Shown here: positions 1 to 64,000 of the stretch, in pieces
Numbering within the stretch: the stretch's first letter is position 1
Layout of the letters: every line of letters starts with the position of its first letter
Source: Syntrophobacterales bacterium
GTDB lineage: Bacteria; Desulfobacterota; Syntrophorhabdia; Syntrophorhabdales; Syntrophorhabdaceae
Length of the DNA stretch: 64,000 nucleotides
Assembly (NCBI GenBank): GCA_031274925.1
Contig: JAISPL010000014.1
Span: 1-64,000, forward strand
Reading direction: 5' to 3'
Made by a program: the position numbers and the translations under genes
Notes under the pieces: model-generated
Database searches by the model: none
Told to the model about the DNA's origin: nothing
What the model saw: the letters and a program-made list of their open reading frames with translations, nothing else

Positions 1-402
1 CTTATATCTGCAGGTCTCCTGTGTTTTGGAAAACGGCTTGATATCAGTTCATATTGAGCTTCGTTAATTTCCATATAGTATAGTAGGTATATTTCGTCTT
101 ATGGTGATAAAGCCCTAGCTTGATCTCATGTCGACACTATCTAAATCATGTTGGTTTTATTTTAGAGGGAAAGGTCAAGTCTTCATCATTATGTTAGCAG
201 GGGAAAGGTCAGTTCTCATAAATCAGATTGCCGGTCCCGCGTTGGAGGAGCCATTTATTTGACTAATAGGATTCTGGTTGATATATTTAAGTCCGCATGT
301 TCTATAGGATTAATGAGGGGAACCGGCGGTTCCAGGTGGTTATAGTGCCTCAAACAGGGGAATGATCGTATGGAAAGCTGGTGCTGAGGAAACGGTTGCC
401 CC
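1..402. other. Non-coding stretch at window edge
   Basis: No open frame of useful length and no recognisable RNA is seen in either strand here. It is AT-rich and holds the upstream region of the COG2122 gene. In related anaerobes a DUF39 (COG1900) homocysteine gene often lies close by, but no trace of it is seen in this stretch. Confidence 0.4.
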
Positions 403-1125
403 ATGTATGAGGAAAGATTTTACCGCGGCATAGCGAAGCCCCCTGACCTTGCCTGCTACGAGGTGAAGATCAAGGAGACAGACCTACTCTGTTGTACCGC
501 GGTGAACATAGAGGGCTTCATAAAAGAAAGAGTGCTCTTTTACCGAAATCAACTGGAAGAGTATATTCGAATCAAACCAGCGTTTAAAGATAGCCTTGTC
601 CCAGTCGGGCATGACCTTTTTGCCCCCATCATGGTCCGAAAGATGATTGAGACATCCCAAGCTCTCGGCATTGGACCGATGGCCACCGTGGCAGGCGCCA
701 TGGCTGAATTCGTTGGAAACGATATTGCTCACCTTTCGAATGAATATGTGATAGAAAACGGAGGTGACATTTCCCTGTTCACGGAACGGACGAGGCTTGT
801 TATGGTTTACGCCAAGGATTCCCCCTTCAGTGGGCGCATCGCAATCAGGATCAGACCTGATGATGAACCTTATGGAGTCTGTACGTCTTCAGGGACAGTG
901 GGTCCGTCCATGAGCTTTGGTATGGCGGACGCAGTATGCATCCTCGGGCGTTCCGCGCTTTTTGCGGATGGACTTGCCACGAAGGTGGGAAACGCTGTGA
1001 AAAAGAAAGAAGATATACCGCAGGCAATCGACGAGGGAAAAGTATTTCCGGGCGTCATCGGCATACTTGTCATATTTGGTGATCACATCGGGTTGTGGGG
1101 CGATATGGAAATTACCGGATTGTAA
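403..1125 (+). CDS. UPF0280 / COG2122 family protein, probable homocysteine-pathway component
   Basis: The 240-aa protein matches the UPF0280 (COG2122) family in length and in motifs: a central HDLFAPIMV block, the GPMATVAGAMAE block and an ENGGD motif near residue 124, which recalls the FAD-linked ApbE fold. Established knowledge: in methanogens and some anaerobic bacteria, COG2122 works with a NIL-domain ferredoxin and DUF39 (COG1900) in forming homocysteine from aspartate semialdehyde and sulfide. The next gene is a NIL-ferredoxin, which supports that role here; the pathway role is inference from context. The ATG is chosen because homology begins directly after it; a good ribosome-binding site is not obvious. 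No DUF39 gene lies inside the window. Confidence 0.85.
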   Translation: MYEERFYRGIAKPPDLACYEVKIKETDLLCCTAVNIEGFIKERVLFYRNQLEEYIRIKPAFKDSLVPVGHDLFAPIMVRKMIETSQALGIGPMATVAGAMAEFVGNDIAHLSNEYVIENGGDISLFTERTRLVMVYAKDSPFSGRIAIRIRPDDEPYGVCTSSGTVGPSMSFGMADAVCILGRSALFADGLATKVGNAVKKKEDIPQAIDEGKVFPGVIGILVIFGDHIGLWGDMEITGL

Positions 1126-1171
1126 TACGGGGGTCTTTAAGCAGTGGACAGATTATAAGAGAGGGAATGTG

Positions 1172-1579
1172 ATGAAGAAAAGAATCATCCTTAGGTTCAA
1201 GAGAAATACGATAAATAAGCCCATAGTCTACAGATTGGCGCGGGACTATGATCTGGTATTCAATATCCTGAGGGCGAATGTGTCGCCAAGGGCGGAATCT
1301 ATGATGGTGTTGGAAATCGAGGGAACGGAGGAGAATTTCGACAAAGGCATGGGGTATTTGAAGAGCCTGAATATTGATGCTGAACCGATAGAGCAAGATA
1401 TTCGGAGAAACGAGATGAAGTGTGTTCACTGTGGGGTATGTACTAGCGTATGTGCGCCGGAGGCTCTCTATGTGGATCGGAAGGACATGACGGTGGCAAT
1501 TGATTACGAGAAGTGCGTTGCTTGTGAACTTTGTGTGAGGGTGTGTCCTGTAAAAGCGATGAATGTATGTTTTGATTGA
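1172..1579 (+). CDS. NIL domain / 4Fe-4S ferredoxin protein
   Basis: 135 aa. Residues 1-75 form a NIL domain (the small domain also found in MetNI ATPases and anaerobic sulfur proteins). Residues 80-130 hold two CxxCxxC-type clusters (CVHCGVCTSVC and CVACELCVRVC), giving a 2x[4Fe-4S] ferredoxin. Established knowledge: NIL-ferredoxins pair with COG2122 and DUF39 proteins in anaerobic homocysteine synthesis. The start at ATG 1172 follows a GAGGGAATGT ribosome-binding region and gives the family-typical MKKRIILRF beginning; the longer upstream frame runs into the preceding gene and is rejected. It is 46 bp downstream of the COG2122 gene and probably co-transcribed with it. Confidence 0.87.
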   Translation: MKKRIILRFKRNTINKPIVYRLARDYDLVFNILRANVSPRAESMMVLEIEGTEENFDKGMGYLKSLNIDAEPIEQDIRRNEMKCVHCGVCTSVCAPEALYVDRKDMTVAIDYEKCVACELCVRVCPVKAMNVCFD

Positions 1580-1591
1580 GGGTGAAGAAAT

Positions 1592-2735
1592 GTGAAGAGG
1601 ATCTACTTTGACTACAACGCCACAACGTCGGTTGATCCCGTAGTAACTTCTCTGGCACAGCTTTTTCGAAGAACTGTTCGGAAACCTCTCAAATGTGCGC
1701 TATGCAGGCAAGGCGGTGAGGGGTTATTGCGAGAACGTGAGAGAGCAGGCAGCCGAATTTATTTGCAGTGATCCCAAGAGATCGTGTTTACGAACTGTGG
1801 GTAGGAAGGCGATAACTACTCCATAAAAGGGGGCTGCTTACTCAAGAAGGGACAGAGCAACTATATAATTCTACATCCGTTGAGTATCTCGCTGCGCTGA
1901 GTACATGCAGATATCTGGAAATCAAAGGTTTCGAAGTCACATACTTGCATGTTGACGACTACGGTTGGATTGAGTCTTGGGATGCGAAAGGGACAATAAG
2001 GGGCGACACTATACTCATTACGGTGATGTCCGCAAATAATGAGATCGGCACATGGTTCCGGTGAAACAGGTCGGCGTTGTTGCAAGAGAACACGGTGTTC
2101 TGTTGCACCAGGATATGTCCAGGCCTTGGGCAAGGTACCCATCAACGTGAATGAGCTTAATGTGGATCTTGCCAGTTTTTCGGGTCACAAGGTATGTACC
2201 CCGAAAGAGGTGGAGGTTCTCTTTATCAAGGAAAGAGATTGAGATAGAAATTTTCATCATGGAGGGAGTCAGGAGTTGTCCCGCAGGGTGGGCTGAGAAT
2301 ATGATCGGAATAACGCCTTCAGCAAGGCATGCGAAATTGCACGGTTCCACATGGAAGAACGAAATGCGACAATGGAGTCCCTCCGGCAGAAACTGTTTGA
2401 AGAGATTATGAACAGTATAAAGAATATGAAACTGAACGGAGATCCGGCGAGGAGGTTGCCAAATACGCTCAATCTAAGCTTTTACGGCGTGGAGGGAGAG
2501 CCTCTCGCCATCGTCGCCCTTGATTTGAACGGAATAGCAGTCTCATCGGATTCGGCGCGCTACAGAGCCCTCTTGTGTTCTCGCGGCCATGGGAATACTC
2601 TGCAAGGACGCTGTCCGCTTGAGCTTGGGCAAAGACAACAAAGAGGAAGATATGGAATATGCAATTTCGGTCTTTCCAGGAGTTGTAAACAGATTGATAG
2701 AGATGTTTTCCTGTTGCAAGCCGGACTTCCACTAA
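1592..2735 (+). pseudogene. Decayed cysteine desulfurase (NifS/IscS-like, COG1104)
   Basis: Starts with GTG and reads IYFDYNATTSVDP, the class V aminotransferase N-terminus. Homology then continues only by changing frame several times: FGNLSNVRYAGKAVRGY in a second frame, an in-frame TAG in the motif that should read CGSEGDN, NNEIGTW around 2035, the PLP-lysine region SFSGHK near 2180, and a C-terminal piece AMGILCKDAVRLSLGKDN ending at TAA 2733-2735. The active-site cysteine loop is gone: GIAVSS runs into unrelated residues near 2550. At least four frame disruptions make a sequencing slip unlikely. It follows the NIL-ferredoxin gene by 12 bp, so it was once the third gene of the sulfur operon. 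It still contributes the spacing before mtaB. Confidence 0.88.
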
Positions 2736-2742
2736 GACACTT

Positions 2743-4017
2743 ATGAAATTCTTTGTCCATACTACGGGCTGCAAAGCGAACCAGTGGGATTCACATGTAA
2801 TCATGAACAGACTCCAGGAAGCTGGTTTATCTCCCGACTCGCTTGCCGAAGCTGATGTAATTGTGGTGAACGCATGCGCATTGACGGAAGGTGCCGAGCG
2901 TGACACAAGAAGGTTCATTGGAGGGCTGAGAGAGAAGAACGGTACGGCCCGCATCATTCTTACCGGGTGTCATGGCCAGATATACCCCGAGAACTCGTTC
3001 GGAGCCGATACGGTCCTGGGCCAGGGGGAGAAATTCAAGATCGGAGAGTATCTCTACAAGAAGGGCAGGTTTGTCGCTGAAGCGACGGCCATCCCCATGG
3101 ATGCTTTTGGAGTCCCGGAGCCCAGAGCGGATAAGACCCGATTTTTCTTCAAGATTCAGGACGGGTGCGACCATTTCTGCTCTTACTGTGTGGTTCCGTC
3201 AGCAAGAGGGAAGCCTAGAAGCAGACCCTTGCCGGAGGTGATGGAGGCGCTCAAGATTCTCAGAAAACGGGGTGTTAAGGAAGTTGTCCTTACCGGTATA
3301 GAGGTCTCTTCCTACCTTGATCAGACAACCGGAACGGACTTTAAGGGACTGCTCAGACTGATCGACGAAATAGAAACCCCCCCTCGAATCCGGCTAAGTT
3401 CCGTTGATCCGCTCTATTTGGATGATGAGTTTGCGGAGATTCTCGCTGGGTCTGCAAAGATAGCCAAGAGTCTGCATATCCCCCTGCAGAGCGGGTCTGA
3501 CAAGGTACTGAGAGAGATGGGGAGAAATTACACCGCCGGGTATATAAGGACGGTAGTGGAGTTGCTGCTCGCAGCTGTCGATGGCATCGGCATAGGCATG
3601 GACGTAATTGCCGGTTTTCCAGGAGAAGGAGAACAGGAGTTTGCTGATACCGTGAGGCTTATAGAGACTCTTGACGTATATTACCTGCACGTGTTTCCTT
3701 TTTCTGCCAGACTTGGTACCCGCGCTTTCGCCATGGAATGTAAGGTGCCGACGGAAGTGAAGAAAAGAAGAGTATCTGTTTTGAAAAAACTTGATGCTGC
3801 GAAAAGGAGGAGATTCTGCCTGCGTTTTATCGGAAGCGAGGCGTGGATAATACCAGAAGGGAAGATCTATAAAGGAAATTTTATGAGGGGATATACGGAC
3901 AATTACCTTCCCGTTTACCTGCGATGGAATAAAAATATTGAAAATAGTTTGATCAGAGTTAAAATAAGAGAGATACAGGGGGATATGCTGATAGGTGAAG
4001 TGGTTGGAAACCCATGA
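2743..4017 (+). CDS. mtaB: tRNA t6A37 methylthiotransferase MtaB
   Basis: 424 aa, the usual MtaB length. An N-terminal UPF0004 domain carries three cluster cysteines (TTGCKAN, VNACALT, LTGCHGQ); the radical SAM motif CDHFCSYC lies near residue 141; the C-terminus resembles a TRAM RNA-binding domain. Family role: radical-SAM conversion of t6A to ms2t6A at position 37 of tRNAs that read ANN codons. The TTGCKANQ start distinguishes MtaB from MiaB and RimO. ATG 2743 is only 7 bp after the end of the nifS remnant. One mild oddity: the second motif is VNACALT rather than the more usual VNTCAVT, but the cysteine is kept. Confidence 0.93.
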   Translation: MKFFVHTTGCKANQWDSHVIMNRLQEAGLSPDSLAEADVIVVNACALTEGAERDTRRFIGGLREKNGTARIILTGCHGQIYPENSFGADTVLGQGEKFKIGEYLYKKGRFVAEATAIPMDAFGVPEPRADKTRFFFKIQDGCDHFCSYCVVPSARGKPRSRPLPEVMEALKILRKRGVKEVVLTGIEVSSYLDQTTGTDFKGLLRLIDEIETPPRIRLSSVDPLYLDDEFAEILAGSAKIAKSLHIPLQSGSDKVLREMGRNYTAGYIRTVVELLLAAVDGIGIGMDVIAGFPGEGEQEFADTVRLIETLDVYYLHVFPFSARLGTRAFAMECKVPTEVKKRRVSVLKKLDAAKRRRFCLRFIGSEAWIIPEGKIYKGNFMRGYTDNYLPVYLRWNKNIENSLIRVKIREIQGDMLIGEVVGNP

Positions 4018-4064
4018 TCTAAAAATTGTCGTTCCGTTTCCAAAATTTTGACTGTGGAGAAGTT

Positions 4065-4364
4065 ATGTTTGTTTTTGGTAATCTTTTAAGTGGAATAGCG
4101 TATATAGTTAATCTACTGTTTGAGATATATTTGTGGATGGTAATTATAAGGACGATCCTTTCCTGGATCCGGCCAAACCCATACCATCCCTTGGTCAGGA
4201 TTATTTATGGGGCCGTGGATCCTGTGACATACCGAATTTCAAAACTTCTTCCCATGAGGGCAGGCATGTTCGATATGGCGCCCTTTGTAGTCATACTGAT
4301 CATCATTTTTCTCCAGCATTTTCTGGTAAGAAGTCTTTACGACCTGGCCGCCAGGCTGGGATAG
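4065..4364 (+). CDS. YggT family integral membrane protein
   Basis: 99 aa with two hydrophobic segments (about residues 6-28 and 72-92) joined by a loop with the family motif SWIRPNPYHPLVRIIYGAVDP. YggT proteins are small inner-membrane proteins of unclear function, often next to DUF167 (YggU) or cell-division genes, as here. The ATG at 4065 follows a GGAGAAG ribosome-binding site; an upstream in-frame TTG at 4026 would add 13 residues not seen in the family and is rejected. Confidence 0.88.
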   Translation: MFVFGNLLSGIAYIVNLLFEIYLWMVIIRTILSWIRPNPYHPLVRIIYGAVDPVTYRISKLLPMRAGMFDMAPFVVILIIIFLQHFLVRSLYDLAARLG

Positions 4365-4408
4365 GGAAACCCTTCGTTGTCCATGATGACGTTGGGTTTG
4401 CGTGTGAT

Positions 4409-4675
4409 ATGAACATAGAAATAAGGGTGGTGACAAGAGCAAAGAGGCAGGCGATCACGAGAGAAGGAACCTCCCTGAAAGTCAAGCTGACCTCGCCTCC
4501 AAGAGACGGCAAAGCAAACGAGGAACTCATCGGAAACCTCGCGACTTTCTTTGGTATCAGGAGGTCCGATATAGTAATTGTGAGAGGAGAAAAGGATAGG
4601 CGCAAGGTTGTCTCAGTCCCTCTGACTGAAGATGAGTTTATGGTAAAGATGGCGGGAATATCGGAGGGTAAATGA
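4409..4675 (+). CDS. DUF167 / YggU family protein
   Basis: 88 aa. It shows the DUF167 signature: RVVTRAKRQ, the LKVKLTSPPRDGKANEELI block and the strand DIVIVRGEKDRRKVVSV. The family is small, soluble and of unknown function; the pairing with yggT is widespread. ATG 4409 is the only start giving a family-length product; the long open frame to the left overlaps yggT. No clear terminator follows, but a strong promoter for the next operon starts 80 bp later. Confidence 0.87.
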   Translation: MNIEIRVVTRAKRQAITREGTSLKVKLTSPPRDGKANEELIGNLATFFGIRRSDIVIVRGEKDRRKVVSVPLTEDEFMVKMAGISEGK

Positions 4676-4754
4676 GCATGCCCTGTGAAAATACCATGGC
4701 CTCCCAAGAGGGCAAATATGGGAAAAAGGCAACGGTTACAACGAGTTAATTTGC

Positions 4755-4783
4755 TTGACAACCAAGTTTAAACCCATTATATT
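4755..4783 (+). promoter_or_regulatory. Near-consensus sigma-70 promoter for the rpmF-plsX-fab-rib operon
   Basis: TTGACA at 4755-4760, a 17-bp spacer, then TATATT at 4778-4783, 22 bp before the DUF177 start codon. The -35 is perfect and the -10 matches four of six with optimal spacing. Genes on the right follow with short gaps or overlaps as far as nusB, so this may be the main promoter for about 12 kb. Confidence 0.75.
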
Positions 4784-4805
4784 ATCTAACTTTTAGAGAA
4801 GGTTA

Positions 4806-5324
4806 ATGGTTATCAGAGTCTCTGAGATAGAAGGAGAAGTAAGAATAAAGGGTGCCGTGGAGGGTTTGAAAACTCCTGGCGCAGAAGAGGGCGCTGATGT
4901 AGTATTCCATACCCCGGTTGAATATGAGCTTCTGGTCAGAAGGAGTGGAGACATCATGCGTGTCAAAGGATCGGTAGGCTGTACTCTTACGTTGACATGC
5001 AGCAAGTGCATGGATGAGTTTGCCTTTCCGGTTGACGCGGAGTTGGATATAGAACTTGCACCGAAAACGCTGATGCTGTCGGCGTCGGAATTGGAACTTA
5101 AAGGTGAGGACCTTGATGTGTATTACTATGATGGGGATGAGATTGAGTTTGATCCTTTCATATACGACGAAATAATGCTCAACGTGCCAATCAAGCCTGT
5201 CTGCGGAGAGGATTGTAAAGGGTTGTGTGAGGTATGCGGAGCTAACAGGAATCATGAAGAGTGCCGTTGCGCTGTGACAGCGGGCACATTGTTTGGCGAG
5301 AAATTAAAATTTTTTTTAAATTAG
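4806..5324 (+). CDS. DUF177 (YceD-like) protein
   Basis: 172 aa with the DUF177 layout: an N-terminal region, the core motif CTLTLTCSKCMDEF near residue 58 and a C-terminal Cys-rich tail (CGEDCKGLCEVCGANRN). The family is encoded directly upstream of rpmF in most bacteria, as here; E. coli YceD has been linked to 23S rRNA accumulation. The six C-terminal cysteines suggest metal binding. The ATG at 4806 follows AGAGAAGG. It is the first gene of the long operon. Confidence 0.9.
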   Translation: MVIRVSEIEGEVRIKGAVEGLKTPGAEEGADVVFHTPVEYELLVRRSGDIMRVKGSVGCTLTLTCSKCMDEFAFPVDAELDIELAPKTLMLSASELELKGEDLDVYYYDGDEIEFDPFIYDEIMLNVPIKPVCGEDCKGLCEVCGANRNHEECRCAVTAGTLFGEKLKFFLN

Positions 5325-5337
5325 CGAGGAGAGTGTC

Positions 5338-5520
5338 ATGGCTGTTCCAAAGAGGAAGACGTCACAATCAAAAAGGGATAAAAGAAGAACCCATTATAAG
5401 GCCACCCCGGTGACGGTGGTTGCTTGCCCGAGCTGTAAAGAGCCTAAGCTTCCACATATGATCTGTCCCAAATGCGGGATGTATAAAGGGAAGAAATACC
5501 TGGAAGTAAAGGAAGCATAG
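5338..5520 (+). CDS. rpmF: Large ribosomal subunit protein bL32
   Basis: 60 aa, full length. It begins MAVPKRKTSQSKRDKRR, the hallmark of bL32, and carries a zinc ribbon with two CxxC pairs (CPSC and CPKC), so it is the zinc-binding (C+) form. The position between DUF177 and plsX is the standard gene order. A GAGGAGAG ribosome-binding site lies just upstream. Confidence 0.97.
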   Translation: MAVPKRKTSQSKRDKRRTHYKATPVTVVACPSCKEPKLPHMICPKCGMYKGKKYLEVKEA

Positions 5521-5523
5521 TTA

Positions 5524-6531
5524 ATGGTGAGGATTGCAGTAGATGGCATGGGGGGGGATTTTGCGCCTCATGCGGTTATAAGAGGGGCCGAGGCGGTACA
5601 CAGCGCGAGGATCGCAGATGTAGTCCTTGTCGGCGATGAAGCGAGGCTCAGCCCCTTGGTACACGATTCGACCATCCAGATTGCCCATACCCCAGTTGAA
5701 GTGGGAATGGATGAATCACCCTCGAACGCCCTGAGAAAGAAAAGAGACTGTTCCATGAACGTAGCCTTGGAGCTTATGAAGGAAGGGACTGTCCAAGGAG
5801 TGGTAACAGCCGGAAACTCGGGGGCGGCAATGGGTTTTTCTATTTTTACTCTGGGGAGATTGTCCGGTGTTGACAGACCCGCCATTGCCACGCTGCACCC
5901 GAACGCAAAAGGTGGCACCACGGTGCTCATAGATTCGGGCGGCAATGTGGACTGTAAGGCAGGCCATATCGTTCAATTTGCCATAATGGGTGATATTTTC
6001 GCCCGATGCGCTTTTGGCTTTGCGGCCCCGAAAGTAGGATTGCTGAGCAATGCCACGGAGGAGACGAAAGGCAATGAACTTACCCGTGAGGCAAACAGCA
6101 TTCTTAAGACCATGGACCTTAATTATCTCGGATACGTGGAAGGGACCGATATACACAACGGAAATACGGATGTAGTGGTGACCGACGGATTTGTCGGAAA
6201 CGTGGCTCTCAAGATTACCGAAGGGATAGCCGAGATGCTGATGCTCTCCCTGAAGGAACAGGCAAGAGACAGAGCCAACGATAAGACCGGTCAGGCTGTA
6301 CTCGAAGAAACAATGAAGCGGGTTAATCGGAGGTTTGATTACACCAACATCGGGGGAGCGCCCCTTTTGGGTGTCGACGGAATCTCCATTATTTGTCATG
6401 GCAGATCAAGCCATCATGCGATACGAAGTGCCATCATTATGGCAAAAAACTTTGTGGATAAGAATCTGAACCAGTCAATCAAAGAAACAATGCGGAATTA
6501 CGAGTCGCTTCAGAAGATAAAGGAGAGATAG
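5524..6531 (+). CDS. plsX: Phosphate acyltransferase PlsX
   Basis: 335 aa. It opens RIAVDGMGGDFAPHAVI and has the PlsX blocks TAGNSGAAMG and NATEETKGN. PlsX is a peripheral membrane enzyme that converts acyl-ACP and phosphate into acyl-phosphate, the donor for PlsY in phospholipid synthesis. It starts 3 bp after rpmF. Most genomes have fabH next; here the neighbour is an acyl-CoA dehydrogenase. Confidence 0.96.
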   Translation: MVRIAVDGMGGDFAPHAVIRGAEAVHSARIADVVLVGDEARLSPLVHDSTIQIAHTPVEVGMDESPSNALRKKRDCSMNVALELMKEGTVQGVVTAGNSGAAMGFSIFTLGRLSGVDRPAIATLHPNAKGGTTVLIDSGGNVDCKAGHIVQFAIMGDIFARCAFGFAAPKVGLLSNATEETKGNELTREANSILKTMDLNYLGYVEGTDIHNGNTDVVVTDGFVGNVALKITEGIAEMLMLSLKEQARDRANDKTGQAVLEETMKRVNRRFDYTNIGGAPLLGVDGISIICHGRSSHHAIRSAIIMAKNFVDKNLNQSIKETMRNYESLQKIKER

Positions 6532-6532
6532 G

Positions 6533-7696
6533 ATGGATTATTTCCTCACAGAAGACCAGAAACATATTCGTTCTCTGGCTCGCAGAATCGCGGAAGAAAA
6601 AATTGTGCCGATTAGAGCTGAGCTGGATGAAAAAGAGGAGTTTCCTTGGAGTACGATGAAAGTATGCGCCGAAACAGGCCTTTTTGGCGTGAGTATCCCG
6701 ATAGAATATGGCGGATTAGGCGGTGGGTGTCTCGAAAACTGCATTGTTGTCGAAGAATTGAGTAAGGCATGTCTTGGCGTTTCGGTAAGCTATGCGGCGA
6801 GTCTGCTCGGTGCATACCCGATCCTGATCGGCGGATCTGAGGAACAGAAGAAAAAGTACTTGAGCCAGATCGCCTCGGGCAAGAAGCTAGGAGCTTTCGG
6901 CCTCACCGAGTCGGGTGCGGGGAGCGACGCCCAGGGTATCAGAACCGAAGCAAAAAAAGTGGGAGACTACTATATTCTTAATGGCACGAAGCAGTGGATT
7001 ACAAATGGAGGGGAAGCAGACATTTACACGGTCGTAGCAAAAACCGATAAGACTAGAGGCGGAAGGGGTGCTACGGCCTTTATCGTGGAAAAAGGTATGG
7101 AAGGCTTCTCTTTTGGCAAGAAGGAAAACAAACTTGGCATCCGGGCATCAGCAACCCGTGAGCTCGTATTTCAGGATTGCAAAATTCCCAAAGAAAATGT
7201 TATAGGTAGAGAAGGAATGGGATTTATTTATGCTATGCGGACCTTTGATAAGACAAGGCCTGGCATTGGCGCCCAAGCTGTAGGGATAGCCCACGCTGCA
7301 CTTGATGCCGCCGTGCACTATGCAAAGGAGCGGGAGCAGTTTGACAGGAAGATAGCATCCTTCCAGGCTATCCAGCATATGCTCGCCGACATGGCGACGC
7401 AGGTTGAAGCTGCCCGCGCTCTGGTATATTCAGTGGCGCGCTTTATAGATAGCAACCCGAAGGATACTTCGAAAGTTTCTGCCATGAGTAAAGTGTTTCC
7501 AAGCGATGTGGCGATGAAAGTCGTTGTGGACGCAGTGCAGATCTTCGGTGGTTACGGATATATGAAGGAATATCCCGTCGAAAAAATGATGAGGGATGCA
7601 AAAATATTACAGATTTATGAAGGGACGAACCAGATACAGAGAAATGTGATAGGGCTTGAGCTTATCAAGGAAGCGGCCCAGAAGAGAAGCAAATAA
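6533..7696 (+). CDS. Acyl-CoA dehydrogenase in the fabH position
   Basis: 387 aa, family length. The FAD-binding motifs are present (FGLTESGAGSDAQGI and WITNGGEADIYTV), as is the catalytic-base motif YEGTNQIQRNVIG near the C-terminus, so it should be active. ACADs oxidise acyl-CoA to trans-2-enoyl-CoA with electrons passed to ETF; short-chain substrates are likely from overall similarity, but the chain length cannot be read from sequence. It starts 1 bp after plsX and overlaps fabD by 1 bp, so it is a firm member of the fatty-acid operon. A catabolic enzyme between plsX and fabD, with no fabH in the window, is unusual. Confidence 0.93.
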   Translation: MDYFLTEDQKHIRSLARRIAEEKIVPIRAELDEKEEFPWSTMKVCAETGLFGVSIPIEYGGLGGGCLENCIVVEELSKACLGVSVSYAASLLGAYPILIGGSEEQKKKYLSQIASGKKLGAFGLTESGAGSDAQGIRTEAKKVGDYYILNGTKQWITNGGEADIYTVVAKTDKTRGGRGATAFIVEKGMEGFSFGKKENKLGIRASATRELVFQDCKIPKENVIGREGMGFIYAMRTFDKTRPGIGAQAVGIAHAALDAAVHYAKEREQFDRKIASFQAIQHMLADMATQVEAARALVYSVARFIDSNPKDTSKVSAMSKVFPSDVAMKVVVDAVQIFGGYGYMKEYPVEKMMRDAKILQIYEGTNQIQRNVIGLELIKEAAQKRSK

Positions 7697-8634
7697 TGAA
7701 AAAGGTAGGTATTGTATTTCCAGGTCAAGGCTCGCAGTATGTGGGTATGGGGAAAGAACTGTACGATCAGTTTGAGGATGTACGGACCCTGTACAAGACA
7801 GCGGATGCAGCCTTGGATTTCCCGATAACGGACCTCTGTTTCAACGGGCCAGAAGAGGAATTGAGACAGACGTACAACACTCAGCCTGCGTTACTCCTTA
7901 CGAGTTATGCCGTGTGGCAGGTATTAAGGAAGGAGACTGGGATTGCCCCGCATATGCTGGCAGGACACAGTCTTGGAGAATATACGGCGATGCTCGCGGG
8001 CGGCTTCTTTACTTTTGAGGATGCTCTGAAGATAACGAAGAAAAGAGGTCTTCTTATGGAGGAGTCGTGTCCAAAAGGGAAGGGCGGTATGGTGGCGCTC
8101 ATAGGGGCGGATATGGGGAAGGTTGAACCTGCACTCCAAGAAATTTCTCATGGAGACTATGTGGCTGTCCCGGCCAATCTTAACTCTGCCGATCAGGTGG
8201 TCCTTTCCGGCGACATTGATGCATTGAAAGAGAGTGTCGAGAAATTGAAGGGCATTGGATTCAAGAAGGCCGTTTTTCTGAATGTGTCCGGGCCTTTTCA
8301 CAGCCCCCTTATGAAAAAGGGTGCGGATAGGCTCAGGGAAGAGCTTAATGCCCTGCAAAAATATGACACTATATATCCGGTTATTTGCAACGTGGATGCC
8401 TCACCTGAGCAAAGCGGTAACGCTATTGTGGAAAAGCTTTACAGGCAGATGTTCTCTCCTGTTCGCTGGGAGCAGAGTGTCCGGAGAATGGCGCAGGAAG
8501 GTGTTGAAATTTTCGTCGAGGTAGGACCTCAAAAGGTGCTTGCCAATTTGATCAAGAGAATTGAACCAGTCGTTCCCTGCTATAGCGTTGAGGGGATGAA
8601 TGATATGGAAGTTCTGAAGAGAGCGCTTGCATGA
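7696..8634 (+). CDS. fabD: Malonyl-CoA:ACP transacylase
   Basis: 312 aa. It shows VFPGQGSQYVGMG at the N-terminus, the nucleophile elbow GHSLGEYTA near residue 90, and the histidine motif NVSGPFHSPLM. It transfers malonyl groups from CoA to ACP. The start codon shares one base with the stop of the acyl-CoA dehydrogenase, which supports translational coupling. Confidence 0.96.
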   Translation: MKKVGIVFPGQGSQYVGMGKELYDQFEDVRTLYKTADAALDFPITDLCFNGPEEELRQTYNTQPALLLTSYAVWQVLRKETGIAPHMLAGHSLGEYTAMLAGGFFTFEDALKITKKRGLLMEESCPKGKGGMVALIGADMGKVEPALQEISHGDYVAVPANLNSADQVVLSGDIDALKESVEKLKGIGFKKAVFLNVSGPFHSPLMKKGADRLREELNALQKYDTIYPVICNVDASPEQSGNAIVEKLYRQMFSPVRWEQSVRRMAQEGVEIFVEVGPQKVLANLIKRIEPVVPCYSVEGMNDMEVLKRALA

Positions 8635-8662
8635 CACAAAAGCCCACAAGGAGTATTTCCCG

Positions 8663-9388
8663 ATGAAAAATACGGTTACGATTGTTACGGGAGCCGCGCA
8701 GGGCATAGGGAGAGAAGTCGCCTCGTTTCTTGCCGAAAAAGGCGGAGATATCGCCATATTTGATATTGCGGATGCAGCGGAGACGGTGGAGAGGGTGAGG
8801 GTGCAGGGTCGCAAAGCCGAATTCTACCATGTGGATGTGACTGATTTTCGTGCGGTGGAGGTGGCGGTTGGCGAGGTTCAGAAAACCTTTGGCAAGATAA
8901 ATGGTCTTGTCAACAATGCTGGTATCACTAACGACAAGCTTCTCATACGCATGAAAGAAGAAGATTGGGACAGAATCATCAATGTGAATCTGAAGAGCGC
9001 TTTCAATTGCACCAGGGCGGTGGTCAAATCCATGCTGAAAACAGGTGGGGCTATAGTGAATATCACCTCTGTCGTGGGCGTGATGGGGAACCCTGGCCAG
9101 GCCAATTACGCAGCCAGCAAAGCGGGGCTCATAGGGTTCACAAAGAGTGTGGCGAAGGAATATGGAGAGAGGGACATCAGGGTTAACGCGGTCGCGCCGG
9201 GTTATATAAGAACCAAGATGACGGACGAACTGACTGAGAGACAAAGGGACGAGATGCTAAGGGCAATTCCCTTGGGCAGGCTCGGAAAGACCACAGATGT
9301 TGCACGTATTGTTTATTTTCTTCTCTCGGAAAGTGGCGGTTACATTACCGGAGAAGTAATAAACGTAAACGGTGGTTTACATATGTAG
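8663..9388 (+). CDS. fabG: 3-oxoacyl-ACP reductase
   Basis: 241 aa. SDR fold with the NADPH motif GAAQGIGREVA, NNAGITND, the catalytic YAASKAG and a C-terminal GGYITGEVINVNGGLHM. It reduces 3-oxoacyl-ACP. ATG 8663 follows AAGGAG; the upstream in-frame codon at 8627 overlaps fabD and is rejected. Confidence 0.95.
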   Translation: MKNTVTIVTGAAQGIGREVASFLAEKGGDIAIFDIADAAETVERVRVQGRKAEFYHVDVTDFRAVEVAVGEVQKTFGKINGLVNNAGITNDKLLIRMKEEDWDRIINVNLKSAFNCTRAVVKSMLKTGGAIVNITSVVGVMGNPGQANYAASKAGLIGFTKSVAKEYGERDIRVNAVAPGYIRTKMTDELTERQRDEMLRAIPLGRLGKTTDVARIVYFLLSESGGYITGEVINVNGGLHM

Positions 9389-9418
9389 TGGGAAATTTTT
9401 CCCCCTACTTATCATTGA

Positions 9419-9670
<252 letters not shown>

Positions 9671-9686
9671 CGAGGGGTGGACGGCA

Positions 9687-10928
9687 TTGAAGAGGAGAGT
9701 AGTTGTCACAGGAGTAGGTCTGGTAACACCCTTGGGTAGCGCAAACGAGAGTGTCTGGAACCGAATACTGAAGGGTGAGTCGGGCGTGTCAACCATTACT
9801 AGGTTTGACACGTCCCGCTTTGACACGAAGATTGCGGGAGAGATCAAGGACTTTAGTCCGGAAGATCACATATCCCACAAAGAGATCAAGAAAATGGATC
9901 TTTTTATCCAGTATGTTCTGGTCGCAGCAAGGGCTGCCATAGGCGATGCAAAACTTGATATGAAGTCTGAAGATGCGACCAGAGTGGGAGTTGTTGTCGG
10001 CACAGGTCTCGGAGGTCTTCCAACCTTAGAAAAGTACCACACCATTCTTCTTGAGCGAGGCCCCAGCAGAATATCGCCCTTTTTCATTCCCATGTTAATT
10101 GCGAACGAGGCGCCAGGGCATATTGCCATTGAGCACGGAATCAAGGGTCCCAATCTTTGCGTGGTGACAGCCTGTGCGACGGGCGCTCATTCCATCGGTG
10201 ATGCGTTCCGGATCATTCAATATGGAGATGCGGACGTCATGGTTGCAGGTGGTACGGAAGCCAACATCACCCCCCTTACTGTGGGCGGCTTTAACGCAAT
10301 GAAGGCCCTTTCAAGAAGGAACGATGAGCCGGCCAAAGCTTCAAGGCCGTTTGAGCGAGACCGGGATGGATTTGTCGTGGCGGAGGGCGCAGGTGTTTTG
10401 GTTCTGGAGGAACTTGAGCACGCAGTGAAAAGAGGCGCGAAGATATATGCAGAGCTTGCCGGTTATGGCTATAATGGCGATGCGTACCACATTACCGCAC
10501 CGCACCCTGATGGGGAAGGGTTTGTAAGATGCATGAAAATGGCTTTAAAGGATGCAGCAGCATCCGTAGAAGATGTGGATTATATTAATGCTCATGGGAC
10601 TTCCACCGACATGAATGATCAAATTGAGACGATGGCGATCAAGGAAGTCTTTAAAGACTTTGCTTATAGGATACCCGTGAGTTCCACAAAATCAATGACG
10701 GGCCATCTGCTTGGCGCTGCCGGTGCCGTAGAAGGTGTTTTTACAGTTCTCGCCATAAGGGATCAAGTGTGCCCGCCCACCATTAACTATGAGAATCCGG
10801 ACCCTAAATGTGATCTTGATTATGTGCCTAATATGGCAAGAAGCCATAAAATAGAATTGGCGATGTCAAATTCCTTCGGTTTTGGCGGGACTAACTGTAC
10901 GCTCGTTTTTCGGAGATTCAAGGCGTGA
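9687..10928 (+). CDS. fabF: Beta-ketoacyl-ACP synthase II
   Basis: 413 aa. Catalytic triad motifs are complete: cysteine in [12 protein letters not shown], histidines in [11 protein letters not shown] and [14 protein letters not shown]. It elongates acyl-ACP with malonyl-ACP. Translation starts at TTG 9687, placed 8 bp after CGAGGGGTGG, giving [16 protein letters not shown]; no ATG fits. As fabH is absent from this locus, initiation of the chain must use another synthase elsewhere or a bypass. Confidence 0.95.
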
Positions 10929-11380
10929 AGGTAGCCATAGGTTCAGATCATGCGGGATACGAGTTAAAGGAATACCTGAAGAATATCTTGAAGTTGGGGG
11001 GCTACGAGTGTACCGATGTGGGAACAGACACGGAGGTGTCGGTGGACTACCCGGATTTCGGTCTGAAAGTGGCCGGACTTGTATCGTCCGGTGAGGTAGA
11101 AAAGGGTATTCTGGTTTGCGGTACCGGTGTCGGGATGAGCGTTGTGGCTAATAAAGTAAAAGGAATCAGGGCTGCACTCGCCCAAGACCTTTACGCTGCC
11201 ATACAGAGCAGACGGCATCTAGACACAAATATCCTGGTTCTCGGGGGCCGTGTGATCGGCAAAGGCCTTGCAGAGGAGATCGTCAAGGTATGGTTCGATA
11301 CTCCTTTCGAAGGTGGGAGGCACGGCAAGAGAATCGACAAAATTTTGGTATGGGAAGATAAACACCTCTTAAGGTCATAA
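10925..11380 (+). CDS. rpiB: Ribose-5-phosphate isomerase B
   Basis: 151 aa. The motifs are [14 protein letters not shown], the catalytic cysteine loop [20 protein letters not shown] and NILVLGGR. It interconverts ribose-5-phosphate and ribulose-5-phosphate, supplying precursors for nucleotides and for the riboflavin genes downstream. The GTG start overlaps the fabF stop by 4 bp (GTGA). Confidence 0.94.
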
Positions 11381-11382
11381 TA

Positions 11383-12633
11383 ATGAAGAAAGAAGATTGC
11401 AAGGACCAGCAGATTTATGAGCTTGTAAGGCGTGAAATTGAGCGCGAAGAGCACAGTTTAATACTTATAGCTTCGGAAAATTACGTGGACGAGGAGATCT
11501 TGGATATCCAGGGCTGTGTATTGACGAACAAGTACGCTGAAGGGTATCCGAGCAAAAGATACTACAGCGGTTGCCGGTTCTTGGACGAGATTGAAGCCAT
11601 TGCGATCAATCGGGCCAAAACACTGTTTCAGGCAGAACATGTGAATGTTCAGCCCCACTCAGGTTCGTCTGCGAACATGGCGGTTTTTTATGCGGTTCTG
11701 GCTCCTGGAGACAAGATTCTTGGCATGGATATTGCTCATGGAGGTCATCTTACTCATGGTGCCCGTGCCAGTTTTTCCGGCAAATATTATAACGCCATAG
11801 GATACAAGGTCTCATCAACGGATGAGATGCTTGACTATGACGAAATCCGCGCCATTGCCCTCAGAGAAAAACCGAAAATGATCATTGCGGGCGCAAGCGC
11901 CTATCCCAGGATTATAGACTTCAGGAAATTCAGAGAGATCGCCGACGAGGTTGGGGCATATTTGACGGTCGACATGGCCCATATCGCCGGACTCGTGGCG
12001 GTGGGTTGCCATCCAAGTCCTATGGAACATGCGCATTTTGTGACCACCACCACCCACAAGACGTTAAGGGGCCCCAGAGGAGGGTTGGTCTTCTGCAAGA
12101 AGGAATTTGCAAAGGCGATTGATTCAGCTGTTTTTCCTGGTCTGCAGGGGGGTCCTCTCATGCACGTCATTGCAGCAAAGGCGGTCGCGTTTCAACAGGC
12201 AATGACACCGGAATTCACGCAGTACCAGAAACAGGTTATAGCCAACGCAAGGCGTTTGTGCGGCAACATGGAAAAGAGAGGATACAGGATAGTATCTGGT
12301 GGTACGGACACACACCTGTTCCTTGTTGACCTCTCGGGCAAAGGAATTACCGGAAAAGAGGCTCAGGAGTATCTTGAGTCCAGCGGCATCATGATCAATA
12401 AGAACCTTATCCCCTTTGATTCAAAGGGGCCTAATATTACGAGCGGAGTTAGGATTGGGACTCCTGCAGTTACGACAAGAGGAATGAAGGAAGAGGAAAT
12501 GGACGTGATCGCGGAGTTGATGGACAAAACCTTGACGAATCTTAACAACGAAGCGATCTACAGTGAAATAAGAGGCCAAGTGAAGGCCTTATGCGAGAGA
12601 TTTCCTTTCTACTCCCGTATGCGTATGGTATGA
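11383..12633 (+). CDS. glyA: Serine hydroxymethyltransferase
   Basis: 416 aa. The PLP lysine lies in [14 protein letters not shown], and [26 protein letters not shown]-type N-terminal conservation is clear. It makes glycine and 5,10-methylene-THF from serine, giving one-carbon units for thymidylate and purines. It starts 2 bp after rpiB and its stop overlaps the next start (ATGA). The rpiB-glyA order is common in this group. Confidence 0.96.
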
Positions 12634-13109
12634 GTATTTCCCGTCCTGGCTGGGATTCTTACTTCATGGAGATAGCGAGAATCGTCTCGAAAAGGTCTAC
12701 ATGTAAAAGAAGAAGCGTTGGGGCGTTGATCGTAAAGGATAAGAGAATTCTTTCCAGTGGATACAATGGTGCACCTATGGGGCTTGCTCATTGTTCTGAC
12801 AGGCAGTGTCTCAGAGAGATACTCAAAGTTGCACCTGGGGAGAGACACGAGTTGTGCCGTGGTCTGCACGCCGAACAGAATGCGATCATCCAAGCTGCAT
12901 ATCATGGTGTCTCCATAAATGAAGCCCAGTTGTACACAACCCATTTACCCTGCTCAATATGTATAAAAATGGTTATGAATGCTGGCATCTCAACGGTTCT
13001 CTACATTGACGGGTACCCTGACGAGCTTGCCTCTGAGTTGATGAACGAATCGGCAATGATCATACGAAAAGTCAAGATGGCAGGAAGGGCCACCAAATTG
13101 CGGACATGA
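12630..13109 (+). CDS. dCMP deaminase (ComEB-like)
   Basis: 159 aa. Zinc-dependent cytidine/deoxycytidylate deaminase: catalytic HAEQNAI and zinc cysteines PCSIC. It converts dCMP to dUMP for thymidylate synthesis, which uses the methylene-THF made by glyA just upstream. ATG 12630 overlaps the glyA stop by 4 bp; the earlier in-frame start lies inside glyA and is rejected. Confidence 0.92.
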
Positions 13110-13570
13110 AATGTCCGTTTTGCAGTCACATTGAGAGTAAGGTGCTTGACTCAAGACTAAGCAAAGAAATGGATACCATAAGGAGACGGCGCGAGTGTCT
13201 CAAGTGTGGAAAGCGGTTCAGTACGGCTGAAAGACTTGAAGAAGGTTTGCCTCTCGTAGTTAAGAAGGACGGCAGGAGGGAGATTTTCGACAGGATTAAG
13301 ATACTTGGCGGATTGAAGAAAGCCTGCGAGAAGAGACCGGTAAGCATTACAAATCTTGAAAAGATAGTTTTAAGAATAGAACACAATTTGCTCGAAAAAG
13401 GCGAAAAGGAAATCAAGGCGTCCGAAATAGGGGAGATGGTCATGGCTGAATTGAGGAAACTTGATGAGATCGCGTACGTCAGGTTTGCCTCCGTTTACAG
13501 GCAGTTCAGAGATATCAGTGAATTTATGGAAGAGTTAACGGATCTCGTGCTCCACAAGGGCGACAGTTAA
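13106..13570 (+). CDS. nrdR: Transcriptional repressor NrdR
   Basis: 154 aa. A zinc ribbon (CPFCSH and CLKCGKRF) is followed by an ATP-cone domain. NrdR senses ATP/dATP and represses ribonucleotide reductase genes by binding NrdR boxes. It starts in the stop of the dCMP deaminase (ATGA overlap), fitting the deoxynucleotide theme. No NrdR box pair was recognised in this window. Confidence 0.96.
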
Positions 13571-13627
13571 ACAGAGCAGAGTGTGCGGAGGGGTTGTGAA
13601 GCCGCATACCTCTTTAGAGGACCTACC

Positions 13628-14731
13628 GTGAAAGAAGAAGATTACATGCGCATGGCGCTTTCTCTAGGGAAGAGAGGGCTTGGCAGTGCGTCACCCAACC
13701 CCATGGTTGGCGCGGTTCTGGTGAAGGGGAAACATATTGTAGGAAAAGGGTATCACAAAAAGGCGGGACTTTTTCATGCCGAGATCGTTGCAATTAACGA
13801 GGCGAAGGAAGAAGCCCGTGGCGCCACACTTTTTGTGAATCTTGAGCCTTGTGCTCACGTGGGTAAGACGCCGCCATGCGTCGAGGCGGTGGTCAGGGCG
13901 GGAATAAAAAAAGTTGTGGTATCCATGCTTGACCCTAATCCTCGGGTGAATGGTAAAGGCGTTGAGGCGCTTAGGAACGCTGGAATAGATGTTAAAGTAG
14001 GTCTTTTGGAGGAAGAGGCTAAAAAGCTGAACGAAGCTTTTATGGTGAACATGGAAAAAAAGAGGCCCTTTTTTATCATGAAAGCCGCAGTGAGTCTCGA
14101 CGGAAAGATAGCGACCAAGACTTGCGACTCGAAGTGGATATCAAACGAACAATCGAGACGCCATGTAAATCAACTCAGGTCGGTGATGGATGGGGTAATG
14201 GTGGGCATCAACACCGTGATATCGGATAACCCTCTGCTTGTTCCGAAAGTGGCGAAACCAAAAAAGATACCCATACGGATAATTCTTGATTCAAAGCTCC
14301 GGATTCCCCTCTCCTGCGACGTGGTAAAGACAGCCGAAAAATACCCTACCTGGATTTTTGCTTCCGAAGATTCCCGTCACGACAAAGAAATACGCCTGAA
14401 GTCGCTCGGACTTGACGTGATAAGAGTACCAAAAGATGACAATGGACGGGTCTCTTTGAAGCATGTATGCGATAATCTCCACCAGAGAGAGATGCAGAGC
14501 GTGCTCGTGGAAGGGGGAGGTGAGCTTAACAGCGGTCTCCTTAAAGAAGGGCTTCTGGATAAAATCCTTCTTTTTTATGCACCGATCCTGATCGGAGGCA
14601 AGAACGCTCTGAATCTCATAGGAGGAAAGGGGATAGATTTTCTGCGTGACGCCCATAAACTTGATGTTGTAACCGTGAAGCGGTTTAAGGAAGATATCTA
14701 CGTAGAGGCCTATGTTCACAGGGATTATTGA
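13628..14731 (+). CDS. ribD: Bifunctional riboflavin biosynthesis deaminase/reductase RibD
   Basis: 367 aa. The N-terminal deaminase half has HAEIVAINEA and the zinc motif PCAHVGKTPPC; the C-terminal reductase half has VSLDGKIATKTCDSKWIS and LVEGGGELN. It carries out two consecutive steps from the GTP cyclohydrolase II product. The GTG at 13628 follows AGAGGA with 6-7 bp spacing; a longer reading from 13583 and a shorter one from ATG 13646 are possible. The 57-bp gap after nrdR is too short for an FMN riboswitch. It overlaps ribE by 20 bp. Confidence 0.94.
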   Translation: MKEEDYMRMALSLGKRGLGSASPNPMVGAVLVKGKHIVGKGYHKKAGLFHAEIVAINEAKEEARGATLFVNLEPCAHVGKTPPCVEAVVRAGIKKVVVSMLDPNPRVNGKGVEALRNAGIDVKVGLLEEEAKKLNEAFMVNMEKKRPFFIMKAAVSLDGKIATKTCDSKWISNEQSRRHVNQLRSVMDGVMVGINTVISDNPLLVPKVAKPKKIPIRIILDSKLRIPLSCDVVKTAEKYPTWIFASEDSRHDKEIRLKSLGLDVIRVPKDDNGRVSLKHVCDNLHQREMQSVLVEGGGELNSGLLKEGLLDKILLFYAPILIGGKNALNLIGGKGIDFLRDAHKLDVVTVKRFKEDIYVEAYVHRDY

Positions 14732-15359
14732 GGATGTAGCAAGAATATCGGATATCAGGAAACTGACGGGTAAGTGGGAAATTTACATTCATACGAACCT
14801 GAATCCTCATGGCATCCGGGAAGGAGACAGTATCGCGATTGATGGTGTATGTCTCACGGCCGCTGTGGTTACAAAGGACGGGTTCCGTGCCGACGCATCT
14901 CTTGAGACCCTTCGTGTGACGACCCTGATGGAAAAGAAATCAGGAGATTTTGCTAATATGGAAAGGGCTATGGCTTCGGACGGCAGGTTCGGCGGGCACA
15001 TCGTGATGGGCCATGTGGATGGGGTTGGTTTTATCAGGGACATAAGTGAATCAGGCGATTCGTTACGATTTGACATTGAGACGAGTCCCAATGTTGCCCG
15101 CTATATCGTGAGGAAAGGGTCGGTTACCCTGGACGGAGTGAGCTTGACAGTAAATGAACGAAATGATACCTTATTTACGGTTAACATAATCCCGTACACC
15201 GCATCAAAGACTGCAATAGGCGGCAAGAAACTGCGGGACAAAATGAATATAGAGACCGATATTATCGGTAAATATATAGAGAGTCTCATGAAGGAAGGCA
15301 AGGGTGGGGGCGTTGACATGCGCTTCCTTTATGAGCACGGATATATAAAAGGGGATTGA
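14712..15359 (+). CDS. ribE: Riboflavin synthase (alpha subunit)
   Basis: 215 aa. The two lumazine-binding repeats are visible, each with a G-x-C/S-L-T motif: DGVCLTA and DGVSLTV. The start MFTGIIED is diagnostic. It dismutates two 6,7-dimethyl-8-ribityllumazine molecules into riboflavin. It sits in the usual ribD-ribE-ribBA-ribH order. Confidence 0.95.
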
Positions 15360-15360
15360 T

Positions 15361-16566
15361 ATGGCAGTGTCGAGTATCGAAAGTGTAATTGAGGATGTTA
15401 GAAAAGGGAAAATGATCATCATAGTCGATGACGAAGACCGGGAAAATGAAGGAGATGTCATGGTGGCGGCGGAAAAAGCCACCCCTGAGATGATCACTTT
15501 TATGGCCCGGTATGCCTGCGGCCTTATTTGTCTGTCCCTCACGGAAGAGCGGGTCAAAGGCCTTGATCTTCCTTTGATGGTACGGGAAAATACGTCGCCT
15601 CATAATACAGCCTTTACAGTATCCATAGAAGCAAGAAGAGGGGTGACAACTGGTATTTCGGCGCCTGACAGGGCTAAGACTATCCAGGTAGCCATCGACC
15701 AGGAGTCGAGACCGGATGATCTCGCGAAGCCAGGTCACGTATTCCCGTTAATGGCACGAAACGGTGGGGTACTGGTACGGGTTGGTCATACCGAGGCTTC
15801 AGTTGATCTGGCGAGGCTTGCGGGCCTGAAACCAGCAGGCGTCATCTGCGAGATTATGAAAGAGGACGGCACCATGGCGAGAATGGCGGACCTTGAGCGG
15901 TTTGCTGGGCAACATGACCTGAAGATCGTTACGGTGGCAGACCTGATCAAGTACAGGACCAAGAACGAAAAGCTGGTGAGAAGAGCCACGGAGACTAGGA
16001 TTCCCACAAAGTACGGCGGAGAGTTTATGCTGGTGGGATACGAGAATGATGTCGACAAAGAGACCCATCTGGCCCTCGTGAAAGGTGATATCGGGCCTGA
16101 TGACGTGGTCTTGGTGCGGGTCCACTCGGAATGTTTTACCGGAGATGTGCTCGGGTCCGTGAGGTGTGACTGCGGTGAGCAACTCCAGTCCGCCCTCAAT
16201 ATGATAGATAAAGAAAAGAAGGGCGTGTTCGTATACATGAGGCAGGAAGGGAGAGGAATAGGGCTCATCAATAAGCTCAAGGCATACAACCTTCAGGATA
16301 GCGGGCATGATACCGTGGAAGCAAATATTGCCCTCGGTTTTTCCCCCGACCTGAGGGATTATGGCATTGGCGCACAGATTCTCAATGACGTGGGTGTGCG
16401 AAAGATGAGACTTCTCACCAACAATCCCAAAAAAATAAAAGGGCTGGAAGGGTACGGTCTGACAGTGGTGGAAAGGGTGCCTCTGGAGATGTCCCCTACA
16501 AAAGACAACGTTGCGTATCTGAAAACCAAGCAAGAGAAACTTGGTCATATTCTGAACAATATATAA
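15361..16566 (+). CDS. ribBA: Bifunctional DHBP synthase / GTP cyclohydrolase II
   Basis: 401 aa. The N-terminal RibB half has [16 protein letters not shown] and [15 protein letters not shown]. The C-terminal RibA half has the zinc motif [14 protein letters not shown] and the active-site QEGRGIGL. Both halves keep catalytic residues, so both branches of riboflavin precursor synthesis should come from this one protein. It starts one base after ribE. Confidence 0.96.
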
Positions 16567-16579
16567 GGAAGGAGCCTGT

Positions 16580-17038
16580 ATGGTATACGAGGGGAAACTG
16601 GATGCGAAGGGTCTCAGGCTTGCGATTATTGTCAGTCGGTTTAATAGTTTTATCACTGAGAGGCTCCTTGAAGGAGCGATGGATGCCCTGAAAAGACATG
16701 GGGCCAAAGATGGGCAGATAGACATCTATAAAGTCCCTGGCGCCTTTGAGATACCTCTTATGGCCAAGCGACTTGCGAAGGAGCCTGAGTTGGACGGCAT
16801 CATATGTCTTGGAGCGGTCATAAAAGGCGCGACTGCACATTTTCATTACGTCGCCTCAGAGGTGGCTAAAGGCATAGCTCACGTTTCCTTGGAGAGTGAA
16901 AAACCGATCTCCTTCGGCGTGATCACCAGCGAGAATATTGAACAGGCAATCGAGAGGGCGGGGACAAAGTCGGGAAATAAAGGGTTTGATGCCGCCATGT
17001 CAATCATAGAAATGGCAAATCTTTTAAAAATGAGGTAA
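16580..17038 (+). CDS. ribH: 6,7-dimethyl-8-ribityllumazine synthase
   Basis: 152 aa. Motifs: [41 protein letters not shown]. It joins the RibD and RibB products into lumazine and usually forms icosahedral shells. GGAAGGAG lies just upstream of ATG 16580. Confidence 0.96.
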
Positions 17039-17039
17039 T

Positions 17040-17480
17040 GTGCGCAGACGTAAAGCCAGGGAATTAGCGCTCAGAATGCTTTATCAGCTGGAAACAAATG
17101 GCAATGATCTTGAACAGGCCCTTCTGGCATATTGCGAGTCTTTTCCCTATCAGCAGGATATAGTGGAGTATGCACGGACGATTCTTTCCGGGATAAAGAG
17201 AGAGAAAGAAAAGATTGATGTATACATTGGACAGGCATGTGAAAACTGGAGGATGGACCGCATTACTCACGTAGATAAAGGGATTATGAGGCTGGGTGTC
17301 CACGAGATGTTGTTTTCTACCGATGTACCGCCGAAAGTCGCCATAGATGAGGCGATAGAACTGGCCAAGAAATACGGAAGCGAGGACTCCAGGGAATTTG
17401 TAAACGGAGTGCTTGACAGAATTATGAGAGAACATTACCGAGACCGGGAACCATCTGTGATCACCGGTACGCGCCCCTGA
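17040..17480 (+). CDS. nusB: Transcription antitermination protein NusB
   Basis: 146 aa. RRKARELALRMLYQLE at the N-terminus and AIDEAIELAKKYGSEDSREFVNGVLDRI near the C-terminus are NusB hallmarks. It binds boxA RNA with S10 for rRNA antitermination. GTG 17040 follows the ribH stop by one base. It is the last gene of the long operon; ribH-nusB adjacency is near universal. Confidence 0.95.
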   Translation: MRRRKARELALRMLYQLETNGNDLEQALLAYCESFPYQQDIVEYARTILSGIKREKEKIDVYIGQACENWRMDRITHVDKGIMRLGVHEMLFSTDVPPKVAIDEAIELAKKYGSEDSREFVNGVLDRIMREHYRDREPSVITGTRP

Positions 17481-17597
17481 CCGGGCATCCTCCCCTTAAT
17501 TTTATCCACAAGAGGAACCGCACATAGCCGTTTTGTGGGAAGAAGTGCCTGCGGCAGGTGGAGCGGTCAGTATGAGGTTTAAGGAAGAAAGAGTCTT

Positions 17598-18107
17598 ATG
17601 GTACATATTGTCATTGATGGATACAACTACATGATGAGGACTGTAGCCTCAAGGGTACAGAATGGCGCAAACCTGGATGTGTTGAGGCGAGGTGTGCTTG
17701 AAAAACTTTCCCGCTATAAGAGGCGTAAGGGTTCCAAGGTGACGATCGTTTTTGATGCGTATAACAGTATGTCCCCGGGAAGGCAAAGAGAGAGCTATCT
17801 TGGTGTTGACGTGGTCTATTCCAAGGAGAACGAGACAGCGGATGACGTTATTATCGGCTGGATCAGGGAGCGCCGGGCCGGCATGGTTGTGGTTACCTCC
17901 GACCGCGCGATAATAGATGAAGCGAAAAGAGCGGGCGTTGCATTTATCACTCCTAAAGCACTAGAAGAGATGATTGCGGACGGGATGACCGGCAAAGACG
18001 AGGGGTCCGACGACGAAGAAGAGATCTCCCCAAGAAAAAAGGGGAATCCGAGAAAGCTCCCAAAGAAACTGAGAAAAGCGACCAAGGCCATACTTAAAAT
18101 CAGTTGA
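17598..18107 (+). CDS. NYN domain protein (YacP-like RNase family)
   Basis: 169 aa. It starts IVIDGYNYMM and has IVFDAYNSM, the KENETADDVI acidic motif and VVTSDRAI, which together form the PIN-like NYN nuclease core with conserved aspartates. B. subtilis YacP (Rae1) of this family cuts mRNA on the ribosome; the target here is unknown. The C-terminal 40 residues are rich in Lys/Arg and acidic runs, possibly for RNA contact. It lies 117 bp after nusB; the gap holds a small CCTGC-GGCAGG hairpin. Confidence 0.82.
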   Translation: MVHIVIDGYNYMMRTVASRVQNGANLDVLRRGVLEKLSRYKRRKGSKVTIVFDAYNSMSPGRQRESYLGVDVVYSKENETADDVIIGWIRERRAGMVVVTSDRAIIDEAKRAGVAFITPKALEEMIADGMTGKDEGSDDEEEISPRKKGNPRKLPKKLRKATKAILKIS

Positions 18108-18592
18108 CCCACCCCATCGGCGTTGTAACGCTGCCCGGTAGAGGCGGGCATAGACCTCACTTTAGAGCTGGTTCCATTCACCGTATTGTATGGTCACGCC
18201 ATACCACATAAGCCAAGCGTCTTTAATCCCTGCTGGGAGGCGGGGCGCAAAAAGACATAAGACGAGCCCTACCCATTTTCTTATATGCGTTAATTCTTGT
18301 CCGCCCTTCAGGGCAAACTCTTGTTGCGCTTTGAATATCTGGTGTATGCTGCCATTAAAAAAAAGTACGTCCTTTGATAGCAGCATATTTTCCATAAAGA
18401 TAGGGCACGATCAAAACCTGATTTGTTGTGAATGTTCTGGCATTATTAATCTCTACAGGTCTAATTCCCCGCCCCTTGGGACGCGCTTGCCTAATAGTCA
18501 GTTCGTAAACCCTTGGATTCCCCGCCGCTTATGGCGGGGAGGTTCATCTGTTAATCTGCCTTCACTCACCGTTGATGCCGATAAATTCTCCC
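18108..18592. other. Intergenic region with GC hairpins
   Basis: No supported gene. A 6-bp hairpin (TGCCCG / CGGGCA, 18132-18150) follows the NYN gene without a T-run. Near the right end there are two copies of a TTCCCCGCC core, one of them part of a full palindrome. A 77-codon leftward frame at 18162-18395 has no ribosome-binding site or family match that I recognise. Confidence 0.5.
18520..18539. repeat. REP-like palindrome CCCCGCC-N6-GGCGGGG
   Basis: A perfect 7-bp stem with a 6-base loop, followed by AGGTTCATC. A second copy of the left arm (ATTCCCCGCC) lies at 18464-18473. GC palindromes followed by a GTTCAT tail resemble the dispersed REP/IS200-type hairpins of many deltaproteobacteria. 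Whether it is repeated in the genome cannot be seen here. Confidence 0.5.
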
Positions 18593-19618
18593 TTATTCCT
18601 TGGTCATATTCTTCCGGTACTGGGCATAAAAATCCCGCATCGCCACGTAAGGGTCAATCGCGGCCATTTTCAACGCCTCGTAATCCCCGATATGAAACGA
18701 TGTGTAGTTGACCTTGTTATGAGTAAAGAGTATGACGCTTAAGGGATTGATGAGTTCGTCTCTTGCACTGGACGGCCAGATGACATACGTCGTGGGTGTC
18801 AATAGCCAATCTCCGGCGAAACCGGCGGAATCGCGGATGCTTGATGGTCCTATGAAAGGCCATACGATATAAATCCCGAAACCAAGGCCGTATCTTCCAA
18901 GGGTCTGTCCGAAATCAGCCTCGCGCCCGGTTATCCCGAAACATTCTTTCGCACAGTCTCTGAGGCCTGCAACGCCGACGGTAGAGTTGATAAGGAGGCG
19001 CGTAAATTCGCGTCCCGCATCACCGGGTTTGCCTTGAAGGAGATTGTTTACGATGCGAATAGGGGCTTTGATGTTCTGGTAGAAGTTGCCGACCAGCGCT
19101 CTGATGTCTTCGGGGAGAATGTAGCCATATCCTTTAGCAATTGGTTTCAGGGCCCAGAAATAGAGCTTGTCATTAAAATGATACATGGCCCTGTTCCACG
19201 GTTCAATGGGGTCGTAAATCTGTACCTCGTCGCCGGTCTCCTGGCCCTCGGCGACATTTCCATACTCGTCAAGCGTTTTACCTTTGAGCTCTTCTTCGTC
19301 GACATCACCGTACTCGTCGGAAGATTTACATACACCCCCTTCTTTCATGGCGCAGGGTTTCTCCGATACATTCTGCTCTTGCACGTTACCATACCCATCG
19401 TACGGCTTTACGTTACCTGGTTGAGAATCGGGTTTTCCCTCTCCGGCGTTCCTTGCTGCCTGCGGCAAATCAGCGATACCGGGAACCTGTGCTGAAGGAT
19501 CTTCTGCCCCATGAACATGGCAGGACCATGAACATATGACGACCATGACAATGAAGCACGCTGCTGCCAGGTGATGATGTACTTTTTTCCGTAAAGCCGC
19601 CTGGTCAATGCGTTTCAT
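18593..19618 (-). CDS. mlaA: MlaA (VacJ) family outer-membrane lipid transport protein
   Basis: 341 aa. The MlaA domain covers about residues 135-330 with DPIEPWNRAMYHFND, NFYQNIKAPIRIVNN and FGQTLGRYGLG. It forms the outer-membrane part of the Mla system that moves phospholipids between membranes. A hydrophobic leader (residues 18-33) ends in cysteines, but the lipobox is non-standard. Between leader and domain lies a low-complexity linker of some 95 residues with three copies of a D-x-YGN/DV unit (DGYGNV, DEYGDV, DEYGNV), not part of the family. Its ATG overlaps the mlaC stop. It is the last gene of mlaEFDCA. Confidence 0.9.
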   Translation of the reverse strand: MKRIDQAALRKKVHHHLAAACFIVMVVICSWSCHVHGAEDPSAQVPGIADLPQAARNAGEGKPDSQPGNVKPYDGYGNVQEQNVSEKPCAMKEGGVCKSSDEYGDVDEEELKGKTLDEYGNVAEGQETGDEVQIYDPIEPWNRAMYHFNDKLYFWALKPIAKGYGYILPEDIRALVGNFYQNIKAPIRIVNNLLQGKPGDAGREFTRLLINSTVGVAGLRDCAKECFGITGREADFGQTLGRYGLGFGIYIVWPFIGPSSIRDSAGFAGDWLLTPTTYVIWPSSARDELINPLSVILFTHNKVNYTSFHIGDYEALKMAAIDPYVAMRDFYAQYRKNMTKE

Positions 19619-20208
19619 TTCTTGTCGGTTTTTTTGCGCAAGGAATCAAGCAGTGCCTCCGGAGGGTTATTTCCAAGAATATCCCTGAACTGGGTACGAT
19701 AGTTGTTGATAAGGCTTACACCCTCAATAACCACATCGTACACCTTCCATTCGCCACCTTTATTGATAACCCTATAATAGATGGACACATTCCCCTTATT
19801 TCCAGTTACCACGCTCTGAACCTCCGCCATGTTGTCGGAAATGGGGATTTCCTTTGTGAAATCGACTTGCTCATTTGTATATGCCGTAATTTTATCGACA
19901 TATGCGTCCTTGAGGATTGTTCTGTACAGGCTTACAAATTCCTTTCGTTGTTCCTGAGAGAATTTGTTCCAGTTTATCCCCAGCGTTCTTTTTGAGAGCT
20001 CAACGAAGTCAAAAAGCTTGTCCGCAGCGGCCCAGATTCGCTGCCCTTTTACTTTCTTACCTGACTCTCCCTTGAGCTTGGGGTCCGTGAGAATATCTAG
20101 CACGCTATTCACATTTGTCTTCACCGTATCAAGGGGAGCGGCCGAGAATGCGAAGGAACAAGAGATCAATGAAATTATCAATGTTGATGCGATCAGCCAT
20201 TTTTTCAT
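19615..20208 (-). CDS. mlaC: MlaC family periplasmic phospholipid-binding protein
   Basis: 197 aa with a signal peptide (MKKWLIASTLIISLISCSFAF). The mature part matches the MlaC/Ttg2D fold: WNKFSQEQRKEFVSLYRTIL and the YYRVINKGGEWKVYDVVIEG block that ends in SLINNYR. It shuttles lipids between the MlaFEDB complex and MlaA. The start at 20208 is chosen because AGAGG lies 6 bp upstream; an ATG six bases earlier abuts the ribosome-binding site. Confidence 0.9.
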   Translation of the reverse strand: MKKWLIASTLIISLISCSFAFSAAPLDTVKTNVNSVLDILTDPKLKGESGKKVKGQRIWAAADKLFDFVELSKRTLGINWNKFSQEQRKEFVSLYRTILKDAYVDKITAYTNEQVDFTKEIPISDNMAEVQSVVTGNKGNVSIYYRVINKGGEWKVYDVVIEGVSLINNYRTQFRDILGNNPPEALLDSLRKKTDKK

Positions 20209-20227
20209 AGACATCCTCTTTTTATTT

Positions 20228-20719
20228 TTATTGGTTATCCTGTTGTGTGGGTTTTTTGGGAGCAGGTTCATTTTTGACTTCCCCGAAGGCCACTTTACCA
20301 ATCAGATCTTCAATATCAGCCGGTACGGAGGTTTGAGTGATCAATCCCCCGGTCTTCAGAATTTCTCCGGCTCCGCCTGGATCTATTTTCACATACCTGT
20401 CGCCGATAAGACCTTGGGACTTTACCGTCGCGGATGCATCGTCGTATATCTCCATACCTTTTTTCACATTCATTTTGACAAGCGCCATCTGCCGCTCCGC
20501 ATCTATGGTCAATCCAGTGATGTGTCCCACCTCAATACCGTAAACATCCACGGAGCTGCCTACCCTGAGTCCGGAGACCGAGGTAAACCTAGCATAAAGC
20601 GGGTAGGTGTCTTCGCCGAAGAGGTTAACTTTACCCAGTTTCATCGCCATGTAGCCTACGCAGATGATCCCGAACACAATAAAAATACCTACTATCGTTT
20701 CCATGGAATACTTCTTCAT
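20228..20719 (-). CDS. mlaD: MlaD family MCE-domain protein
   Basis: 163 aa. One N-terminal membrane segment (residues 8-26) and a single MCE domain: LYARFTSVSGLRVGSSVDVYG through GDRYVKIDPGG. MlaD forms the hexameric lipid channel above the MlaE permease. Its start overlaps the mlaF stop by 4 bp, and it ends 20 bp before the mlaC start. Confidence 0.92.
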   Translation of the reverse strand: MKKYSMETIVGIFIVFGIICVGYMAMKLGKVNLFGEDTYPLYARFTSVSGLRVGSSVDVYGIEVGHITGLTIDAERQMALVKMNVKKGMEIYDDASATVKSQGLIGDRYVKIDPGGAGEILKTGGLITQTSVPADIEDLIGKVAFGEVKNEPAPKKPTQQDNQ

Positions 20720-21978
20720 TGTACGTTACCTCCAGATTCGCATAGGTACGTTGCGACCGCTTCCTGCGTCTTTTTGGCTTTCTCGATGATCAGTTCAATC
20801 TCGTCTAACGGAGAGACTTCAGTGAACCCGGCAAATATGTAAATATTAACGCATGCTCCAGGGCCCAAATTTGCCAGAGCAATACCCTCAATACGGGCAA
20901 ACACCTTCTCGTGCAAGGCCTCCGCAAAACCCGCAACAAGTCGCCGCGCCTCGTCGAGGCTTGTGTGCGGGAATATGGTCAGAATCTCGTCCCTCTTGTG
21001 CCTGGCGGAAAATCCTCCTATGGAGGTGAAGTGCCTGTTGGCATATTCACCCAGTGCTTTCAATATCTCGACAGCCGCTTGTGGTCCCATAGCCTCATGA
21101 AGCACATTTAGCCGGATGGAAAAGAGGGCGGCTGAGACCGTCGGCGGTTTCGCGATGTTTCCCAGCATGGCCGAATAATGCACCCGGAACGCCTCCCTCG
21201 AAAGCAGACCTGTAAGCTCGTCCTGGAAGCCCTCAAGGCTCCGAAGGAACTCATCAATGAGAGGAATCTTCCGCTTGGTCGCTTGTTCGTAGGTACCTTC
21301 GAAACCGATTGATCCTTCCCAGAGAATAACGAGCCGGTCGGAGACAAAGAAGATATCGGGAATATCGTGGCTTATCATCACAACGGTGAAACCGAATTTT
21401 CTCCTGGCGTGAGCTATCATGCTCAGGATCATGTTCTTCCTGATAGGGTCCTGGCCGGTAGTCGGCTCATCAAAAAGAACTATCTTGGGGTCTGTCACAA
21501 GGGCGCGGGCGAGGGCTACCCGTTTCTGCATTCCCCCTGAGAGCTCGGAAGGATATTTGTAAATGGCCTCGGTAAGCTCCAGTTCCTCAATTCTCTTCAA
21601 CACCTTTTTTTCTATCTCTTGTTTATGAAGATTAGTTATCTGCCGGAGAGGCAGGGCCACATTTTCAAAAACCGACATGGAGTCAAGGAGCGCATTGTTT
21701 TGGAAGAGATAGGCGATATTGCTTCTATATTCTTCCCATTCTTTCCTTTTCATCTTGTTGATCGGTTTTCCCTGAAAAAGAATCTCGCCTTTCTCCGGCT
21801 TCAGGAGTCCTATAATATGTTTAAGGAGTACGCTCTTTCCGGTGCCGCTCTTTCCGATGATCGTCGTGATCTGGTTTTCGTATATCTTGAGATTCACATC
21901 ATTGAGGATGGTTTTTTGGCCGAATCGCTTCGTGACGTTCCGAAACTCTACAAGAGGTGTCTCCATGCTCATTCTCAC
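20716..21978 (-). CDS. MlaF-type ABC ATPase fused to a degenerate GGDEF domain
   Basis: 420 aa, about 170 longer than ordinary MlaF. Residues 1-245 are a complete ATPase: Walker A GKSGTGKS (42-49), signature LSGGMQ (146-151), Walker B IVLFDE (166-171). Residues 252-410 follow the GGDEF fold: DELTGLLSREAF at 253, then ARHKRDEILTIFPHTSLDEA where a diguanylate cyclase would read RxGGDEF, and VNIYIFAGFTEVSP near 378 in place of the SIGVA strand. The GG pair is replaced by KR, so cyclase activity is unlikely; a regulatory or GTP/c-di-GMP-binding role is inference. The GTG start overlaps the mlaE stop; ATG at 21972 or 21966 is an alternative. Confidence 0.88.
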   Translation of the reverse strand: MRMSMETPLVEFRNVTKRFGQKTILNDVNLKIYENQITTIIGKSGTGKSVLLKHIIGLLKPEKGEILFQGKPINKMKRKEWEEYRSNIAYLFQNNALLDSMSVFENVALPLRQITNLHKQEIEKKVLKRIEELELTEAIYKYPSELSGGMQKRVALARALVTDPKIVLFDEPTTGQDPIRKNMILSMIAHARRKFGFTVVMISHDIPDIFFVSDRLVILWEGSIGFEGTYEQATKRKIPLIDEFLRSLEGFQDELTGLLSREAFRVHYSAMLGNIAKPPTVSAALFSIRLNVLHEAMGPQAAVEILKALGEYANRHFTSIGGFSARHKRDEILTIFPHTSLDEARRLVAGFAEALHEKVFARIEGIALANLGPGACVNIYIFAGFTEVSPLDEIELIIEKAKKTQEAVATYLCESGGNVQ

Positions 21979-22793
21979 ATAAGAAATGAAGTTATTACAT
22001 AATCGGAAATAAGGATTATGACACAGGAAAGGACGACGGCCGAGATGGTCGCGAGCCCCACCGCTTTTGCTCCATAACCGTCAGGCCGCATGTGGCAGAA
22101 GTAACCCTGAAAACAGCAGATGCAGGATACTATAGCCGCGAAGACCAATGCTTTTATGAATCCGCCCCGGACATCTACCATGGCTACGGATGATTGAACG
22201 CGATACCAGTACGTGCCTCCGTTGGTACCGAGCATGAGCGCGCCGGTGATGTAACCTCCCAAGATTCCGATCAGATCGAAAAACGCGGTGAGAAAAGGAA
22301 AGCTAATGATTGAGGCGGCGACCCTGGGGCTTATAAGATATCTGATCGGATCAATCCTCATGGTGTACAGTGCGTCTATCTGGTCGGAGATGCGGAGAAT
22401 CCCTATTTCGGCAGTCATGGCTGAGCCTGCTCTCGCGGTGATCATGATTGCGGTCAGGACCGGCCCCAGTTCTCTGATTAGCGCCAGGGATATGGCGGAC
22501 CCGAGCGCTCCCACGGAACCGAACTTTACTAGAGTGTAAAAAAGTTGCAGTCCCAGCACCATGCCGGTGAAAAGGCCTACAAGAAGGACTATGAGGGACG
22601 ATCTGGCTCCAATGTGGAACACCTGGTTTACAATCTCAAAAAGTTGTCTTCTCCTGAAGATATTAATGAAGGCCATAAAAAAGAATACGGCCATAGCGCC
22701 AAGGCTCCCTATCAGGCGTAACGCCTCTTTGCCTATGGACGGAAAAAAAAGTGCGAGAGGATTACTTCGAGACGTCGATTCAATCTCTTTCAC
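21975..22793 (-). CDS. mlaE: MlaE family ABC permease
   Basis: 272 aa with five or six membrane helices. Family motifs are LIRELGPVLTAIMITARAGSAMTAEIG and the coupling stretch DQIDALYTMRIDPIRYL. It is the membrane core that MlaF drives. GTG 22793 is preceded by AAGGAG at 5 bp. It is the first gene of the leftward mlaEFDCA operon. No STAS (MlaB) gene or domain is present here, unlike the second system at 38-42 kb. Confidence 0.93.
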   Translation of the reverse strand: MKEIESTSRSNPLALFFPSIGKEALRLIGSLGAMAVFFFMAFINIFRRRQLFEIVNQVFHIGARSSLIVLLVGLFTGMVLGLQLFYTLVKFGSVGALGSAISLALIRELGPVLTAIMITARAGSAMTAEIGILRISDQIDALYTMRIDPIRYLISPRVAASIISFPFLTAFFDLIGILGGYITGALMLGTNGGTYWYRVQSSVAMVDVRGGFIKALVFAAIVSCICCFQGYFCHMRPDGYGAKAVGLATISAVVLSCVIILISDYVITSFLM

Positions 22794-22850
22794 GCTTTCT
22801 CCTTCTTGGTAATCTCAAAGATATAGCCTCTGACACCATATATTGTAGTA

Positions 22851-22879
22851 TTTTTAGCCTTATCGGTCCTTTTAGTCAA
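22851..22879 (-). promoter_or_regulatory. Candidate sigma-70 promoter of mlaEFDCA
   Basis: On the minus strand: TTGACT, a 17-bp spacer, TAAAAA, about 58 bp before the mlaE start codon. The -35 matches five of six and the -10 four of six. Confidence 0.45.
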
Positions 22880-23002
22880 GTCAAAAGAGTTGCTCTGCCG
22901 CCGCAAAACAATCTCCCGTTACACCTATTGGCGCTCCATCAGGATACACCCGTCTTCTTCCCATGGCCTACACTCCCTTCTTGGACAAAAAGCATAAGGG
23001 AC

Positions 23003-23419
23003 TCACTCTCCTATTATTTTGACAAGCACTCTCTTTTTTCTTCTCCCGTCGAATTCACCATAAAAGATTTGTTCCCATGGCCCGAAGTCCAGCCTCCCTC
23101 CGGTAATCGCTACTACAACTTCCCTCCCCATTACTGAACGTTTCAGATGGCCATCCGCATTATCCTCTCCCACGTTGTGGCGGTAACGGGAAACCGGTTC
23201 ATGAGGAGCCAATTTTTCGAGCCATACGTCGAAATCGTGATGAAGTCCTGATTCATCATCATTGATAAATACGGATGCCGTGATGTGCATGGCATTTACC
23301 AGAACCAATCCTTCCGTTATGCCGCTCTCTCCGAGGCACCTCTCTACTTGGTCTGTGATGTTTATGAACGCTCGGCGCGTCGGTATATGGAGCCATAATT
23401 CTTTCCGATAGCTCTTCAT
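23003..23419 (-). CDS. YjbQ / UPF0047 family protein
   Basis: 138 aa, family length. Motifs: [31 protein letters not shown], the [15 protein letters not shown] histidine cluster and [15 protein letters not shown]. The family has weak thiamine-phosphate synthase activity in some members; the true role is unsettled. ATG 23419 is set by GGAGG 8 bp upstream; the 26 residues before it are not family-like. A thiamine-binding MTH1187 protein is encoded 1.2 kb away, which may or may not be related. Confidence 0.88.
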
Positions 23420-23536
23420 TGGGTCGCCTCCACCATGATTGTGCTTAAGTTTACCGCCTGCCTTGCAGGTAATGTTCACAAATAGACCGAACACCATATA
23501 TTATGTCCGGTTTTGCAATCCCCGCCCGGGACCCCT

Positions 23537-23574
23537 GGGGTGGGGGGGTGGGTAAAAAAAGGGTGGGTAAAGGG
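23537..23574 (+). other. G-rich tract, potential G-quadruplex
   Basis: Six runs of three or more G (23537-40, 23542-48, 23550-52, 23561-63, 23565-67, 23572-74) lie within 38 bases in the gap between two leftward genes. The spacing permits a quadruplex on the plus strand; none is proven. Confidence 0.5.
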
Positions 23575-23680
23575 CGCTATCCGTGAATATGTGCGCCCTG
23601 CCGGCGGTGGATTATGCCGTCTATTATCTTAATAATGTACCCAATATGTACCCTCCGGCCGCCTGCCCCTTTATCCTTTT

Positions 23681-24436
23681 TTACTTTTTGCTGAAAAACT
23701 GGTCAAGCCTTTCTTTGAATTGAGGTTTTCCTCCAAGTTCAGAGACGTAAAACCTTTCTTTGTCGAGATGGATGTCGAGACCCGTGTAGACCGAATGATT
23801 CACAAGATCCTTGAAATACGGTATGGTCTCCATGGGCAGGGCCGTCAGATCGGCAATCATTTTTTGAAGTCTTTCCTCGAAACTTTCTTCATCCCACACA
23901 AAATTTACAAGGCCCAGGTCAAGCGCTTCATTCATAGTAATGTTGCGGGAGAAGAGATAGAGTTCGCTGAACTTTTTTGCGCCTACGATCCTGGATAGAA
24001 AGATGCTGCCGCCGCCGTCGGGGGTGAGTCCTATTTTTCTGTAGCCCATATTCATGACCGTGTTCCGAGCGGCCACCGTGATATCACAGGCCAAGGCAAG
24101 GCCAAGCCCGGCCCCCACCGCAACCCCCTCAACGGCAGCCACAACAATAGCGCCCATTTTCCTGATAAGCAGTATACTTTTGTGAAGCTCATCCGCCATG
24201 AAATCAATCCTTGAGGCGGTATCTTCGCTCTGCCTGAATTCCACAATATCGCCACCGGCGCAAAACGCCTTTCCGGAGCCTCGGATAATGACGACCTGGC
24301 TCTTCGCTGCTTCCGCGTTCTGCAGAGCCTGATAGAGAGCAGGAAGAAGCTCTGAATCCATGGCGTTTTTCTTGTTAGGTCTGTTGAGTGTGAGTGTACA
24401 AATACCATCTTTGTAATCTTCTTTTACCGCATCCAT
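23681..24436 (-). CDS. Enoyl-CoA hydratase/isomerase family protein
   Basis: 251 aa. Crotonase fold: LNRPNKKNAMDSELL, oxyanion-hole motif GKAFCAGGDIVEF and VAVGAGLGLALACDI. At the catalytic site it reads MGYRKIGLTPDGGGSIFL: the second classical glutamate of hydratases is replaced by Asp in PDGG, a pattern common in isomerase or dehalogenase-like members. So the exact reaction is open. GGAGGAGG precedes the ATG. It could serve acyl-CoA degradation together with the acyl-CoA dehydrogenase at 6.5 kb, but they are not linked. Confidence 0.85.
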   Translation of the reverse strand: MDAVKEDYKDGICTLTLNRPNKKNAMDSELLPALYQALQNAEAAKSQVVIIRGSGKAFCAGGDIVEFRQSEDTASRIDFMADELHKSILLIRKMGAIVVAAVEGVAVGAGLGLALACDITVAARNTVMNMGYRKIGLTPDGGGSIFLSRIVGAKKFSELYLFSRNITMNEALDLGLVNFVWDEESFEERLQKMIADLTALPMETIPYFKDLVNHSVYTGLDIHLDKERFYVSELGGKPQFKERLDQFFSKK

Positions 24437-24630
24437 TTAAACCTCCTCCTTCAAATCATAGTTTTTCCGACTTTGTCATGACCCAAAAAATCGTCGCCGG
24501 CCGACTATATCGCCTTCCGCCAACGCCTTTGTGTCTCCCTTTTCCATGCCTTCCATAACACTTACCGCGGGAACAGCGGTCTTTGTGAGCATAGCCGTTC
24601 CTTATTTTATTAAAAATGGTCCATTCTATC

Positions 24631-24945
24631 TTATTGCTTAACCTTTTTGCCGATCTTTTTCTCTACGGATTCAATTTTTTGTTGCAGCCTTCCATCTTTC
24701 CCTTTCCTTATGTCCAACTTGATGGAAGAGTAGACCCGGGCGCAATCCGGTTCCAGTTCCGAATATGAGCTGTCGATAATGGCGAGGGCTTCGGCAATGG
24801 TTTCCACTTCAGCAATCGTTCCCATCGGCGTCAGCTTATATGAGACCCCGCTTTCGTCTATTGCCTTTATTATTCTTCCCACATATTTGCTTACACTCTC
24901 GCCTTTATCGGTAGGAAACATGGCAAACTCCAACATAACGGACAT
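24631..24945 (-). CDS. MTH1187-family thiamine-binding protein
   Basis: 104 aa. It starts MLEFAMFPTDKGESVSKYV after three residues and has YKLTPMGTIAEVE and RVYSSIKLDIRKG, the signatures of the MTH1187/YkoF-like thiamine-binding family (formerly DUF77). Members form tetramers of ferredoxin-like folds. GGAGGCGTCC precedes the ATG. No thiamine operon surrounds it. Confidence 0.88.
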   Translation of the reverse strand: MSVMLEFAMFPTDKGESVSKYVGRIIKAIDESGVSYKLTPMGTIAEVETIAEALAIIDSSYSELEPDCARVYSSIKLDIRKGKDGRLQQKIESVEKKIGKKVKQ

Positions 24946-26000
<1,055 letters not shown>

Positions 26001-26004
26001 ACTT

Positions 26005-26033
26005 ACTATCAAAAAGTACACATTTTGATAGTT
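26005..26033 (+). repeat. Left inverted repeat, hix-like recombination site
   Basis: A 29-bp sequence whose exact reverse complement occurs at 26150-26178. Its inner 26 bp (26006-26031) are an imperfect palindrome with half-sites starting CTATCAAAA. Hin sites are also 26 bp with half-sites TTATCAAAAACC, so size, symmetry and the TATCAAAA core agree. Confidence 0.8.
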
Positions 26034-26149
26034 CATTATTTTTTAAATTTTACACTAAAATTCCGCGCAGTCAAGTTCTATTTGTAAATTTTTTGGCATA
26101 TTTTATGTGTTTTTTACTGTCAATCCACCCTTACACCCTGCAAATTGGC
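26034..26149. other. Putative invertible DNA segment
   Basis: 116 bp of AT-rich non-coding DNA framed by perfect inverted repeats and next to a serine recombinase gene. It holds a good promoter that points left, away from the RCC1 gene. Recombination between the repeats would turn this promoter toward the RCC1 gene. Inversion itself is inference. The site centres are 146 bp apart, short for a serine invertase. Confidence 0.6.
26047..26074 (-). promoter_or_regulatory. Promoter inside the putative invertible segment
   Basis: Minus strand: TTGACT, 16-bp spacer, TAAAAT, each five of six to consensus. As drawn it fires toward the recombinase 3' end (OFF for the RCC1 gene). A second perfect -35 TTGACA at 26118-26123 (minus) lacks a good -10. 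Confidence 0.5.
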
Positions 26150-26178
26150 AACTATCAAAATGTGTACTTTTTGATAGT
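26150..26178 (-). repeat. Right inverted repeat, hix-like recombination site
   Basis: Exact reverse complement of 26005-26033 over all 29 bp, with no match beyond either end. The central dinucleotides are non-palindromic and opposed (AC versus GT), the geometry that yields inversion and not deletion. Confidence 0.8.
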
Positions 26179-26314
26179 TGCTTCTAAGGGTAAATACTTA
26201 GATATTTAAGCGAGTTACATGAAAGGAAAGGAGGAGATGGGTTTTGTATAAAAACGGTGAGCCGTATATCCAGATGTAGACCGTTGCAAATGTGAAACAA
26301 CACAGGGATTCACT

Positions 26315-26420
26315 TCCAGAAATAAGGAGATCATCATGATGAAAAACAGAAGAAACATGTGTTTGGGAATCATACTCTTATCAACAATGCTCATGCTCAC
26401 CATAACGCCATTTATGGTGA
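26315..26420 (+). repeat. 106-bp direct repeat, copy 1 (RBS plus signal peptide)
   Basis: Nearly identical to 27427-27532, with only about three base differences. It covers the AAGGAG ribosome-binding site, the double ATG and the signal-peptide coding sequence of two successive RCC1 genes, evidence for a recent duplication or gene conversion. Confidence 0.85.
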
Positions 26421-27349
26421 GTGCGGATATGAGGGTGGTGGAGCTTGCGCAGAATATGGCGACGCAAATTACGCTTAACTATGCCTCTGTCACGGCTGAC
26501 CTCCAGCAGGTGAAGGGTGCAGGCGGTATGGGTTCTTTATCCAACGCCAAGGCCATTGCCGCAGGAGGTGGTCATTCCCTCGCTCTTAAAGAGGACGGAA
26601 CTGTATGGGCGTGGGGATGGAATGATAGGGGTCAGCTTGGCGACGGGACTACTACTAATCGCTCCACCCCCGTGCAGATACAGGGTTTATCCGATGTTAA
26701 GGCCATTGTTGCGGGATACAATCATTCCCTCGCACTCAAAGACAACGGCACGGTATGGGCGTGGGGAAGGAATGATAGCGGTCAGCTTGGCGACAGGACT
26801 ACTACTAATCGCTCCACCCCCGTGCAGGTGAAGGGTGCAGGTGGTATGGATTTTTTATCCAACGCCAAGGCCATTGCTGCGGGACAAGTTTATTCCCTTG
26901 TGCTTAGAAATGACGGTATGGTGTGGGCGTGGGGATGGAATGATAGGGGTCAGCTTGGCGACGGGACTACTACTAATCGCTCCACCCCCGTGCAGGTGAA
27001 GGCCAAAGTTGTTGGAACGTTTATGGATCTAGCCGGTATTACAGCCATTGCTGGGGGAGACGCTCACTCTCTGGCCTTAGGAACCGGCTGGAAGGTATTT
27101 GCGTGGGGATATAATGCTTCCCCTTCCCACTGTAGCTCGAAGCGGATAATCGGTGGAAACACAGATCCCCTCACCTCCGCCGTGCAGGTGAAGGGTGCAC
27201 TTGGTATGGATTTTTTATCCAACGCCAAGGCCATTGCCGCGGGAAACGGTCACTCTCTCGTCCTTAAAAATGACGGTACAGTGTGGGCGTGGGGATGGAA
27301 TGGAGAGGGTCAGTTAGGCAATAACACTAATGACTCGTGTATCTACTAA
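26336..27349 (+). CDS. Secreted RCC1-repeat protein
   Basis: 337 aa. Signal peptide at residues 1-31 ([16 protein letters not shown] then a hydrophobic run ending VSA). The rest is RCC1 repeats, about 50 residues each, of the form [45 protein letters not shown]; five are visible, where a full propeller has seven. The last repeat stops after [13 protein letters not shown], so the 3' end looks truncated. Bacterial secreted RCC1 proteins are often surface or extracellular binding proteins; the ligand here is unknown. AAGGAG precedes ATG 26336. A terminator follows at 27357. Expression may depend on the invertible segment upstream. Confidence 0.85.
26603..26995 (+). repeat. Three 75-bp near-identical repeats inside the RCC1 gene
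   Basis: Units at 26603-26677, 26753-26827 and 26921-26995 encode [25 protein letters not shown]. Copies 1 and 3 differ by one base, copy 2 by a few. Such identity at DNA level suggests recent unit duplication or conversion and makes the gene prone to repeat-number change. Confidence 0.85.
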
Positions 27350-27356
27350 TTAAGAC

Positions 27357-27390
27357 GTCCGTCAGGGCTTATTTAGTCCTGACGGACTTT
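27357..27390 (+). terminator. Rho-independent terminator after the first RCC1 gene
   Basis: Perfect 10-bp stem GTCCGTCAGG / CCTGACGGAC with an 11-base loop, followed by TTT. It ends 10 bp after the stop codon region of the RCC1 gene. A similar stem closes the second RCC1 copy at 28426. Confidence 0.75.
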
Positions 27391-27426
27391 ACAAAAAAAC
27401 AAAATACACAATATACGGAACTTACC

Positions 27427-27532
27427 TCCAGAAATAAGGAGATCATCATGATGAAAAACAGAAGAAACATGTGTTTGGGAATCATACTCTTATCAGCAAT
27501 GCTTATGCTCACCATAACGCCATTTATGGTGA
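27427..27532 (+). repeat. 106-bp direct repeat, copy 2 (RBS plus signal peptide)
   Basis: Second copy of 26315-26420, 1,112 bp downstream; it provides the start of the broken RCC1 gene. Confidence 0.85.
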
Positions 27533-28339
27533 CTTATGCGTCTGCCACGACAATTACGGCGGGAGGTATCCATTCCCTCGCACTTAAAGACAACGGCGAT
27601 GTATATGCGTGGGGAGAGAATTCTAAAGGTCAGCTCGGCACCGGATATAGCGATAATAACCCCCCCACCATTTCCCTGTACAAGTGAGAGACGCGAACGG
27701 CGTGAGCTTTTTATCCAATGTTACGGCCATCGCTGCGGGATGGGGGTACTCCCTCGCCCTAAAAATGACGGTATGGTATGGGCGTGGGGGTCGAATTGGT
27801 TCGGCCAGCTCGGCGATTCCAAGACCGATGGTAACAATACCCCTGTACAAGTGAAAGGCGTGAACGGTGTGGATTTTTTATCCCATGTTAAGGCCATTGC
27901 TGCGGGAGGTATCCATTCCCTCGCACTTAAAGACAACGGCGATGTATATGCGTGGGGATGGAATAGTAGCGGTGCGTTAGGCAACGGAACCTTGGTTAAT
28001 TATAAAAGTACTCCCGCTAAGGTAGTGAATCTATCCGGTGTGACGGCCATCGCCGCGGGACAAGGGCATTCCCTCGCACTCACAAGCAACGGCACGGAAT
28101 GGGCATGGGGAAGTAATGTTAGCGAAGAGCTCGGCGATAATACCACTACAAGCAACTTAACTCCCCAGAAGGTGACGGGTTCATCCAATGTGACGGCCAT
28201 CGCCGCGGGACAAGGGCATTCCCTCGCACTCACAAGCAACGGCTACGCATGGGCGTGTGGAGATAATAAATACGGTCAACTCGGCGATAATACCACTATT
28301 AATAGACCCACCTCCGTGCCGATAGTTGCGCCTTTTTGA
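27448..28339 (+). pseudogene. Second RCC1-repeat gene, broken by two frameshifts
   Basis: It begins with the same signal peptide as the first RCC1 gene. The first repeat ([16 protein letters not shown]) ends at a stop at 27685 soon after a run of seven C (27660-27666); adding one base there would restore the RCC1 frame (PVQVRDANGVSFLSNVTAIAAGWGYSLAL). A second shift at a run of five A near 27761 leads into the frame that carries [10 protein letters not shown] and three more repeats to the stop at 28337-28339. It could be a true pseudogene or, at the C run, a slippage-controlled gene; the second lesion favours decay. The final repeat ends VPIVAPF without truncation. Confidence 0.8.
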
Positions 28340-28425
28340 ATAATAAGGTTGGTTACCGCCATATCCCTGTCAAGTAGCTATTACAGCCTTTAAAGGGCAT
28401 CCGAAGGCAGGCACCAAGCCACTGA

Positions 28426-28463
28426 GCCCGTCAGGTTTAGTCCTGGCGGGCTTCAGCCTTTTA
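28426..28463 (+). terminator. Terminator after the second RCC1 gene
   Basis: Stem GCCCGTCAGG / CCTGGCGGGC with one G-T pair and a six-base loop, then TTCAGCCTTTT. It is related in sequence to the terminator at 27357, so the whole transcription unit seems to have been duplicated. Confidence 0.65.
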
Positions 28464-29217
28464 AAAAGTCACACCGAAGAAAAGGCAGAGGAAGTGATCC
28501 GTCGAGTCAAAAGCAGACTCTTAGATGGACGCCAAGATTGACCTGGCTTAATCCAAATGGCATTTGTTGACACGACTGTTGGTCCTACACGGGTTAGAGG
28601 ATGATCCATGCAAAGCCGAGGGAGGCTTTTTATCCTCCCCATGACACAAAAATTACAATGCCGCACAAAGAGCATTTCACCCCTTGGTAAGCGATGTTTT
28701 AGATGCATCATTTGATCCACTTCCATTCAGGAAATCCCATATAGCGGAAGCGAGGTTTGTACCCTTGCCATGCCATGGGGAGGCACATTATCTATACATG
28801 CGGCAACGCTCATGCTGGTTGCGGGATAGGGTCATTCTCTCGCACTGAAGAAAAACGGTACAGTTTGAGAATTAGGGGGGGGATAATTGGGCTGGCCAAT
28901 TGCTCGGCGATGGGATTGGGTTTAGTGTTGATAAATATACCCCCGTGCAGGTGAAGGGCAGTGGCGGCAAAGGTTATTTAGTTCTGAAGTAATCCGCCTC
29001 TATATATGTCAAGAATGGCTGATGAGGTATACTTTTGGCGGCGGACTACAACAATGACATAGACGATGAGCAAAAGACTGTCGCGGCAGCGAGCTCGCCC
29101 GTTTCACAGGTGAAGGTTAGAGATATTTATTCGCTTGTGGAGGGTTGGCAATATATGGTCGGCTCGTGCATGCCGGTGAAGTCAAGGAAGACGGAATAAA
29201 CTGAATAAGTCGCAACT
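28464..29217. other. Decayed tail of the RCC1 island
   Basis: No intact gene. It holds an RCC1 remnant (separate entry) and, at 29035-29199, a 54-codon frame from TTG (AADYNNDIDDEQKTVAA) with a GAGG upstream but no recognisable family; it may be the end of a lost gene. The rest is unassigned. Confidence 0.45.
28805..28992 (+). pseudogene. RCC1 repeat remnant
   Basis: Reading across stops and shifts gives VAG-x-GHSLALKKNGTV, then LGDGIGFSVDKYTPVQVKGSGG, so one RCC1 repeat is recognisable. There is no start codon or signal peptide. It shows that the family was once larger here. Confidence 0.65.
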
Positions 29218-29258
29218 CTCCGCGGGGCTGAAATATCAATCCCGCGGGGGCTTTTGTT
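29218..29258 (+). terminator. Rho-independent terminator
   Basis: CTCCGCGGGG, a loop of about 13 bases, CCCGCGGGGG, then CTTTTGTTT. It closes the island before the ArnT-like gene. Confidence 0.65.
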
Positions 29259-29397
29259 TCCTGAAAGCTTAAGAGCTTCTCTTGACCAACTCTCCCTAAA
29301 TATAGGCTGGACTCAAAAACTGTCCGGCAGGATGCTAACCACATGAAGGGCGTTACCCTTGCCACGAAGCCTATGTTTGTTGTAGAATAGGGGTCCT

Positions 29398-31065
29398 ATG
29401 AACGAAAAAACACGTCAGACCGCGATGTACGGAATATTGCTTCTGGTTCTCCTTCTGCCCCTTTTCTGTCTTGGTGTAAGCAATCACGGACTGTGGACCG
29501 CAGATGAGCCCAGGGTTGCCGAGATCGGACGGGAGATGGCATTAACAGGAAACTGGGTAGTCCCTGCATTAAACCAACGCCCTTTTCTGGAAGAGCCGCC
29601 TCTCTATTATGCGTCGGTCGCCGCGGTTTTCAGGATTTTAGGGGGTGCGTCCGACAGGACTGCGCGGGTGCCTTCCGTGCTGTTTGCTCTGGGCGGATGT
29701 ATTGCCCTCTTTTTTCTCGGTACGTTTCTTTTTACCCCCCGCATAGGCTTTCTCTCCTCCCTGATACTTGCTACTGGTTTTGAATACTTTCGGGTGGCCC
29801 ACTGGCTTGTGGTGGACAGTGCACTCACATGTTTTATAATCACGGCCATGATGTTTTTCATAATGGGGTATATGGCGGAAAACAAGAGGAAGAAACTCCT
29901 TTTTTATATCCTTTTCTATATCTGCTGTACAGGCGCCTTCTTTACGAAGGGTTTCATAGGGCTGGCCGTTCCTGGTCTTGCGATCCTCGCGTTTCTGCTG
30001 CTTAAGCGCAACCTGAAAGAACTGTTAAGAATGCATGTGCCACTTGGGATCGTTGTCTTTCTTGCCCTCTCGCTGCCATGGTTCTTTGGCCTTTGGAGTC
30101 ATGGGGGAGCCGAGTACCTTAAGGTCTTTCTAATCAAAAATCATATTCAGAGATTTCTTCCCGGCGGGTCTTCGGGCCACCACCAACCGTTTTATTACTA
30201 TCTCTTTGGATTCCCGGAGGGTTTTCTTCCCTGGAGTATCCTCCTGATACCGGTCCTCATCTACAGCTTCAGAAAATCTGACGATTCCCTGCCACCACCG
30301 CAGAAGTCCGGGATTACCTGGCTTAAATGCTGGTTTATACTCGGCATAGTCTTCTTAAGCGTTGCGTCCACCAAGAGGATACTCTACCTTATGCCCGTAT
30401 TCCCTCCCTTTGCCCTGCTTGCCGCCCGGTATGTGGACTCCACCTTCCTGACACGGTTATTTACAAAGACGGAAAAGGCGTTCCTCGCTATATTTGCCGG
30501 ATTTCCTCTTATTCTTGGGGCCGCAATGACCCCCGTCTACCTCCTGGCGTCCGGGAAGTACCCTTTTATTGCGTCTCACTCTCTTTTTTTCACAGTGATA
30601 GCTGCCTCCGGGCTTGTTTTTGGACTCTCGCTCGTGTCTCTGAAATACTTCTTCGAAAAAAGAATGGACCGTTTCTGGATATCAAGCGGCGGAGCGTTAT
30701 ATGCCGTCATGATTTTTTCGCTGGTTGCCGTCATGCCTGTGCTCGACAATTTTAAGAGTTTTGTCCCTTTTACCGACCAAGTAAAATCAATTGTCACCGC
30801 TGACCATGATCTCTATGCCTACACTCCCGATGAGACGTTGAGAGCTATCATACCATTTTATACAAGTTTTTATCTGAAAGAGACGGACAACAAGGATTAT
30901 CTTGCTGCACGCGTCGCCAAGGGAGACCGGATTTTTGTCGCCATCAGGGATAAGAAGGGCCGGTTTGAAGATGAACTGGTTTCCACCGGACTTTTTTCGG
31001 TCGTCGTCCGGCACGGTGCCAAAGAAGACAGGTCGTCCGTCCTTTTGTCGAATAGAGAGCGATGA
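29398..31065 (+). CDS. ArnT-like integral membrane glycosyltransferase (GT39/GT83)
   Basis: 555 aa with about a dozen membrane helices. The first periplasmic loop has LWTADEPRVAEIGREM, the DE motif that binds the lipid-linked donor, and PFLEEPPLYY, both typical of ArnT/PMT-type enzymes. ArnT adds aminoarabinose to lipid A from undecaprenyl phosphate; related enzymes add other sugars, so the substrate is open. No other arn genes flank it. The ATG follows AGGGGTCCT. The C-terminal 130 residues form the soluble periplasmic part. Confidence 0.83.
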   Translation: MNEKTRQTAMYGILLLVLLLPLFCLGVSNHGLWTADEPRVAEIGREMALTGNWVVPALNQRPFLEEPPLYYASVAAVFRILGGASDRTARVPSVLFALGGCIALFFLGTFLFTPRIGFLSSLILATGFEYFRVAHWLVVDSALTCFIITAMMFFIMGYMAENKRKKLLFYILFYICCTGAFFTKGFIGLAVPGLAILAFLLLKRNLKELLRMHVPLGIVVFLALSLPWFFGLWSHGGAEYLKVFLIKNHIQRFLPGGSSGHHQPFYYYLFGFPEGFLPWSILLIPVLIYSFRKSDDSLPPPQKSGITWLKCWFILGIVFLSVASTKRILYLMPVFPPFALLAARYVDSTFLTRLFTKTEKAFLAIFAGFPLILGAAMTPVYLLASGKYPFIASHSLFFTVIAASGLVFGLSLVSLKYFFEKRMDRFWISSGGALYAVMIFSLVAVMPVLDNFKSFVPFTDQVKSIVTADHDLYAYTPDETLRAIIPFYTSFYLKETDNKDYLAARVAKGDRIFVAIRDKKGRFEDELVSTGLFSVVVRHGAKEDRSSVLLSNRER

Positions 31066-31103
31066 AAATCTGATACGCGGCTATTTCGTATTTTGGATCC
31101 CCT

Positions 31104-31994
31104 TTATGTTCCGTTAAAACGTTTCGTGCGGCTGGATAGAAGCCTGGTAAGGAGCCAGACCGTCCCATAGAGTGAACTTAAGAGGCAGACATCTGTCGGA
31201 CCGACAGGCAGATCCCACTTATAAGCTATCCAGAAGCCTAAGAACGCCGCTCCGCCTCCGATTAATGAGGCTAAGATCGTCAACTGTTTCATGGTACGGG
31301 CAAGAAGGTGAGCAGTGAGCGCCGGCAGAAGGAGGAAGCCGAATGTGATCAAAGGGCCGACACTGAGCACTGCCGTTGAAACAGTAAGGCCTATCATCAA
31401 ATAGAGTAAAATGTCCCAGAAAATAACGTTTTTTCGAAGTGTAATCGCCATTTCTCGGTCGAAACAGACGAGAAGCAGTTCTTTGCGGCAGACTGCCAGC
31501 CCAATGAGGACGAGTGCGAGAGCTGCCGCCGTCACCACAAGATCGAGATTGGAGATGGTGACCACTTCCCCTTTTAGCAAGCCGAGCCACCCGATTTCAC
31601 CGTAAGGATTTTTTGACAGGATTAGGATGCTGAGCGCCGCCGCCGTTACATATGCCGTCCCGATCCTGCCTTCCGGTTGCCCCTTGCCTCGCCGCTCCAG
31701 AAACGCCAGGACCATAATCGCGCCGAGAGAGAAGGTTGTGGCTCCCGCAAAGGCTAGGGCGTGCGGGCTTAGGGAGCCTTGGTTCGCCACATGAAATCCT
31801 AACCACAAGGGAAGGGAGAGGGCGACGGCGATGCCCGTCGAGGATATCTGCGGCAAAGCCACACCCATAAACACGAGCCGCCGCATTACGAGAAACACGC
31901 CCACAATGGGGCACGCGAACCCGATGAGCATGCTGGCATAGATGGAATTGCGCAACAGGAAGCCAGGCGAGAGAATCTGAAGAAGCGCATCCAT
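31104..31994 (-). CDS. znuB: Zinc/manganese-type ABC transporter permease
   Basis: 296 aa, ABC-3 family, with about eight membrane helices. Motifs: FLVMRRLVFMGVALPQISSTGIAVAL and LLYLMIGLTVSTAVLSVGPLITFGFLLLPA. It forms the channel for a divalent metal (Zn2+ or Mn2+). The start at 31994 lies one base after the ATPase stop; an upstream in-frame start overlaps that gene. It is the last gene of a five-gene leftward operon. Confidence 0.87.
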   Translation of the reverse strand: MDALLQILSPGFLLRNSIYASMLIGFACPIVGVFLVMRRLVFMGVALPQISSTGIAVALSLPLWLGFHVANQGSLSPHALAFAGATTFSLGAIMVLAFLERRGKGQPEGRIGTAYVTAAALSILILSKNPYGEIGWLGLLKGEVVTISNLDLVVTAAALALVLIGLAVCRKELLLVCFDREMAITLRKNVIFWDILLYLMIGLTVSTAVLSVGPLITFGFLLLPALTAHLLARTMKQLTILASLIGGGAAFLGFWIAYKWDLPVGPTDVCLLSSLYGTVWLLTRLLSSRTKRFNGT

Positions 31995-31995
31995 A

Positions 31996-32712
31996 TCAGC
32001 CGACCTGCATTTCAAGAGTATGTATCATCCGGTCAGGCGTAAGAATATCATCAACAGTACCATAGAGGATATTCTTATTGCGGAGCCATACGACATGCCC
32101 GGCGTATCGGCGAGCCGCCGCAAAATCGTGGGTGACGAGCAGTACGGCAAGCTTCCTTTCTCTGCGGATCATTGAAATGAATTCAAGCACTTCGTAGGCT
32201 GCTTCGTGGTCAACCCCGGCAGTGGGTTCATCAAGTGCGAGGATGTCGGGACGGGCAGCAAGGGCGCGCGCGATGAGAACACGCTGCTTCTGTCCCCAGG
32301 ATAGTTCCGAAAACCGTCTCAGGGCAAACTGCTCCGCACCCGCTGCCCTGAGACACTCCCTGGTGAAAACGCGTTCGGCAGATGGGACAGCGCGGCCGGG
32401 CCTGATACGTCCGTACGTGCCCATAAGCGCCACGTCAAACGCGGTGAGCAAATAGACCGGATCGAAATGAATGGACTGAGGGACATAACCGAACATGAGG
32501 GTTGAGCCTTCCTGTGCCCTAATGTCGATACGACCACCGATGGGGGGAATGAGTCCGAGGATGGTCTTAAGGAGCGTTGATTTGCCTGAACCGTTTGCCC
32601 CCAGGATGGCAGTGAAACTGTCCACTGCTATGGAGAGCGATATTCCGGACAGCACAGACTGGTTATCATAGCCTACGCTCAGGTTGTCAAAGGTGATGAG
32701 CGGCTGGTTCAT
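31996..32712 (-). CDS. znuC: Zinc/manganese-type ABC transporter ATPase
   Basis: 238 aa. Walker A LGANGSGKSTLL, signature LSWGQKQRV (a W in place of G, common in metal ATPases), Walker B ILALDEPTAGVD. It overlaps the binding-protein gene by 4 bp. Paired with the ABC-3 permease it defines a metal importer. Confidence 0.9.
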   Translation of the reverse strand: MNQPLITFDNLSVGYDNQSVLSGISLSIAVDSFTAILGANGSGKSTLLKTILGLIPPIGGRIDIRAQEGSTLMFGYVPQSIHFDPVYLLTAFDVALMGTYGRIRPGRAVPSAERVFTRECLRAAGAEQFALRRFSELSWGQKQRVLIARALAARPDILALDEPTAGVDHEAAYEVLEFISMIRRERKLAVLLVTHDFAAARRYAGHVVWLRNKNILYGTVDDILTPDRMIHTLEMQVG

Positions 32713-33662
32713 GGTTGTGTTCCGCCTTTTTCAGTATTTTTTACTGTTGCCGCAGAAACCATGGTTTTGATCAGGTAGTCCATCATCTTGATGTACGTCT
32801 CTGTGTTTGGGACACCGCCGGGCATGATCGGAAGCGTCACCATGGTGGCGCCGGTCTGTTCGGCGATACTTTTTGGGACCTTTTCAGGAAACTGCGGCTC
32901 ACGCACGACGATGGATACATTTTCAGCCTTCATTGTTCTGATAATTTCCTCAATGTGACGGGCTGTGGGATCAATACCGGGTTTTAGCTCTATCATTCCG
33001 AAATAGACCATACCGAATCGCTCCGCGAAGTATGGCCAATGCCCGTGATAGGAGACGAACTTCACACCCTTGAGCGGTTTTGCCTCTTTCTCCAGCGCAG
33101 AGATCGTGGCACTCAGTTTTGCAAGATAGGTATCACGATTACGGGTAAATTCCGCCCGATGCTCTGGGGCAAAGGCCGCCAAGGAGGTGAAAATGTTTCC
33201 GATAGCGATCTTTGCCAGATTCGGATTGAGCATATAGTGCGGGTTGCCGTAAGGGTGAACGTCACCTGACGAGCGCTCGGTCGACAAGGGCATTTCCCGT
33301 GGAGTGATACCTTTCGAGCAGTCCACATAGCCCTGCTTGTCTTTTTGTATCCGGGGATTCTTGCTTGCCTCCAGCAGTGCAGGCAGAAAGGCGTGCTCGC
33401 AGTCAAACCCTACCAGCATCAGGAGATCTGCCCGGTTCATTATGGGAACGAAACTTGGCTTCATTGGTACTCCGTGCGTGCCTTCCACGCCGATGGCCAG
33501 GCTCCGGACTTCAACCAAATCTCCTCCGATGGCTCGGGTAAAGTCGGCCAGATCGGTGAGAGTTGTGACAACCCGGATCTTGGTCGCGCGGGCAGGCGCC
33601 GCGGCGAATAAGACCGCGAGAAGCGTGATTAGTATGATAAGGCTTAATGATTTCGATTTCAT
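32709..33662 (-). CDS. znuA: Metal-binding periplasmic protein (ZnuA/TroA family)
   Basis: 317 aa with a signal peptide (residues 1-26). Metal-ligand candidates are the His in EGTHGVP, DVHPYGNPHYML and VSYHGHWPYF, with a Glu/Asp late in the chain. There is no long His-rich loop, which is usual in zinc-specific ZnuA, so Mn or Zn is possible. The start at 33662 is set by AGAGGAAACTATAT before the ATG; the longer frame overlaps the next gene. It is the capture protein of the importer. Confidence 0.87.
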   Translation of the reverse strand: MKSKSLSLIILITLLAVLFAAAPARATKIRVVTTLTDLADFTRAIGGDLVEVRSLAIGVEGTHGVPMKPSFVPIMNRADLLMLVGFDCEHAFLPALLEASKNPRIQKDKQGYVDCSKGITPREMPLSTERSSGDVHPYGNPHYMLNPNLAKIAIGNIFTSLAAFAPEHRAEFTRNRDTYLAKLSATISALEKEAKPLKGVKFVSYHGHWPYFAERFGMVYFGMIELKPGIDPTARHIEEIIRTMKAENVSIVVREPQFPEKVPKSIAEQTGATMVTLPIMPGGVPNTETYIKMMDYLIKTMVSAATVKNTEKGGTQP

Positions 33663-33679
33663 ATATAGTTTCCTCTGTA

Positions 33680-35116
33680 TTAGCGCTGCTGCCATCCGTG
33701 AGCATGGGAGCCGATAATCCAGGTCCATTGGAGATATATGGCGTTATTTGGACTAAGAAACGATGCGCTGTTGTGTTCGGTGCGTGTGAATTGCAGCCGC
33801 AGCCGATTCCAGTGGCTTAAGGACCAGGTAATATTTGCGGAATATGCGGCGGCAGTGTCCTGCTTACTCTCGGGATTTTGCAGCCACTCGTACTGTATGC
33901 CGGTTGTCCATTGCCGTTGGAACTTGTACGTGAGGTAGGAATAGAGGCCATATACCCCTACGGCCCTGTTCATCGTCCCTGACGGGGAAACCACATCGTA
34001 GCGGTTGTCGCTATATAATACCTCCGTACCCCAGGTGAGGGCTTGGAACTGGTTGTTTCTGAGAGGACGATAACTGACCACAAAGTCTGCCCCAAAGAGG
34101 CGGCGTTCCCGTTCTCTGTATAAGCTGTCATTTAATGCGAGGAAGACGCCGCCGCGATCAAATGTGTTCGGATTCCATAGACCGGAGATGCCCGGTTCAA
34201 TGGAGATATCGGGTGTGAGGTCGAAATACGTGGATGCGCGGCCGAAAAAGTTGAGATTATTGAAAGAGCGGTACGAACCGACATTGTTCGGTATATCGCC
34301 GAACTGAGTCCCTGCTCCTGCGGTAAGGCTTACATAATGGGAGACGGGCAGCAGATAGTTGATCTGCACGCCGTCAGTTTTGGACTCTCCTCCTACATAT
34401 TTATCAAGCACCAGCGGACGGTTCACGAAGGGCAGTTCGTGATCGTGGACATATGAGAGCCGGCCGAACTCACCGAAGAATCTTCCCGCCTTCATTGTCA
34501 GGTTCCACGGTAACGATGTAGTCTGGATCGCGGCCTCTGCGACAGAGACGTCAGTCTCTCCGGTGGCAAGGTTGACAGAGGCGTCGAAGACGGCATAGCC
34601 GCGGGCAAATGGATCTATCGACGCGGCTATATTGAGTTCAATGGATCGGAGGAGCGCATTGTAGCCACCGGGCTGGACACTCCCCGTCTGTGCCGACTTC
34701 CTGTTGTTATAGCTGAAAATGGTGTCGCTTACGAGTCCTATGGAAGGGTTGAAGACGCTTGCCACATCTTTCTTTTGAGCCTCCACCGCCTGCTCCACTT
34801 TTTCCTTAAGTTCCTTTATTTCCTGCTTGATTTCTCCGGAAGTTTCCTGCTCATTTCCTGTGATATTCATGAGGGGAGGAGGTTCTGATTTCTTCATTTG
34901 TGCTTTCAGCTCCTCAATCACATTTTGTTGCTCCCGTATCATTCGTTCCTGCTTCATCAACGTATCCCGGAGGGAATTGAGCGCCTCTATAGTCGCTTCC
35001 TGCTTTTTGAGCATTCCTTCAAGGCTTCTCAGCCGTTCCTCCATGGTCTGTGCCCCAGCATTTAGTGAAAATGACAGAAGCATACTCAAAAAGACAAATG
35101 TAGCCGTACTTTTCAC
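33680..35116 (-). CDS. Outer-membrane beta-barrel protein with coiled-coil N-terminus
   Basis: 478 aa. A signal peptide ends at NAGAQ. Residues 25-115 are a heptad-rich coiled coil (LRSLEGMLKKQEATIEALNS and so on) like the stalk of trimeric porins. The remainder alternates polar and hydrophobic residues with repeated aromatic-ended strands and ends LQWTWI-x-GSHAHGWQQR. It may be a metal-permeable porin, inferred from its place between a Cys/His lipoprotein and znuA. No TonB box is seen. GTG 35116 lies 8 bp after GGAGG; an earlier GTG overlaps that site. Confidence 0.78.
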   Translation of the reverse strand: MKSTATFVFLSMLLSFSLNAGAQTMEERLRSLEGMLKKQEATIEALNSLRDTLMKQERMIREQQNVIEELKAQMKKSEPPPLMNITGNEQETSGEIKQEIKELKEKVEQAVEAQKKDVASVFNPSIGLVSDTIFSYNNRKSAQTGSVQPGGYNALLRSIELNIAASIDPFARGYAVFDASVNLATGETDVSVAEAAIQTTSLPWNLTMKAGRFFGEFGRLSYVHDHELPFVNRPLVLDKYVGGESKTDGVQINYLLPVSHYVSLTAGAGTQFGDIPNNVGSYRSFNNLNFFGRASTYFDLTPDISIEPGISGLWNPNTFDRGGVFLALNDSLYRERERRLFGADFVVSYRPLRNNQFQALTWGTEVLYSDNRYDVVSPSGTMNRAVGVYGLYSYLTYKFQRQWTTGIQYEWLQNPESKQDTAAAYSANITWSLSHWNRLRLQFTRTEHNSASFLSPNNAIYLQWTWIIGSHAHGWQQR

Positions 35117-35171
35117 GACAAGCACCTCCGTTCAGTCACTTCCTGATTGGAATTTTTTTGTTTTTCTCTGG

Positions 35172-35450
35172 TTAGGTGTGCGTCTTGACGGGCGGCGCTC
35201 TGTTCAAATAAGGAGTGCGGCATTGTCCGGAAAAACATACCCCGTTCTTTTCCGGAAAAATAAACAGGGCGTCAGAGGCAGGCGGACGGAGTTCCGGAGA
35301 AACCTGCAAAAGAGAATGTGAATAGCGGGAGACACAGGAACAGATAGAACAGTTCTCACGTGAGCCGCTGTCTCCATGATGATGGCATCCAAGAGCCAAA
35401 ACGGCGAAAGAGATGAAAACAAGCAGGATTAATACATATTTTCTAGTCAT
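35172..35450 (-). CDS. Small Cys/His-rich lipoprotein, first gene of the metal operon
   Basis: 92 aa. A lipoprotein signal (VLILLVFISFAVLALGC) is followed at once by HHHGDSG and then CSICSC, which suggests metal binding at the cell envelope. No family is recognised. A good ribosome-binding site is lacking, but the signal sequence and its place 56 bp before the porin gene support it. It could be a metal chaperone or sensor for the importer; this is inference. Confidence 0.55.
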   Translation of the reverse strand: MTRKYVLILLVFISFAVLALGCHHHGDSGSRENCSICSCVSRYSHSLLQVSPELRPPASDALFIFPEKNGVCFSGQCRTPYLNRAPPVKTHT

Positions 35451-35806
35451 CTATTATAATGTTAAAATATATTTTGGGAAAAGTAAATGAAAATCAATCC
35501 CATTTGGAAGTCAGGAGAAATGGGCGTCTCCTTAATTATTTATAAAAGATTCCGGTTTGCCGGATTGAACCAGTTTTTTGCTTAAGGATATTAGGATGAG
35601 ATAAAAGGCGCTTGTCGAGCCCGTGCATACGGATGTCAACCCAAAACAGAACTTGCAGAAAAAAGGGGAGGGTACATAAGGGTCTAAGGGGTCCAGAAGA
35701 TCTGGGCGGTCATACCTCTTGGAGGAAATGACAAGGTACGTGCGTGATATATGTCAAAAGATAAGTTTTGACAACAGACCGCGCGGTGTGATAAAAATAC
35801 CAAGAT
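35451..35806. other. Divergent promoter region between metal operon and cysS
   Basis: It contains an AT-rich start region for the leftward operon, including a perfect 12-bp palindrome AAAATATATTTT at 35464-35475, and TTATAAT just before the lipoprotein start. A Zur- or Fur-type operator could lie here, but I cannot match a known consensus. No gene is seen. Confidence 0.45.
35768..35797 (+). promoter_or_regulatory. Candidate promoter of cysS
   Basis: TTGACA at 35768-35773, 18-bp spacer, TAAAAA at 35792-35797. It lies 10 bp before the cysS ATG, so the leader would be very short or absent and the ribosome-binding site is weak. Confidence 0.4.
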
Positions 35807-37270
35807 ATGTCTATAAAACTGTACAATACATTTACCGGAGCGAAGGAGGAATTTAAGCCTCTAAATGCGGGTCAGGTGAAACTTTATGTCTGCGGAGTGA
35901 CCGTCTATGATCATTGTCATATAGGCCACGCGCGAAGTGCCATTGTGTTTGACGTGATCCACCGGCACTTGAAAACCAGAGGCTTTGATGTTGTCTTCGC
36001 GAAAAATTTTACCGATATTGACGACAAGATACTCAGAAAAGCGAATACAGAGGGCATTCCCTGGAAGGAAGTCGGTGAAAAGTATATAGGGTCGTATAAA
36101 GAGGACATGAAGGACTTGAACATACTGCCCCCTACGTTTGAACCGAAGGCAACGGACCACATTGATGACATGATACGTCTTGTGGAGAGCCTTCTCGAGA
36201 AAGGCCATGCATACCGAGTTGATGACGATGTCTATTTTTCGGTGAACAGTTTTCCCGGCTATGGCAGATTGTCCAACCGGAGCCTCGACGAGATGATGGC
36301 GGGAGCAAGGGTTGATGTCGATGAGAGAAAAAAGAATCCTCTTGATTTTGCCTTGTGGAAAGGTTCAAAGGAAGGAGAGCCTTTCTGGGATGCGCCCTTC
36401 GGCAAAGGGCGACCTGGCTGGCATATTGAATGCTCCGTGATGAGCGCGAAATATCTTGGCGTTCCTTTTGACATACACGGGGGAGGCAAGGATCTGGTAT
36501 TTCCGCACCACGAAAACGAGCGGGCCCAGAGCGAGGCAGCCGATGGCCGACGGTTTGTCAATTACTGGATTCATAATGGATTTGTCAACATAGAGAAAGA
36601 GAAGATGTCGAAATCTCTTGGAAATTTTCTGCTTATAAAAGATTTTCTGAAGGATTATCACCCGGAAGTCTTGAGGTTGTTCTTTCTTGCGACTCAGTAC
36701 CGGAATCCGGTAGACTATACGGATAAATCAATAGAAGATACGAATAGTGCGCTTCAGAGGCTCTATTATACGCTGACGAGGACTTACGAGATGGAGAAAG
36801 ACAGGGGTATTGCGGCGAAGCAATTTCCTGAGGTTGCCGATCTCGAAAAGAAATACTACGATGCTATGGACGACGATTTTAATACGGCCTTGGCCTTGAC
36901 CTCCGTGTTTGAGTTGTCTAAGATGATTAACAGGATGCTTGATGAGCATGATGAAAGCGGCTATCCTTCCGCACTCTACGCACGGGATACGCTTCTCTCT
37001 CTCGCACAGGGTATCGGGCTGTTGCACGACGATCTGACCGCATTTTCCGAGAAGGAAAAGACCAGGCATCTCGTCCTGGTGGACCTCAACGTGCCTGCTA
37101 TTGAACGGATGATTGAGGAAAGGGTTCAGGCACGAAAGAATAAAGATTACACGAGGTCGGATGAAATCAGGGATTTACTCGCCAGAAAAGGTGTGCTGCT
37201 AAATGACACACCAGCAGGCACCGACTGGAGAATCAAGAGCGTGGTCATGGCAAAAGGAGAGAACAGATGA
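35807..37270 (+). CDS. cysS: Cysteinyl-tRNA synthetase
   Basis: 487 aa. Class I motifs HIGHARSAIVFD and KMSKSLGNF are intact; the zinc site uses the Cys of LYVCGVTVYD, CSVMS and the HHENE motif. It charges tRNA-Cys. No T-box leader is visible upstream. Its stop overlaps the start of the next gene (ATGA). Confidence 0.97.
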   Translation: MSIKLYNTFTGAKEEFKPLNAGQVKLYVCGVTVYDHCHIGHARSAIVFDVIHRHLKTRGFDVVFAKNFTDIDDKILRKANTEGIPWKEVGEKYIGSYKEDMKDLNILPPTFEPKATDHIDDMIRLVESLLEKGHAYRVDDDVYFSVNSFPGYGRLSNRSLDEMMAGARVDVDERKKNPLDFALWKGSKEGEPFWDAPFGKGRPGWHIECSVMSAKYLGVPFDIHGGGKDLVFPHHENERAQSEAADGRRFVNYWIHNGFVNIEKEKMSKSLGNFLLIKDFLKDYHPEVLRLFFLATQYRNPVDYTDKSIEDTNSALQRLYYTLTRTYEMEKDRGIAAKQFPEVADLEKKYYDAMDDDFNTALALTSVFELSKMINRMLDEHDESGYPSALYARDTLLSLAQGIGLLHDDLTAFSEKEKTRHLVLVDLNVPAIERMIEERVQARKNKDYTRSDEIRDLLARKGVLLNDTPAGTDWRIKSVVMAKGENR

Positions 37271-37815
37271 TAGAGGTGAGGTTTCATGGAAGGGGCGGCC
37301 AGGGAGCCGTGACTTCAGCAGAAATAATCGCGCAGGCAGCGATTGCGCAAGGTAAATTTGCCCAAGCGTTCCCGAGCTTCGGTCCTGAACGCAGAGGGGC
37401 GCCTGTCCTTGCCTTCCTGAGGGTTTCCGACAAACCAATCAGACTCAGATCCAGAGTTTACAAACCCGATGCGGTAATTATCCTAGACTCTACATTGCTT
37501 GGGACAGTCAATCCCGCCGAGGGTCTGAAAGATGGTTTTGTCATCATAAACACCCACAAGCCTGCGGAGGATCTAATGATGTCTTTTCCCGGGCACAATA
37601 TTGCCTATGTAGATGCATCTAAGATTGCCAATGAAGAACTTGGAGTGCCTATTACAAACACTACCATGCTTGGGACGCTCGTAAAAGTAACGAATGTGGT
37701 GGATTTAAAGGCCCTCGAAGAGCCTGTAAGAAACCGGTTCGGTATAAACGCTCAGAAAAACATCAATGCCTATACCAGGGCATACAATGAGACGGTGGTT
37801 TTGAAGGCGGGTTGA
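37267..37815 (+). CDS. 2-oxoacid:ferredoxin oxidoreductase gamma subunit
   Basis: 182 aa. It reads EVRFHGRGGQGAVTSAEIIAQAA, AFPSFGPERRGAPVLAF and PITNTTMLGTLVKVT, the gamma-subunit signatures of pyruvate- or 2-ketoisovalerate-type ferredoxin oxidoreductases. Such enzymes decarboxylate 2-oxoacids to acyl-CoA with ferredoxin as acceptor. The delta, alpha and beta subunits, which normally follow directly, are absent; the next 460 bp are non-coding. So either the other genes were lost here or they lie elsewhere. It is translationally coupled to cysS. Confidence 0.9.
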   Translation: MIEVRFHGRGGQGAVTSAEIIAQAAIAQGKFAQAFPSFGPERRGAPVLAFLRVSDKPIRLRSRVYKPDAVIILDSTLLGTVNPAEGLKDGFVIINTHKPAEDLMMSFPGHNIAYVDASKIANEELGVPITNTTMLGTLVKVTNVVDLKALEEPVRNRFGINAQKNINAYTRAYNETVVLKAG

Positions 37816-38275
37816 GTATATCCAGGCCACCGAAAAGAACGTCGGTAAGCGGTCGGCCGAACGAATGAATATGAGTTTCGTATAGTACGTGTATTTCTGG
37901 CAATATAGTCCAATGCGCTGAAGCCTGATATCTACCCATAGACTACGGAACGAGATCAAAATTCTATGCTAGTTCCTCCTAATTCACGAGTCTTGCCGTA
38001 ATACTTGGAACCGTTATAGACTGGTCGCTTGACCCCGATGTCCGGTCCTTACGAGATTGCCAACCGCGCTTTCCTCTCTTTTTAGCGGGGGTATCTGCAT
38101 AAGTTCCCGTAAAATGGTCTTGGTTTGCTTGAATCCCTCTTTGGCTGTGGGGGCACGAGGCCCGAAAGGTCCTTTTGATTTCTTATGACGCGGCAGGGAA
38201 TGAATTCTCGCCGCCTCGCCATTACTAACTTTTTCTCATAGAAAAACTTTATCGCATGTTATGATGCAATACAAT
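37816..38275. other. Non-coding gap after the orphan gamma subunit
   Basis: No remnant of porD, porA or porB is recognised on the plus strand. The minus strand has short frames rich in Lys/Arg that could be debris, but no family can be named. Confidence 0.4.
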
Positions 38276-38941
38276 TCATTTACTCAGACGATGTATGGAT
38301 GCGTAGATATCCCGCATGATCTCATCCGATAGTCTCTTCATTGAAGCCGACATACCTTGCGTAAGAGAAACCGGTGTCTGCTCTTTAATGGGTTCCTCGT
38401 GGCGGTACTTTTTTTGGAAGATGAGCCTCTTGGTGATCTCTGTCTGCGTGGTGTCAATTAGTGCTACATTGAGACAGAGCACGGCCCTCCCTTCTCTCTG
38501 TTCATCAACCTCGAGAAACTCCTCCACCCCACCTTCAAGGACAAATCTTGTGCTTTCCGACTCACGATAGGAAAAGACCCCGGCGAACATGCCCGAGTTT
38601 CTAAGGTCGCGTACGAAATGGTCGGTAACCATATCTCCCGGCATGACCCTCCAGCGATGGTAATCGTAGGAAGCAAGCTTGTAGGGCTCTGGTCTGTATG
38701 TCATGGACTGGTTGTTGTACGCCTGTGCTGCGGAAAACCGCTCAATCCTTATGGTGTACGGGAGCGGTGTACCGTTGTTGTATACTGCTGGCGGTGCGTA
38801 CTCAATGGCATACTGCTCTGTGAGCTGCGGAGGCTTGTTTCCAGGGAGGCAGCCGAAGAGGCAGAGGATACCCAGAAAAAGAATTTGTGCCAGCACTGGG
38901 GCCACACGGCGGTTTGCTTTTGTCATATGATAGTTCCTCAT
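38276..38941 (-). CDS. ABC-transport auxiliary lipoprotein (PqiC-like)
   Basis: 221 aa. A lipoprotein signal ends FLGILCLFGC; the body matches the ABC_trans_aux/PqiC type with RIERFSAAQAYNNQSMTYR, RWRVMPGDMVTDHFVRDL and FVLEGGVEEFLEVD. Such lipoproteins work at the outer membrane with MCE transporters. The ATG at 38941 overlaps the MCE gene stop by 4 bp; an ATG at 38926 with GAGG 9 bp before it is an alternative. It is the last gene of the second Mla-type operon and takes the place of MlaA/MlaC. Confidence 0.82.
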   Translation of the reverse strand: MRNYHMTKANRRVAPVLAQILFLGILCLFGCLPGNKPPQLTEQYAIEYAPPAVYNNGTPLPYTIRIERFSAAQAYNNQSMTYRPEPYKLASYDYHRWRVMPGDMVTDHFVRDLRNSGMFAGVFSYRESESTRFVLEGGVEEFLEVDEQREGRAVLCLNVALIDTTQTEITKRLIFQKKYRHEEPIKEQTPVSLTQGMSASMKRLSDEIMRDIYASIHRLSK

Positions 38942-39870
38942 CGTGGTCTCCCAGATGAATTTGGCGGTGAGCTGAAGATAAGCTCTGAGGGGTTCGCTTT
39001 TAGCCTTTCCAGGAGACTGTCAAGGGTCTCAGAAGAGTTGCGAAGATTTTCCATGGTAATCTGTGCTTCCGTTGCGACTGCGTGTGTCTTTTTCGTAATA
39101 TTATCAAGGAACAGGTTGGTTCTTTTGGTTGTTTCAATCAAATCAATGGAATCAAGCTGCGTCTTGACGTTCCCTACGACCGCCCTTGCGTCTCTTACCG
39201 TCTCTCTTGCTTCAGAGATAACATCCTCCACCGCGCCGTCCTGTATTGCTTTGTTGATCTTGGAGGCCGAGCCGGCTAGATTGGTTGTAACTGTTTCGAG
39301 GTTGAGGATGATCCTTTTTGCGGAGGCTCCCCCGATAACTGTCTCCAGCGATTTGGTAGTGTTTACCAATTGGCTCGAAATGGCTTCAAAGTCAACTTTC
39401 TTGATCTTACCGACAATTTCATTTATGCCGGACGAAATCTGTTGTATATCGGACGGATGGGAGGGTATTACCGGGTATTGGGTCGGAAATGTGATCCTTG
39501 GTGCCATGGTGACCTCCTCAACCCGTCTCTGGTCCAGGTCGACAAAAACTATGCCTGTGATGCCAGCCATTTGAAGTTTGGCCACAGTATCCCGCATTAC
39601 GTCACCTTTGAAGTCGATTTTCATAACCACCTCAATAAGCCTGTAATCAGGCGCTACCGCAATCCTTTCAACTCTTCCCACGTCGACCCCGCGGTACTTG
39701 ACAATTGAATCGACCTGTAATCCCTGAACCGATTCGTCGAAATAAGTGACGAAGGAAGCACCTTTCTTGAAGTACTTGGCTGTACTTACCCATACAATCG
39801 CCGCAGACCCCAGAAGGATTCCGATGATCACGAAAAGGCCGACGGTAAAATATGTCTGTCTTTTAAGCAT
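38938..39870 (-). CDS. MCE-domain (MlaD-like) protein
   Basis: 310 aa. An N-terminal membrane helix (TVGLFVIIGILLGSAAIVWV) is followed by one MCE domain (FVTYFDESVQGLQVDSIVKYRGVDVG) and a long alpha-helical C-terminal part (residues 150-300) with heptads, as in PqiB/YebT or Mce proteins that bridge the periplasm. So it may carry lipids through a needle-like helix bundle, without a soluble MlaC. Confidence 0.88.
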   Translation of the reverse strand: MLKRQTYFTVGLFVIIGILLGSAAIVWVSTAKYFKKGASFVTYFDESVQGLQVDSIVKYRGVDVGRVERIAVAPDYRLIEVVMKIDFKGDVMRDTVAKLQMAGITGIVFVDLDQRRVEEVTMAPRITFPTQYPVIPSHPSDIQQISSGINEIVGKIKKVDFEAISSQLVNTTKSLETVIGGASAKRIILNLETVTTNLAGSASKINKAIQDGAVEDVISEARETVRDARAVVGNVKTQLDSIDLIETTKRTNLFLDNITKKTHAVATEAQITMENLRNSSETLDSLLERLKANPSELIFSSPPNSSGRPR

Positions 39871-39895
39871 GGTATAACCTTTCGCCTCCGTTACA

Positions 39896-40663
39896 TTACG
39901 CCGACTGTCGGTTAAAGAAATTTTTTACCATAGGATCGGTTGACTTCTCCTTGAGTTCCAATGGATTACCCACGGCGATAACACCTTTTTTACTCTTATC
40001 GAGCATGACGATCCTCTGGGCCACGGCGAAGATTGATTGCAACTCATGGGTGACGATCACCATTGTCGTTCCCATACCCCGATTCAGACTTTTTATGAGG
40101 TTATCAATTCCTGCCGCAGTAATCGGATCCAAACCTGCCGAAGGCTCATCAAAAAAGAGAATACGAGGGTCCATCGCCATGGCTCTTGCAATACCGGCCC
40201 TCTTCTGCATACCTCCAGAGAGTTCGGCCGGGAAGTGGTTTTCATATCCCGCCAAACCGACCATGCCTAGTTTCATCTTTGTGATAAGCTCTATCGTCTC
40301 AGCCGAAAGGTCAGTAAAGGTTGCAAGAGAAAGAGAGATGTTTTCGGCTATTGTCATTGAGCCGAAAAGGGCGCTTGATTGAAAGAGCATGCCGATTTCC
40401 TTCCGCAAGTCTTTTAACTTATCATAGGTCGCTGTAGTAATGTCAATACCGTTAATCACGACCCTGCCTCCGGAAGGTTTTGACAAGCCTATTATGTGTT
40501 TCAGCAGGGTCGATTTGCCGCACCCGCTACCGCCTGCAATGATAAGAATCTCCCCTCTGTGTACCTGGAGGCTTACATTATCGAGAATAGTATTCTCTCC
40601 GTAGCGAACCGTGAGCCCTTCTACCGATATGACGATGTCGCTATCACTGTTCATAGTATGCAT
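39896..40663 (-). CDS. MlaF-type ABC ATPase
   Basis: 255 aa. Walker A GGSGCGKSTLL, signature ELSGGMQKRAGIARAMA, Walker B ILFFDEPSAGLD. This is the ordinary-length relative of the fused ATPase at 20.7-22.0 kb and lacks the extra domain. ATG 40663 or 40654 are possible starts; neither has a strong ribosome-binding site. Confidence 0.9.
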   Translation of the reverse strand: MHTMNSDSDIVISVEGLTVRYGENTILDNVSLQVHRGEILIIAGGSGCGKSTLLKHIIGLSKPSGGRVVINGIDITTATYDKLKDLRKEIGMLFQSSALFGSMTIAENISLSLATFTDLSAETIELITKMKLGMVGLAGYENHFPAELSGGMQKRAGIARAMAMDPRILFFDEPSAGLDPITAAGIDNLIKSLNRGMGTTMVIVTHELQSIFAVAQRIVMLDKSKKGVIAVGNPLELKEKSTDPMVKNFFNRQSA

Positions 40664-40685
40664 ATATCATTTTCACTTTAGCGCC

Positions 40686-41840
40686 TCATCGTATGTAATT
40701 GAGTATTATGGCAAACATTGAGTCTGTCACAATGATCAGAAACAGGGACGAAACAACGGCGGAGGTGGTCGCATTTCCGACGGCCTCTGCACTGCCCCTT
40801 ACCTCAAAACCCCTCTGGCAGCCGATGCCAGCAATCAATATGGCGAACACGATGGACTTTACCGTTCCAGCCACTATGTCGAAGCTATCGAATGATTTTG
40901 CCGTCTGATGCAGGTAAGTATAAGGGGTGATCTCCAATCCCAGGACTCCCACGAGCAGGCCGCCGAATATTGCGAAAAGGTCGGAGAAGAGAGTGAGGAT
41001 CGGAACAACGATCATGGCAGCAAAGACCTTTGGTATGGCGAGGAATCTCACGGGATCAAACCCCATGATCACCAGTGCGTCGACCTCCTCGTTTACTTTC
41101 ATTGTGCCGATCTCGGCGGCAAACGCAGAACCAGATCTTCCCGCTACAAGGATTGAAGTTATAATGGGGCCCAACTCCCTGACCATGGCAAGGCCGACGA
41201 GGGATGCGACGTATATGTTTGCACCGAACTGTTTGAGTTGAAGGGAGGACATGAAGGCCATGATAAGGCCCAGGAGAAAACTAATGAGACCTAAAATGGG
41301 AAGACAGTCAACGCCGGCTTTCTTCATATAGTTCAGTACGGCCCCCCACCTGACAGTGGACGGTCTCAAGAGAGAAGTAAATATCTCGGAGATGAGCGTC
41401 CCGAAAAATGTGATGGACCTCGCAATATCTCCGAGAATGTCAAGGCTTCTCTCTCCTACCTGTTCCAGCAGAAGCATGCGTTTCTCAGGAAGATTGAGAG
41501 GAGGGGCGGTAAGCGCTTGCCTGTTGACAAGTTTCAGAATATTCCGCGCCTTCTCGGACATCTGCTCTATGGAAAAAGGAATCGCCTTTTGCGCCGCATC
41601 ATCCTCAATTCTTAAGAGGAGAAGGGCTCCGGCGCTGTCCATGTATTCAATCCCCGCAAGGTCTACAATAACCCTGGTCGGCAGGAATTCATCAAAGACA
41701 GACAGAATCTGGGGCATCATTGTATCAATGCTTTCCAAGGTCATGGAACCCGATATGCTGAGTGTTATGGGACCTCGCTTATCTCCTTTGATGGAAAGAT
41801 TATGGTTTCGTGCCATGCCTTGCATACCGGATTTGGACAA
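40686..41840 (-). CDS. STAS domain-MlaE permease fusion
   Basis: 384 aa. Residues 10-105 are a STAS domain with the phospho-site-like DSAG in GIEYMDSAGALLLL (as in MlaB); residues 130-384 are an MlaE permease with MVRELGPIITSILVAGRSGSAFAAEIG. The fusion supplies the MlaB function within the permease. TTG 41840 lies 9 bp after AAGGGG; ATG codons at 41825 and 41816 would keep the STAS core. It is the first gene of the second lipid-transport operon. Confidence 0.9.
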   Translation of the reverse strand: MSKSGMQGMARNHNLSIKGDKRGPITLSISGSMTLESIDTMMPQILSVFDEFLPTRVIVDLAGIEYMDSAGALLLLRIEDDAAQKAIPFSIEQMSEKARNILKLVNRQALTAPPLNLPEKRMLLLEQVGERSLDILGDIARSITFFGTLISEIFTSLLRPSTVRWGAVLNYMKKAGVDCLPILGLISFLLGLIMAFMSSLQLKQFGANIYVASLVGLAMVRELGPIITSILVAGRSGSAFAAEIGTMKVNEEVDALVIMGFDPVRFLAIPKVFAAMIVVPILTLFSDLFAIFGGLLVGVLGLEITPYTYLHQTAKSFDSFDIVAGTVKSIVFAILIAGIGCQRGFEVRGSAEAVGNATTSAVVSSLFLIIVTDSMFAIILNYIR

Positions 41841-41980
41841 ACGTGTTAGCCCCTTGACAGGGATCTGCTAATCGCCCTCTATAGGACCCTTTATATATAG
41901 GATATATCATAACAGGGTCCATGGAAAAAGTAACGAAAAAATACACTCCCGTAACACGCCGGAGAAGCATGAAGGTGGAA

Positions 41981-43333
41981 TTACTGTTCTCTCGCGATAC
42001 CGTACTTCTTCATTTTGTAGCGAAGCATTCTCTCGCTTATGCCGAGTTGCGATGCTGCTTTGATTTGGACCCACTCATTGAGCGTGAGGGCGTCTATAAG
42101 CATGCTTTTCTCGAGGGACTCCACTACTTCGTTCATGCTGCCTTTTATGGGAGCCTGGATTTTTCCCGAAACCGACGGAAGATCCTCAATGGAGATGTAA
42201 TCGCCCCTCGTAAGGACTATTGCGCGTTCCACTATATTCTCGAGCTCCCTGACGTTTCCGGGATAATCATATTTGAGTAGTATATCCCTCGCCTCCCTCG
42301 TTACCCCTCGGATGTTCCGTTTATGTTTGTCGTTAAATTTCTTTGTGAAGTATTCGATGAGAAGAGGAATATCCTCCTTTCTATCCCTAAGGGGAGGCAC
42401 AAGGATGCGTACTACATTCAACCTGTAATATAGATCTTCCCTAAAAGCCCCTTTTCCGACTTCCTCTTCAAGGCGCTTATTCGTGGCAGTGATGATCCTT
42501 GCGTCCACCTGTATCGTATGGAGTCCGCCAAGTCTTTCGATCTCTCTCTCCTGTATAACCCTCAGTAGTTTTGATTGAAGGATAGGGGGGATATCCCCGA
42601 TTTCATCCAAAAAGATCGTCCCTTTATTAGCCAGTTCGAATTTTCCTATCTTTCTTTGATATGCTCCGGTAAACGCTCCCCTTTCGTACCCGAACAACTC
42701 GCTTTCAAGGAGAGTCTCCGGTATTGCCGCGCAGTTGACCTTGACAAGGGGGGCACTCTTCCTTCCACTTAGCTCGTGGATAAGGTTTACCACCACTTCC
42801 TTGCCGACACCGCTTTCACCCTCTATAATACAAGTGGAATCCGTTCGGGCGACCCTTACGATGAGACTTGCCACTTCATGCATCTTTTCGCCAGAGTATA
42901 TGAAAGATTCAGATTTGAAGCGATCCTTCAGGGTCTCCTTCAGGACTCTGTTTTCACGTACCAGATGGGTCTTCTCTTCTATGCGTTTGATCTTGAAAAG
43001 AAGATCATCAAGCTCAATCGGTTTTGTCAGGTACTCCGAGGCTCCTGTTTTCAAAGCCTCTACGGCATTCTCGATACTGCCGAAGGCAGTGATCATGACC
43101 ACCTCAACATCAGGATTTATTTCCTTCATTCTCTTGAGGAGAGAAAGTCCGTCGGTATCGGGCAGTTTATAGTCAAGCAGGGCTATTTCGATAGGAATAT
43201 CCTTGAATGTGTTAATGGCTGTGGCTCCGTCGGGTGCTTCGTAGACCGAATATCCCTCCTTTCTCAGGAGGCCGGCGAGGAGCGATCTTTGAGTCTCTTC
43301 GTCTTCGACTATAAGTATACTTAATTTATCCAT
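41981..43333 (-). CDS. NtrC-family sigma-54 response regulator (ZraR-like)
   Basis: 450 aa. Receiver domain with acidic pair VEDEE, phospho-acceptor in IALLDYKLPD (about residue 54) and TKP lysine; AAA+ domain with Walker A GESGVGKEVV, sigma-54 contact motif GAFTGA and DEIGDIPP; C-terminal Fis-type HTH (AASQLGISERMLRYKMKKY). It activates sigma-54 promoters when phosphorylated, most likely by the kinase encoded upstream. It ends the three-gene operon. No clear -24/-12 promoter could be identified nearby. Confidence 0.93.
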   Translation of the reverse strand: MDKLSILIVEDEETQRSLLAGLLRKEGYSVYEAPDGATAINTFKDIPIEIALLDYKLPDTDGLSLLKRMKEINPDVEVVMITAFGSIENAVEALKTGASEYLTKPIELDDLLFKIKRIEEKTHLVRENRVLKETLKDRFKSESFIYSGEKMHEVASLIVRVARTDSTCIIEGESGVGKEVVVNLIHELSGRKSAPLVKVNCAAIPETLLESELFGYERGAFTGAYQRKIGKFELANKGTIFLDEIGDIPPILQSKLLRVIQEREIERLGGLHTIQVDARIITATNKRLEEEVGKGAFREDLYYRLNVVRILVPPLRDRKEDIPLLIEYFTKKFNDKHKRNIRGVTREARDILLKYDYPGNVRELENIVERAIVLTRGDYISIEDLPSVSGKIQAPIKGSMNEVVESLEKSMLIDALTLNEWVQIKAASQLGISERMLRYKMKKYGIAREQ

Positions 43334-43456
43334 TGATCTCCCTCAGTGATTGCCCCATTTCAATTGGACGATTTATCATTTTACGGCAAAGTCGCTTCAT
43401 TGTCCAGCCTGACCTTACGGCGCTTAAGCTGGATAGGTAGAATTGCAGCCTCCGGG

Positions 43457-45076
43457 CTACTTTTGAATCCCTTCCGGCATGGCCTCTCTGCGCGGTGTGG
43501 CAGAATCACCCGAAGGTGTGTGGGAGAGGGGAAGGGTGACTACGAAGGTGGCGCCGCTTCCTTCTTCGCTTATGGCCTTTATGTCGCCCCCGTGATCCTT
43601 GATGATCATATATGATATTGGAAGGCCTAGGCCCATCCCCTTATCCTTAGTGGTATAATAGTACTCAAATATGGAACGGAGATCTTCGGCCTTGATCCCC
43701 GGCCCCGAATCTTTTATGGTGAGGTCAATAACTTTGCCTTTTATATCGGCGGACAGTTCGATCTTTCCATTACTCCTGATTGCCTCTATGCCATTCAGGA
43801 TAAGATTGTAAAGGGCCTGCTTCAACCGTTCTTTCTGACATTCGAGGGTGGTGGCGGGATTTATCCCGTTGATAAGCTGAATGTTCTGGGTGCGGGCCTT
43901 CTCCGAAATCATCGCAATCAATTCTTCGACGATGGTATGAAGATTTTCCTGAACAAACGGAACGTGAGACCTGGTGGAGAGAAGAAAGTCTTCAACGATT
44001 CTGTCTACCCGCAGAAGCTCTCCCCTCATAATATCGATAAACCTGTAATATTCTTCCTTGTCTTTTTCAGGGGTGAACTCTCTCTTCAACCTTTGTGCCG
44101 ATATGCTGATGGCGTTAAGTGGGTTCCTTATCTCGTGGGCCATTCCTGACGCGACTCTGCCCAGCGAGACAAGCCTTTCTTTCAATTCCATCTCTTTCTG
44201 GATCTTTTTCATTTTCTTGGCGTGTTTTCGCTCCAGAAGAAATATAGCGTATGTGCTTGCCGCACCTGAAAAGGCGAGAAGGAGAAGCATGACGACAAAA
44301 CTGATAGCGGTCTTCTTAAGGGTGTCTTCGGCCGGTTCTCTCGATATCAGGACCTCAACGGTTGCTCCCGGGAAGAACTTCGAGTCGAGCGGTTTGCGCA
44401 GTACAAAAACCCTGCCTTTCCTTTGGCCGACCGTAATATAAGGCGTTCCGGCAGGATCGTATATTGTGGTTCCTACGATGTTGAAACTCTTCTCTTCTTT
44501 CTCCACTATATCCTTCACAATTGACTTTTGCCTGAAGTGTTTCAACTCACTTTCTTCAAGGGCAAGGAATATAATGATGTCTTTTATTCTGAATCCCATG
44601 AGAAGAGAGTTTTCCTTGCTGGTGGGCATCCTAACCACCGTTGCCTCCTTGCCTGAAAGGAGTCTACTTTTAAACGCATGAGGCGCTGTGACCGAGCCTT
44701 TCTTAAAGACTATTCTCCCTTGATAATCGGTCACAAGAAGGTTGGGAAAAGGGATCTGCCGAAGTTGCTGTGGTGAAGAATCGGGCATACTGTGGATTAG
44801 TGTGTAAATATCTTCAGCTATCGCTTCGTCATAAGCCATGAGATTTACGATATTGGGTGTTATCAGGGCGGGTGACTTTCCCAGAAGCTCAAGGTATTCG
44901 AGGTTTATATCAATCTCCCGCTTCACGTGTTTTAAGAGTATTTCACCTTCACCTATCAAGAGGTCCTTGATGTTTGTCTGAGTCACTCTTATCTGCATGT
45001 AGCCGGTGATGGCAATATGGAGGAACAGAATGGAAAAGAGCAAGGATTGATAGACGATGGTGCGTTTATCTTCCAT
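43457..45076 (-). CDS. Membrane sensor histidine kinase (ZraS-like)
   Basis: 539 aa. Two membrane helices (about 8-27 and 256-278) enclose a periplasmic sensor region of about 225 residues with a double-Cache-like look. The cytoplasmic part has the H box GMAHEIRNPLNAI, N box LYNLILNGIEAI, and G boxes DSGPGI and GMGLGLPIS. No PAS domain lies between helix 2 and the H box. Its start overlaps the ZraP-like gene by 11 bp, and the sigma-54 regulator follows, the same order of functions as zraP-zraSR. Confidence 0.92.
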   Translation of the reverse strand: MEDKRTIVYQSLLFSILFLHIAITGYMQIRVTQTNIKDLLIGEGEILLKHVKREIDINLEYLELLGKSPALITPNIVNLMAYDEAIAEDIYTLIHSMPDSSPQQLRQIPFPNLLVTDYQGRIVFKKGSVTAPHAFKSRLLSGKEATVVRMPTSKENSLLMGFRIKDIIIFLALEESELKHFRQKSIVKDIVEKEEKSFNIVGTTIYDPAGTPYITVGQRKGRVFVLRKPLDSKFFPGATVEVLISREPAEDTLKKTAISFVVMLLLLAFSGAASTYAIFLLERKHAKKMKKIQKEMELKERLVSLGRVASGMAHEIRNPLNAISISAQRLKREFTPEKDKEEYYRFIDIMRGELLRVDRIVEDFLLSTRSHVPFVQENLHTIVEELIAMISEKARTQNIQLINGINPATTLECQKERLKQALYNLILNGIEAIRSNGKIELSADIKGKVIDLTIKDSGPGIKAEDLRSIFEYYYTTKDKGMGLGLPISYMIIKDHGGDIKAISEEGSGATFVVTLPLSHTPSGDSATPRREAMPEGIQK

Positions 45077-45686
45077 ATCCTCTTGGCATGGGCTGGATTG
45101 AATGGCGGTTCGGAGGGCCCATCGGCCGGGTCAAAGGCGGTCCCACCGGCCGGTACATGGATGAAGGAGGAGCTCCGACGACTCTATTCTGGTGAGGATA
45201 AAACGGTTGATGTGAGGAGAAGGGTCTTTGATACCTGTACGAGGGTGGAAACGCGGAACGATTCATAGGAGGGTAACCCGGACGATTTGTCGCCATTTTT
45301 CTCTCGGAATCAACATAACTGTTATACCTGTTCCTTTGATTCTGATTGAGAGACCTGGAAAGATTGGCCCGATAATAATTGTACAGGTTATGTTTGGAAT
45401 TTTCAATTACCCTCAATTCCCTCTGTAACCTTTCCCGTCTTTCCGGACTGGCGAACTGATTTCTGTTCAGCTCCCTGAGTTCAAGCCGCTTATTGATGGC
45501 TTTCTGGTTCAAATCCTGAAAATCATCCATATATTTTCTCTTTGTCTCTTCAATCTGCATTCTCTGCGATTCGGAAAGCTGTAGGTCTCTCTCCAATTCC
45601 GAATATCTGTCTTGAGCATACACGGGCAGTGCACTTACAAAGATAAAAATAAACAAATATACGATAATATATCCGTTCCTGTTCAT
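45066..45686 (-). CDS. Periplasmic Spy/CpxP/ZraP-like protein
   Basis: 206 aa. Signal peptide at residues 1-24 (ends PVYAQ). Residues 28-120 are highly helical and charged with an LTxxQ-like pattern (LQLSESQRMQIEETKRKY and SLNQNQRNRYNSY), like the periplasmic chaperones Spy and ZraP. The C-terminal 70 residues are rich in Pro, Arg and Tyr with several His, possibly a metal-binding tail. Its link to the kinase and regulator suggests that it modulates the envelope-stress signal. It is not certain that zinc is the stimulus. Confidence 0.72.
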   Translation of the reverse strand: MNRNGYIIVYLFIFIFVSALPVYAQDRYSELERDLQLSESQRMQIEETKRKYMDDFQDLNQKAINKRLELRELNRNQFASPERRERLQRELRVIENSKHNLYNYYRANLSRSLNQNQRNRYNSYVDSERKMATNRPGYPPMNRSAFPPSYRYQRPFSSHQPFYPHQNRVVGAPPSSMYRPVGPPLTRPMGPPNRHSIQPMPRGYGR

Positions 45687-46163
45687 AAGTTGTGCGTCTG
45701 TACCGGTCGGGATATTACCAGGGACAGTTCATGAGATGAAAGGCCAATTTCATCCATCTAAAGCAAACCTTATTGTTTAGTCTGGCTTGCGGTAAAGGTA
45801 GTGGCGTCAGTCGTAGACAGGATGCGCCGTCGTTTTCATTAAAACCTCTCCGGAATTTAAATTGCACAATTATTAAATTTTGCAATAGCGGTGCCAGAAG
45901 GTTACTGTCGTGCAACATGCTTAAATTGCATGAGTTATCTTGAGGTAGAGCCGCTATTACCCAGTCGACGGTACGGAAATAAATGTCGGCAGAATGGTCG
46001 GAGTTCGACAATACTGTCGAAAAAAGAGCTGCGGCCCGTTTTTCAAGGGAAGGGGAGATGACTCGCCGGAAGACGGTCAAAGAGGTGCGTTGAAAAACAA
46101 TGGGTACCAAAGAGAGAACCTTAAATAGTTGCCTTTTTTACTTTTTAATACCCTGCAGGGTAT
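45687..46163. other. Intergenic region between ZraP-like gene and tyrS
   Basis: It should contain the promoter of the leftward three-gene operon; I could not find a convincing sigma-54 -24/-12 element. A 131-codon leftward frame is present but has no ribosome-binding site or family feature. Confidence 0.4.
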
Positions 46164-46164
46164 T
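46147..46164. terminator. Palindrome at the end of tyrS
   Basis: A perfect 18-bp palindrome AATACCCTGCAGGGTATT directly after the tyrS stop. It is A/T-flanked on both sides, so it may act as a bidirectional terminator. Confidence 0.5.
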
Positions 46165-47372
46165 TATTCTTCTATGATCACCTTCTTGAAATTGCGTTTC
46201 CCCACCTTGATAATGAGTTCCTTATCAGGCGGGATGTTTTCCGTGGTTACCTTGACGCTGTTTATGGTCACTGCTCCTTGGGCGACCATCCGTTTTGCCT
46301 CGGAAGACGACGGAACCATATGTATTGTGGCGAGGAGTTTTGGGAGCCAGTCGCCCACATCTTCTTTCTTGATCTTCACCACCTCAATGCTCTCGGGGAT
46401 CTCTTTATTTTTGAACACTTTCTCGAATCTCTCATGGGCGGCTTGAGCTTCCTTTCCGCCATGAAAACGGGTAATAATCTCCTTGGCAAAGGCTATTTTG
46501 GCATCTTTCGGATGGACCTCTCCTGTGGTTATGCCGTTCTTCAATGATTTTAATTCCTCAAGAGATATATCACTCATAAGCTCATAATACTTCAGCATGA
46601 GATCATCAGATATGGACATGAGCTTGCCGAATATTGTGTCGGGGGGCTCGTCTATTCCCACGTAATTTCCATAGGTTTTGCTCATCTTGTTTACCCCGTC
46701 CGTCCCTTCAAGAAGAGGAACGGTAAGAACGATTTGGGACTCCTGACCATAAACCTTCTGGATGTCCCTTCCTACGAGGAGGTTGAATATCTGATCGTGG
46801 CCGCCGAGCTCAACATCTGCCTTCAGAGCAACGGAATCGTAGGCCTGGACGAGAGGATAAAGAAACTCATGGATACTTATGGGCAGGTTATTCTGGAGCC
46901 TTTTCCTGAAATCGTCCCGCTCCAGTATGCGAGCCACCGTGTACTGTGCGCAAAGCCTTATCATATCCGCGGCGTTCATTGATTCCATCCACTCGCTGTT
47001 AAATCTTATCTCAGTTTTGTCGGGGTCAAGGATCTTGAACACCTGGTCTCTATAGGTCTGGGCATTGACCATCAGTTCCTCTTTGGTGAGGGTAGGTCTT
47101 GTCTCAATTCTACCCGTGGGGTCTCCTATAAGTCCCGTAAAATCCCCTATAAGAAAAACCGCCGTATGACCCAGTTCCTGGAATTGTTTCAGCTTCTGTA
47201 TTACTACCGTATGGCCGAGATGAAGGTCCGGCGCGGTAGGGTCCATTCCCAGTTTTACCCTGAGAGGTTTCCCGGATGCGTGGGTCTTTGCAAGTTTTTG
47301 CCTGAGATCAGGTTCATTGATTACGTCAACCGCTCCCCTTTTCAGAATCTCTATCTCTCTCTCGATGTCCAT
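46164..47372 (-). CDS. tyrS: Tyrosyl-tRNA synthetase
   Basis: 402 aa. Class I motifs HLGHTV and KMSKTYGNY (a Thr in place of the last Ser, as in the TyrRS type 2/TyrZ group), and a C-terminal S4 RNA-binding domain. ATG 47372 follows AGGACGG; the GTG five codons earlier overlaps a weaker site. It follows ymdB by 22 bp. Confidence 0.96.
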
Positions 47373-47393
47373 GATCCGTCCTGCCACCTTTTT

Positions 47394-48167
47394 TTAAGCC
47401 TTCTGTTTAATCCTCTCTATGTCGACGCACCGATTTCCGGTGGCCTCTACAGTGAGTATAATGCCTTGTATCTCGACTTCATCCTTTCCAACTTCGAATT
47501 TTTGAGGTATCTGGGTGACAAATTTTTCCAAGATTCTTCCTTTTTCCATACCAATAACGGAGTCGGAGGGACCTGTCATGCCCACATCGGTAATATATCC
47601 GGTGCCCTTCGGCAGGATTCTATCATCGGCGGTCTGGACATGGGTATGGGTGCCGAACACGGCAGCCGCTTTACCGTCAAGGAACCAACCCATGGCTATC
47701 TTTTCTGAAGTGGCTTCGGCATGGAAATCGACAATGAGAGGAATTGTGCGGTCCATCCGGGAGACCAAATCTTCCATTGCCCGGAAGGGGCAATCAATAG
47801 GATTCATAAAGACACGACCCTCAATGTTCGCCACGCACAGGGATTTCTTGCCCTTCTGCACAATGGTGTAGCCGAACCCTGGGGTGCCTGGGGGATAGTT
47901 GAGCGGTCTAATAACTCTCCGTTCTTCCATGAGGTATGGGACAACATCTTTTTTCTTCCAGATGTGATTCCCGGTGGTGATAACATCTATGCCGTAAGAG
48001 AGCATCTCTGCGGCCAGAGAAGGGGTAATGCCTATGCCGCCCGCAAGATTCTCTCCGTTGATGATCTTGAAATCGGCTTCCACGGTTCTGATGAAATTCT
48101 GGACAGCAATTCGGCCCGGTTTTCCAATTACATCGCCGAGAAAAAGGACCCTTATTTCACTTGGCAT
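47394..48167 (-). CDS. YmdB family metallophosphoesterase
   Basis: 257 aa, TIGR00282 family. Metal-ligand motifs: [23 protein letters not shown] and [10 protein letters not shown]. Members hydrolyse cyclic nucleotides (2',3'-cNMP) and lie next to rny in very many bacteria, where they influence sporulation or biofilm. It overlaps rny by 11 bp. Confidence 0.92.
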
Positions 48168-49713
48168 ATTCTACTGCTCTTGTCTCTCGTATTACAACTA
48201 TCTTGATCTGTCCTGGATATGAGAGATCAGTTTCTATTTTTTTTGCAATGTCTTTCGACAGTGTATATGTCGTATCATCGGTAATGCGCTCGCTGTTAAC
48301 CACGATCCTGATCTCTCTGCCTGCCTGGATTGCATAAGATTTTTCCACGCCGGCGAATCCGTTGGCGATTCGCTCAAGCTCGTCAAGTCTTTTTATGTAG
48401 GTCTCAAGCATCTCTCTTCTTGCACCTGGCCTTGCGCCTGACAAGGCGTCCGCAGCCTGTACGATCACATCAAGAAGGCCCGATGCAGGTACGTCTTCAT
48501 GGTGGGCCATGATGGAATGGATAATTTCGTCGCTTTCGCCATACTTTTTCGCTAAGTCCGCTCCAATTGAAGTGTGTGAACCCTCTATCTCGTGGTCTAC
48601 CGCTTTTCCGATATCATGGAGAAGCCCGGCTCTTTTTGCTTCTTTGACGTTTGCTTTCAACTCTGATGCGATGACACCACAGATAAATGCGACTTCCAGC
48701 GAGTGCTGATAAATATTCTGAGCGTAACTGCTTCTAAACTTAAGGCGTCCAAGGAGCTTAACGATCTCAGGATGGATATTGTGAACACCGAGGTCGAAGA
48801 CCGCCTGCTCGCCGGCTTCCTTAATCTTGTTCTCCATATCTTCCGCGACCTTGGAGACGATCTCTTCAATCCGTGCCGGGTGGATTCTGCCGTCGCTTAT
48901 GAGCCGTTCTATGGCAATCCGCGCTACTTCTCTTCGTATTGGGTTAAAACACGAGAGAATGACGGCTTCAGGGGTGTCGTCAATTATGATGTCGACGCCT
49001 GTGGACGCCTCCAGGGCTCTGATATTTCTTCCTTCCCTGCCGATTATCCTCCCTTTCATCTCTTCGTTGGGAAGGGTGACGGCGGAAACTGTATCCTCGC
49101 CCACATAGTCTCCCGCATACCTCTGAATAGCTAAGGCGATTATTTCTTTAGCTTTTCTGTCCGACCTTTCTTTAGCCTCCTCTTCGATCCTCTTGCAGAT
49201 TTTCACAGCCTCGTATTTGGCTTCGTCCTCCATCATCTGCATCAGGACCTTTTTGGCTTCTTCGGCGGTGAGACCCGATACTTTTTCGAGTTGCTCCCTT
49301 CCTTTTACTAGGAGGTCGTCATATTCCTTGATTTTTGCGTCGTAATGACCCTGTTTCTGGATGAGATCCCGATCTTTCCTGGAGAGATCGTCTTCTTTCT
49401 TTTCTAGACTCTCCATTTTTTTGTCGAGGCTTGATTCTTTCTGAGACAGTCTCCTTTCGGAATTCTGCAACTCCTGCCTTCTTGCCTTTACTTCCTGTTC
49501 TATCTCGTTGTTTGCTTTTATTACGATGTCTTTGGCTTGAAGTGATGCCTCACGAGTGAGGACATCGGCCTCTTTTTTGGCATCATCAAGTATCTTCTTG
49601 CCTATTTTTTCATATTCGCCGATCTTTTGTTTCTGAACGAAACGGGCCAAGACAAATCCGACCGACAACCCGACAATTATACCGATTATGGATATCAATA
49701 CATTTATATTCAA
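48157..49713 (-). CDS. rny: Ribonuclease Y
   Basis: 518 aa. N-terminal membrane helix (residues 4-24), a long coiled coil to about 200, a KH domain ([15 protein letters not shown]) and an HD domain ([17 protein letters not shown]). It is an endonuclease that starts mRNA decay at the membrane. Its presence suggests that RNase Y acts here in place of, or beside, RNase E. The gene pair with ymdB is conserved. Confidence 0.95.
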
Positions 49714-49837
49714 ATTACCCCCTTTATGGATAACGAATAGGGGGGTTAATCTATGAGGAAAGAGTATTCTTTTTCTTTCTGTCTAAGCCATTCTTAAGGC
49801 TATTCTGTACCTCCAAATAACATTAAGGTATTTATTC

Positions 49838-50016
49838 GCAAGACCTCTATTTCCTCAACAGCTACCCCTGATCTATCAAAACCCCGCAATGCCGTGTAAA
49901 CAACAAAATCTTGAACCTCTTGTGAGTGTGGGCGCCATTTCGCCGCTTAAGGCTTCTCGCCGAAACGAGCATGCACACCGCGTGCGGTATAAAGCTCCCG
50001 TTAAAGAGGTGTTGGT
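49838..50016 (-). ncRNA. ssrS: 6S RNA
   Basis: Minus strand, directly downstream of zapA, its usual place. The core shared with E. coli 6S RNA is readable: GCATGCTCG, a loop, CGAGAAGCCTTAA, then CCCACACTCAC and GAGGTTCAAGA in the same order. The ends pair through ACCTCT (50005-50010) with AGAGGT (49843-49848), closing a long stem around a central bubble. The ends are approximate. 6S RNA binds sigma-70 RNA polymerase and represses promoters in slow growth. Confidence 0.85.
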
Positions 50017-50026
50017 TCTAAGTTCA

Positions 50027-50314
50027 TCATTTATCACGCGCATCGCAGGGAACCTCAAATCCTTCAACCTTTTTCAAGAGCCTCAACGTTCGGCCTTCAA
50101 TTTTCTCTGCCTGTTCTTTCATGAGAAGATATTCATCGGAAAGTTCCATCATAGCCATGATGACTGCATTCAGGGTATTTACTATACCGTGGTTGCTGAG
50201 AACATATCCGATTCTCTCGGAAACAAACTCGGCAATCTCTTTAATTCTTTCGTCATCCTCGCCTATAAAGGTGAACGGTTGATTTAGTATCCTAACCTCA
50301 ACCTTTTTTTTCAT
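50027..50314 (-). CDS. zapA: Cell division protein ZapA
   Basis: 95 aa. It reads VEVRILNQPFTFIGEDDERIKEIAEFVSERI, then a C-terminal coiled coil. ZapA cross-links FtsZ filaments at the ring. It lies 19 bp after the ZapB-like gene and immediately before 6S RNA, an arrangement also found in gammaproteobacteria. Confidence 0.92.
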   Translation of the reverse strand: MKKKVEVRILNQPFTFIGEDDERIKEIAEFVSERIGYVLSNHGIVNTLNAVIMAMMELSDEYLLMKEQAEKIEGRTLRLLKKVEGFEVPCDARDK

Positions 50315-50333
50315 CTACACATTTACATATATA

Positions 50334-50567
50334 TTATACTTCAACCTTTTCAACTTTCTCAAGCAGCTTCGTGACTTTGTCCATTATAAGTTCGCGCTCG
50401 GTTCTGTTGGAATTCACCTTTTCCTTCAGCTGGGCATTTTCAGTCTCCACTAACTGGAGTCTTGCCATGGTATCTTCATGTGCTTTTTTCATCGACAGAT
50501 AACCGTTGATCAGGCCATCAATCTTTGTTTCCAGATCTTCAATCCTTGTTTCGCTAAACAGTTCCAT
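50334..50567 (-). CDS. ZapB-like coiled-coil protein
   Basis: 77 aa, nearly all heptad coiled coil (IEDLETKIDGLINGYLSMKK, then LVETENAQLKEKVNSNRTER). Size and composition match ZapB, which binds ZapA at the division ring; the neighbouring zapA supports this. Sequence conservation in such coiled coils is low, so the name is by context. It starts 3 bp after the prfB stop. Confidence 0.75.
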   Translation of the reverse strand: MELFSETRIEDLETKIDGLINGYLSMKKAHEDTMARLQLVETENAQLKEKVNSNRTERELIMDKVTKLLEKVEKVEV

Positions 50568-50570
50568 ACG

Positions 50571-51693
50571 TCATTTTATATTGTTTTTCTGTTCGAAAGT
50601 CAAGTACAAAAGGCACGTTTTGATGAAATGATCAATGTCTCCGTCTAGCACCGCTTCGGCATTGTGGTGCTCCGCTTTTGTGCGATGATCTTTGATCAGC
50701 TTATACGGGTGCAGGATATAGGAGCGGATTTGACTTCCCCACGATATATCTTTCTTCTCCTTGTTGAGGGAATTCATCTTCTCTTCCTGTTTTTTCTTCT
50801 CAAGTTCATAGATTCTCGACTTGAGTATGGCCATAGCTATGGCTCTGTTCTTATGCTGGGACCGCTCGTTCTGGCACTGAACCACGATGCCGGTCGGTAG
50901 GTGTGTGATCCTTATGGCGGATTCTGTTCTATTGACGTGCTGTCCGCCTGGTCCGCTTGACCGGAACGTGTCCACCCTCAGATCTTCTTCCCGTATATCG
51001 ACAGGTATGTCTTCAGGGAGTTCAGGGTATGCATATATGGAGGCAAACGACGTGTGGCGCCTGTTGTTCGCGTCGAATGGGGAAACTCTCACGAGTCTGT
51101 GTATACCTACCTCGCATTTCATGTATCCATAGGCATAGGCTCCCTTCAACATAAACGTCACATTCTTTATCCCCGCTTCCTCGCCCGGAAGCATGTCGAC
51201 CACCTGGGTCTCAAATCCTCTTCGCTCGGCCCACTTGAGATACATCCTGAGAAGCATTTCAGCCCAGTCCTGAGCCTCCGTGCCTCCGGCTCCCGCGTTT
51301 ATATAAATGATGGCGTTTCTCTGGTCATTATCACCGCCGAGCATCCGCTCCATTTCATACATACCGAGGGACTCGTCGAGGGAGTTGAGAAGGGAGGTGA
51401 GTTCGTCCATATCCCGGGGATCATCTGTTTCCCGCGCTATGTCATTCATGATGAGGATTTCTTCAAGGTCTTTTTCTTTTTTCCCCCAACGTTCGATTTC
51501 TTCCTGGAGTTTTGATCTTTCACGGAGCGCTTGCTGCGCTTTTTCATGGTCGTCCCAGAATTCTTTGGCTCCGATAGCGGCGTCGAGTCTGCGGATTTGT
51601 TCCGTTATTGCAGATAGGTCAAAGATAACCTCTAAGAGATCTCATTCTTTCCGTCAACTCATCTATTTTGCTTTTGGTTTCATCTGTCATCAT
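50571..51693 (-). CDS. prfB: Peptide chain release factor 2, with programmed +1 frameshift
   Basis: 373 aa after frameshifting. Zero-frame codons run from ATG 51693 (a second ATG at 51690) through 24 codons to CTT, then TGA at 51619-51621; reading resumes one base on as CTT-GAC and continues to 50571. The second part has SPFDANNRRHTSF with the SPF codon-recognition motif and GGQ in SSGPGGQHVNR. RF2 releases peptides at UGA and UAA, and its own UGA makes it autoregulated. It precedes zapB-like and zapA in one leftward transcript. Confidence 0.96.
51618..51636 (-). promoter_or_regulatory. prfB frameshift signal
   Basis: Minus strand: the internal Shine-Dalgarno-like AGAGG, then TAT-CTT-TGA-C. 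The slip codon CTT followed by TGA-C is the classical RF2 frameshift site. Confidence 0.93.
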
Positions 51694-51794
51694 AATAATA
51701 TATCCTTTCTTCTAAATGCTTTCCCTCGTGGAATGAGGTTGCCCCGGGCGGGAAAGGGATTTATATCAGTCAATAACTGTATAGCTGTGTGGGA

Positions 51795-52946
51795 TCACTT
51801 GGCGGCCGTTATCCTTGAGGCCACCTCCGCGCCGAAGGCGCTGCATTTCACCGGGTGTACCCCCTCCATCTGTCTCGCGAGGTCGTATGTTACTACCCCC
51901 CTCCGGATTGTCTCCTGAACAGCGGTTTCGAGTGCGGTGGAAGCCGCTCCAAGGCCTATGTGGTGAAACATCATGGCTGCGGAAAGGAGAAAGGATGTAG
52001 GGTTAATCGTATCTTTGCCTGCGTATTTGGGGGCGCTTCCATGGGTCGGTTCGAAGATGGCGACCCGGTCACCTATATTTGCGCCCGGGGCCACACCAAG
52101 TCCGCCAATGAGTGCCGCACATGCGTCCGAAAGATAGTCACCGTTCAGGTTCGGACATAACAATATGTCGTAATCTTCCGGTCTTAATATGGCCTGCATG
52201 AACATGTTGTCCGCAATTCTGTCGTTAAGCGGGATCTTACCGACTTCATCTCCAGGAGTCACCGAATCAGAAAAGTCGCGGGCTATGTCATAGACCCACT
52301 CCCTGAAGGCTCCTTCCGTGAATTTCATGATGTTCCCCTTATGTACAACCGTGATTGACCTCCGGTTATTCTTAATGGCATATTCTATGACCCATTTCGC
52401 GAATTTTCTTGTAGCTCCAAGGCTAATTGGTTTTACGCCGACGCCGGTATCTTCTGGCAGGGATACTCCCATGGCCTCCTTAAGGAACCTGAGGATGGTG
52501 AAGGCTTCGTTGGTCCCCTCTTTCCATTCGATCCCCTTGTAGAGATCCTCCGTATTCTCTCTGAATATTATGAAGTCCACGTTTTCCGGTTTTTTGAGAG
52601 GACTCGGGAGGCCTTTGAAGTATTTTACTGGCCTCATGCATACATAAAGGTTAAAAATTTGTCTTAGGTAAACATTTACACTTCTGAAACCGCCACCCAC
52701 TGGCGTAGTGAGAGGCCCCTTGAGTGCAACTCTTTTTCTTTTGATCTCTTCTATTGTGGCATCGGAAAGGAGCGTCCCATCTCGGTCAATGGCCTTTTGT
52801 CCTGCCTGAAAAACCGTCCAGACGAGCCGCTTTTCGCCTCCGTAGGCCTTTATTACGGCTTCTTCAATGACTTCTCGAGAAGAGCTCCAGATGTCTTCTC
52901 CGGCGCCGTCACCCTCAATGTAAGGAATCTCAATGGTCTCTCTCAC
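51795..52946 (-). CDS. icd: Isocitrate dehydrogenase
   Basis: 383 aa. Isocitrate/isopropylmalate dehydrogenase fold: LKGPLTTPVGGGFRSVNVYLRQ, the substrate arginines in YVCMRPVKYF, and FEPTHGSAPKYAG. The SVN (SLN-like) motif and the TPVGGG block mark isocitrate over isopropylmalate. It oxidatively decarboxylates isocitrate to 2-oxoglutarate; NADP is likely but the cofactor is not certain. It ends the operon with aconitase and Re-citrate synthase and overlaps the small aconitase gene by 4 bp. Confidence 0.9.
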   Translation of the reverse strand: MRETIEIPYIEGDGAGEDIWSSSREVIEEAVIKAYGGEKRLVWTVFQAGQKAIDRDGTLLSDATIEEIKRKRVALKGPLTTPVGGGFRSVNVYLRQIFNLYVCMRPVKYFKGLPSPLKKPENVDFIIFRENTEDLYKGIEWKEGTNEAFTILRFLKEAMGVSLPEDTGVGVKPISLGATRKFAKWVIEYAIKNNRRSITVVHKGNIMKFTEGAFREWVYDIARDFSDSVTPGDEVGKIPLNDRIADNMFMQAILRPEDYDILLCPNLNGDYLSDACAALIGGLGVAPGANIGDRVAIFEPTHGSAPKYAGKDTINPTSFLLSAAMMFHHIGLGAASTALETAVQETIRRGVVTYDLARQMEGVHPVKCSAFGAEVASRITAAK

Positions 52947-53440
52947 AGTTTCAACTCCCCGTATTTTTTGATATAACCGTCGAGGCCGCCTTCGTTGAGT
53001 ATAGCCCTCATTATTTTGGGAAGGGGTGCGAATCTCTTTTCTACCCCCTTTGTCTTATCTACAAGTATTCCGTCATCGAGTCTGAGTTCCAGGGTATCTC
53101 CTTCGTCGATGTCATCCACGTTGCAGATGATAGCTGCCAATCCTACGTTGATTGCATTTCTGTAAAATATGCGGGCGAAGGAGCGGGCAACGATTGCGTC
53201 TATTCCTGCCATGCTGATGATCACGGGCGCATGCTCTCTGCTCGACCCAAGCCCGAAGTTTGACCCGCCCACGATAATGTCGCCCTTCTTTGCTTTTTCG
53301 TGAAAGCCAGGGGCTATGTCTTCGAAAACGTGCTTTGCGAGGTCCTCAAGATTGGATCTCAGGTGATAAAACCTGCCCGGTGTTATGTGGTCGGTGGAAA
53401 TATTATCACCGAACTTCCACGCCCTTCCTGCCAATATCAT
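52943..53440 (-). CDS. Aconitase/LeuD-type small subunit
   Basis: 165 aa. LeuD fold: [17 protein letters not shown], the substrate-loop [15 protein letters not shown] and [22 protein letters not shown] lies 6 bp before ATG 53440, which fixes the start inside the end of the large-subunit gene. Flanked by a citrate synthase and icd, it should act as the swivel domain of an aconitase and not of isopropylmalate isomerase; this is inference from context. Confidence 0.88.
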
Positions 53441-54698
53441 CAACAACCTCCCTGGGATCTGTAAGTTTTCCTTCAAGTGCAGCAGCAGCAGCGGTTGTCG
53501 GTGATGCGAGAATGATTCCGGAATCGGGGTTGCCCATCCTTCCCAGAAAGTTCCTGTTTGATGTGGAAACACACACCTCGCCGTCGCCGAGAACACCCTG
53601 GTGTAGTCCTATGCACGGCCCGCATCCTGGAGGGAGTATCGTGGCTCCAGCGTCGAAGAGGACCGCAATAATACCTTCGTCCAGCGCACGCCGGTAGACC
53701 GTACGTGAGCCTGGACAGACCAGCAGTCGCACGCCTTTTGCCTTGCAACGGCCTTGAAGCACCAGTGCCGCTGCTCTCAGGTCCTGAAATCTGCCGTTTG
53801 TGCACGAACCGATAAAAACCTGATCCACTTTAAGGCCTTTTACCCTGGTGTCCGTTATATCCACCGCATTATCCACCTGATGTGGCAGGCTTACCATGGG
53901 TGAAAGATCTCCGACATTGATATGAAATATCTTATCATACGTTGCATCCCTGTCGGGGGCGATCTCGACATAGGCTTTTTCTCTTCCCATCCGTGCAAGG
54001 TAACTTCGGGTCATCATATCCGACGGGAAGAGACCGCACTTCGCCCCCGCCTCTACCGCCATATTCGATATGGTCATCCTGTCTTCCACTTCCATGAGGG
54101 TCACAGTATCTCCCGCAAACTCCATCGATTTGTATGTCGCACCGTCAGCCGAGATCATACTGATTATCTTAATAATTAGGTCTTTTACGAAAACGCCCGA
54201 AGGAAAAACGCCGCTTATCTCAAACCTGAGGCTCTCCGGGACCCTTAGCCATGTTTTTCCAAGGCCCATTGCAGCCGCAATATCCGTGGAACCCATCCCG
54301 GTCGAAAAGGCGGAAAGGGCGCCTCCTGTGCATGTGTGCGAATCGGCGCCTATAAGGAGTTCACCCGGTGAAAGAGCTTGCTCTGCCATCAACTGGTGGC
54401 ATATTCCGTCTCCTACTTCACTTGTCGACGCGCCGTATGAGGCGGCGAAGTCCCGTATTATCACCTGATCGTTCGAGAGCTCCATTCTTGGACTCGGAGA
54501 ACCGTGATCGATAAAAAACGTAACCCGGCTTCCATCGAAAAGGGACTTGAAGCCCATGGCTTCGAATCGTTTTATTGCCAGGGGCGCAGTACCATCCTGG
54601 AGAAGAATTCTGTCTACGCCTACTATCGCGTAATCCCCCTGACTTACATCTGTTCCAGCCTTCATGGACAGTATCTTTTCGGCTATGGTTTTGCCCAT
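53406..54698 (-). CDS. Aconitase/LeuC-type large subunit
   Basis: 430 aa. 4Fe-4S hydro-lyase: [32 protein letters not shown] and GCGPCIG supply the three cluster cysteines. Length and split form match the LeuC/HacA family found in archaea and anaerobes. ATG 54698 is chosen as the family start [10 protein letters not shown]; the longer frame overlaps the synthase gene. It probably isomerises citrate to isocitrate, given its neighbours; isopropylmalate or homocitrate cannot be excluded. Confidence 0.88.
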
Positions 54699-54700
54699 AT

Positions 54701-56509
54701 CTATTCCCCGGCTTTCGTGAGGTCTTCGAATTTGATGTCGAGTCCAAGCACGCCCACTATCTCGCCCACCTGGTCCCTGACGGGGCACGACACGGTGACA
54801 CACAGGGCGCCGGTGAACTTGGAGGAATAGATATTCGTGACGCTGATCTTCCCTGACTTTATAGGGTTGATATACCATTCCCTGTCCGAGAAGTCCTCAT
54901 TTAGACCAATCTTGTGGTACTTGGCCCTGTCGAAAACTTGATTGATATTTTTGGTGATCTTTATCCCCTCGCTGTTCACGATGTAGGCGAACTGAATGTA
55001 AGGATACTCTTCCACGATATTGCTAAGAACTTTCTCTTGCTTTTCCGGGACCATCGTCTTGATGTCCGGATCTTCGATATATTTCTCGATCAAATTAGCC
55101 GCCATGTCGTAGGCCCTCTTTTTTAGCAATTCGAACTCGGATACGAATATTTCAGGTACGTATCTCCTCACGAGGTGTTCTATCTCATTATCCGATATAA
55201 CGGTTACACGGCCTTCATCGTATTGTTTGAGTATCCATTTATTGACCTTGGCTACCCCGGGATGTGTCCTTTCGATCCTGTCTTTTCCTAAAAGGGCGAA
55301 GTGAGAATTAATCCAGTGTGCGATACCAGAGAGTCCTGACTTGTCGGTAATATTTATAGTAAGCGGCCGATTCAGAATTCTGTCGGTGTCAAAGGGGATG
55401 TAGATCTCCTCATTTTTGACTATACCATCGATATGGACGCCGGCTGACGTGGTGTTAAAGTCGATCCCGATGAAAGGCTGACCTCTGGGGATCTGATGGC
55501 CGAGCTCTTTTTCGAAGTAATTGCGTGTTTCGGTGATGGTTTGCGTGTCTATTCCGTTTGTGTCGCCCATGAGACTGATGTATTCCATTATGAGCCCTTC
55601 AATAGGGGCGTTCCCGGTTCTTTCGCCGATACCGAGAAGCGTTCCATTTACATAAGTGCAACCGTAAAGCCAAGAGCTTACACTATTGACCACGACTTTG
55701 TTGAAATCATTATGGCCGTGCCATTCCAGACATTCAGAAGGAACGCCTGCATCGTCGATCATGACCCTCACCAGCTTTCCTATGGCTCTGGGCAACGCTG
55801 CCCCTGGGTACGTGACGCCTATGCCGAGGGTGTCGCACAACCTTATTTTAATCGGGACCTTCGCGTCCTCGGCAATATTCATCAGTGCCTGCGCGAAAGG
55901 TACGCAGAACCCGTATATATCTGCTCTTGTCACATCTTCAAGATGGCATCTCGGTATAATCCCATGTTCGAGCGTATCCTCCACGATCCTGATGTAGTCC
56001 TCGAATGCCTGCGACCTGGTCTTTTTCAACTTGAGAAATATATGATAATCTGAACAGCTTGTAAGGATTCCCGTCTCTTTAATGCCGAGGTCTCTTACGA
56101 GCTGTAAGTCATCTTTCTTTGCTCTTATCCAGCCGGTAATCTCGGGGTAACGATATCCTTTCGAACGGCACCTTTCAATGGCATCGCGGTCTTTATTGGT
56201 ATAGAGGAAGAACTCACTCTGCCTGATAACCCCTTTGGGACCCGATAACCGATGGAGCAGATCAAACAGGTCCTCAATCTGCGCGGCGGTAAACGGCGGC
56301 CGGGATTGTTGGCCGTCCCGGAACGTGGTATCCGTGATATATATGTCCTCGGGTGGATCAATAAGCTCAATCTTGTGATCGAATTTTATCTTGCAGACTT
56401 CAGAGAATGGGAACATATCCCTGTAAAGTTCGGGTTCCTCTACGTCTATAAGCGGGTACTTCGCGCCCTTAGAAACATTTTTGAAAATGAAACCCGATTT
56501 CTTTCTCAA
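54701..56509 (-). CDS. Re-type citrate synthase (HMGL family) with C-terminal Cache-like domain
   Basis: 602 aa. Residues 50-430 are a DRE-TIM metallolyase-like synthase: [44 protein letters not shown]. Pattern and neighbours match Re-citrate synthase as known from Clostridium kluyveri and Syntrophus aciditrophicus, not homocitrate or isopropylmalate synthase. The C-terminal 150 residues are extra: a helix ([20 protein letters not shown]) and a Cache/PDC-like fold ([13 protein letters not shown], then DFSDREWY at 539-546, then VSCPVRD and VGVLGLDI). No signal peptide or membrane helix is present, so this sensor-like domain is cytoplasmic. TTG start after GGGAGG. Confidence 0.83.
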
Positions 56510-56510
56510 T

Positions 56511-58271
56511 TTATCCTCCCGACGGGTCCACGACAGCCCGTATCTTAAGTTCGTTTAACTGTCTGGCCGATATCTTCGAAGGTGCGCCGGTCATAAGGCA
56601 TGTGCCCCTTTGGGTTTTCGGGAAGGGTATGACGTCCCTGATACTTTCCAACCTGAGCAGCATCATGAGGAGCCGGTCAAATCCGAAGGCGATTCCACCG
56701 TGAGGCGGTGCACCCATCTCAAGGGCTTCGAGAAGAAATCCGAATTTTTCTGTTGCCTCCTCTTCTTTTATGTTGAGGAGTTTGAACATGGCCATCTGTT
56801 CGTCGGTTCTGTAAATCCTGATACTGCCTCCTCCTATTTCCACGCCGTTTAGGACAAGATCGTACGCTTTGGCTTTGATCGTATCATAGTCACCCTGAAA
56901 ACTCCTCACGTTTTCCTTTGCCGAGGTAAAAGGGTGATGCCTGGCCATATACCGTTTTTCTTCTTCGCTGTACTCAAGAAGCGGGAAATCTACCACCCAT
57001 AGAAACTTGAAAAGGTTTTTTGCAATAAGGTCGTATTTTTCTCCGAGATAAAGCCGAAACCTGCCCATTAGTTCGTTGGTCTTGTTTCTCGGTCCTGCCA
57101 TAATGAAAAGGACATCGCCGTTTGCTAATCCCAGCCTATTGTCCATTTCAGTCTTTTCCTGATCTTTCAGATACTTGACGATGGGGGACTGAAGCGTGTC
57201 GTTTTCCTTGCGCATCCATATGAGACCGCCTGAACCCATCTCTTTTGCTGTATCGACCGCAGTATCGAGATCCTTCCGGGAAAGGGTCTTGCCCTTAAGG
57301 ACCACGGCTTTGACCGCACCTTTCTCCTCCACGGTCTTCTTGAGGATGCCAAAATCAGTCTCATTGAAGATATCCGTCAGGTCTGTCATGAGGAGGTCGA
57401 ACCGCATGTCCGGCTTATCTGTCCCATAAAGTTCCATCACGTCGTCATAACTCATTCTTAAAATCGGGGTCTCAAGGATGTTACCCGTAACGGATTCGTA
57501 CACCGCTTTTATAAGACCCTCGCTCAAGGCGATGACATCGTCCACGTCCACGAAACTCATTTCGATGTCTACTTGAGTGAACTCGGGCTGTCTGTCCGCC
57601 CTCAAGTCCTCGTCCCTGAAACACCTCACAACCTGAAAGTACCTGTCGAATCCCCCTACCATCAGCAACTGTTTGAAAAGTTGAGGAGATTGTGGCAAGG
57701 CATAGAAGTTGCCGGGGTTGAGCCTGCTCGGCACGATAAAGTCCCGCGCTCCCTCAGGAGTACTCTTGGTGAGCATGGGGGTCTCGAATTCATAGAAGCC
57801 ATTATCGACAAGGTAGTCCCTGGTCGCCTTATAGGCCCGGCTTCTGATAAGGAATGACCTCTTTATTTCGTCTCTGCGCATATCAAGGTACCGATATTTG
57901 AGGCGGAGCGATTCGTTGGGTTCCTCCTCGTCCAACTGGAAGGGCAGAGGTTTACACGTATTGAGAATCTCGAAATTAGTTACGTATATTTCCTCTTCGC
58001 CTGTGGGGATGTTCATGTTTTCGGTCCCCTCAGGGCGGAGGTCAACTTTCCCTGTAATTGTGATGACGTATTCCTGCTTGAGTTCTCCCGCTTTATTGTG
58101 GGCTTCACGCGAAATGTCGGGAGAAAAGACTATCTGCACGATGCCGCTTACATCTCTAAGATCAACGAATACGAGACCGCCATGGTCTCTTCTGCGAAAC
58201 ACCCAACCTGACAGGGTGATCGTCTTCCCCACATCTTCTTTTGTAACCAGTCCGCAGTATTTATCTCGCAC
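56511..58271 (-). CDS. aspS: Aspartyl-tRNA synthetase
   Basis: 586 aa, bacterial type with the GAD insertion. It has the OB-fold start (TLSGWVFRRRDHGGLVFVDLRD), class II motif 2 FRDEDLRADRQPEFTQ and motif 3 GIAFGFDRLLML. GTG 58271 follows GGGGG by 6 bp. The downstream citrate synthase starts within a few bases of its stop, so the four metabolic genes seem to be transcribed from the aspS promoter. Confidence 0.96.
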   Translation of the reverse strand: MRDKYCGLVTKEDVGKTITLSGWVFRRRDHGGLVFVDLRDVSGIVQIVFSPDISREAHNKAGELKQEYVITITGKVDLRPEGTENMNIPTGEEEIYVTNFEILNTCKPLPFQLDEEEPNESLRLKYRYLDMRRDEIKRSFLIRSRAYKATRDYLVDNGFYEFETPMLTKSTPEGARDFIVPSRLNPGNFYALPQSPQLFKQLLMVGGFDRYFQVVRCFRDEDLRADRQPEFTQVDIEMSFVDVDDVIALSEGLIKAVYESVTGNILETPILRMSYDDVMELYGTDKPDMRFDLLMTDLTDIFNETDFGILKKTVEEKGAVKAVVLKGKTLSRKDLDTAVDTAKEMGSGGLIWMRKENDTLQSPIVKYLKDQEKTEMDNRLGLANGDVLFIMAGPRNKTNELMGRFRLYLGEKYDLIAKNLFKFLWVVDFPLLEYSEEEKRYMARHHPFTSAKENVRSFQGDYDTIKAKAYDLVLNGVEIGGGSIRIYRTDEQMAMFKLLNIKEEEATEKFGFLLEALEMGAPPHGGIAFGFDRLLMMLLRLESIRDVIPFPKTQRGTCLMTGAPSKISARQLNELKIRAVVDPSGG

Positions 58272-58623
58272 GGTATACCCCCTATAAAAGTCATTTATTA
58301 TATATTCCGACGGGATTACAAGTCAAGGCTCGGAGAGGGTTCAAATGCGTCCCGAGCCGCAGATTAACGGTCGCGTAAAACGGTATGCATCTTGTTTTGC
58401 CTGTGATCCTTCCTTGGCGTCGTGCCTTGTAGAGCTCGCAACAGAACTTCTCTGATTCTCTGATTATATAGTAATCCATTTTGATCTGAATTATCGTGAA
58501 TGTCGCGTAAGTAAAAAGAGCAGAAGCTTTCACTTGATTTCGTGACCAAAATGTTCAACAATCAAATGCATTCCCATTGACCGGGGATGTCCGGGGCATG
58601 GCGCTCCAGTATCGGGACGGAGT
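58272..58623. other. Divergent intergenic region aspS / Ldt-Mur gene
   Basis: It carries the aspS promoter (separate entry) and a GGACGGAG ribosome-binding site just before the rightward gene. No gene or structured RNA is seen. Confidence 0.5.
58297..58326 (-). promoter_or_regulatory. Promoter of the aspS-citrate synthase-aconitase-icd operon
   Basis: Minus strand: TTGACT, 18-bp spacer, perfect TATAAT, about 26 bp before the GTG of aspS. Confidence 0.6.
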
Positions 58624-60564
58624 ATGGAAACTACTCAATTACGCCGTATTTATAGGAGATTAAAAAAATTTTTACCAGACCCAGGAGAGGTCTATCTCAT
58701 TCAGTCGATTGAGGCGCAAATGCTCTTTGTCTGCGAGAAGGAGACAATTCTGGAGCGGTATGACGCGTCAACCTCCAGCTTCGGGAACGGAATCAGGGAA
58801 GGCTCGTTCAAGACGCCACCGGGCGTCCACAGAATCGTAGAGAAAATAGGCGCCGGTGCTCCACTGGGCCGTATTTTTAAAGAATGCCGTGATACGGGTG
58901 CCGATTGGGACGGCGTCTCCATGGAAGAAAATCTGATACTTACCCGTATTTTACGACTGGAAGGAATGGAGACAGGGGTCAACAAGGGCGAGGGCGTGGA
59001 TTCATGGGGACGTTGTATTTACATCCATGGTACGAATCGGGAGGACCTTGTAGGCATGCCTCTGTCTCACGGTTGCCTATGTCTGCGTAACGACGATATC
59101 ATCCGTTTGTTTGAGACGGTGAGGGAGGGAGTGGTCATCTTCATTGAGCCTCCGCCCGTGGTAATCGGTGAAACCTCATGCTGGAGTATCCATTTTACGG
59201 GTGTCTTTGGTACCGGCATGAGCGCTTTGGCGCAATACCTGCGCTTTCAGGGTATTTTTGTCTCCGGCTCCGACCGTCTCCTTGTCAGTGAGGACACAGT
59301 CCCCATCCGGCAAGGCCTTGAGGGTCTTGGGTGTGACATTGTAAATCAGGACGGCTCTGGGATTGATGAGGATACCGATATTGTCTGCATCTCTACGGCA
59401 ATAGAAGAAACAAATCCCGATATTGCCACTGCCCACGCTTTGGACCTTCCCATTGTGCATCGTTCAGATCTGCTTGCCGCAATTATCTCGTCCCATAGGA
59501 CGGTTGCCGTCGCGGGCACGAGCGGCAAATCGACGGTGACGGCAATGATCTTTGAGTTTCTGACTGCGTGCGGGAAATCGCCTTCTCTCATAAGCGGCGC
59601 GGCCTTGCTGAGACTTGAGAAGCAGGGGCTTATCGGCAATGCATTCAGCGGAGGTTCCGATCTTATGATTGTTGAAGCTGACGAGAGTGACGGGACGTTG
59701 ACCAAATATTCTCCTCATGCAGCGGTTATTCTTAATGTTTCCAAGGATCACAAGAGTGTAGATGAAATAAGGGCGCTTTTCGAGACGCTCGTTTCGAAAA
59801 GCGGATGGACTGCTTTGAATGCGGACGATCCCATACTCGCTTGTCTTCCTCGGGCAGTCGGTTTCGGCGGGAATACCTCGGCATCGTGGAGACCTGACCG
59901 CGAGGAACTTTTCAGCACCTCGGTGAAGCTTTCTCGCAATGGTATCGAATATCACCTGCCGCTCCCAGGAAATCATAACCTGGAAAACCTGCGGGCTGCT
60001 CTCTGTGTATGTGAGTATTTCGGTTGCGAGGAACTTCCTCTTGCCGATGGGGTGAAGAATTTTGAGGGCGTTGCCCGACGTTTTTCAGTAACAGGGACGG
60101 AGGACGGTGTCCATGTAGTTGATGATTTCGCCCACAATCCGGCGAAGATAGCCGCTGCCGTAAACGCGGCAAGAGGCCTCTCGGGGCGCATCGTTGCTGT
60201 GTACCAGCCTCACGGGTTTGGTCCCACGAGGTTTCTGAAAGATGAATACATTTCGACCTTCCAAGCCGTCTTTCGACGGGAAGACTCACTATATCTTCTG
60301 CCGATTTATTACGGTGGAGGCACAGCGGAAAAGAACATCGCCTCGGAGGATATCGTAAACGGTTTGGGCCTCGTGCCATTTCATGCCTGTGCGGTAACGA
60401 GCCGCAGCGAACTACTGGCGGGATTGATAGCTGACGTGACGCCGGGCGACTGTGTTCTCGTAATGGGAGCCAGAGATCCGTCGCTGCCCGCTCTTGTGAG
60501 GAAAGTGGTCAATCTTTTTGGCGGAACAAAGAGAAAAGGTGTGACCGTCCAGTCATCGGAATAA
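58624..60564 (+). CDS. L,D-transpeptidase (YkuD) fused to a MurC/Mpl-like Mur ligase
   Basis: 646 aa. Residues 20-178 are a YkuD domain: YLIQSIEAQMLFVCEKE, KTPPGVHRI, then IHGTNRED (His135) and LSHGCLCLRNDD with catalytic Cys151 and Arg155. Residues 187-635 are a Mur ligase: N-terminal HFTGVFGTGMSALAQYL (MurC/Mpl-type Rossmann), ATP loop GTSGKST (298-304), EADESDG (351), GNHNLENLRAAL and VVDDFAHNPAKI. There is no signal peptide or membrane helix, so the normally periplasmic YkuD domain would be cytoplasmic. A role in recycling or editing of peptidoglycan peptides is inference. The ATG follows GGACGGAG. Confidence 0.88.
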   Translation: METTQLRRIYRRLKKFLPDPGEVYLIQSIEAQMLFVCEKETILERYDASTSSFGNGIREGSFKTPPGVHRIVEKIGAGAPLGRIFKECRDTGADWDGVSMEENLILTRILRLEGMETGVNKGEGVDSWGRCIYIHGTNREDLVGMPLSHGCLCLRNDDIIRLFETVREGVVIFIEPPPVVIGETSCWSIHFTGVFGTGMSALAQYLRFQGIFVSGSDRLLVSEDTVPIRQGLEGLGCDIVNQDGSGIDEDTDIVCISTAIEETNPDIATAHALDLPIVHRSDLLAAIISSHRTVAVAGTSGKSTVTAMIFEFLTACGKSPSLISGAALLRLEKQGLIGNAFSGGSDLMIVEADESDGTLTKYSPHAAVILNVSKDHKSVDEIRALFETLVSKSGWTALNADDPILACLPRAVGFGGNTSASWRPDREELFSTSVKLSRNGIEYHLPLPGNHNLENLRAALCVCEYFGCEELPLADGVKNFEGVARRFSVTGTEDGVHVVDDFAHNPAKIAAAVNAARGLSGRIVAVYQPHGFGPTRFLKDEYISTFQAVFRREDSLYLLPIYYGGGTAEKNIASEDIVNGLGLVPFHACAVTSRSELLAGLIADVTPGDCVLVMGARDPSLPALVRKVVNLFGGTKRKGVTVQSSE

Positions 60565-60655
60565 CAAATTTCTTGTCCGGAGGAATAATTTTCAACAGCC
60601 TGGTCCGGGCATGTTGTCGGAAACCCCGGAAACCTTTGAGGGTATTCACTCAGCG

Positions 60656-61417
60656 TTATCCGGAGTGAGCGTTCTTGATGCCCATGTGTATGACGGCAAT
60701 CCCGTTCGATACCCGCCGGTAAGTGACCTCGTGAAAGCCTATTTTTTCAAGCATTCCTTTTAGTTCCTCGGGAGGAGGGAAGACCCGGATTGACTCAGGC
60801 AGATAGGTATACGCCTTTCGGGAGCCCACGATGAGGAGTCCAAGAAGAGGCATGATGGAAAAGGAATAGAGGTCATACAGCCACCGGAACGGTGTGAAGA
60901 CTGGTTTAGAGAATTCGAGGCACATGAGCTGTCCACCTGGTTTCAACACCCGGTGCATCTCCCTGAAACCTAGCTCAATGTGAGTCAGGTTCCTGATTCC
61001 AAAACCTACCATGGCGGCGTCAAATTGGTTGGACCCGAAGGAGATGCACTCCGCGTCGCCTTGGACATAGAGGGCTTTTCTCCTTGCCTCTGCATTGACC
61101 TGTTTCTTTCTCCCTGTGACCATCATCTTTCTGTTGATGTCGTAAAGCACTACCTGTCCGGTAGGATGAACCTTCTTCATTGCGAGTATGGAAAGGTCGC
61201 CGGTGCCGGCGCACACGTCTATGACACTGTCTCCTGGCTTAAGAACGAGCATCCGAACGGCCGTTCTCTTCCAGAGGTAATGTATTCCGAAACTGAGCAG
61301 GGTATTCATCATATCGTATTTCTGCGCTACGGCGTCGAAATGATGTCGTACCCAGTTGACCTTCTCATGGGCTGGAATCTTTTGATAACCGAAATCGGCG
61401 GTCTCCATATCTTTCAT
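60656..61417 (-). CDS. ubiE: Demethylmenaquinone methyltransferase (MenG/UbiE)
   Basis: 253 aa. UbiE/COQ5 motifs: VRHHFDAVAQKYDMMNTLLSFGIHYLWKR, SAM loop VIDVCAGTGDLSIL and VGFGIRNLTH. It methylates demethylmenaquinone; in an anaerobe menaquinone is the likely product. GGAAGGG lies before ATG 61417. The gene is alone, convergent with the Ldt-Mur gene. Confidence 0.92.
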   Translation of the reverse strand: MKDMETADFGYQKIPAHEKVNWVRHHFDAVAQKYDMMNTLLSFGIHYLWKRTAVRMLVLKPGDSVIDVCAGTGDLSILAMKKVHPTGQVVLYDINRKMMVTGRKKQVNAEARRKALYVQGDAECISFGSNQFDAAMVGFGIRNLTHIELGFREMHRVLKPGGQLMCLEFSKPVFTPFRWLYDLYSFSIMPLLGLLIVGSRKAYTYLPESIRVFPPPEELKGMLEKIGFHEVTYRRVSNGIAVIHMGIKNAHSG

Positions 61418-61655
61418 GGCGTCATCCCTTCCTTGAGTCTTGCCTTCACCGTCATCAGCTTTTAAGAGGAACTATGCCGACTTCTTCCCTCTATAAAGTC
61501 TTTGATCTTTTAACTTCACTGACAACGCCATTATACCAGAGAGCAAAACAATCCTCCAGTGCTGGATGCCGCTGTTAAAAATGTTTATGAATATATAATC
61601 CAATTTGTATACTATATTTTTAGCTTTAATTTATTAAGGGGTGATAATATTTATC

Positions 61656-62230
61656 ATGTTCCAATGCACATTCACTCTAAACAATCAGCCAATGAGTTTC
61701 ATCAAAGGACCTGGTTTTGAGTACGAGGCGTATTCGGGATAACTTGAATATCGCAACAAGGTTGCGTTTCAATGCACGCCCATGTTCGGTGCGATCCCGA
61801 ATTGGTCGCTATGCAATAGCAGACAGGGAAAGCGGTGGTCTGAAAAGTAAGATTATCGCCGCAATTAAGTCAATAAAGAAGCTCTAGCAACCGTTTTGAC
61901 TGGTTTGTCTTATACGTCTTGGATAATCGAATAGACGACGAAGTGTTTTGCAATGGAGTAAGGCGTGGTGAATTCCGACTTCATCCTGGCGGATCGCCAG
62001 GCAGAAGCTCCGGCTGTGTAACTTTGCCTAACAGTGGTGATTTTCGCATGTTGCGCCATAGGATAATTGCCCAAAGATGTATTATCCCGGGGCACAACTT
62101 TGAGGTTTATGGCGTTCTCAATAGTTATTGCGTAAACTGTTTAAGATCGTTCGTAAGACCGTTCTGTGGCTTTTTTGGATCTTTGTTATTCACCTGCTAT
62201 ACTGTGCTTTTATATCAGGTACGCGCTTAA
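61656..62230 (+). pseudogene. Decayed Tlde1-like (DUF2778) L,D-transpeptidase toxin
   Basis: Three frames are needed to read it. From ATG 61656: FQCTFTLNNQPMSFIKGPG, EYEAYSG and a stop at 61740-61742, then YRNKVA; next frame: GRYAIADRESGGLKSKIIAAIK; last frame: NRFDWFVLYVLDNRIDDEVF, then GEFRLHPGG and SSGCVTLPNSGDF. The H...SGC motif and the layout match DUF2778/Tlde1 effectors that modify target-cell peptidoglycan. At least three lesions make it inactive. It is followed by a small membrane protein gene, as in intact effector-immunity pairs. No T6SS genes are in the window. Confidence 0.72.
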
Positions 62231-62439
62231 TTAAGTTACCCAGAATGGGCACACAAACCAGTCACTGGATAATTTTGACGTTTGAAACTTCACCGGAAGA
62301 TGCGGATTGTGTCGCCCTATCGTTTCTTGCCGCTGTACATCTTGCATTAATCGCCGTATCTTTCGGTTTACTCTGCTTAGGCTTTAGGTGGTGGAAGCGG
62401 AAAAAAGAAAAAGCATCAGAGCGCTTGATTTTATCATAA
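62128..62439 (+). CDS. Small two-helix membrane protein, candidate immunity partner
   Basis: 103 aa. Two membrane helices (about residues 11-30 and 66-86) enclose a periplasmic loop; the tail KRKKEKASER is basic. No family is named with confidence. Its position just after a DUF2778 toxin remnant, overlapping its end, is that of Tldi1-like immunity genes. Translation would start at TTG 62128 without a clear ribosome-binding site, so expression is uncertain. Confidence 0.45.
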   Translation: MRKLFKIVRKTVLWLFWIFVIHLLYCAFISGTRLIKLPRMGTQTSHWIILTFETSPEDADCVALSFLAAVHLALIAVSFGLLCLGFRWWKRKKEKASERLILS

Positions 62440-62821
62440 ATATATGGACGTTTGAGCCTGGAAGATTTATAGGTGACCCAAACCACTTCAATGTGAGACT
62501 AAACAACTACTATACAAACCGTAGAAGTCTGTGATTAAGGAAAGTTGGGAGGGAGTATCCTGACGAAGGAATACCGTTTGTCCGCTTAAATAAGAATGCT
62601 GTTTCATGTCTGGTAGATATCCAGATCGGTCTTTTCCGCGGCACTCCTTCTGTCAAGAGAAAAGGCAAATCGCATTTGTATCAACAGAGAAAGTGAGTGT
62701 TTACAATAAGGTTTGTTGATACTTATAAAGTTGCACAAAAAAAATTCCGAGAAAGTTAAGTTTGTTCTTGACAAGCAACCGTCAATCATAATAAAAAACA
62801 TGTGAAATAAATAACAACTTT
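62440..62821. other. Upstream region of the nuo operon
   Basis: No gene is seen. It holds a candidate nuoA promoter near its right end and otherwise unassigned AT-rich sequence. Confidence 0.45.
62768..62795 (+). promoter_or_regulatory. Candidate promoter of the nuo operon
   Basis: Perfect -35 TTGACA at 62768-62773; the -10 is probably ATAAAA or TAATAA at 62789-62796, within 15-17 bp. It lies about 28 bp before the nuoA start. Confidence 0.45.
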
Positions 62822-63202
62822 ATGGATACTTTAAGCCAATTTTTCCCTGTTCTGGTCTTTTTTCTGGTGGCGATTGTATTTGCAATTGTGCCGGTGGCGG
62901 TCCCGTATTTTCTGGCTCCCCGGACTGCAGGAAAAAAGACACTGTCTACTTATGAATGTGGAGTAGAACCTTTCGGCGGAGCATGGATAAGATACAGCGC
63001 GGCTTATTATATTTATGCGCTCATTTTCATTGCTTTTGATGTTGATGTCCTATACCTGTTCCCTGTGGCCATGAGTTATACTAGGGGAGCAAACATGTAT
63101 GAGTTCTACTCATTGATTATCTTTGTTGCAATCCTTGCGTTTGCAATAATCTATGCATGGGGAAAAGGAGTATTCACCTGGAAACGAAAGATGCAATTAT
63201 AA
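62822..63202 (+). CDS. nuoA: NADH-quinone oxidoreductase subunit A
   Basis: 126 aa with three membrane helices. Signatures: [43 protein letters not shown]. It is a membrane-arm subunit of complex I. It is the first gene of a nuo operon that leaves the window. Its 3' end overlaps nuoB by 46 bp. Confidence 0.95.
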
Positions 63203-63669
63203 AATTTGCGCTCCTTGACGACATCCTTAACCTCGCCCGGGCGAATTCGCTTTGGCCTATGACGTTTGGCCTTGCATGTTGCGCAATTGAGATGATGTCT
63301 ACCGCCATGGCAAAATTCGACCTTGCCCGGTTCGGCGCCGAGATTTTCAGGCCGTCACCCCGGCAGGCGGATGTCATGATTGTATCAGGCACTGTTACAA
63401 AGAAAATGGCGCCCCTGCTCGTGACTCTATACGAACAGATGCCGGCACCGAAGTGGGTAATCGCCATGGGCAACTGTGCCATATCGGGCGGTCCTTTTTT
63501 GTTTGAAGACCAGTATAATCTCGTTGAAGGAGTTGACCTTCTCGTTCCCGTGGATGTCTATGTGCCAGGTTGTCCTCCAAGACCGGAAGCTCTCCTTGAA
63601 GGTCTTCTTAAGTTGGAGGAAAAACTGACCGGAAAAAGAAGGTTCCCTACGCCAGAGGCAAAATGGTAA
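63157..63669 (+). CDS. nuoB: NADH-quinone oxidoreductase subunit B
   Basis: 170 aa. N2 cluster ligands: tandem cysteines in [19 protein letters not shown] and [12 protein letters not shown]. It passes electrons from the peripheral arm to quinone. The ATG at 63157 lies inside nuoA; a later non-ATG start after the internal AAAAGGAG (63162-63169) would shorten the protein by about ten residues and is possible. Confidence 0.94.
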
Positions 63670-64000
63670 CAGATATTCTGGAAAAATTAAAAACGACTAT
63701 TGGAGCGGCGGAAATTTCGGAGGTCTCTTATGAGGAGAGAGGCTACCATATCAGTGTAGCGGCTTCCAAAGAAACCCTCCACAATGTCATAAAATTCTTT
63801 GACGACAGAAAATTTTATTTCGAAGATATGCTCTGTGTCGACTACAAGGATTATCTTGAAGTCGTCTATTTCTTTAATAATTACCGCTTTCTGTGTCGGG
63901 TGAAAGTAACCTTAAAAGTAGACCCGGCGAATCCTCACGTGGCCACTATGTCTGGCATATTCGATGGGGCTGCTTGGTATGAGAGGGAAATTCATGAGTT
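63663..64000 (+). CDS. nuoC: NADH-quinone oxidoreductase subunit C (cut by window end)
   Basis: 112 codons are visible. It reads [25 protein letters not shown] and [17 protein letters not shown]-like (here [15 protein letters not shown]), the NuoC 30-kDa signature. The ATG at 63663 overlaps the nuoB stop by 7 bp. Whether it is fused to NuoD cannot be seen. Confidence 0.9.

Follow-up and report, generated by a model that had tools for sequence, protein, structure and literature searches.

In the Mla operon of a bacterium of the family Syntrophorhabdaceae, the ATPase MlaF carries a degenerate GGDEF domain, which begins exactly where MlaF of E. coli has its C-terminal handshake tail. The residues needed for classical GGDEF activity have been lost from the domain, and it could well act as a dimerisation or assembly module in place of the tail, which is the explanation tentatively preferred in this study. 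No report of a fusion of MlaF or Ttg2A with GGDEF was found in the literature searched, which left out most subscription journals, and MlaF with a pseudo-enzyme GGDEF tail is apparently a widespread, unreported variant. We know of no signal for the control of Mla in E. coli. The fusion would represent a natural swap of single origin, in which a fold known for dimerisation sits at the very position at which a leucine zipper is an effective artificial substitute in E. coli, and the dimerisation model of Mla control thereby becomes open to direct testing. The GGDEF fold would moreover be used here outside cyclic-dinucleotide signalling.

The fused gene and its operon

The coordinates of the features are given in Table 1, where the window refers to the whole stretch of 64,000 nucleotides that was analysed. 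The fused mlaF overlaps mlaE and mlaD by four bases each, and mlaC and then mlaA lie beyond, so that the genes form a tight mlaE-F-D-C-A operon. Upstream of the operon are a UPF0047 protein, an enoyl-CoA hydratase-like ORF (recognised by eye) and a protein of the thiamine-binding family, and no STAS gene was seen among these three ORFs. The Walker A (GKSGTGKS), signature (LSGGMQ), Walker B (LFDEP) and H-loop (SHD) motifs of the MlaF part are all intact, and the Pfam profile ABC_tran matched residues 25-174 of the 420-aa protein (E 4.8e-38). Mla-like systems typically have this Met in the signature, LSGGM (PMC7367683). The intact ABC motifs, this Mla-type signature and the presence of mlaE, mlaD and mlaC in the operon identify the protein as MlaF. 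With MlaEFD accompanied by MlaC and MlaA, the transporter would be a true Mla phospholipid system, its transport activity being predicted.

Table 1. Positions of the fused mlaF, its operon and the second MCE transporter in the window
Feature	Position	Strand	Remarks
mlaF fused to degenerate GGDEF domain	20716..21978	minus	420 aa, GTG start
ABC ATPase (MlaF) part, residues 1-247	21238..21978	minus	ABC motifs intact
Degenerate GGDEF domain, about residues 250-411	20746..21231	minus	Pfam, family matches, AlphaFold, PDB matches
Former GGDEF motif, residues 328-332 (KRDEI)	20983..20997	minus	Alignment with canonical domains
Ser287, place of first metal-binding Asp	21118..21120	minus	Alignment with canonical domains
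mlaE permease without STAS domain	21975..22793	minus	
mlaD	20228..20719	minus	
mlaC	19615..20301	minus	Start codon uncertain
mlaA lipoprotein gene	18593..19618	minus	
Second MlaE permease, N-terminal STAS domain	40689..41867	minus	Open frame
Second MlaF, plain, short tail	39899..40666	minus	Open frame
MlaD-like protein of second system	38941..39924	minus	Open frame

The GGDEF fold and the loss of its active site

Taken singly, the window sequence is a marginal GGDEF match. Residues 252-356 were matched in Pfam with an E value of 4.2e-4 for the full protein and 8.5e-5 for the domain alone, and the score of 22.8 bits is just below the Pfam cut-off of 23.8. The profile (PF00990) was matched at E <= 0.01 by all 47 family members, the best at 1.2e-17, and GGDEF was also matched by all 28 close relatives of a narrower set. 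When the family profile was compared with the PDB, GGDEF structures were matched with E values down to 3e-15. The AlphaFold model of the domain, made from the 47-row alignment, reached a pLDDT of 84.5 and a pTM of 0.82; its best 50 matches in the PDB were GGDEF or diguanylate-cyclase entries, with Z up to 15.6 (3ign; rmsd 3.6 over 153 residues, VIA-align). The full-length AlphaFold model was too poor (pLDDT 64.9) for the relative placement of the ATPase and the GGDEF domain to be read from it. The tail is a GGDEF domain, and this assignment is confirmed as not due to chance. The initial annotation, which had described an ATPase with a degenerate GGDEF domain and proposed a profile search and a structure prediction for the tail, is thus borne out in the ORF, the ABC_tran match and the GGDEF assignment, and the fold motifs it quoted are found in the sequence.

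The best single-sequence PDB match of the window domain was 3pjw, i.e., LapD, a degenerate GGDEF-EAL protein. LapD, CdgI and CsrD have in common with the window protein a GGDEF fold with a lost active site; however, the window protein is without EAL domain and membrane sensor, and its domain is placed on an ABC ATPase.

The active-site positions were compared in an alignment of the domain and 47 relatives with canonical GGDEF domains, the roles of whose residues we take to be those of PleD-type cyclases. The first metal-binding Asp is replaced by Ser287, with Asp in none of the 47 relatives, and the second Asp by Arg289. Of the guanine contacts, Asn is replaced by His294 (Asn in 4 of 47) and the Asp of the GxxGD motif by Val303. 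In the former GGDEF motif, Lys328-Arg329 stand in place of GG, as had been noticed initially, and the third and fourth residues, Asp330-Glu331, are kept; the latter two are frequently retained among the relatives as well. The RxxD inhibitory site (I-site) ahead of the GGDEF loop reads TSIGG, and Arg or Asp occurs there in few of the 47 relatives. The protein has neither the GG(D/E)EF signature and first-strand metal Asp of an active diguanylate cyclase nor the RxxD of an I-site c-di-GMP receptor. Judged from these residues, the domain probably does not function in the way of a classical GGDEF domain, and classical binding of GTP or c-di-GMP is unlikely because the GG, first metal Asp, guanine-contact and I-site positions are lost. 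At the former active-site hairpin a new motif, GGFSAR-x-(S/K)-R-D-E-I-L-T, is conserved in close relatives, and R326 of this loop is present in all 47.

The genome of the window, which is 97% complete, was scanned for GGDEF-family and PilZ proteins. Besides the fused MlaF, two GGDEF-family proteins scored above the cut-off, one of them with GGDDF and the other degenerate; there was also a single weak partial match, and PilZ proteins were not found. The GGDDF protein, with an N-terminal region that looks receiver-like by eye, and the degenerate one (RKGGGDF), with GAF-like regions ahead (also by eye), are on L171 and L172 (contigs 40 and 30 of the same genome). The other genomes bearing the fusion have 3 to 19 GGDEF matches, and many of them probably possess c-di-GMP chemistry; no link between this chemistry and the GGDEF domain of MlaF was found in the present data.

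A folded C-terminal domain after the ATPase is also found in MetN, MalK, ModC and OpuCA, where it is ferredoxin-like, TOBE or CBS and not GGDEF as in the window protein. CBS domains are known as C-terminal domains of ABC ATPases, and the ligand-binding C-terminal domains of MetN, ModC and the c-di-AMP-binding OpuCA gate the ATPase. By analogy, a nucleotide or other small molecule bound at the reshaped site might gate MlaF. The conservation of the reshaped loop, the frequent retention of D330 and E331, and the GTP or c-di-GMP chemistry at hand in many of the fusion-bearing genomes are consistent with such a sensor. However, it is distinctly unlikely in view of the loss of the first metal Asp in all 47 relatives, the loss of the guanine contacts and the RxxD site, and the scarcity of c-di-GMP proteins, with no PilZ, in the window's genome. 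The initial annotation had supposed that phospholipid trafficking at the outer membrane could be tied to a nucleotide signal. This idea is weak since classical GTP or c-di-GMP binding is unlikely; with Ser287, His294, Val303 and KR at the key positions, RxxD absent and little c-di-GMP machinery in the genome, it finds no support here. Its general premise, that degenerate GGDEF domains often act as GTP or c-di-GMP receptors or as protein-binding modules, is retained in the second part, protein binding being now favoured, and not in the first, for which the classical residues are lost.

Distribution, origin and selection of the fusion

When the tail was used as a query, 29 of 60 relatives were matched, two of them only via weak matches in other large proteins. 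Across the phylum 42 of 395 genomes were matched (one via an ordinary GGDEF protein), and 5 of 198 in the phylum of a record named as Nitrospirota. The fusion is present in roughly one in ten of the genomes sampled in the phylum, in many families, and in a few Nitrospirota. The close relatives that carry a name are assigned to Syntrophorhabdus, Syntrophaceae and Syntrophobacterales, or are other metagenome genomes of delta-proteobacteria. Nearly all of the fused-gene loci fetched are mlaE-F-D-C operons, mostly with mlaA, the exceptions being loci truncated at contig ends or loci with the fused gene alone.

A tree of 94 MlaF ATPase domains, with the tail left out, was built by a quick method and rooted arbitrarily. 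The 50 fused ATPases fell on one side of a single branch (support 100), and the fused clade was nested, with support 99, in a group with five tail-less MlaF from MlaC-containing operons. This topology indicates that the fusion was gained once. In one genome (G174), the first Mla operon is adjoined by a gene (L094:477-1829, minus) for another MlaF-type ATPase, which is divergent and likewise ends in a degenerate GGDEF domain (C-terminal match with E about 1e-6); this second ATPase is placed at the base of the fused clade.

Over 122 pairs of relatives, the median dN/dS was 0.17 for the GGDEF domain and 0.08 for the ATPase part, which points to an old domain under purifying selection. The loss of all catalytic hallmarks could also be expected if the domain were a neutral relic, left over from an old fusion and without function today. 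However, the domain has stayed in frame in many families of the phylum and in some Nitrospirota and has invariant positions, and the relic reading, disfavoured by purifying selection, is highly improbable.

Position of the domain and its possible role

Residues 7-246 of E. coli MlaF align with residues 8-247 of the window protein, and the homology then ends. The E. coli protein goes on with a C-terminal extension (residues 247-269), by which the two MlaF subunits clasp each other in a reciprocal handshake and are kept as a dimer. Function is lost when the extension is deleted, and growth largely recovers when a GCN4 zipper is fused at this position (PMC7367683). The STAS protein MlaB, needed in E. 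coli Mla together with the MlaF tail (PMC7367683, PMC5016091), is required for MlaF to remain with MlaE (PMC5016091). Compared with the MlaFEDB systems of E. coli, P. aeruginosa and A. baumannii (6xbd, 7ch8, 7d06), the ATPase part can be aligned from end to end, with E values of 5e-49 for E. coli MlaF and 5e-55 for the best entry, and the operon partners E, D and C are common to both. In contrast, the window MlaF has the GGDEF domain instead of an E. coli-type extension, and its operon contains mlaA and no STAS/MlaB gene that could be found.

Since the domain is exactly at the place of the handshake tail, a dimerising fold is the simplest reading. The C-terminal domains of ABC ATPases, among them ferredoxin-like and TOBE domains, usually pair below the NBDs (PMC7367683). 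In the mechanism tentatively proposed, the handshake tail was swapped for a catalytically dead GGDEF domain, and the final ATPase helix would continue directly into the helix that opens this domain. The two GGDEF domains of an MlaF pair would come into contact beneath the ATPases and keep these paired on MlaE, stabilising the MlaE-MlaF complex as the C-terminal extension and MlaB do in E. coli, and altered pairing might possibly tune the ATPase activity. Most isolated GGDEF domains of E. coli gave no homodimer in a two-hybrid test, some degenerate ones homodimerise strongly, and some form specific heteromeric contacts (PMC5635695); with these mixed results both dimerisation and docking are viable.

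In the case of docking, the conserved face at the former active-site loop (GGFSARxxRDEILT) would bind a cytoplasmic partner, possibly an envelope regulator or a further protein with a GGDEF or EAL domain, and thereby raise or lower transport. This is in line with the strong conservation of the loop, with R326 in 47 of 47, and with the heteromeric contacts of degenerate E. coli domains (PMC5635695). However, no additional conserved partner gene was seen in the fused-gene operons, and docking is considered rather unlikely. A new switch, in which a ligand or partner at the reshaped loop alters MlaF pairing and sets the inter-membrane phospholipid flow in many members of the phylum, would be an unlikely outcome.

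In favour of the dimerising tail we count the end of homology at the tail, the zipper rescue, the strong homodimers of some degenerate E. coli GGDEF domains (PMC5635695), the failure to find a STAS gene in the flanks searched, the operons, the single origin, the dN/dS values and the residue losses, which together make it plausible, if tentatively so. On the other hand, MCE ATPases without tail and STAS, the mostly non-homodimerising E. coli GGDEF domains and the conserved loop, which could point to a ligand or partner, count against it. Such a module is not obligatory, since GGDEF tail and STAS are both missing from many MCE ATPases of the phylum, including some whose operons contain MlaC.

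The search for STAS genes used a profile made from 25 long (STAS-type) permeases, which picks up a stand-alone STAS protein elsewhere; with it, no hit to a STAS (MlaB-like) gene was obtained in the flanks fetched around the fused genes, where a very divergent MlaB could escape. The two MlaE permeases of the genome are both within the window, and STAS_2 is matched just once in the genome, by the N-terminal domain of the second permease. This MlaE belongs to a second MCE transporter (window 38279-41867), composed of STAS-MlaE, a plain MlaF, a long MlaD and an ABC_trans_aux lipoprotein, with no MlaC or MlaA seen in its operon. As initially noted, its MlaF is without the domain, having a short tail and no GGDEF match. 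Both are MCE transporters with a cytoplasmic non-catalytic accessory domain; however, in the second system the STAS domain is on the permease, MlaC and MlaA are absent, and the ATPase falls in a separate clade. The STAS and GGDEF domains belong to two different transporter types, a suggestive but single evolutionary contrast. Among the matches listed for 150 MlaE places in 80 genomes, the GGDEF tail was present at 41, with STAS listed near none of these, while 28 had STAS without GGDEF tail and 64 were short permeases with neither; the tails were listed at a strict threshold, and one further tail turned up among the set with neither. With these 64 and one origin per type in the tree, replacement of STAS by GGDEF was rejected as a statistic, being a single contrast and not a correlation.

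Some other arrangements were observed. In two Mla operons without GGDEF tail (G068, L153:3389-3856; G051, L155:3281-3775; both minus), a protein with a cyclic-nucleotide-binding domain is encoded just downstream of mlaC and is a candidate cytoplasmic regulator of Mla. In a Mla-like operon of G067, a gene for an outer membrane efflux protein (OEP, TolC-type; L151:5063-6460, minus) lies between mlaD and mlaC. In the window itself, an ORF at 26336-27349 (plus) contains repeat units and would, judged by eye, encode an RCC1-type repeat protein preceded by a signal peptide.

What the first reader, a model, noticed from the sequence alone, without database searches (positions are those of the whole stretch)
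54701..56509. Cache/PDC-like sensor domain on a soluble Re-citrate synthase
Seen: 150 residues beyond the synthase core, with [15 protein letters not shown] and VGVLGLDI in the order typical of Cache sensor domains, and no signal or membrane helix. Known: Cache domains are nearly always extracytoplasmic sensors of small acids or amino acids; family members such as homocitrate synthase instead have a LeuA regulatory domain. Inference: a cytoplasmic allosteric domain that may sense an acid or amino acid such as glutamate.
Basis: partly seen in the sequence, partly recalled or inferred. Interest (0 to 1): 0.7.

Follow-up and report, generated by a model that had tools for sequence, protein, structure and literature searches.

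The report
Citrate synthase fused to sensor domain
The enzyme that makes citrate in this anaerobic bacterium ends in a Cache domain, a small-molecule sensor normally found outside the cell membrane; the same fusion occurs in bacteria of many phyla, which suggests that citrate making is switched by an as yet unknown small molecule inside the cell.

Summary
ORF 56509-54701 (minus strand, 602 aa) is a Re-citrate-synthase-type DRE-TIM enzyme (residues 17-455) followed by one Cache domain (about 456-600). The Cache domain passes two Pfam cut-offs; its model (pLDDT 88.6) matches KinD, WalK, CitA, Tlp3 and DctB sensors (Z 14-16). There is no membrane helix or signal peptide. The gene sits between aspS and aconitase/isocitrate dehydrogenase genes, and the genome has no detectable ordinary (Si) citrate synthase.

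The tail is neither a local oddity nor universal. About 140 of 145 orthologues sampled in this phylum carry it, as do homologues in Nitrospirota, Omnitrophota, Elusimicrobiota, Lentisphaerota, Spirochaetota and others. Homologues in Planctomycetota, Gemmatimonadota, Bacteroidota, Bacillota and Deinococcus lack it while keeping the whole core. The tail is under strong purifying selection. Residues that bind the ligand's carboxylate and amino groups in amino-acid Cache sensors are nearly fixed (Arg543, Trp545, Tyr/Phe561, Asp591), but one of six motif positions is missing.

Best reading: a cytoplasmic Cache module used as the regulatory domain of a metabolic enzyme, in the place of the LeuA or RAM domains of its relatives, binding a small carboxylate, probably an amino acid. 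Glutamate is plausible but untested; regulation is inferred, not shown.

The parts
54701..56509 (-). Re-citrate-synthase-type enzyme with C-terminal Cache domain, 602 aa, TTG start
   Evidence: GGAGG upstream of TTG
55145..56461 (-). DRE-TIM catalytic core plus accessory subdomains, residues 17-455; the metal and catalytic motifs (R64-D65, HGHND 264-268, N300) are invariant in the alignment of 61 tail-bearing sequences
   Evidence: Pfam HMGL-like; invariant columns; homocitrate synthase 6ktq Z 33.8, aligned 53-455
54704..55144 (-). C-terminal appendage, residues 456-602: long helix plus one Cache module
   Evidence: model pLDDT 88.6; absent from tail-less homologues whose ORFs end near residue 455
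54713..55033 (-). Cache/PDC core, residues 493-599
   Evidence: PF22673 58.8 bits and PF02743 54 bits, both over the curated cut-offs; KinD, WalK, CitA, Tlp3, DctB Z 14-16
54872..54883 (-). R543-x-W545-Y546: counterpart of PctA R126-x-W128-Y129 and KinD R131
   Evidence: profile alignment to PctA and KinD; R in 57/61, W in 61/61, F or Y in 60/61
54737..54739 (-). D591: counterpart of PctA D173; invariant in 61/61
56511..58271 (-). aspS (aspartyl-tRNA synthetase), immediately upstream
53406..54698 (-). aconitase-family large subunit; likely start at 54698, just after the synthase stop codon
52943..53596 (-). aconitase-family small subunit (the true start is probably inside this ORF)
51795..52946 (-). 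isocitrate/isopropylmalate dehydrogenase family, probably isocitrate dehydrogenase

Best explanation
This is the organism's only detectable citrate synthase, of the Re type, and it carries a cytoplasmic single Cache domain at its C-terminus as a ligand-binding regulatory domain. Shown here: the Cache fold, its cytoplasmic context, its conservation across phyla, strong purifying selection on the tail, and near-invariance of the pocket residues that in amino-acid Cache sensors hold the carboxylate (Arg543) and amino group (Asp591). Inferred: the domain binds a small carboxylate, most likely an alpha-amino acid. Inferred further: binding changes the activity or assembly of the synthase, most simply feedback control of the citrate to 2-oxoglutarate to glutamate branch. 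The Cache module sits where relatives carry a RAM domain (archaeal homocitrate synthase) or a LeuA regulatory domain (isopropylmalate synthase).
For: Two Pfam Cache families pass their cut-offs. Model pLDDT 88.6 matches KinD Z 16.0, WalK 15.6, Tlp3 14.4, CitA 14.3, DctB 14.1. The family profile finds Tlp3 (1.2e-11), KinD (1.1e-9) and PctA (5.2e-7) by sequence. No membrane helix, whereas the five other Cache proteins examined in relatives have predicted membrane helices. Pocket: R543 57/61 (K or H in the rest), W545 61/61, F/Y546 60/61, Y/F561 59/61, D591 61/61; all five together in 54/61. Tail dN/dS 0.016-0.066 in the seven pairs that could be measured, near the core's 0.015-0.081; tail and core distances correlate (r 0.74, 0 of 2000 permutations). 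Pathway: aconitase and isocitrate dehydrogenase genes directly downstream; no PF00285 citrate synthase in this genome or in 30 of the 31 genomes of its order searched besides/including it (only G006 has one). The core aligns to homocitrate synthase lacking its RAM domain over 53-455 and the tail follows directly.
Against: No ligand, kinetics or experimental structure. One of the six positions of the published amino-acid motif (PctA Tyr121) is Glu/variable here, and in the related amine motif single mismatches lowered or abolished binding (PMC10104139). Tail-less homologues live without the domain, so regulation is not essential to the enzyme class. That the enzyme makes citrate rests on relatives, gene order and the absence of another synthase.
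Confidence: 0.6

Rival explanations
1. The Cache tail is a structural or dimerisation module kept for stability or assembly, with no effector.
For: Cache and PAS domains often dimerise through their N-terminal helix (general knowledge); residues near the start of the tail such as P452, F455 and S457 are also highly conserved.
Against: W545, S563, D591 and nearly always R543 are kept in sequences whose tails share only 47% identity on average. A pure scaffold need not keep a carboxylate-binding Arg and an amine-binding Asp. Complete tail-less cores exist in many phyla.
Confidence: 0.2
2. The tail binds an organic acid without an amino group (pyruvate, oxaloacetate, 2-oxoglutarate or citrate) and reports carbon supply rather than amino-acid level.
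For: The closest fold match is KinD, solved with pyruvate, and KinD R131 aligns with R543; CitA (citrate) and DctB (succinate, malonate) are also among the best folds. K517 is basic in 55/61.
Against: D591 is invariant here but is Ala at the aligned KinD position; an acidic residue in the pocket favours a ligand with an amino group. The tail shares the RxW[FY]...[YF]...D pattern of amino-acid sensors.
Confidence: 0.25
3. The protein is a signalling protein rather than an enzyme: the Cache domain reports to a partner and the synthase core is degenerate.
For: Cache proteins described in a census all had signal-transduction outputs apart from one family (PMC4822843).
Against: The DRE-TIM metal-site and catalytic motifs are invariant in the alignment; it lies among citrate-pathway genes and the genome lacks another citrate synthase.
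Confidence: 0.03

Closest known systems
Re-citrate synthases (Clostridium kluyveri, Syntrophus aciditrophicus, Dehalococcoides types; DRE-TIM metallolyases)
   Same: Same superfamily and probably the same function: conserved core, aconitase and isocitrate dehydrogenase neighbours, no Si-type enzyme in the genome. Close tail-less relatives occur in Clostridia (L121, L135, L148).
   Different: A Cache domain of about 145 residues is appended. Whether the characterised Syntrophus enzyme has the tail could not be checked; a Syntrophaceae homologue (L126) has it.
Isopropylmalate synthase with LeuA regulatory domain; archaeal homocitrate synthase with RAM domain
   Same: Same catalytic fold (Z about 31-34) with a small C-terminal effector domain placed after the accessory subdomains.
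   Different: The appended domain is of an unrelated family (Cache, not LeuA or RAM).
KinD sensor domain of Bacillus subtilis (pyruvate-bound structure 4jgp)
   Same: Best fold match; shared DRxFF/DRxWF and YSS-[RK]-x-TG segments; R131 aligns with R543.
   Different: KinD is a membrane histidine kinase with an extracellular sensor; it lacks the Asp corresponding to D591.
dCache_1AA amino-acid sensors (PctA, Tlp3, Mlp24)
   Same: Arg, Trp, aromatic, aromatic and Asp pocket positions are kept.
   Different: Single instead of double module, cytoplasmic, fused to a metabolic enzyme, and the Tyr121 position is not kept.
YkuI_C and Diacid_rec (mainly intracellular Cache families)
   Same: Precedent for cytoplasmic Cache-like domains (PMC4822843); the tail profile weakly matches YkuI (E 5e-4).
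   Different: Those sit on c-di-GMP or transcription regulators, not on a biosynthetic enzyme, and Pfam assigns the tail to other Cache families.

Membership tests
Cache superfamily | Significant match to Cache/PDC profiles | tested here: met
   PF22673 58.8 bits (cut-off 27) and PF02743 54.0 bits (cut-off 45)
Cache superfamily | Long N-terminal helix followed by a PAS-like sheet domain | tested here: met
   Model with helix 18-38 of the tail and the Cache core; best matches KinD, WalK, CitA, Tlp3, DctB, Z 14-16
Cache superfamily | Extracytoplasmic location between membrane helices (typical of most families, not strictly defining) | tested here: not met
   No hydrophobic segment, fused to a cytoplasmic enzyme. 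Intracellular Cache families exist (PMC4822843), so membership stands.
dCache_1AA amino-acid sensor | Full motif (PctA Y121, R126, W128, Y129, Y144, D173) | tested here: not met
   Five of six positions kept; the Y121 position is E538 or variable
dCache_1AA amino-acid sensor | Two Cache modules | tested here: not met
   Only one module fits in the 147-residue tail
Re-citrate synthase | DRE-TIM metallolyase core with metal-binding motifs | tested here: met
Re-citrate synthase | Citrate formation with Re stereochemistry | not testable with these tools
   Indirect only: neighbours aconitase and isocitrate dehydrogenase; no Si-citrate synthase in the genome
LeuA-domain allosteric synthase | LeuA regulatory domain at the C-terminus | tested here: not met
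   No LeuA-domain match in Pfam; Cache instead

The most novel reading that the evidence does not exclude
A Cache domain, the commonest extracellular sensor of prokaryotes, has been turned inside the cell into the allosteric domain of a central metabolic enzyme: it reads an internal amino acid (plausibly glutamate) and sets citrate synthesis, and this has been kept across many bacterial phyla and repeatedly lost.
Probability: 0.4. Interest if true: 0.75.

Novelty: new variant of a known kind. Interest (0 to 1): 0.62.

Why it matters
Control of Re-citrate synthase is essentially undescribed in the papers searched here, though it is the entry to glutamate synthesis in many anaerobes. A Cache domain in that role would extend the Cache family from membrane receptors to enzyme allostery, and would show that the same attachment point on this enzyme superfamily has received at least three different effector domains (LeuA, RAM, Cache). 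Natural tail-bearing and tail-less pairs make it directly testable.

Tried and rejected
Universal structural part of the enzyme: rejected, since 38 of 80 homologues from the genome-contig scan end near residue 455. One exclusive clade of tail-bearing enzymes: rejected by AU test (p 0.005); the tree needs about five changes, best read as early gain with several losses or transfers, but the root is unknown. Chance motif match: rejected. Tail query against phage records: nothing. Literature: no paper in the library joins Cache domain with this enzyme in a relevant way, with allosteric metabolic enzymes, or names SYN_02536; papers on the C. kluyveri and S. aciditrophicus enzymes are not held. Tallying the tail in other phyla by the genome search failed because centres must be G handles. 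A dN/dS estimate for the window and its two genus mates failed because synonymous changes are saturated. RNA families and tRNAs: none at this locus.

Full report
What is there. The reading frame at 54701-56509 on the minus strand encodes 602 residues from a TTG start. A GGAGG lies just upstream of the TTG and overlaps the end of aspS. Pfam finds an HMGL-like (DRE-TIM) domain at 56-330 and, above both curated cut-offs, MCP-like_PDC_1 at 493-599 (58.8 bits) and dCache_1 at 473-598 (54.0 bits). There is no signal peptide or membrane helix: the highest 19-residue hydropathy mean is 1.03.

The enzyme. The core aligns over residues 53-455 with Sulfolobus homocitrate synthase lacking its RAM domain (Z 33.8) and with isopropylmalate synthases (Z about 31). 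Its metal and catalytic motifs (RDGQQ, HGHND, GERTGN) are invariant or nearly so in 61 diverse tail-bearing sequences. Downstream lie aconitase-family large and small subunits and an isocitrate/isopropylmalate dehydrogenase; upstream lies aspS. The genome, 97% complete, has no match to the ordinary citrate synthase family PF00285, and of the genomes of its order in the same search only G006 has one. This fits a Re-citrate synthase that is the only citrate synthase; the chemistry itself was not tested. Named close relatives are Syntrophorhabdales (L104, L109, L130), so the window comes from that neighbourhood of the Desulfobacterota/Thermodesulfobacteriota.

The tail. Modelled with 61 natural sequences, the tail reaches pLDDT 88.6. 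Its best structural matches are the KinD (Z 16.0), WalK (15.6), Tlp3 (14.4), CitA (14.3) and DctB (14.1) sensor domains (Foldseek E 2.3e-9 for KinD). A profile of the tails finds Tlp3, KinD and PctA in the PDB by sequence alone. It is a single Cache module with a long N-terminal helix.

Who has it. In a phylum-wide sample, 145 of 297 genomes have an orthologue. About 140 of these show the tail, four end near residue 455 (G047, G064, G236, G314) and one is cut by a contig end. Among 80 homologues from the genome-contig scan, 42 have the tail and 38 do not. Tail-bearing: Desulfobacterota, Nitrospirota, Omnitrophota, Elusimicrobia, Lentisphaerae, Spirochaetes, Fibrobacteres, Termititenax, Erginobacter. 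Tail-less: Planctomycetota, Gemmatimonadota, Bacteroidota, KSB1, Clostridia, Paenibacillus and, from plasmid data, Deinococcus. On a tree of the core alone, tail presence needs about five changes against 17 for shuffled labels, and a single exclusive tail clade is rejected (p 0.005). The simplest reading is an early gain followed by losses and transfers; the two tail-less Desulfobacterota enzymes L051 and L052 branch among Bacillota. Direction cannot be proved without a root.

Constraint and pocket. Tail and core distances correlate (r 0.74, none of 2000 permutations as high), so the two parts have largely travelled together. Tail dN/dS is 0.016-0.066 in the seven pairs where it could be computed, near the core values. 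The positions that bind the ligand or line the pocket in PctA (numbering from PMC10104139) are largely kept: R126 = R543 (57/61), W128 = W545 (61/61), Y129 = F/Y546 (60/61), Y144 = Y/F561 (59/61), D173 = D591 (61/61). Y121 is replaced by E538 or other residues. KinD R131, the residue mutated in the KinD structures, aligns with R543, but KinD has Ala at the D591 position. The pattern argues for a ligand with a carboxylate and probably an amino group. It does not identify the ligand, and the incomplete motif means the protein cannot be filed as a dCache_1AA sensor.

Mechanism. The tail begins where archaeal homocitrate synthase carries its RAM domain and isopropylmalate synthase its LeuA domain (for the end of the shared core; the identity of those domains is general knowledge). 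Together with the retained pocket, this makes an effector-binding regulatory domain the best explanation. Feedback by glutamate or another amino acid is the simplest form given the gene neighbours, but that step is inference. A purely structural role and an organic-acid ligand are live rivals.

Novelty. A census of Cache domains found 78% confidently extracellular and signal-transduction outputs in all but one family (PMC4822843); the intracellular families were YkuI_C and Diacid_rec. In relatives, the five other matches to the tail profile that were examined are proteins with predicted membrane helices. No paper in the library describes this fusion, but the Syntrophus and C. kluyveri enzyme papers are not held, and public domain databases may display the architecture without comment. 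Hence: new variant of a known kind.

Noticed in passing
window 56511-58271 and 54701-56509: aspS lies immediately upstream of the Cache-tailed synthase here and within the fetched flanks in 19 of 45 non-redundant tail-bearing loci (0 of 21 tail-less), mostly Desulfobacterota. Why an aspartyl-tRNA synthetase gene keeps this company is unexplained.
   Followed up: partly
window 49877-50054: 6S RNA (RF00013, 85.5 bits) on the minus strand.
   Followed up: no
window 58624-60564: One ORF carries an L,D-transpeptidase (YkuD) domain fused in front of a complete Mur ligase (three Pfam domains); an unusual combination.
   Followed up: no
L049 (Deinococcus wulumuqiensis plasmid pDrdI) 2715-5293: A distant tail-less relative of the synthase (37% identical) lies divergently next to an ordinary citrate/2-methylcitrate synthase gene.
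   Followed up: no
L051, L052 (G236, G064): Two genomes of the window's phylum carry tail-less synthases that branch among Bacillota, suggesting replacement by horizontal transfer.
   Followed up: partly
L054 (G258): The open frame extends to 1014 aa with about 400 residues before the synthase core; possible extra N-terminal domain or just an open frame.
   Followed up: no

Follow-up and report, generated by a model that had tools for sequence, protein, structure and literature searches.

A cytoplasmic ElsL-like YkuD domain fused to a separate lineage of UDP-MurNAc ligases, a candidate bifunctional enzyme of peptidoglycan recycling

Results

Architecture of the fusion gene

The window analyzed here, a 64,000-nucleotide stretch of contig JAISPL010000014.1 from a Syntrophobacterales bacterium, contains an ORF at 58624-60564 on the forward strand, which starts with ATG and runs as a single uninterrupted frame with zero internal stops. 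Pfam searches of the encoded 646-aa protein revealed a YkuD domain followed by three Mur ligase domains, each scoring above its curated cut-off. No domains beyond these were found by Pfam, and thus no peptidoglycan-binding domain. The features of the gene are as follows:

58624..60564 (+): whole CDS, an ElsL-like YkuD domain fused to a MurC/Mpl-type UDP-MurNAc ligase, 646 aa
58693..59139 (+): YkuD (L,D-transpeptidase/L,D-carboxypeptidase) domain, residues 24-172 (Pfam PF03734, 2.8e-13; NCBIfam ElsL NF040925)
59026..59028 (+): codon of His135, the catalytic histidine, kept in 37/37 homologues
59074..59076 (+): codon of Cys151, the catalytic cysteine (S-H-G-C), kept in 37/37 homologues
59086..59088 (+): codon of Arg155, kept in 33/37 homologues
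59188..59496 (+): Mur ligase N domain (UDP-MurNAc binding), residues 189-291 (Pfam PF01225), with G215-S216-D217 and N264-P265 common to MurC and Mpl
59509..60012 (+): Mur ligase middle (ATPase) domain, residues 296-463 (Pfam PF08245, Mur_ligase_M)
59515-59535 (+): GTSGKST P-loop, residues 298-304, invariant in 37 homologues
59674-59688 (+): EADES, residues 351-355, within the middle domain
60076..60474 (+): Mur ligase C domain (acceptor binding), residues 485-617 (Pfam PF02875)
60121..60141 (+): DDFAHNP, residues 500-506, with Tyr346 of MurC replaced by Phe as in Mpl, and the second His replaced by Asn
60205..60231 (+): QPHGFGPTR, residues 528-536, a lineage signature in which His376 of Haemophilus influenzae MurC is kept, Arg377 is replaced by Gly and Arg380 by Pro
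60463..60486 (+): MGARDPSL, residues 614-621, a lineage signature in place of GAGD of MurC and SNGG of Mpl

Inspection of the N-terminus (METTQLRRIYRRLKKFLPDPGE) by eye showed no signal peptide or transmembrane helix. Met1 is invariant in the 37 full-length homologues, which indicates that the start codon is assigned correctly, and an AlphaFold2 model of the fusion was confident (pLDDT 85.1, pTM 0.85). The gene product is confirmed as one leaderless protein containing a YkuD domain and a complete three-domain Mur ligase. The first-pass annotation, made from the DNA letters, had described just this: the YkuD motif (His135, the SHGC with Cys151, and Arg155), a complete Mur ligase with GTSGKST and EADES in the same 646-aa frame, and no secretion signal. 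It had also allowed that the frame might be two separate genes. That reading, and with it an assembly chimera, was rejected, as approximately 37 full-length homologues, 63-76% identical, are present in different assemblies from two phyla or more.

The immediate surroundings of the gene in the window (an aspS-like gene upstream in opposite orientation, a gene for a UbiE-type methyltransferase downstream, and nuo-like genes) were uninformative on function.

The YkuD half most resembles ElsL

Among the YkuD-family models, the NCBIfam model of ElsL (NF040925) gave by far the best match (4e-30), aligning residues 30-174 with model positions 13-158 of 164. Models of L,D-transpeptidases (LDTs) in NCBIfam matched about 50 residues of the catalytic stretch only, at 1e-7 or worse. 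The ElsL score was 104.7 bits for the query and up to 136 bits for the fusions, under the curated cut-off of 270 bits. An AlphaFold2 model of residues 1-180 (pLDDT 84.2) had Bacillus subtilis YkuD (1y7m) as its best match (E 4e-8, with a modest TM of ~0.5). Arg155 is replaced in 4 of the 37 homologues and is therefore not strictly required; it was dropped as an essential residue.

ElsL of Acinetobacter baumannii is a leaderless, cytosolic YkuD L,D-carboxypeptidase of muropeptide recycling, which converts disaccharide-tetrapeptide to the tripeptide (PMC8649774). In its absence Mpl re-uses tetrapeptides, giving rise to aberrant precursors, and losing either mpl or ampG rescues an elsL ldtAb mutant from its defect (PMC8649774). 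Both ElsL and LdcA carry out this tetra- to tripeptide step upstream of Mpl (PMC8649774). The premise of the first-pass annotation that YkuD enzymes act in the periplasm is therefore outdated, and a cytoplasmic YkuD enzyme is not new by itself. A periplasmic LDT was rejected for the protein studied here, given the lack of a leader and the best match to ElsL. The published survey of ElsL orthologs considered free-standing proteins of 105-200 aa and dropped those over 200 aa (PMC8649774), so that the fusion, at 646 aa, was invisible to it.

The host has three further YkuD proteins; each has a signal or membrane segment at its N-terminus, as judged by eye, and none was matched by the ElsL model. 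In a set of 60 relatives of the host, all strong ElsL-type matches (>=90 bits) lay within the fusion.

The ligase half falls outside both MurC and Mpl

The ligase half has the hallmarks of the UDP-MurNAc ligase superfamily, with three Mur domains, the P-loop, EADES and the UDP-MurNAc residues of the N domain, and its donor- and ATP-side residues are common to the fusion lineage, MurC and Mpl. The closest structures to the fusion model were those of MurC (1p3d/1p31, TM on target 0.77-0.79) and Mpl (3hn7, 0.75). Against the curated models, the ligase half scored 274 bits for MurC (TIGR01082, cut-off 335.1) and 99.3 bits for Mpl (TIGR01081, cut-off 388.7), below the cut-off in each case.

The acceptor side differs from both. 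In H. influenzae MurC, L-Ala is held by Tyr346, His348, His376, Arg377 and Arg380 (PMC3060825), and an alignment to this protein places Phe, His, His, Gly and Pro at the five positions. Gly and Pro replace the two arginines in every fusion and in all 14 standalone members tabulated, which makes a second MurC unlikely. The Mpl-specific (S/T)AFFDKRSK and EPR(S/T)NT, signatures of the tripeptide site, are absent from the fusion, and DGTLTKYSP follows EADES. A motif table showed that QPHG[FY]GPTR (second Gly rarely Ala or Ser), DD[FY]AHNP, SGK[ST]T and GARD are common to the fusions and their standalone relatives, and that this set does not occur in MurC or Mpl.

In a phylogenetic tree, MurC and Mpl grouped together to the exclusion of the fusion lineage (100/100), with Mpl forming its own clade (100/100). 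The fusion ligases lay apart; their sisters are two standalone ligases of 50% identity (93/98). The deep order of the standalone groups hinges on the long-branched MurD outgroup. Two standalone ligases of ~70% identity, in genomes G031 and G008, nest inside the fusion clade, the former beside the fusion of G019 (100/99); because of this placement, their YkuD half has probably been lost. An S66-type LdcA is present in G031 and absent from G008. By curated models, substrate-site residues and phylogeny, the ligase half is thus assigned to a third lineage. Of the earlier description as a MurC/Mpl-like ligase, the shared fold and the donor and ATP motifs stand, whereas membership in either family does not.

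Occurrence of the fusion

A search of contigs returned six full-length homologues (64-76% identity), labelled as Syntrophaceae/Syntrophus/Syntrophobacterales, Nitrospirae/Nitrospiria and, in one case, a Fibrobacteres MAG; the last, from a contig of 6 kb, may be a binning error. The fusion is present in 28/60 relatives of the host and in 10/246 genomes of a second phylum (that of genome G330), one copy being incomplete. Even sampling of the host's own phylum recovered the ligase lineage in 15/297 genomes, the matches outside the host family being standalone. Plasmids yielded ordinary MurC only, at ~32% identity. The architecture occurs widely among uncultured bacteria, covering one family of Desulfobacterota type and part of the Nitrospirota.

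Across genomes it is usually a lone gene with changing neighbors, and operon context is mostly uninformative. The one informative case is genome G017, where it lies 205 bp after ftsZ at the end of the dcw cluster, the order of which, named from translations, is murE-murF-mraY-murD-...-murC-murB-ddl-ftsQ-ftsA-ftsZ.

The ligase lineage and Mpl do not co-occur

The ligase lineage was found in 97 of 306 genomes and Mpl in 19, with both in none. For the 60 relatives of the host, the counts were 31 (28 as the fusion), 8 and 0, and for the 246 genomes of the second phylum, 66, 11 and 0. Fisher tests of the exclusion gave p = 0.0017 and 0.039, values that ignore shared ancestry and are descriptive only.

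LdcA of the S66 family (Peptidase_S66) accompanies Mpl in 19/19 genomes, and in 13/19 the mpl gene lies within ~2 kb of the S66 gene on one strand (10/11 in the second phylum, 3/8 among the host relatives). The two genes overlap by four bases in G053, where an APH-type kinase gene lies just before them. Among fusion genomes, S66 is present in 5/28 host relatives and 0/10 of the second phylum, and none of the 66 second-phylum genomes with the ligase lineage contains it.

Standalone MurC-like ligases with QPHG[FY]GPTR and GARD were also observed (loci L159-L164, L126-L130 and L133-L140, and ~56 second-phylum genomes). They are 33-41% identical to the ligase half of the fusion, score around or under the MurC cut-off, and were present in about one in five of the genomes drawn from the G330 phylum. 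A search for a shared partner or conserved neighbors of these standalone genes found none. In 56 second-phylum genomes, a standalone ligase is present and both S66 LdcA and Mpl are absent. Together with the missing peptide-site motifs of Mpl, this suggests that the ancestral acceptor may differ, and that across the entire ligase lineage the acceptor may be a different or a broader one.

Recycling genes and MurC of the host

The host encodes MurC, MurD, MurE and MurF together on contig C57, the MurC scoring 557.7 bits against the cut-off of 335.1; the separate murC that the first-pass annotation had asked about therefore exists. A recycling cluster is present elsewhere in the host genome (L107, G000:C42:26000-43728, at 6732-12943). 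It contains an ampG whose product scores over the curated cut-off and which overlaps a GH3 gene (NagZ-like). Opposite ampG, and convergent with it, are genes for an APH kinase (AmgK-like), an NTP transferase (MurU-like) and a SpoIID-domain protein.

Discussion

We propose that the fusion is a bifunctional cytoplasmic enzyme of peptidoglycan recycling, a one-polypeptide stand-in for LdcA or ElsL plus Mpl, and put the probability of this reading at roughly 70%. Both activities, and the tripeptide as the acceptor, are what we infer. AmpG would bring in anhydromuropeptides; the ElsL-like YkuD half, via Cys151 and His135, would act as an L,D-carboxypeptidase and cut the terminal D-Ala off L-Ala-D-Glu-mDap-D-Ala; and the Mur half would then join the tripeptide to UDP-MurNAc. 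Coupling of trimming and ligation would keep tetrapeptides out of dead-end precursors. A fusion would make sense because, in the established pathway, an untrimmed tetrapeptide that has been ligated cannot receive D-Ala-D-Ala (PMC8649774). The suggestion in the first-pass annotation of cytoplasmic L,D-cleavage coupled to ligation in a recycling enzyme is favored by the evidence in its core, with its premise about YkuD enzymes and its identification of the ligase corrected.

Trimming may come before or after ligation. A variant that differs in this order is post-ligation proofreading, in which the ligase would take both tri- and tetrapeptides, and the YkuD half would trim UDP-MurNAc-tetrapeptide in the manner of a tRNA synthetase editing domain. 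Tetra- and pentapeptides are slow substrates of Mpl (PMC3060825), precursors with an aberrant tetrapeptide are toxic (PMC8649774), and editing of the product would favor physical fusion. In the known pathway, however, ElsL acts on muropeptide tetrapeptides before ligation, and we regard the proofreading order as rather unlikely.

The acceptor could instead be something other than the tripeptide, with the ligase joining UDP-MurNAc or another nucleotide sugar to a molecule prepared by the YkuD half. The QPHGFGPTR motif, different from those of MurC and Mpl, is consistent with this, as are the standalone members in 56 genomes without S66 and Mpl and without conserved neighbors. However, ElsL-type YkuD enzymes are specific for the mDap-D-Ala bond, with tetrapeptides and not pentapeptides as substrates of the class, and both the dcw-linked copy in G017 and the apparent replacement of Mpl and LdcA point to murein peptides, so that a different acceptor for the fusion seems improbable.

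A second MurC, adding L-Ala to UDP-MurNAc with YkuD as a regulatory or unrelated passenger, would agree with MurC being the top ligase model and the top structure match. We reject this very improbable reading, since the score falls short of the MurC cut-off, no member retains either arginine of the L-Ala site, MurC and Mpl cluster without the fusion lineage, and a true MurC is already encoded in the dcw cluster. Scarcely to be expected is exchange editing, in which the YkuD half would put glycine or a different D-amino acid in place of the terminal D-Ala, or form a cytoplasmic L,D bond, before re-use: the fold is that of YkuD enzymes, which commonly catalyze exchange, but the family matched best is that of the carboxypeptidase ElsL and not the LDTs, and ligation of a modified tetrapeptide would be unproductive because MurF cannot extend it.

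Comparison of the proposed recycling enzyme with known systems shows likenesses to several of them. It shares with ElsL a leaderless YkuD domain, the catalytic Cys and His, an alignment over nearly the whole domain and an expected tetra- to tripeptide conversion, but ElsL is free-standing (model length 164), whereas the present domain is part of a ligase fusion and does not reach the curated cut-off. With Mpl (TIGR01081, PDB 3hn7) it has in common the three-domain UDP-MurNAc ligase fold, DDFAH and the expected re-attachment of peptides, but it lacks AFFDKRSK and EPR(S/T)NT and is phylogenetically separate, and Mpl uses a separate carboxypeptidase. MurC (TIGR01082, PDB 1p3d) is closest in fold and sequence model and shares the ATP and UDP-MurNAc motifs, whereas the fusion has SGK for HGK, Gly and Pro for Arg377 and Arg380, and a sub-cut-off score. 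The LdcA and Mpl gene pair, adjacent in relatives, provides the pair of functions proposed here, but with an S66 protease fold and in two polypeptides rather than one. The bifunctional MurC-Ddl protein (NCBIfam NF011171) is a precedent for a MurC-type ligase fused to a cell-wall enzyme, although its partner Ddl is biosynthetic and not a carboxypeptidase.

A broader view is that the ligases form a third UDP-MurNAc ligase lineage for re-attaching murein peptides, with the fused YkuD domain as a gatekeeper or proofreader admitting only MurF-extendable peptides to the precursor pool; this we advance tentatively, at a little short of even odds. In the current view, peptide recycling takes two separate proteins, a carboxypeptidase and a ligase, and where Mpl is missing the stem peptides are often presumed to be degraded to amino acids. 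If the proposal is correct, peptide re-use is under-counted in genome surveys, as it would also proceed by a widespread one-protein route on a different ligase lineage. The fusion would also be a natural example of step coupling, with one protein controlling the toxic tetrapeptide problem of ldcA/elsL mutants. The proposal further suggests that the present scoring as MurC is wrong for some ligases of Nitrospirota and their relatives.

The YkuD-ligase fusion appears to be undescribed, as the first-pass annotation had held of the enzyme. A search of the open-access literature turned up no paper on it; on the other hand, the architecture is widespread and cytoplasmic YkuD enzymes are known.

Two further observations concern other loci. 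In L117 (G048:C111:48000-60000, at 4357-7875), a class-C-beta-lactamase-like gene, identified by eye, lies between the genes for S66 LdcA and Mpl in one gene run. The window itself encodes, at 54701-56509 on the reverse strand, a 602-aa HMGL-like enzyme (isopropylmalate/homocitrate synthase type) with a C-terminal Cache/PDC sensor domain (PF22673, 8.5e-16; PF02743, 2.3e-14) and no obvious membrane segment. This sensor fusion is unusual, and its gene adjoins those for the large and small subunits of a dehydratase and for an isocitrate/isopropylmalate dehydrogenase.
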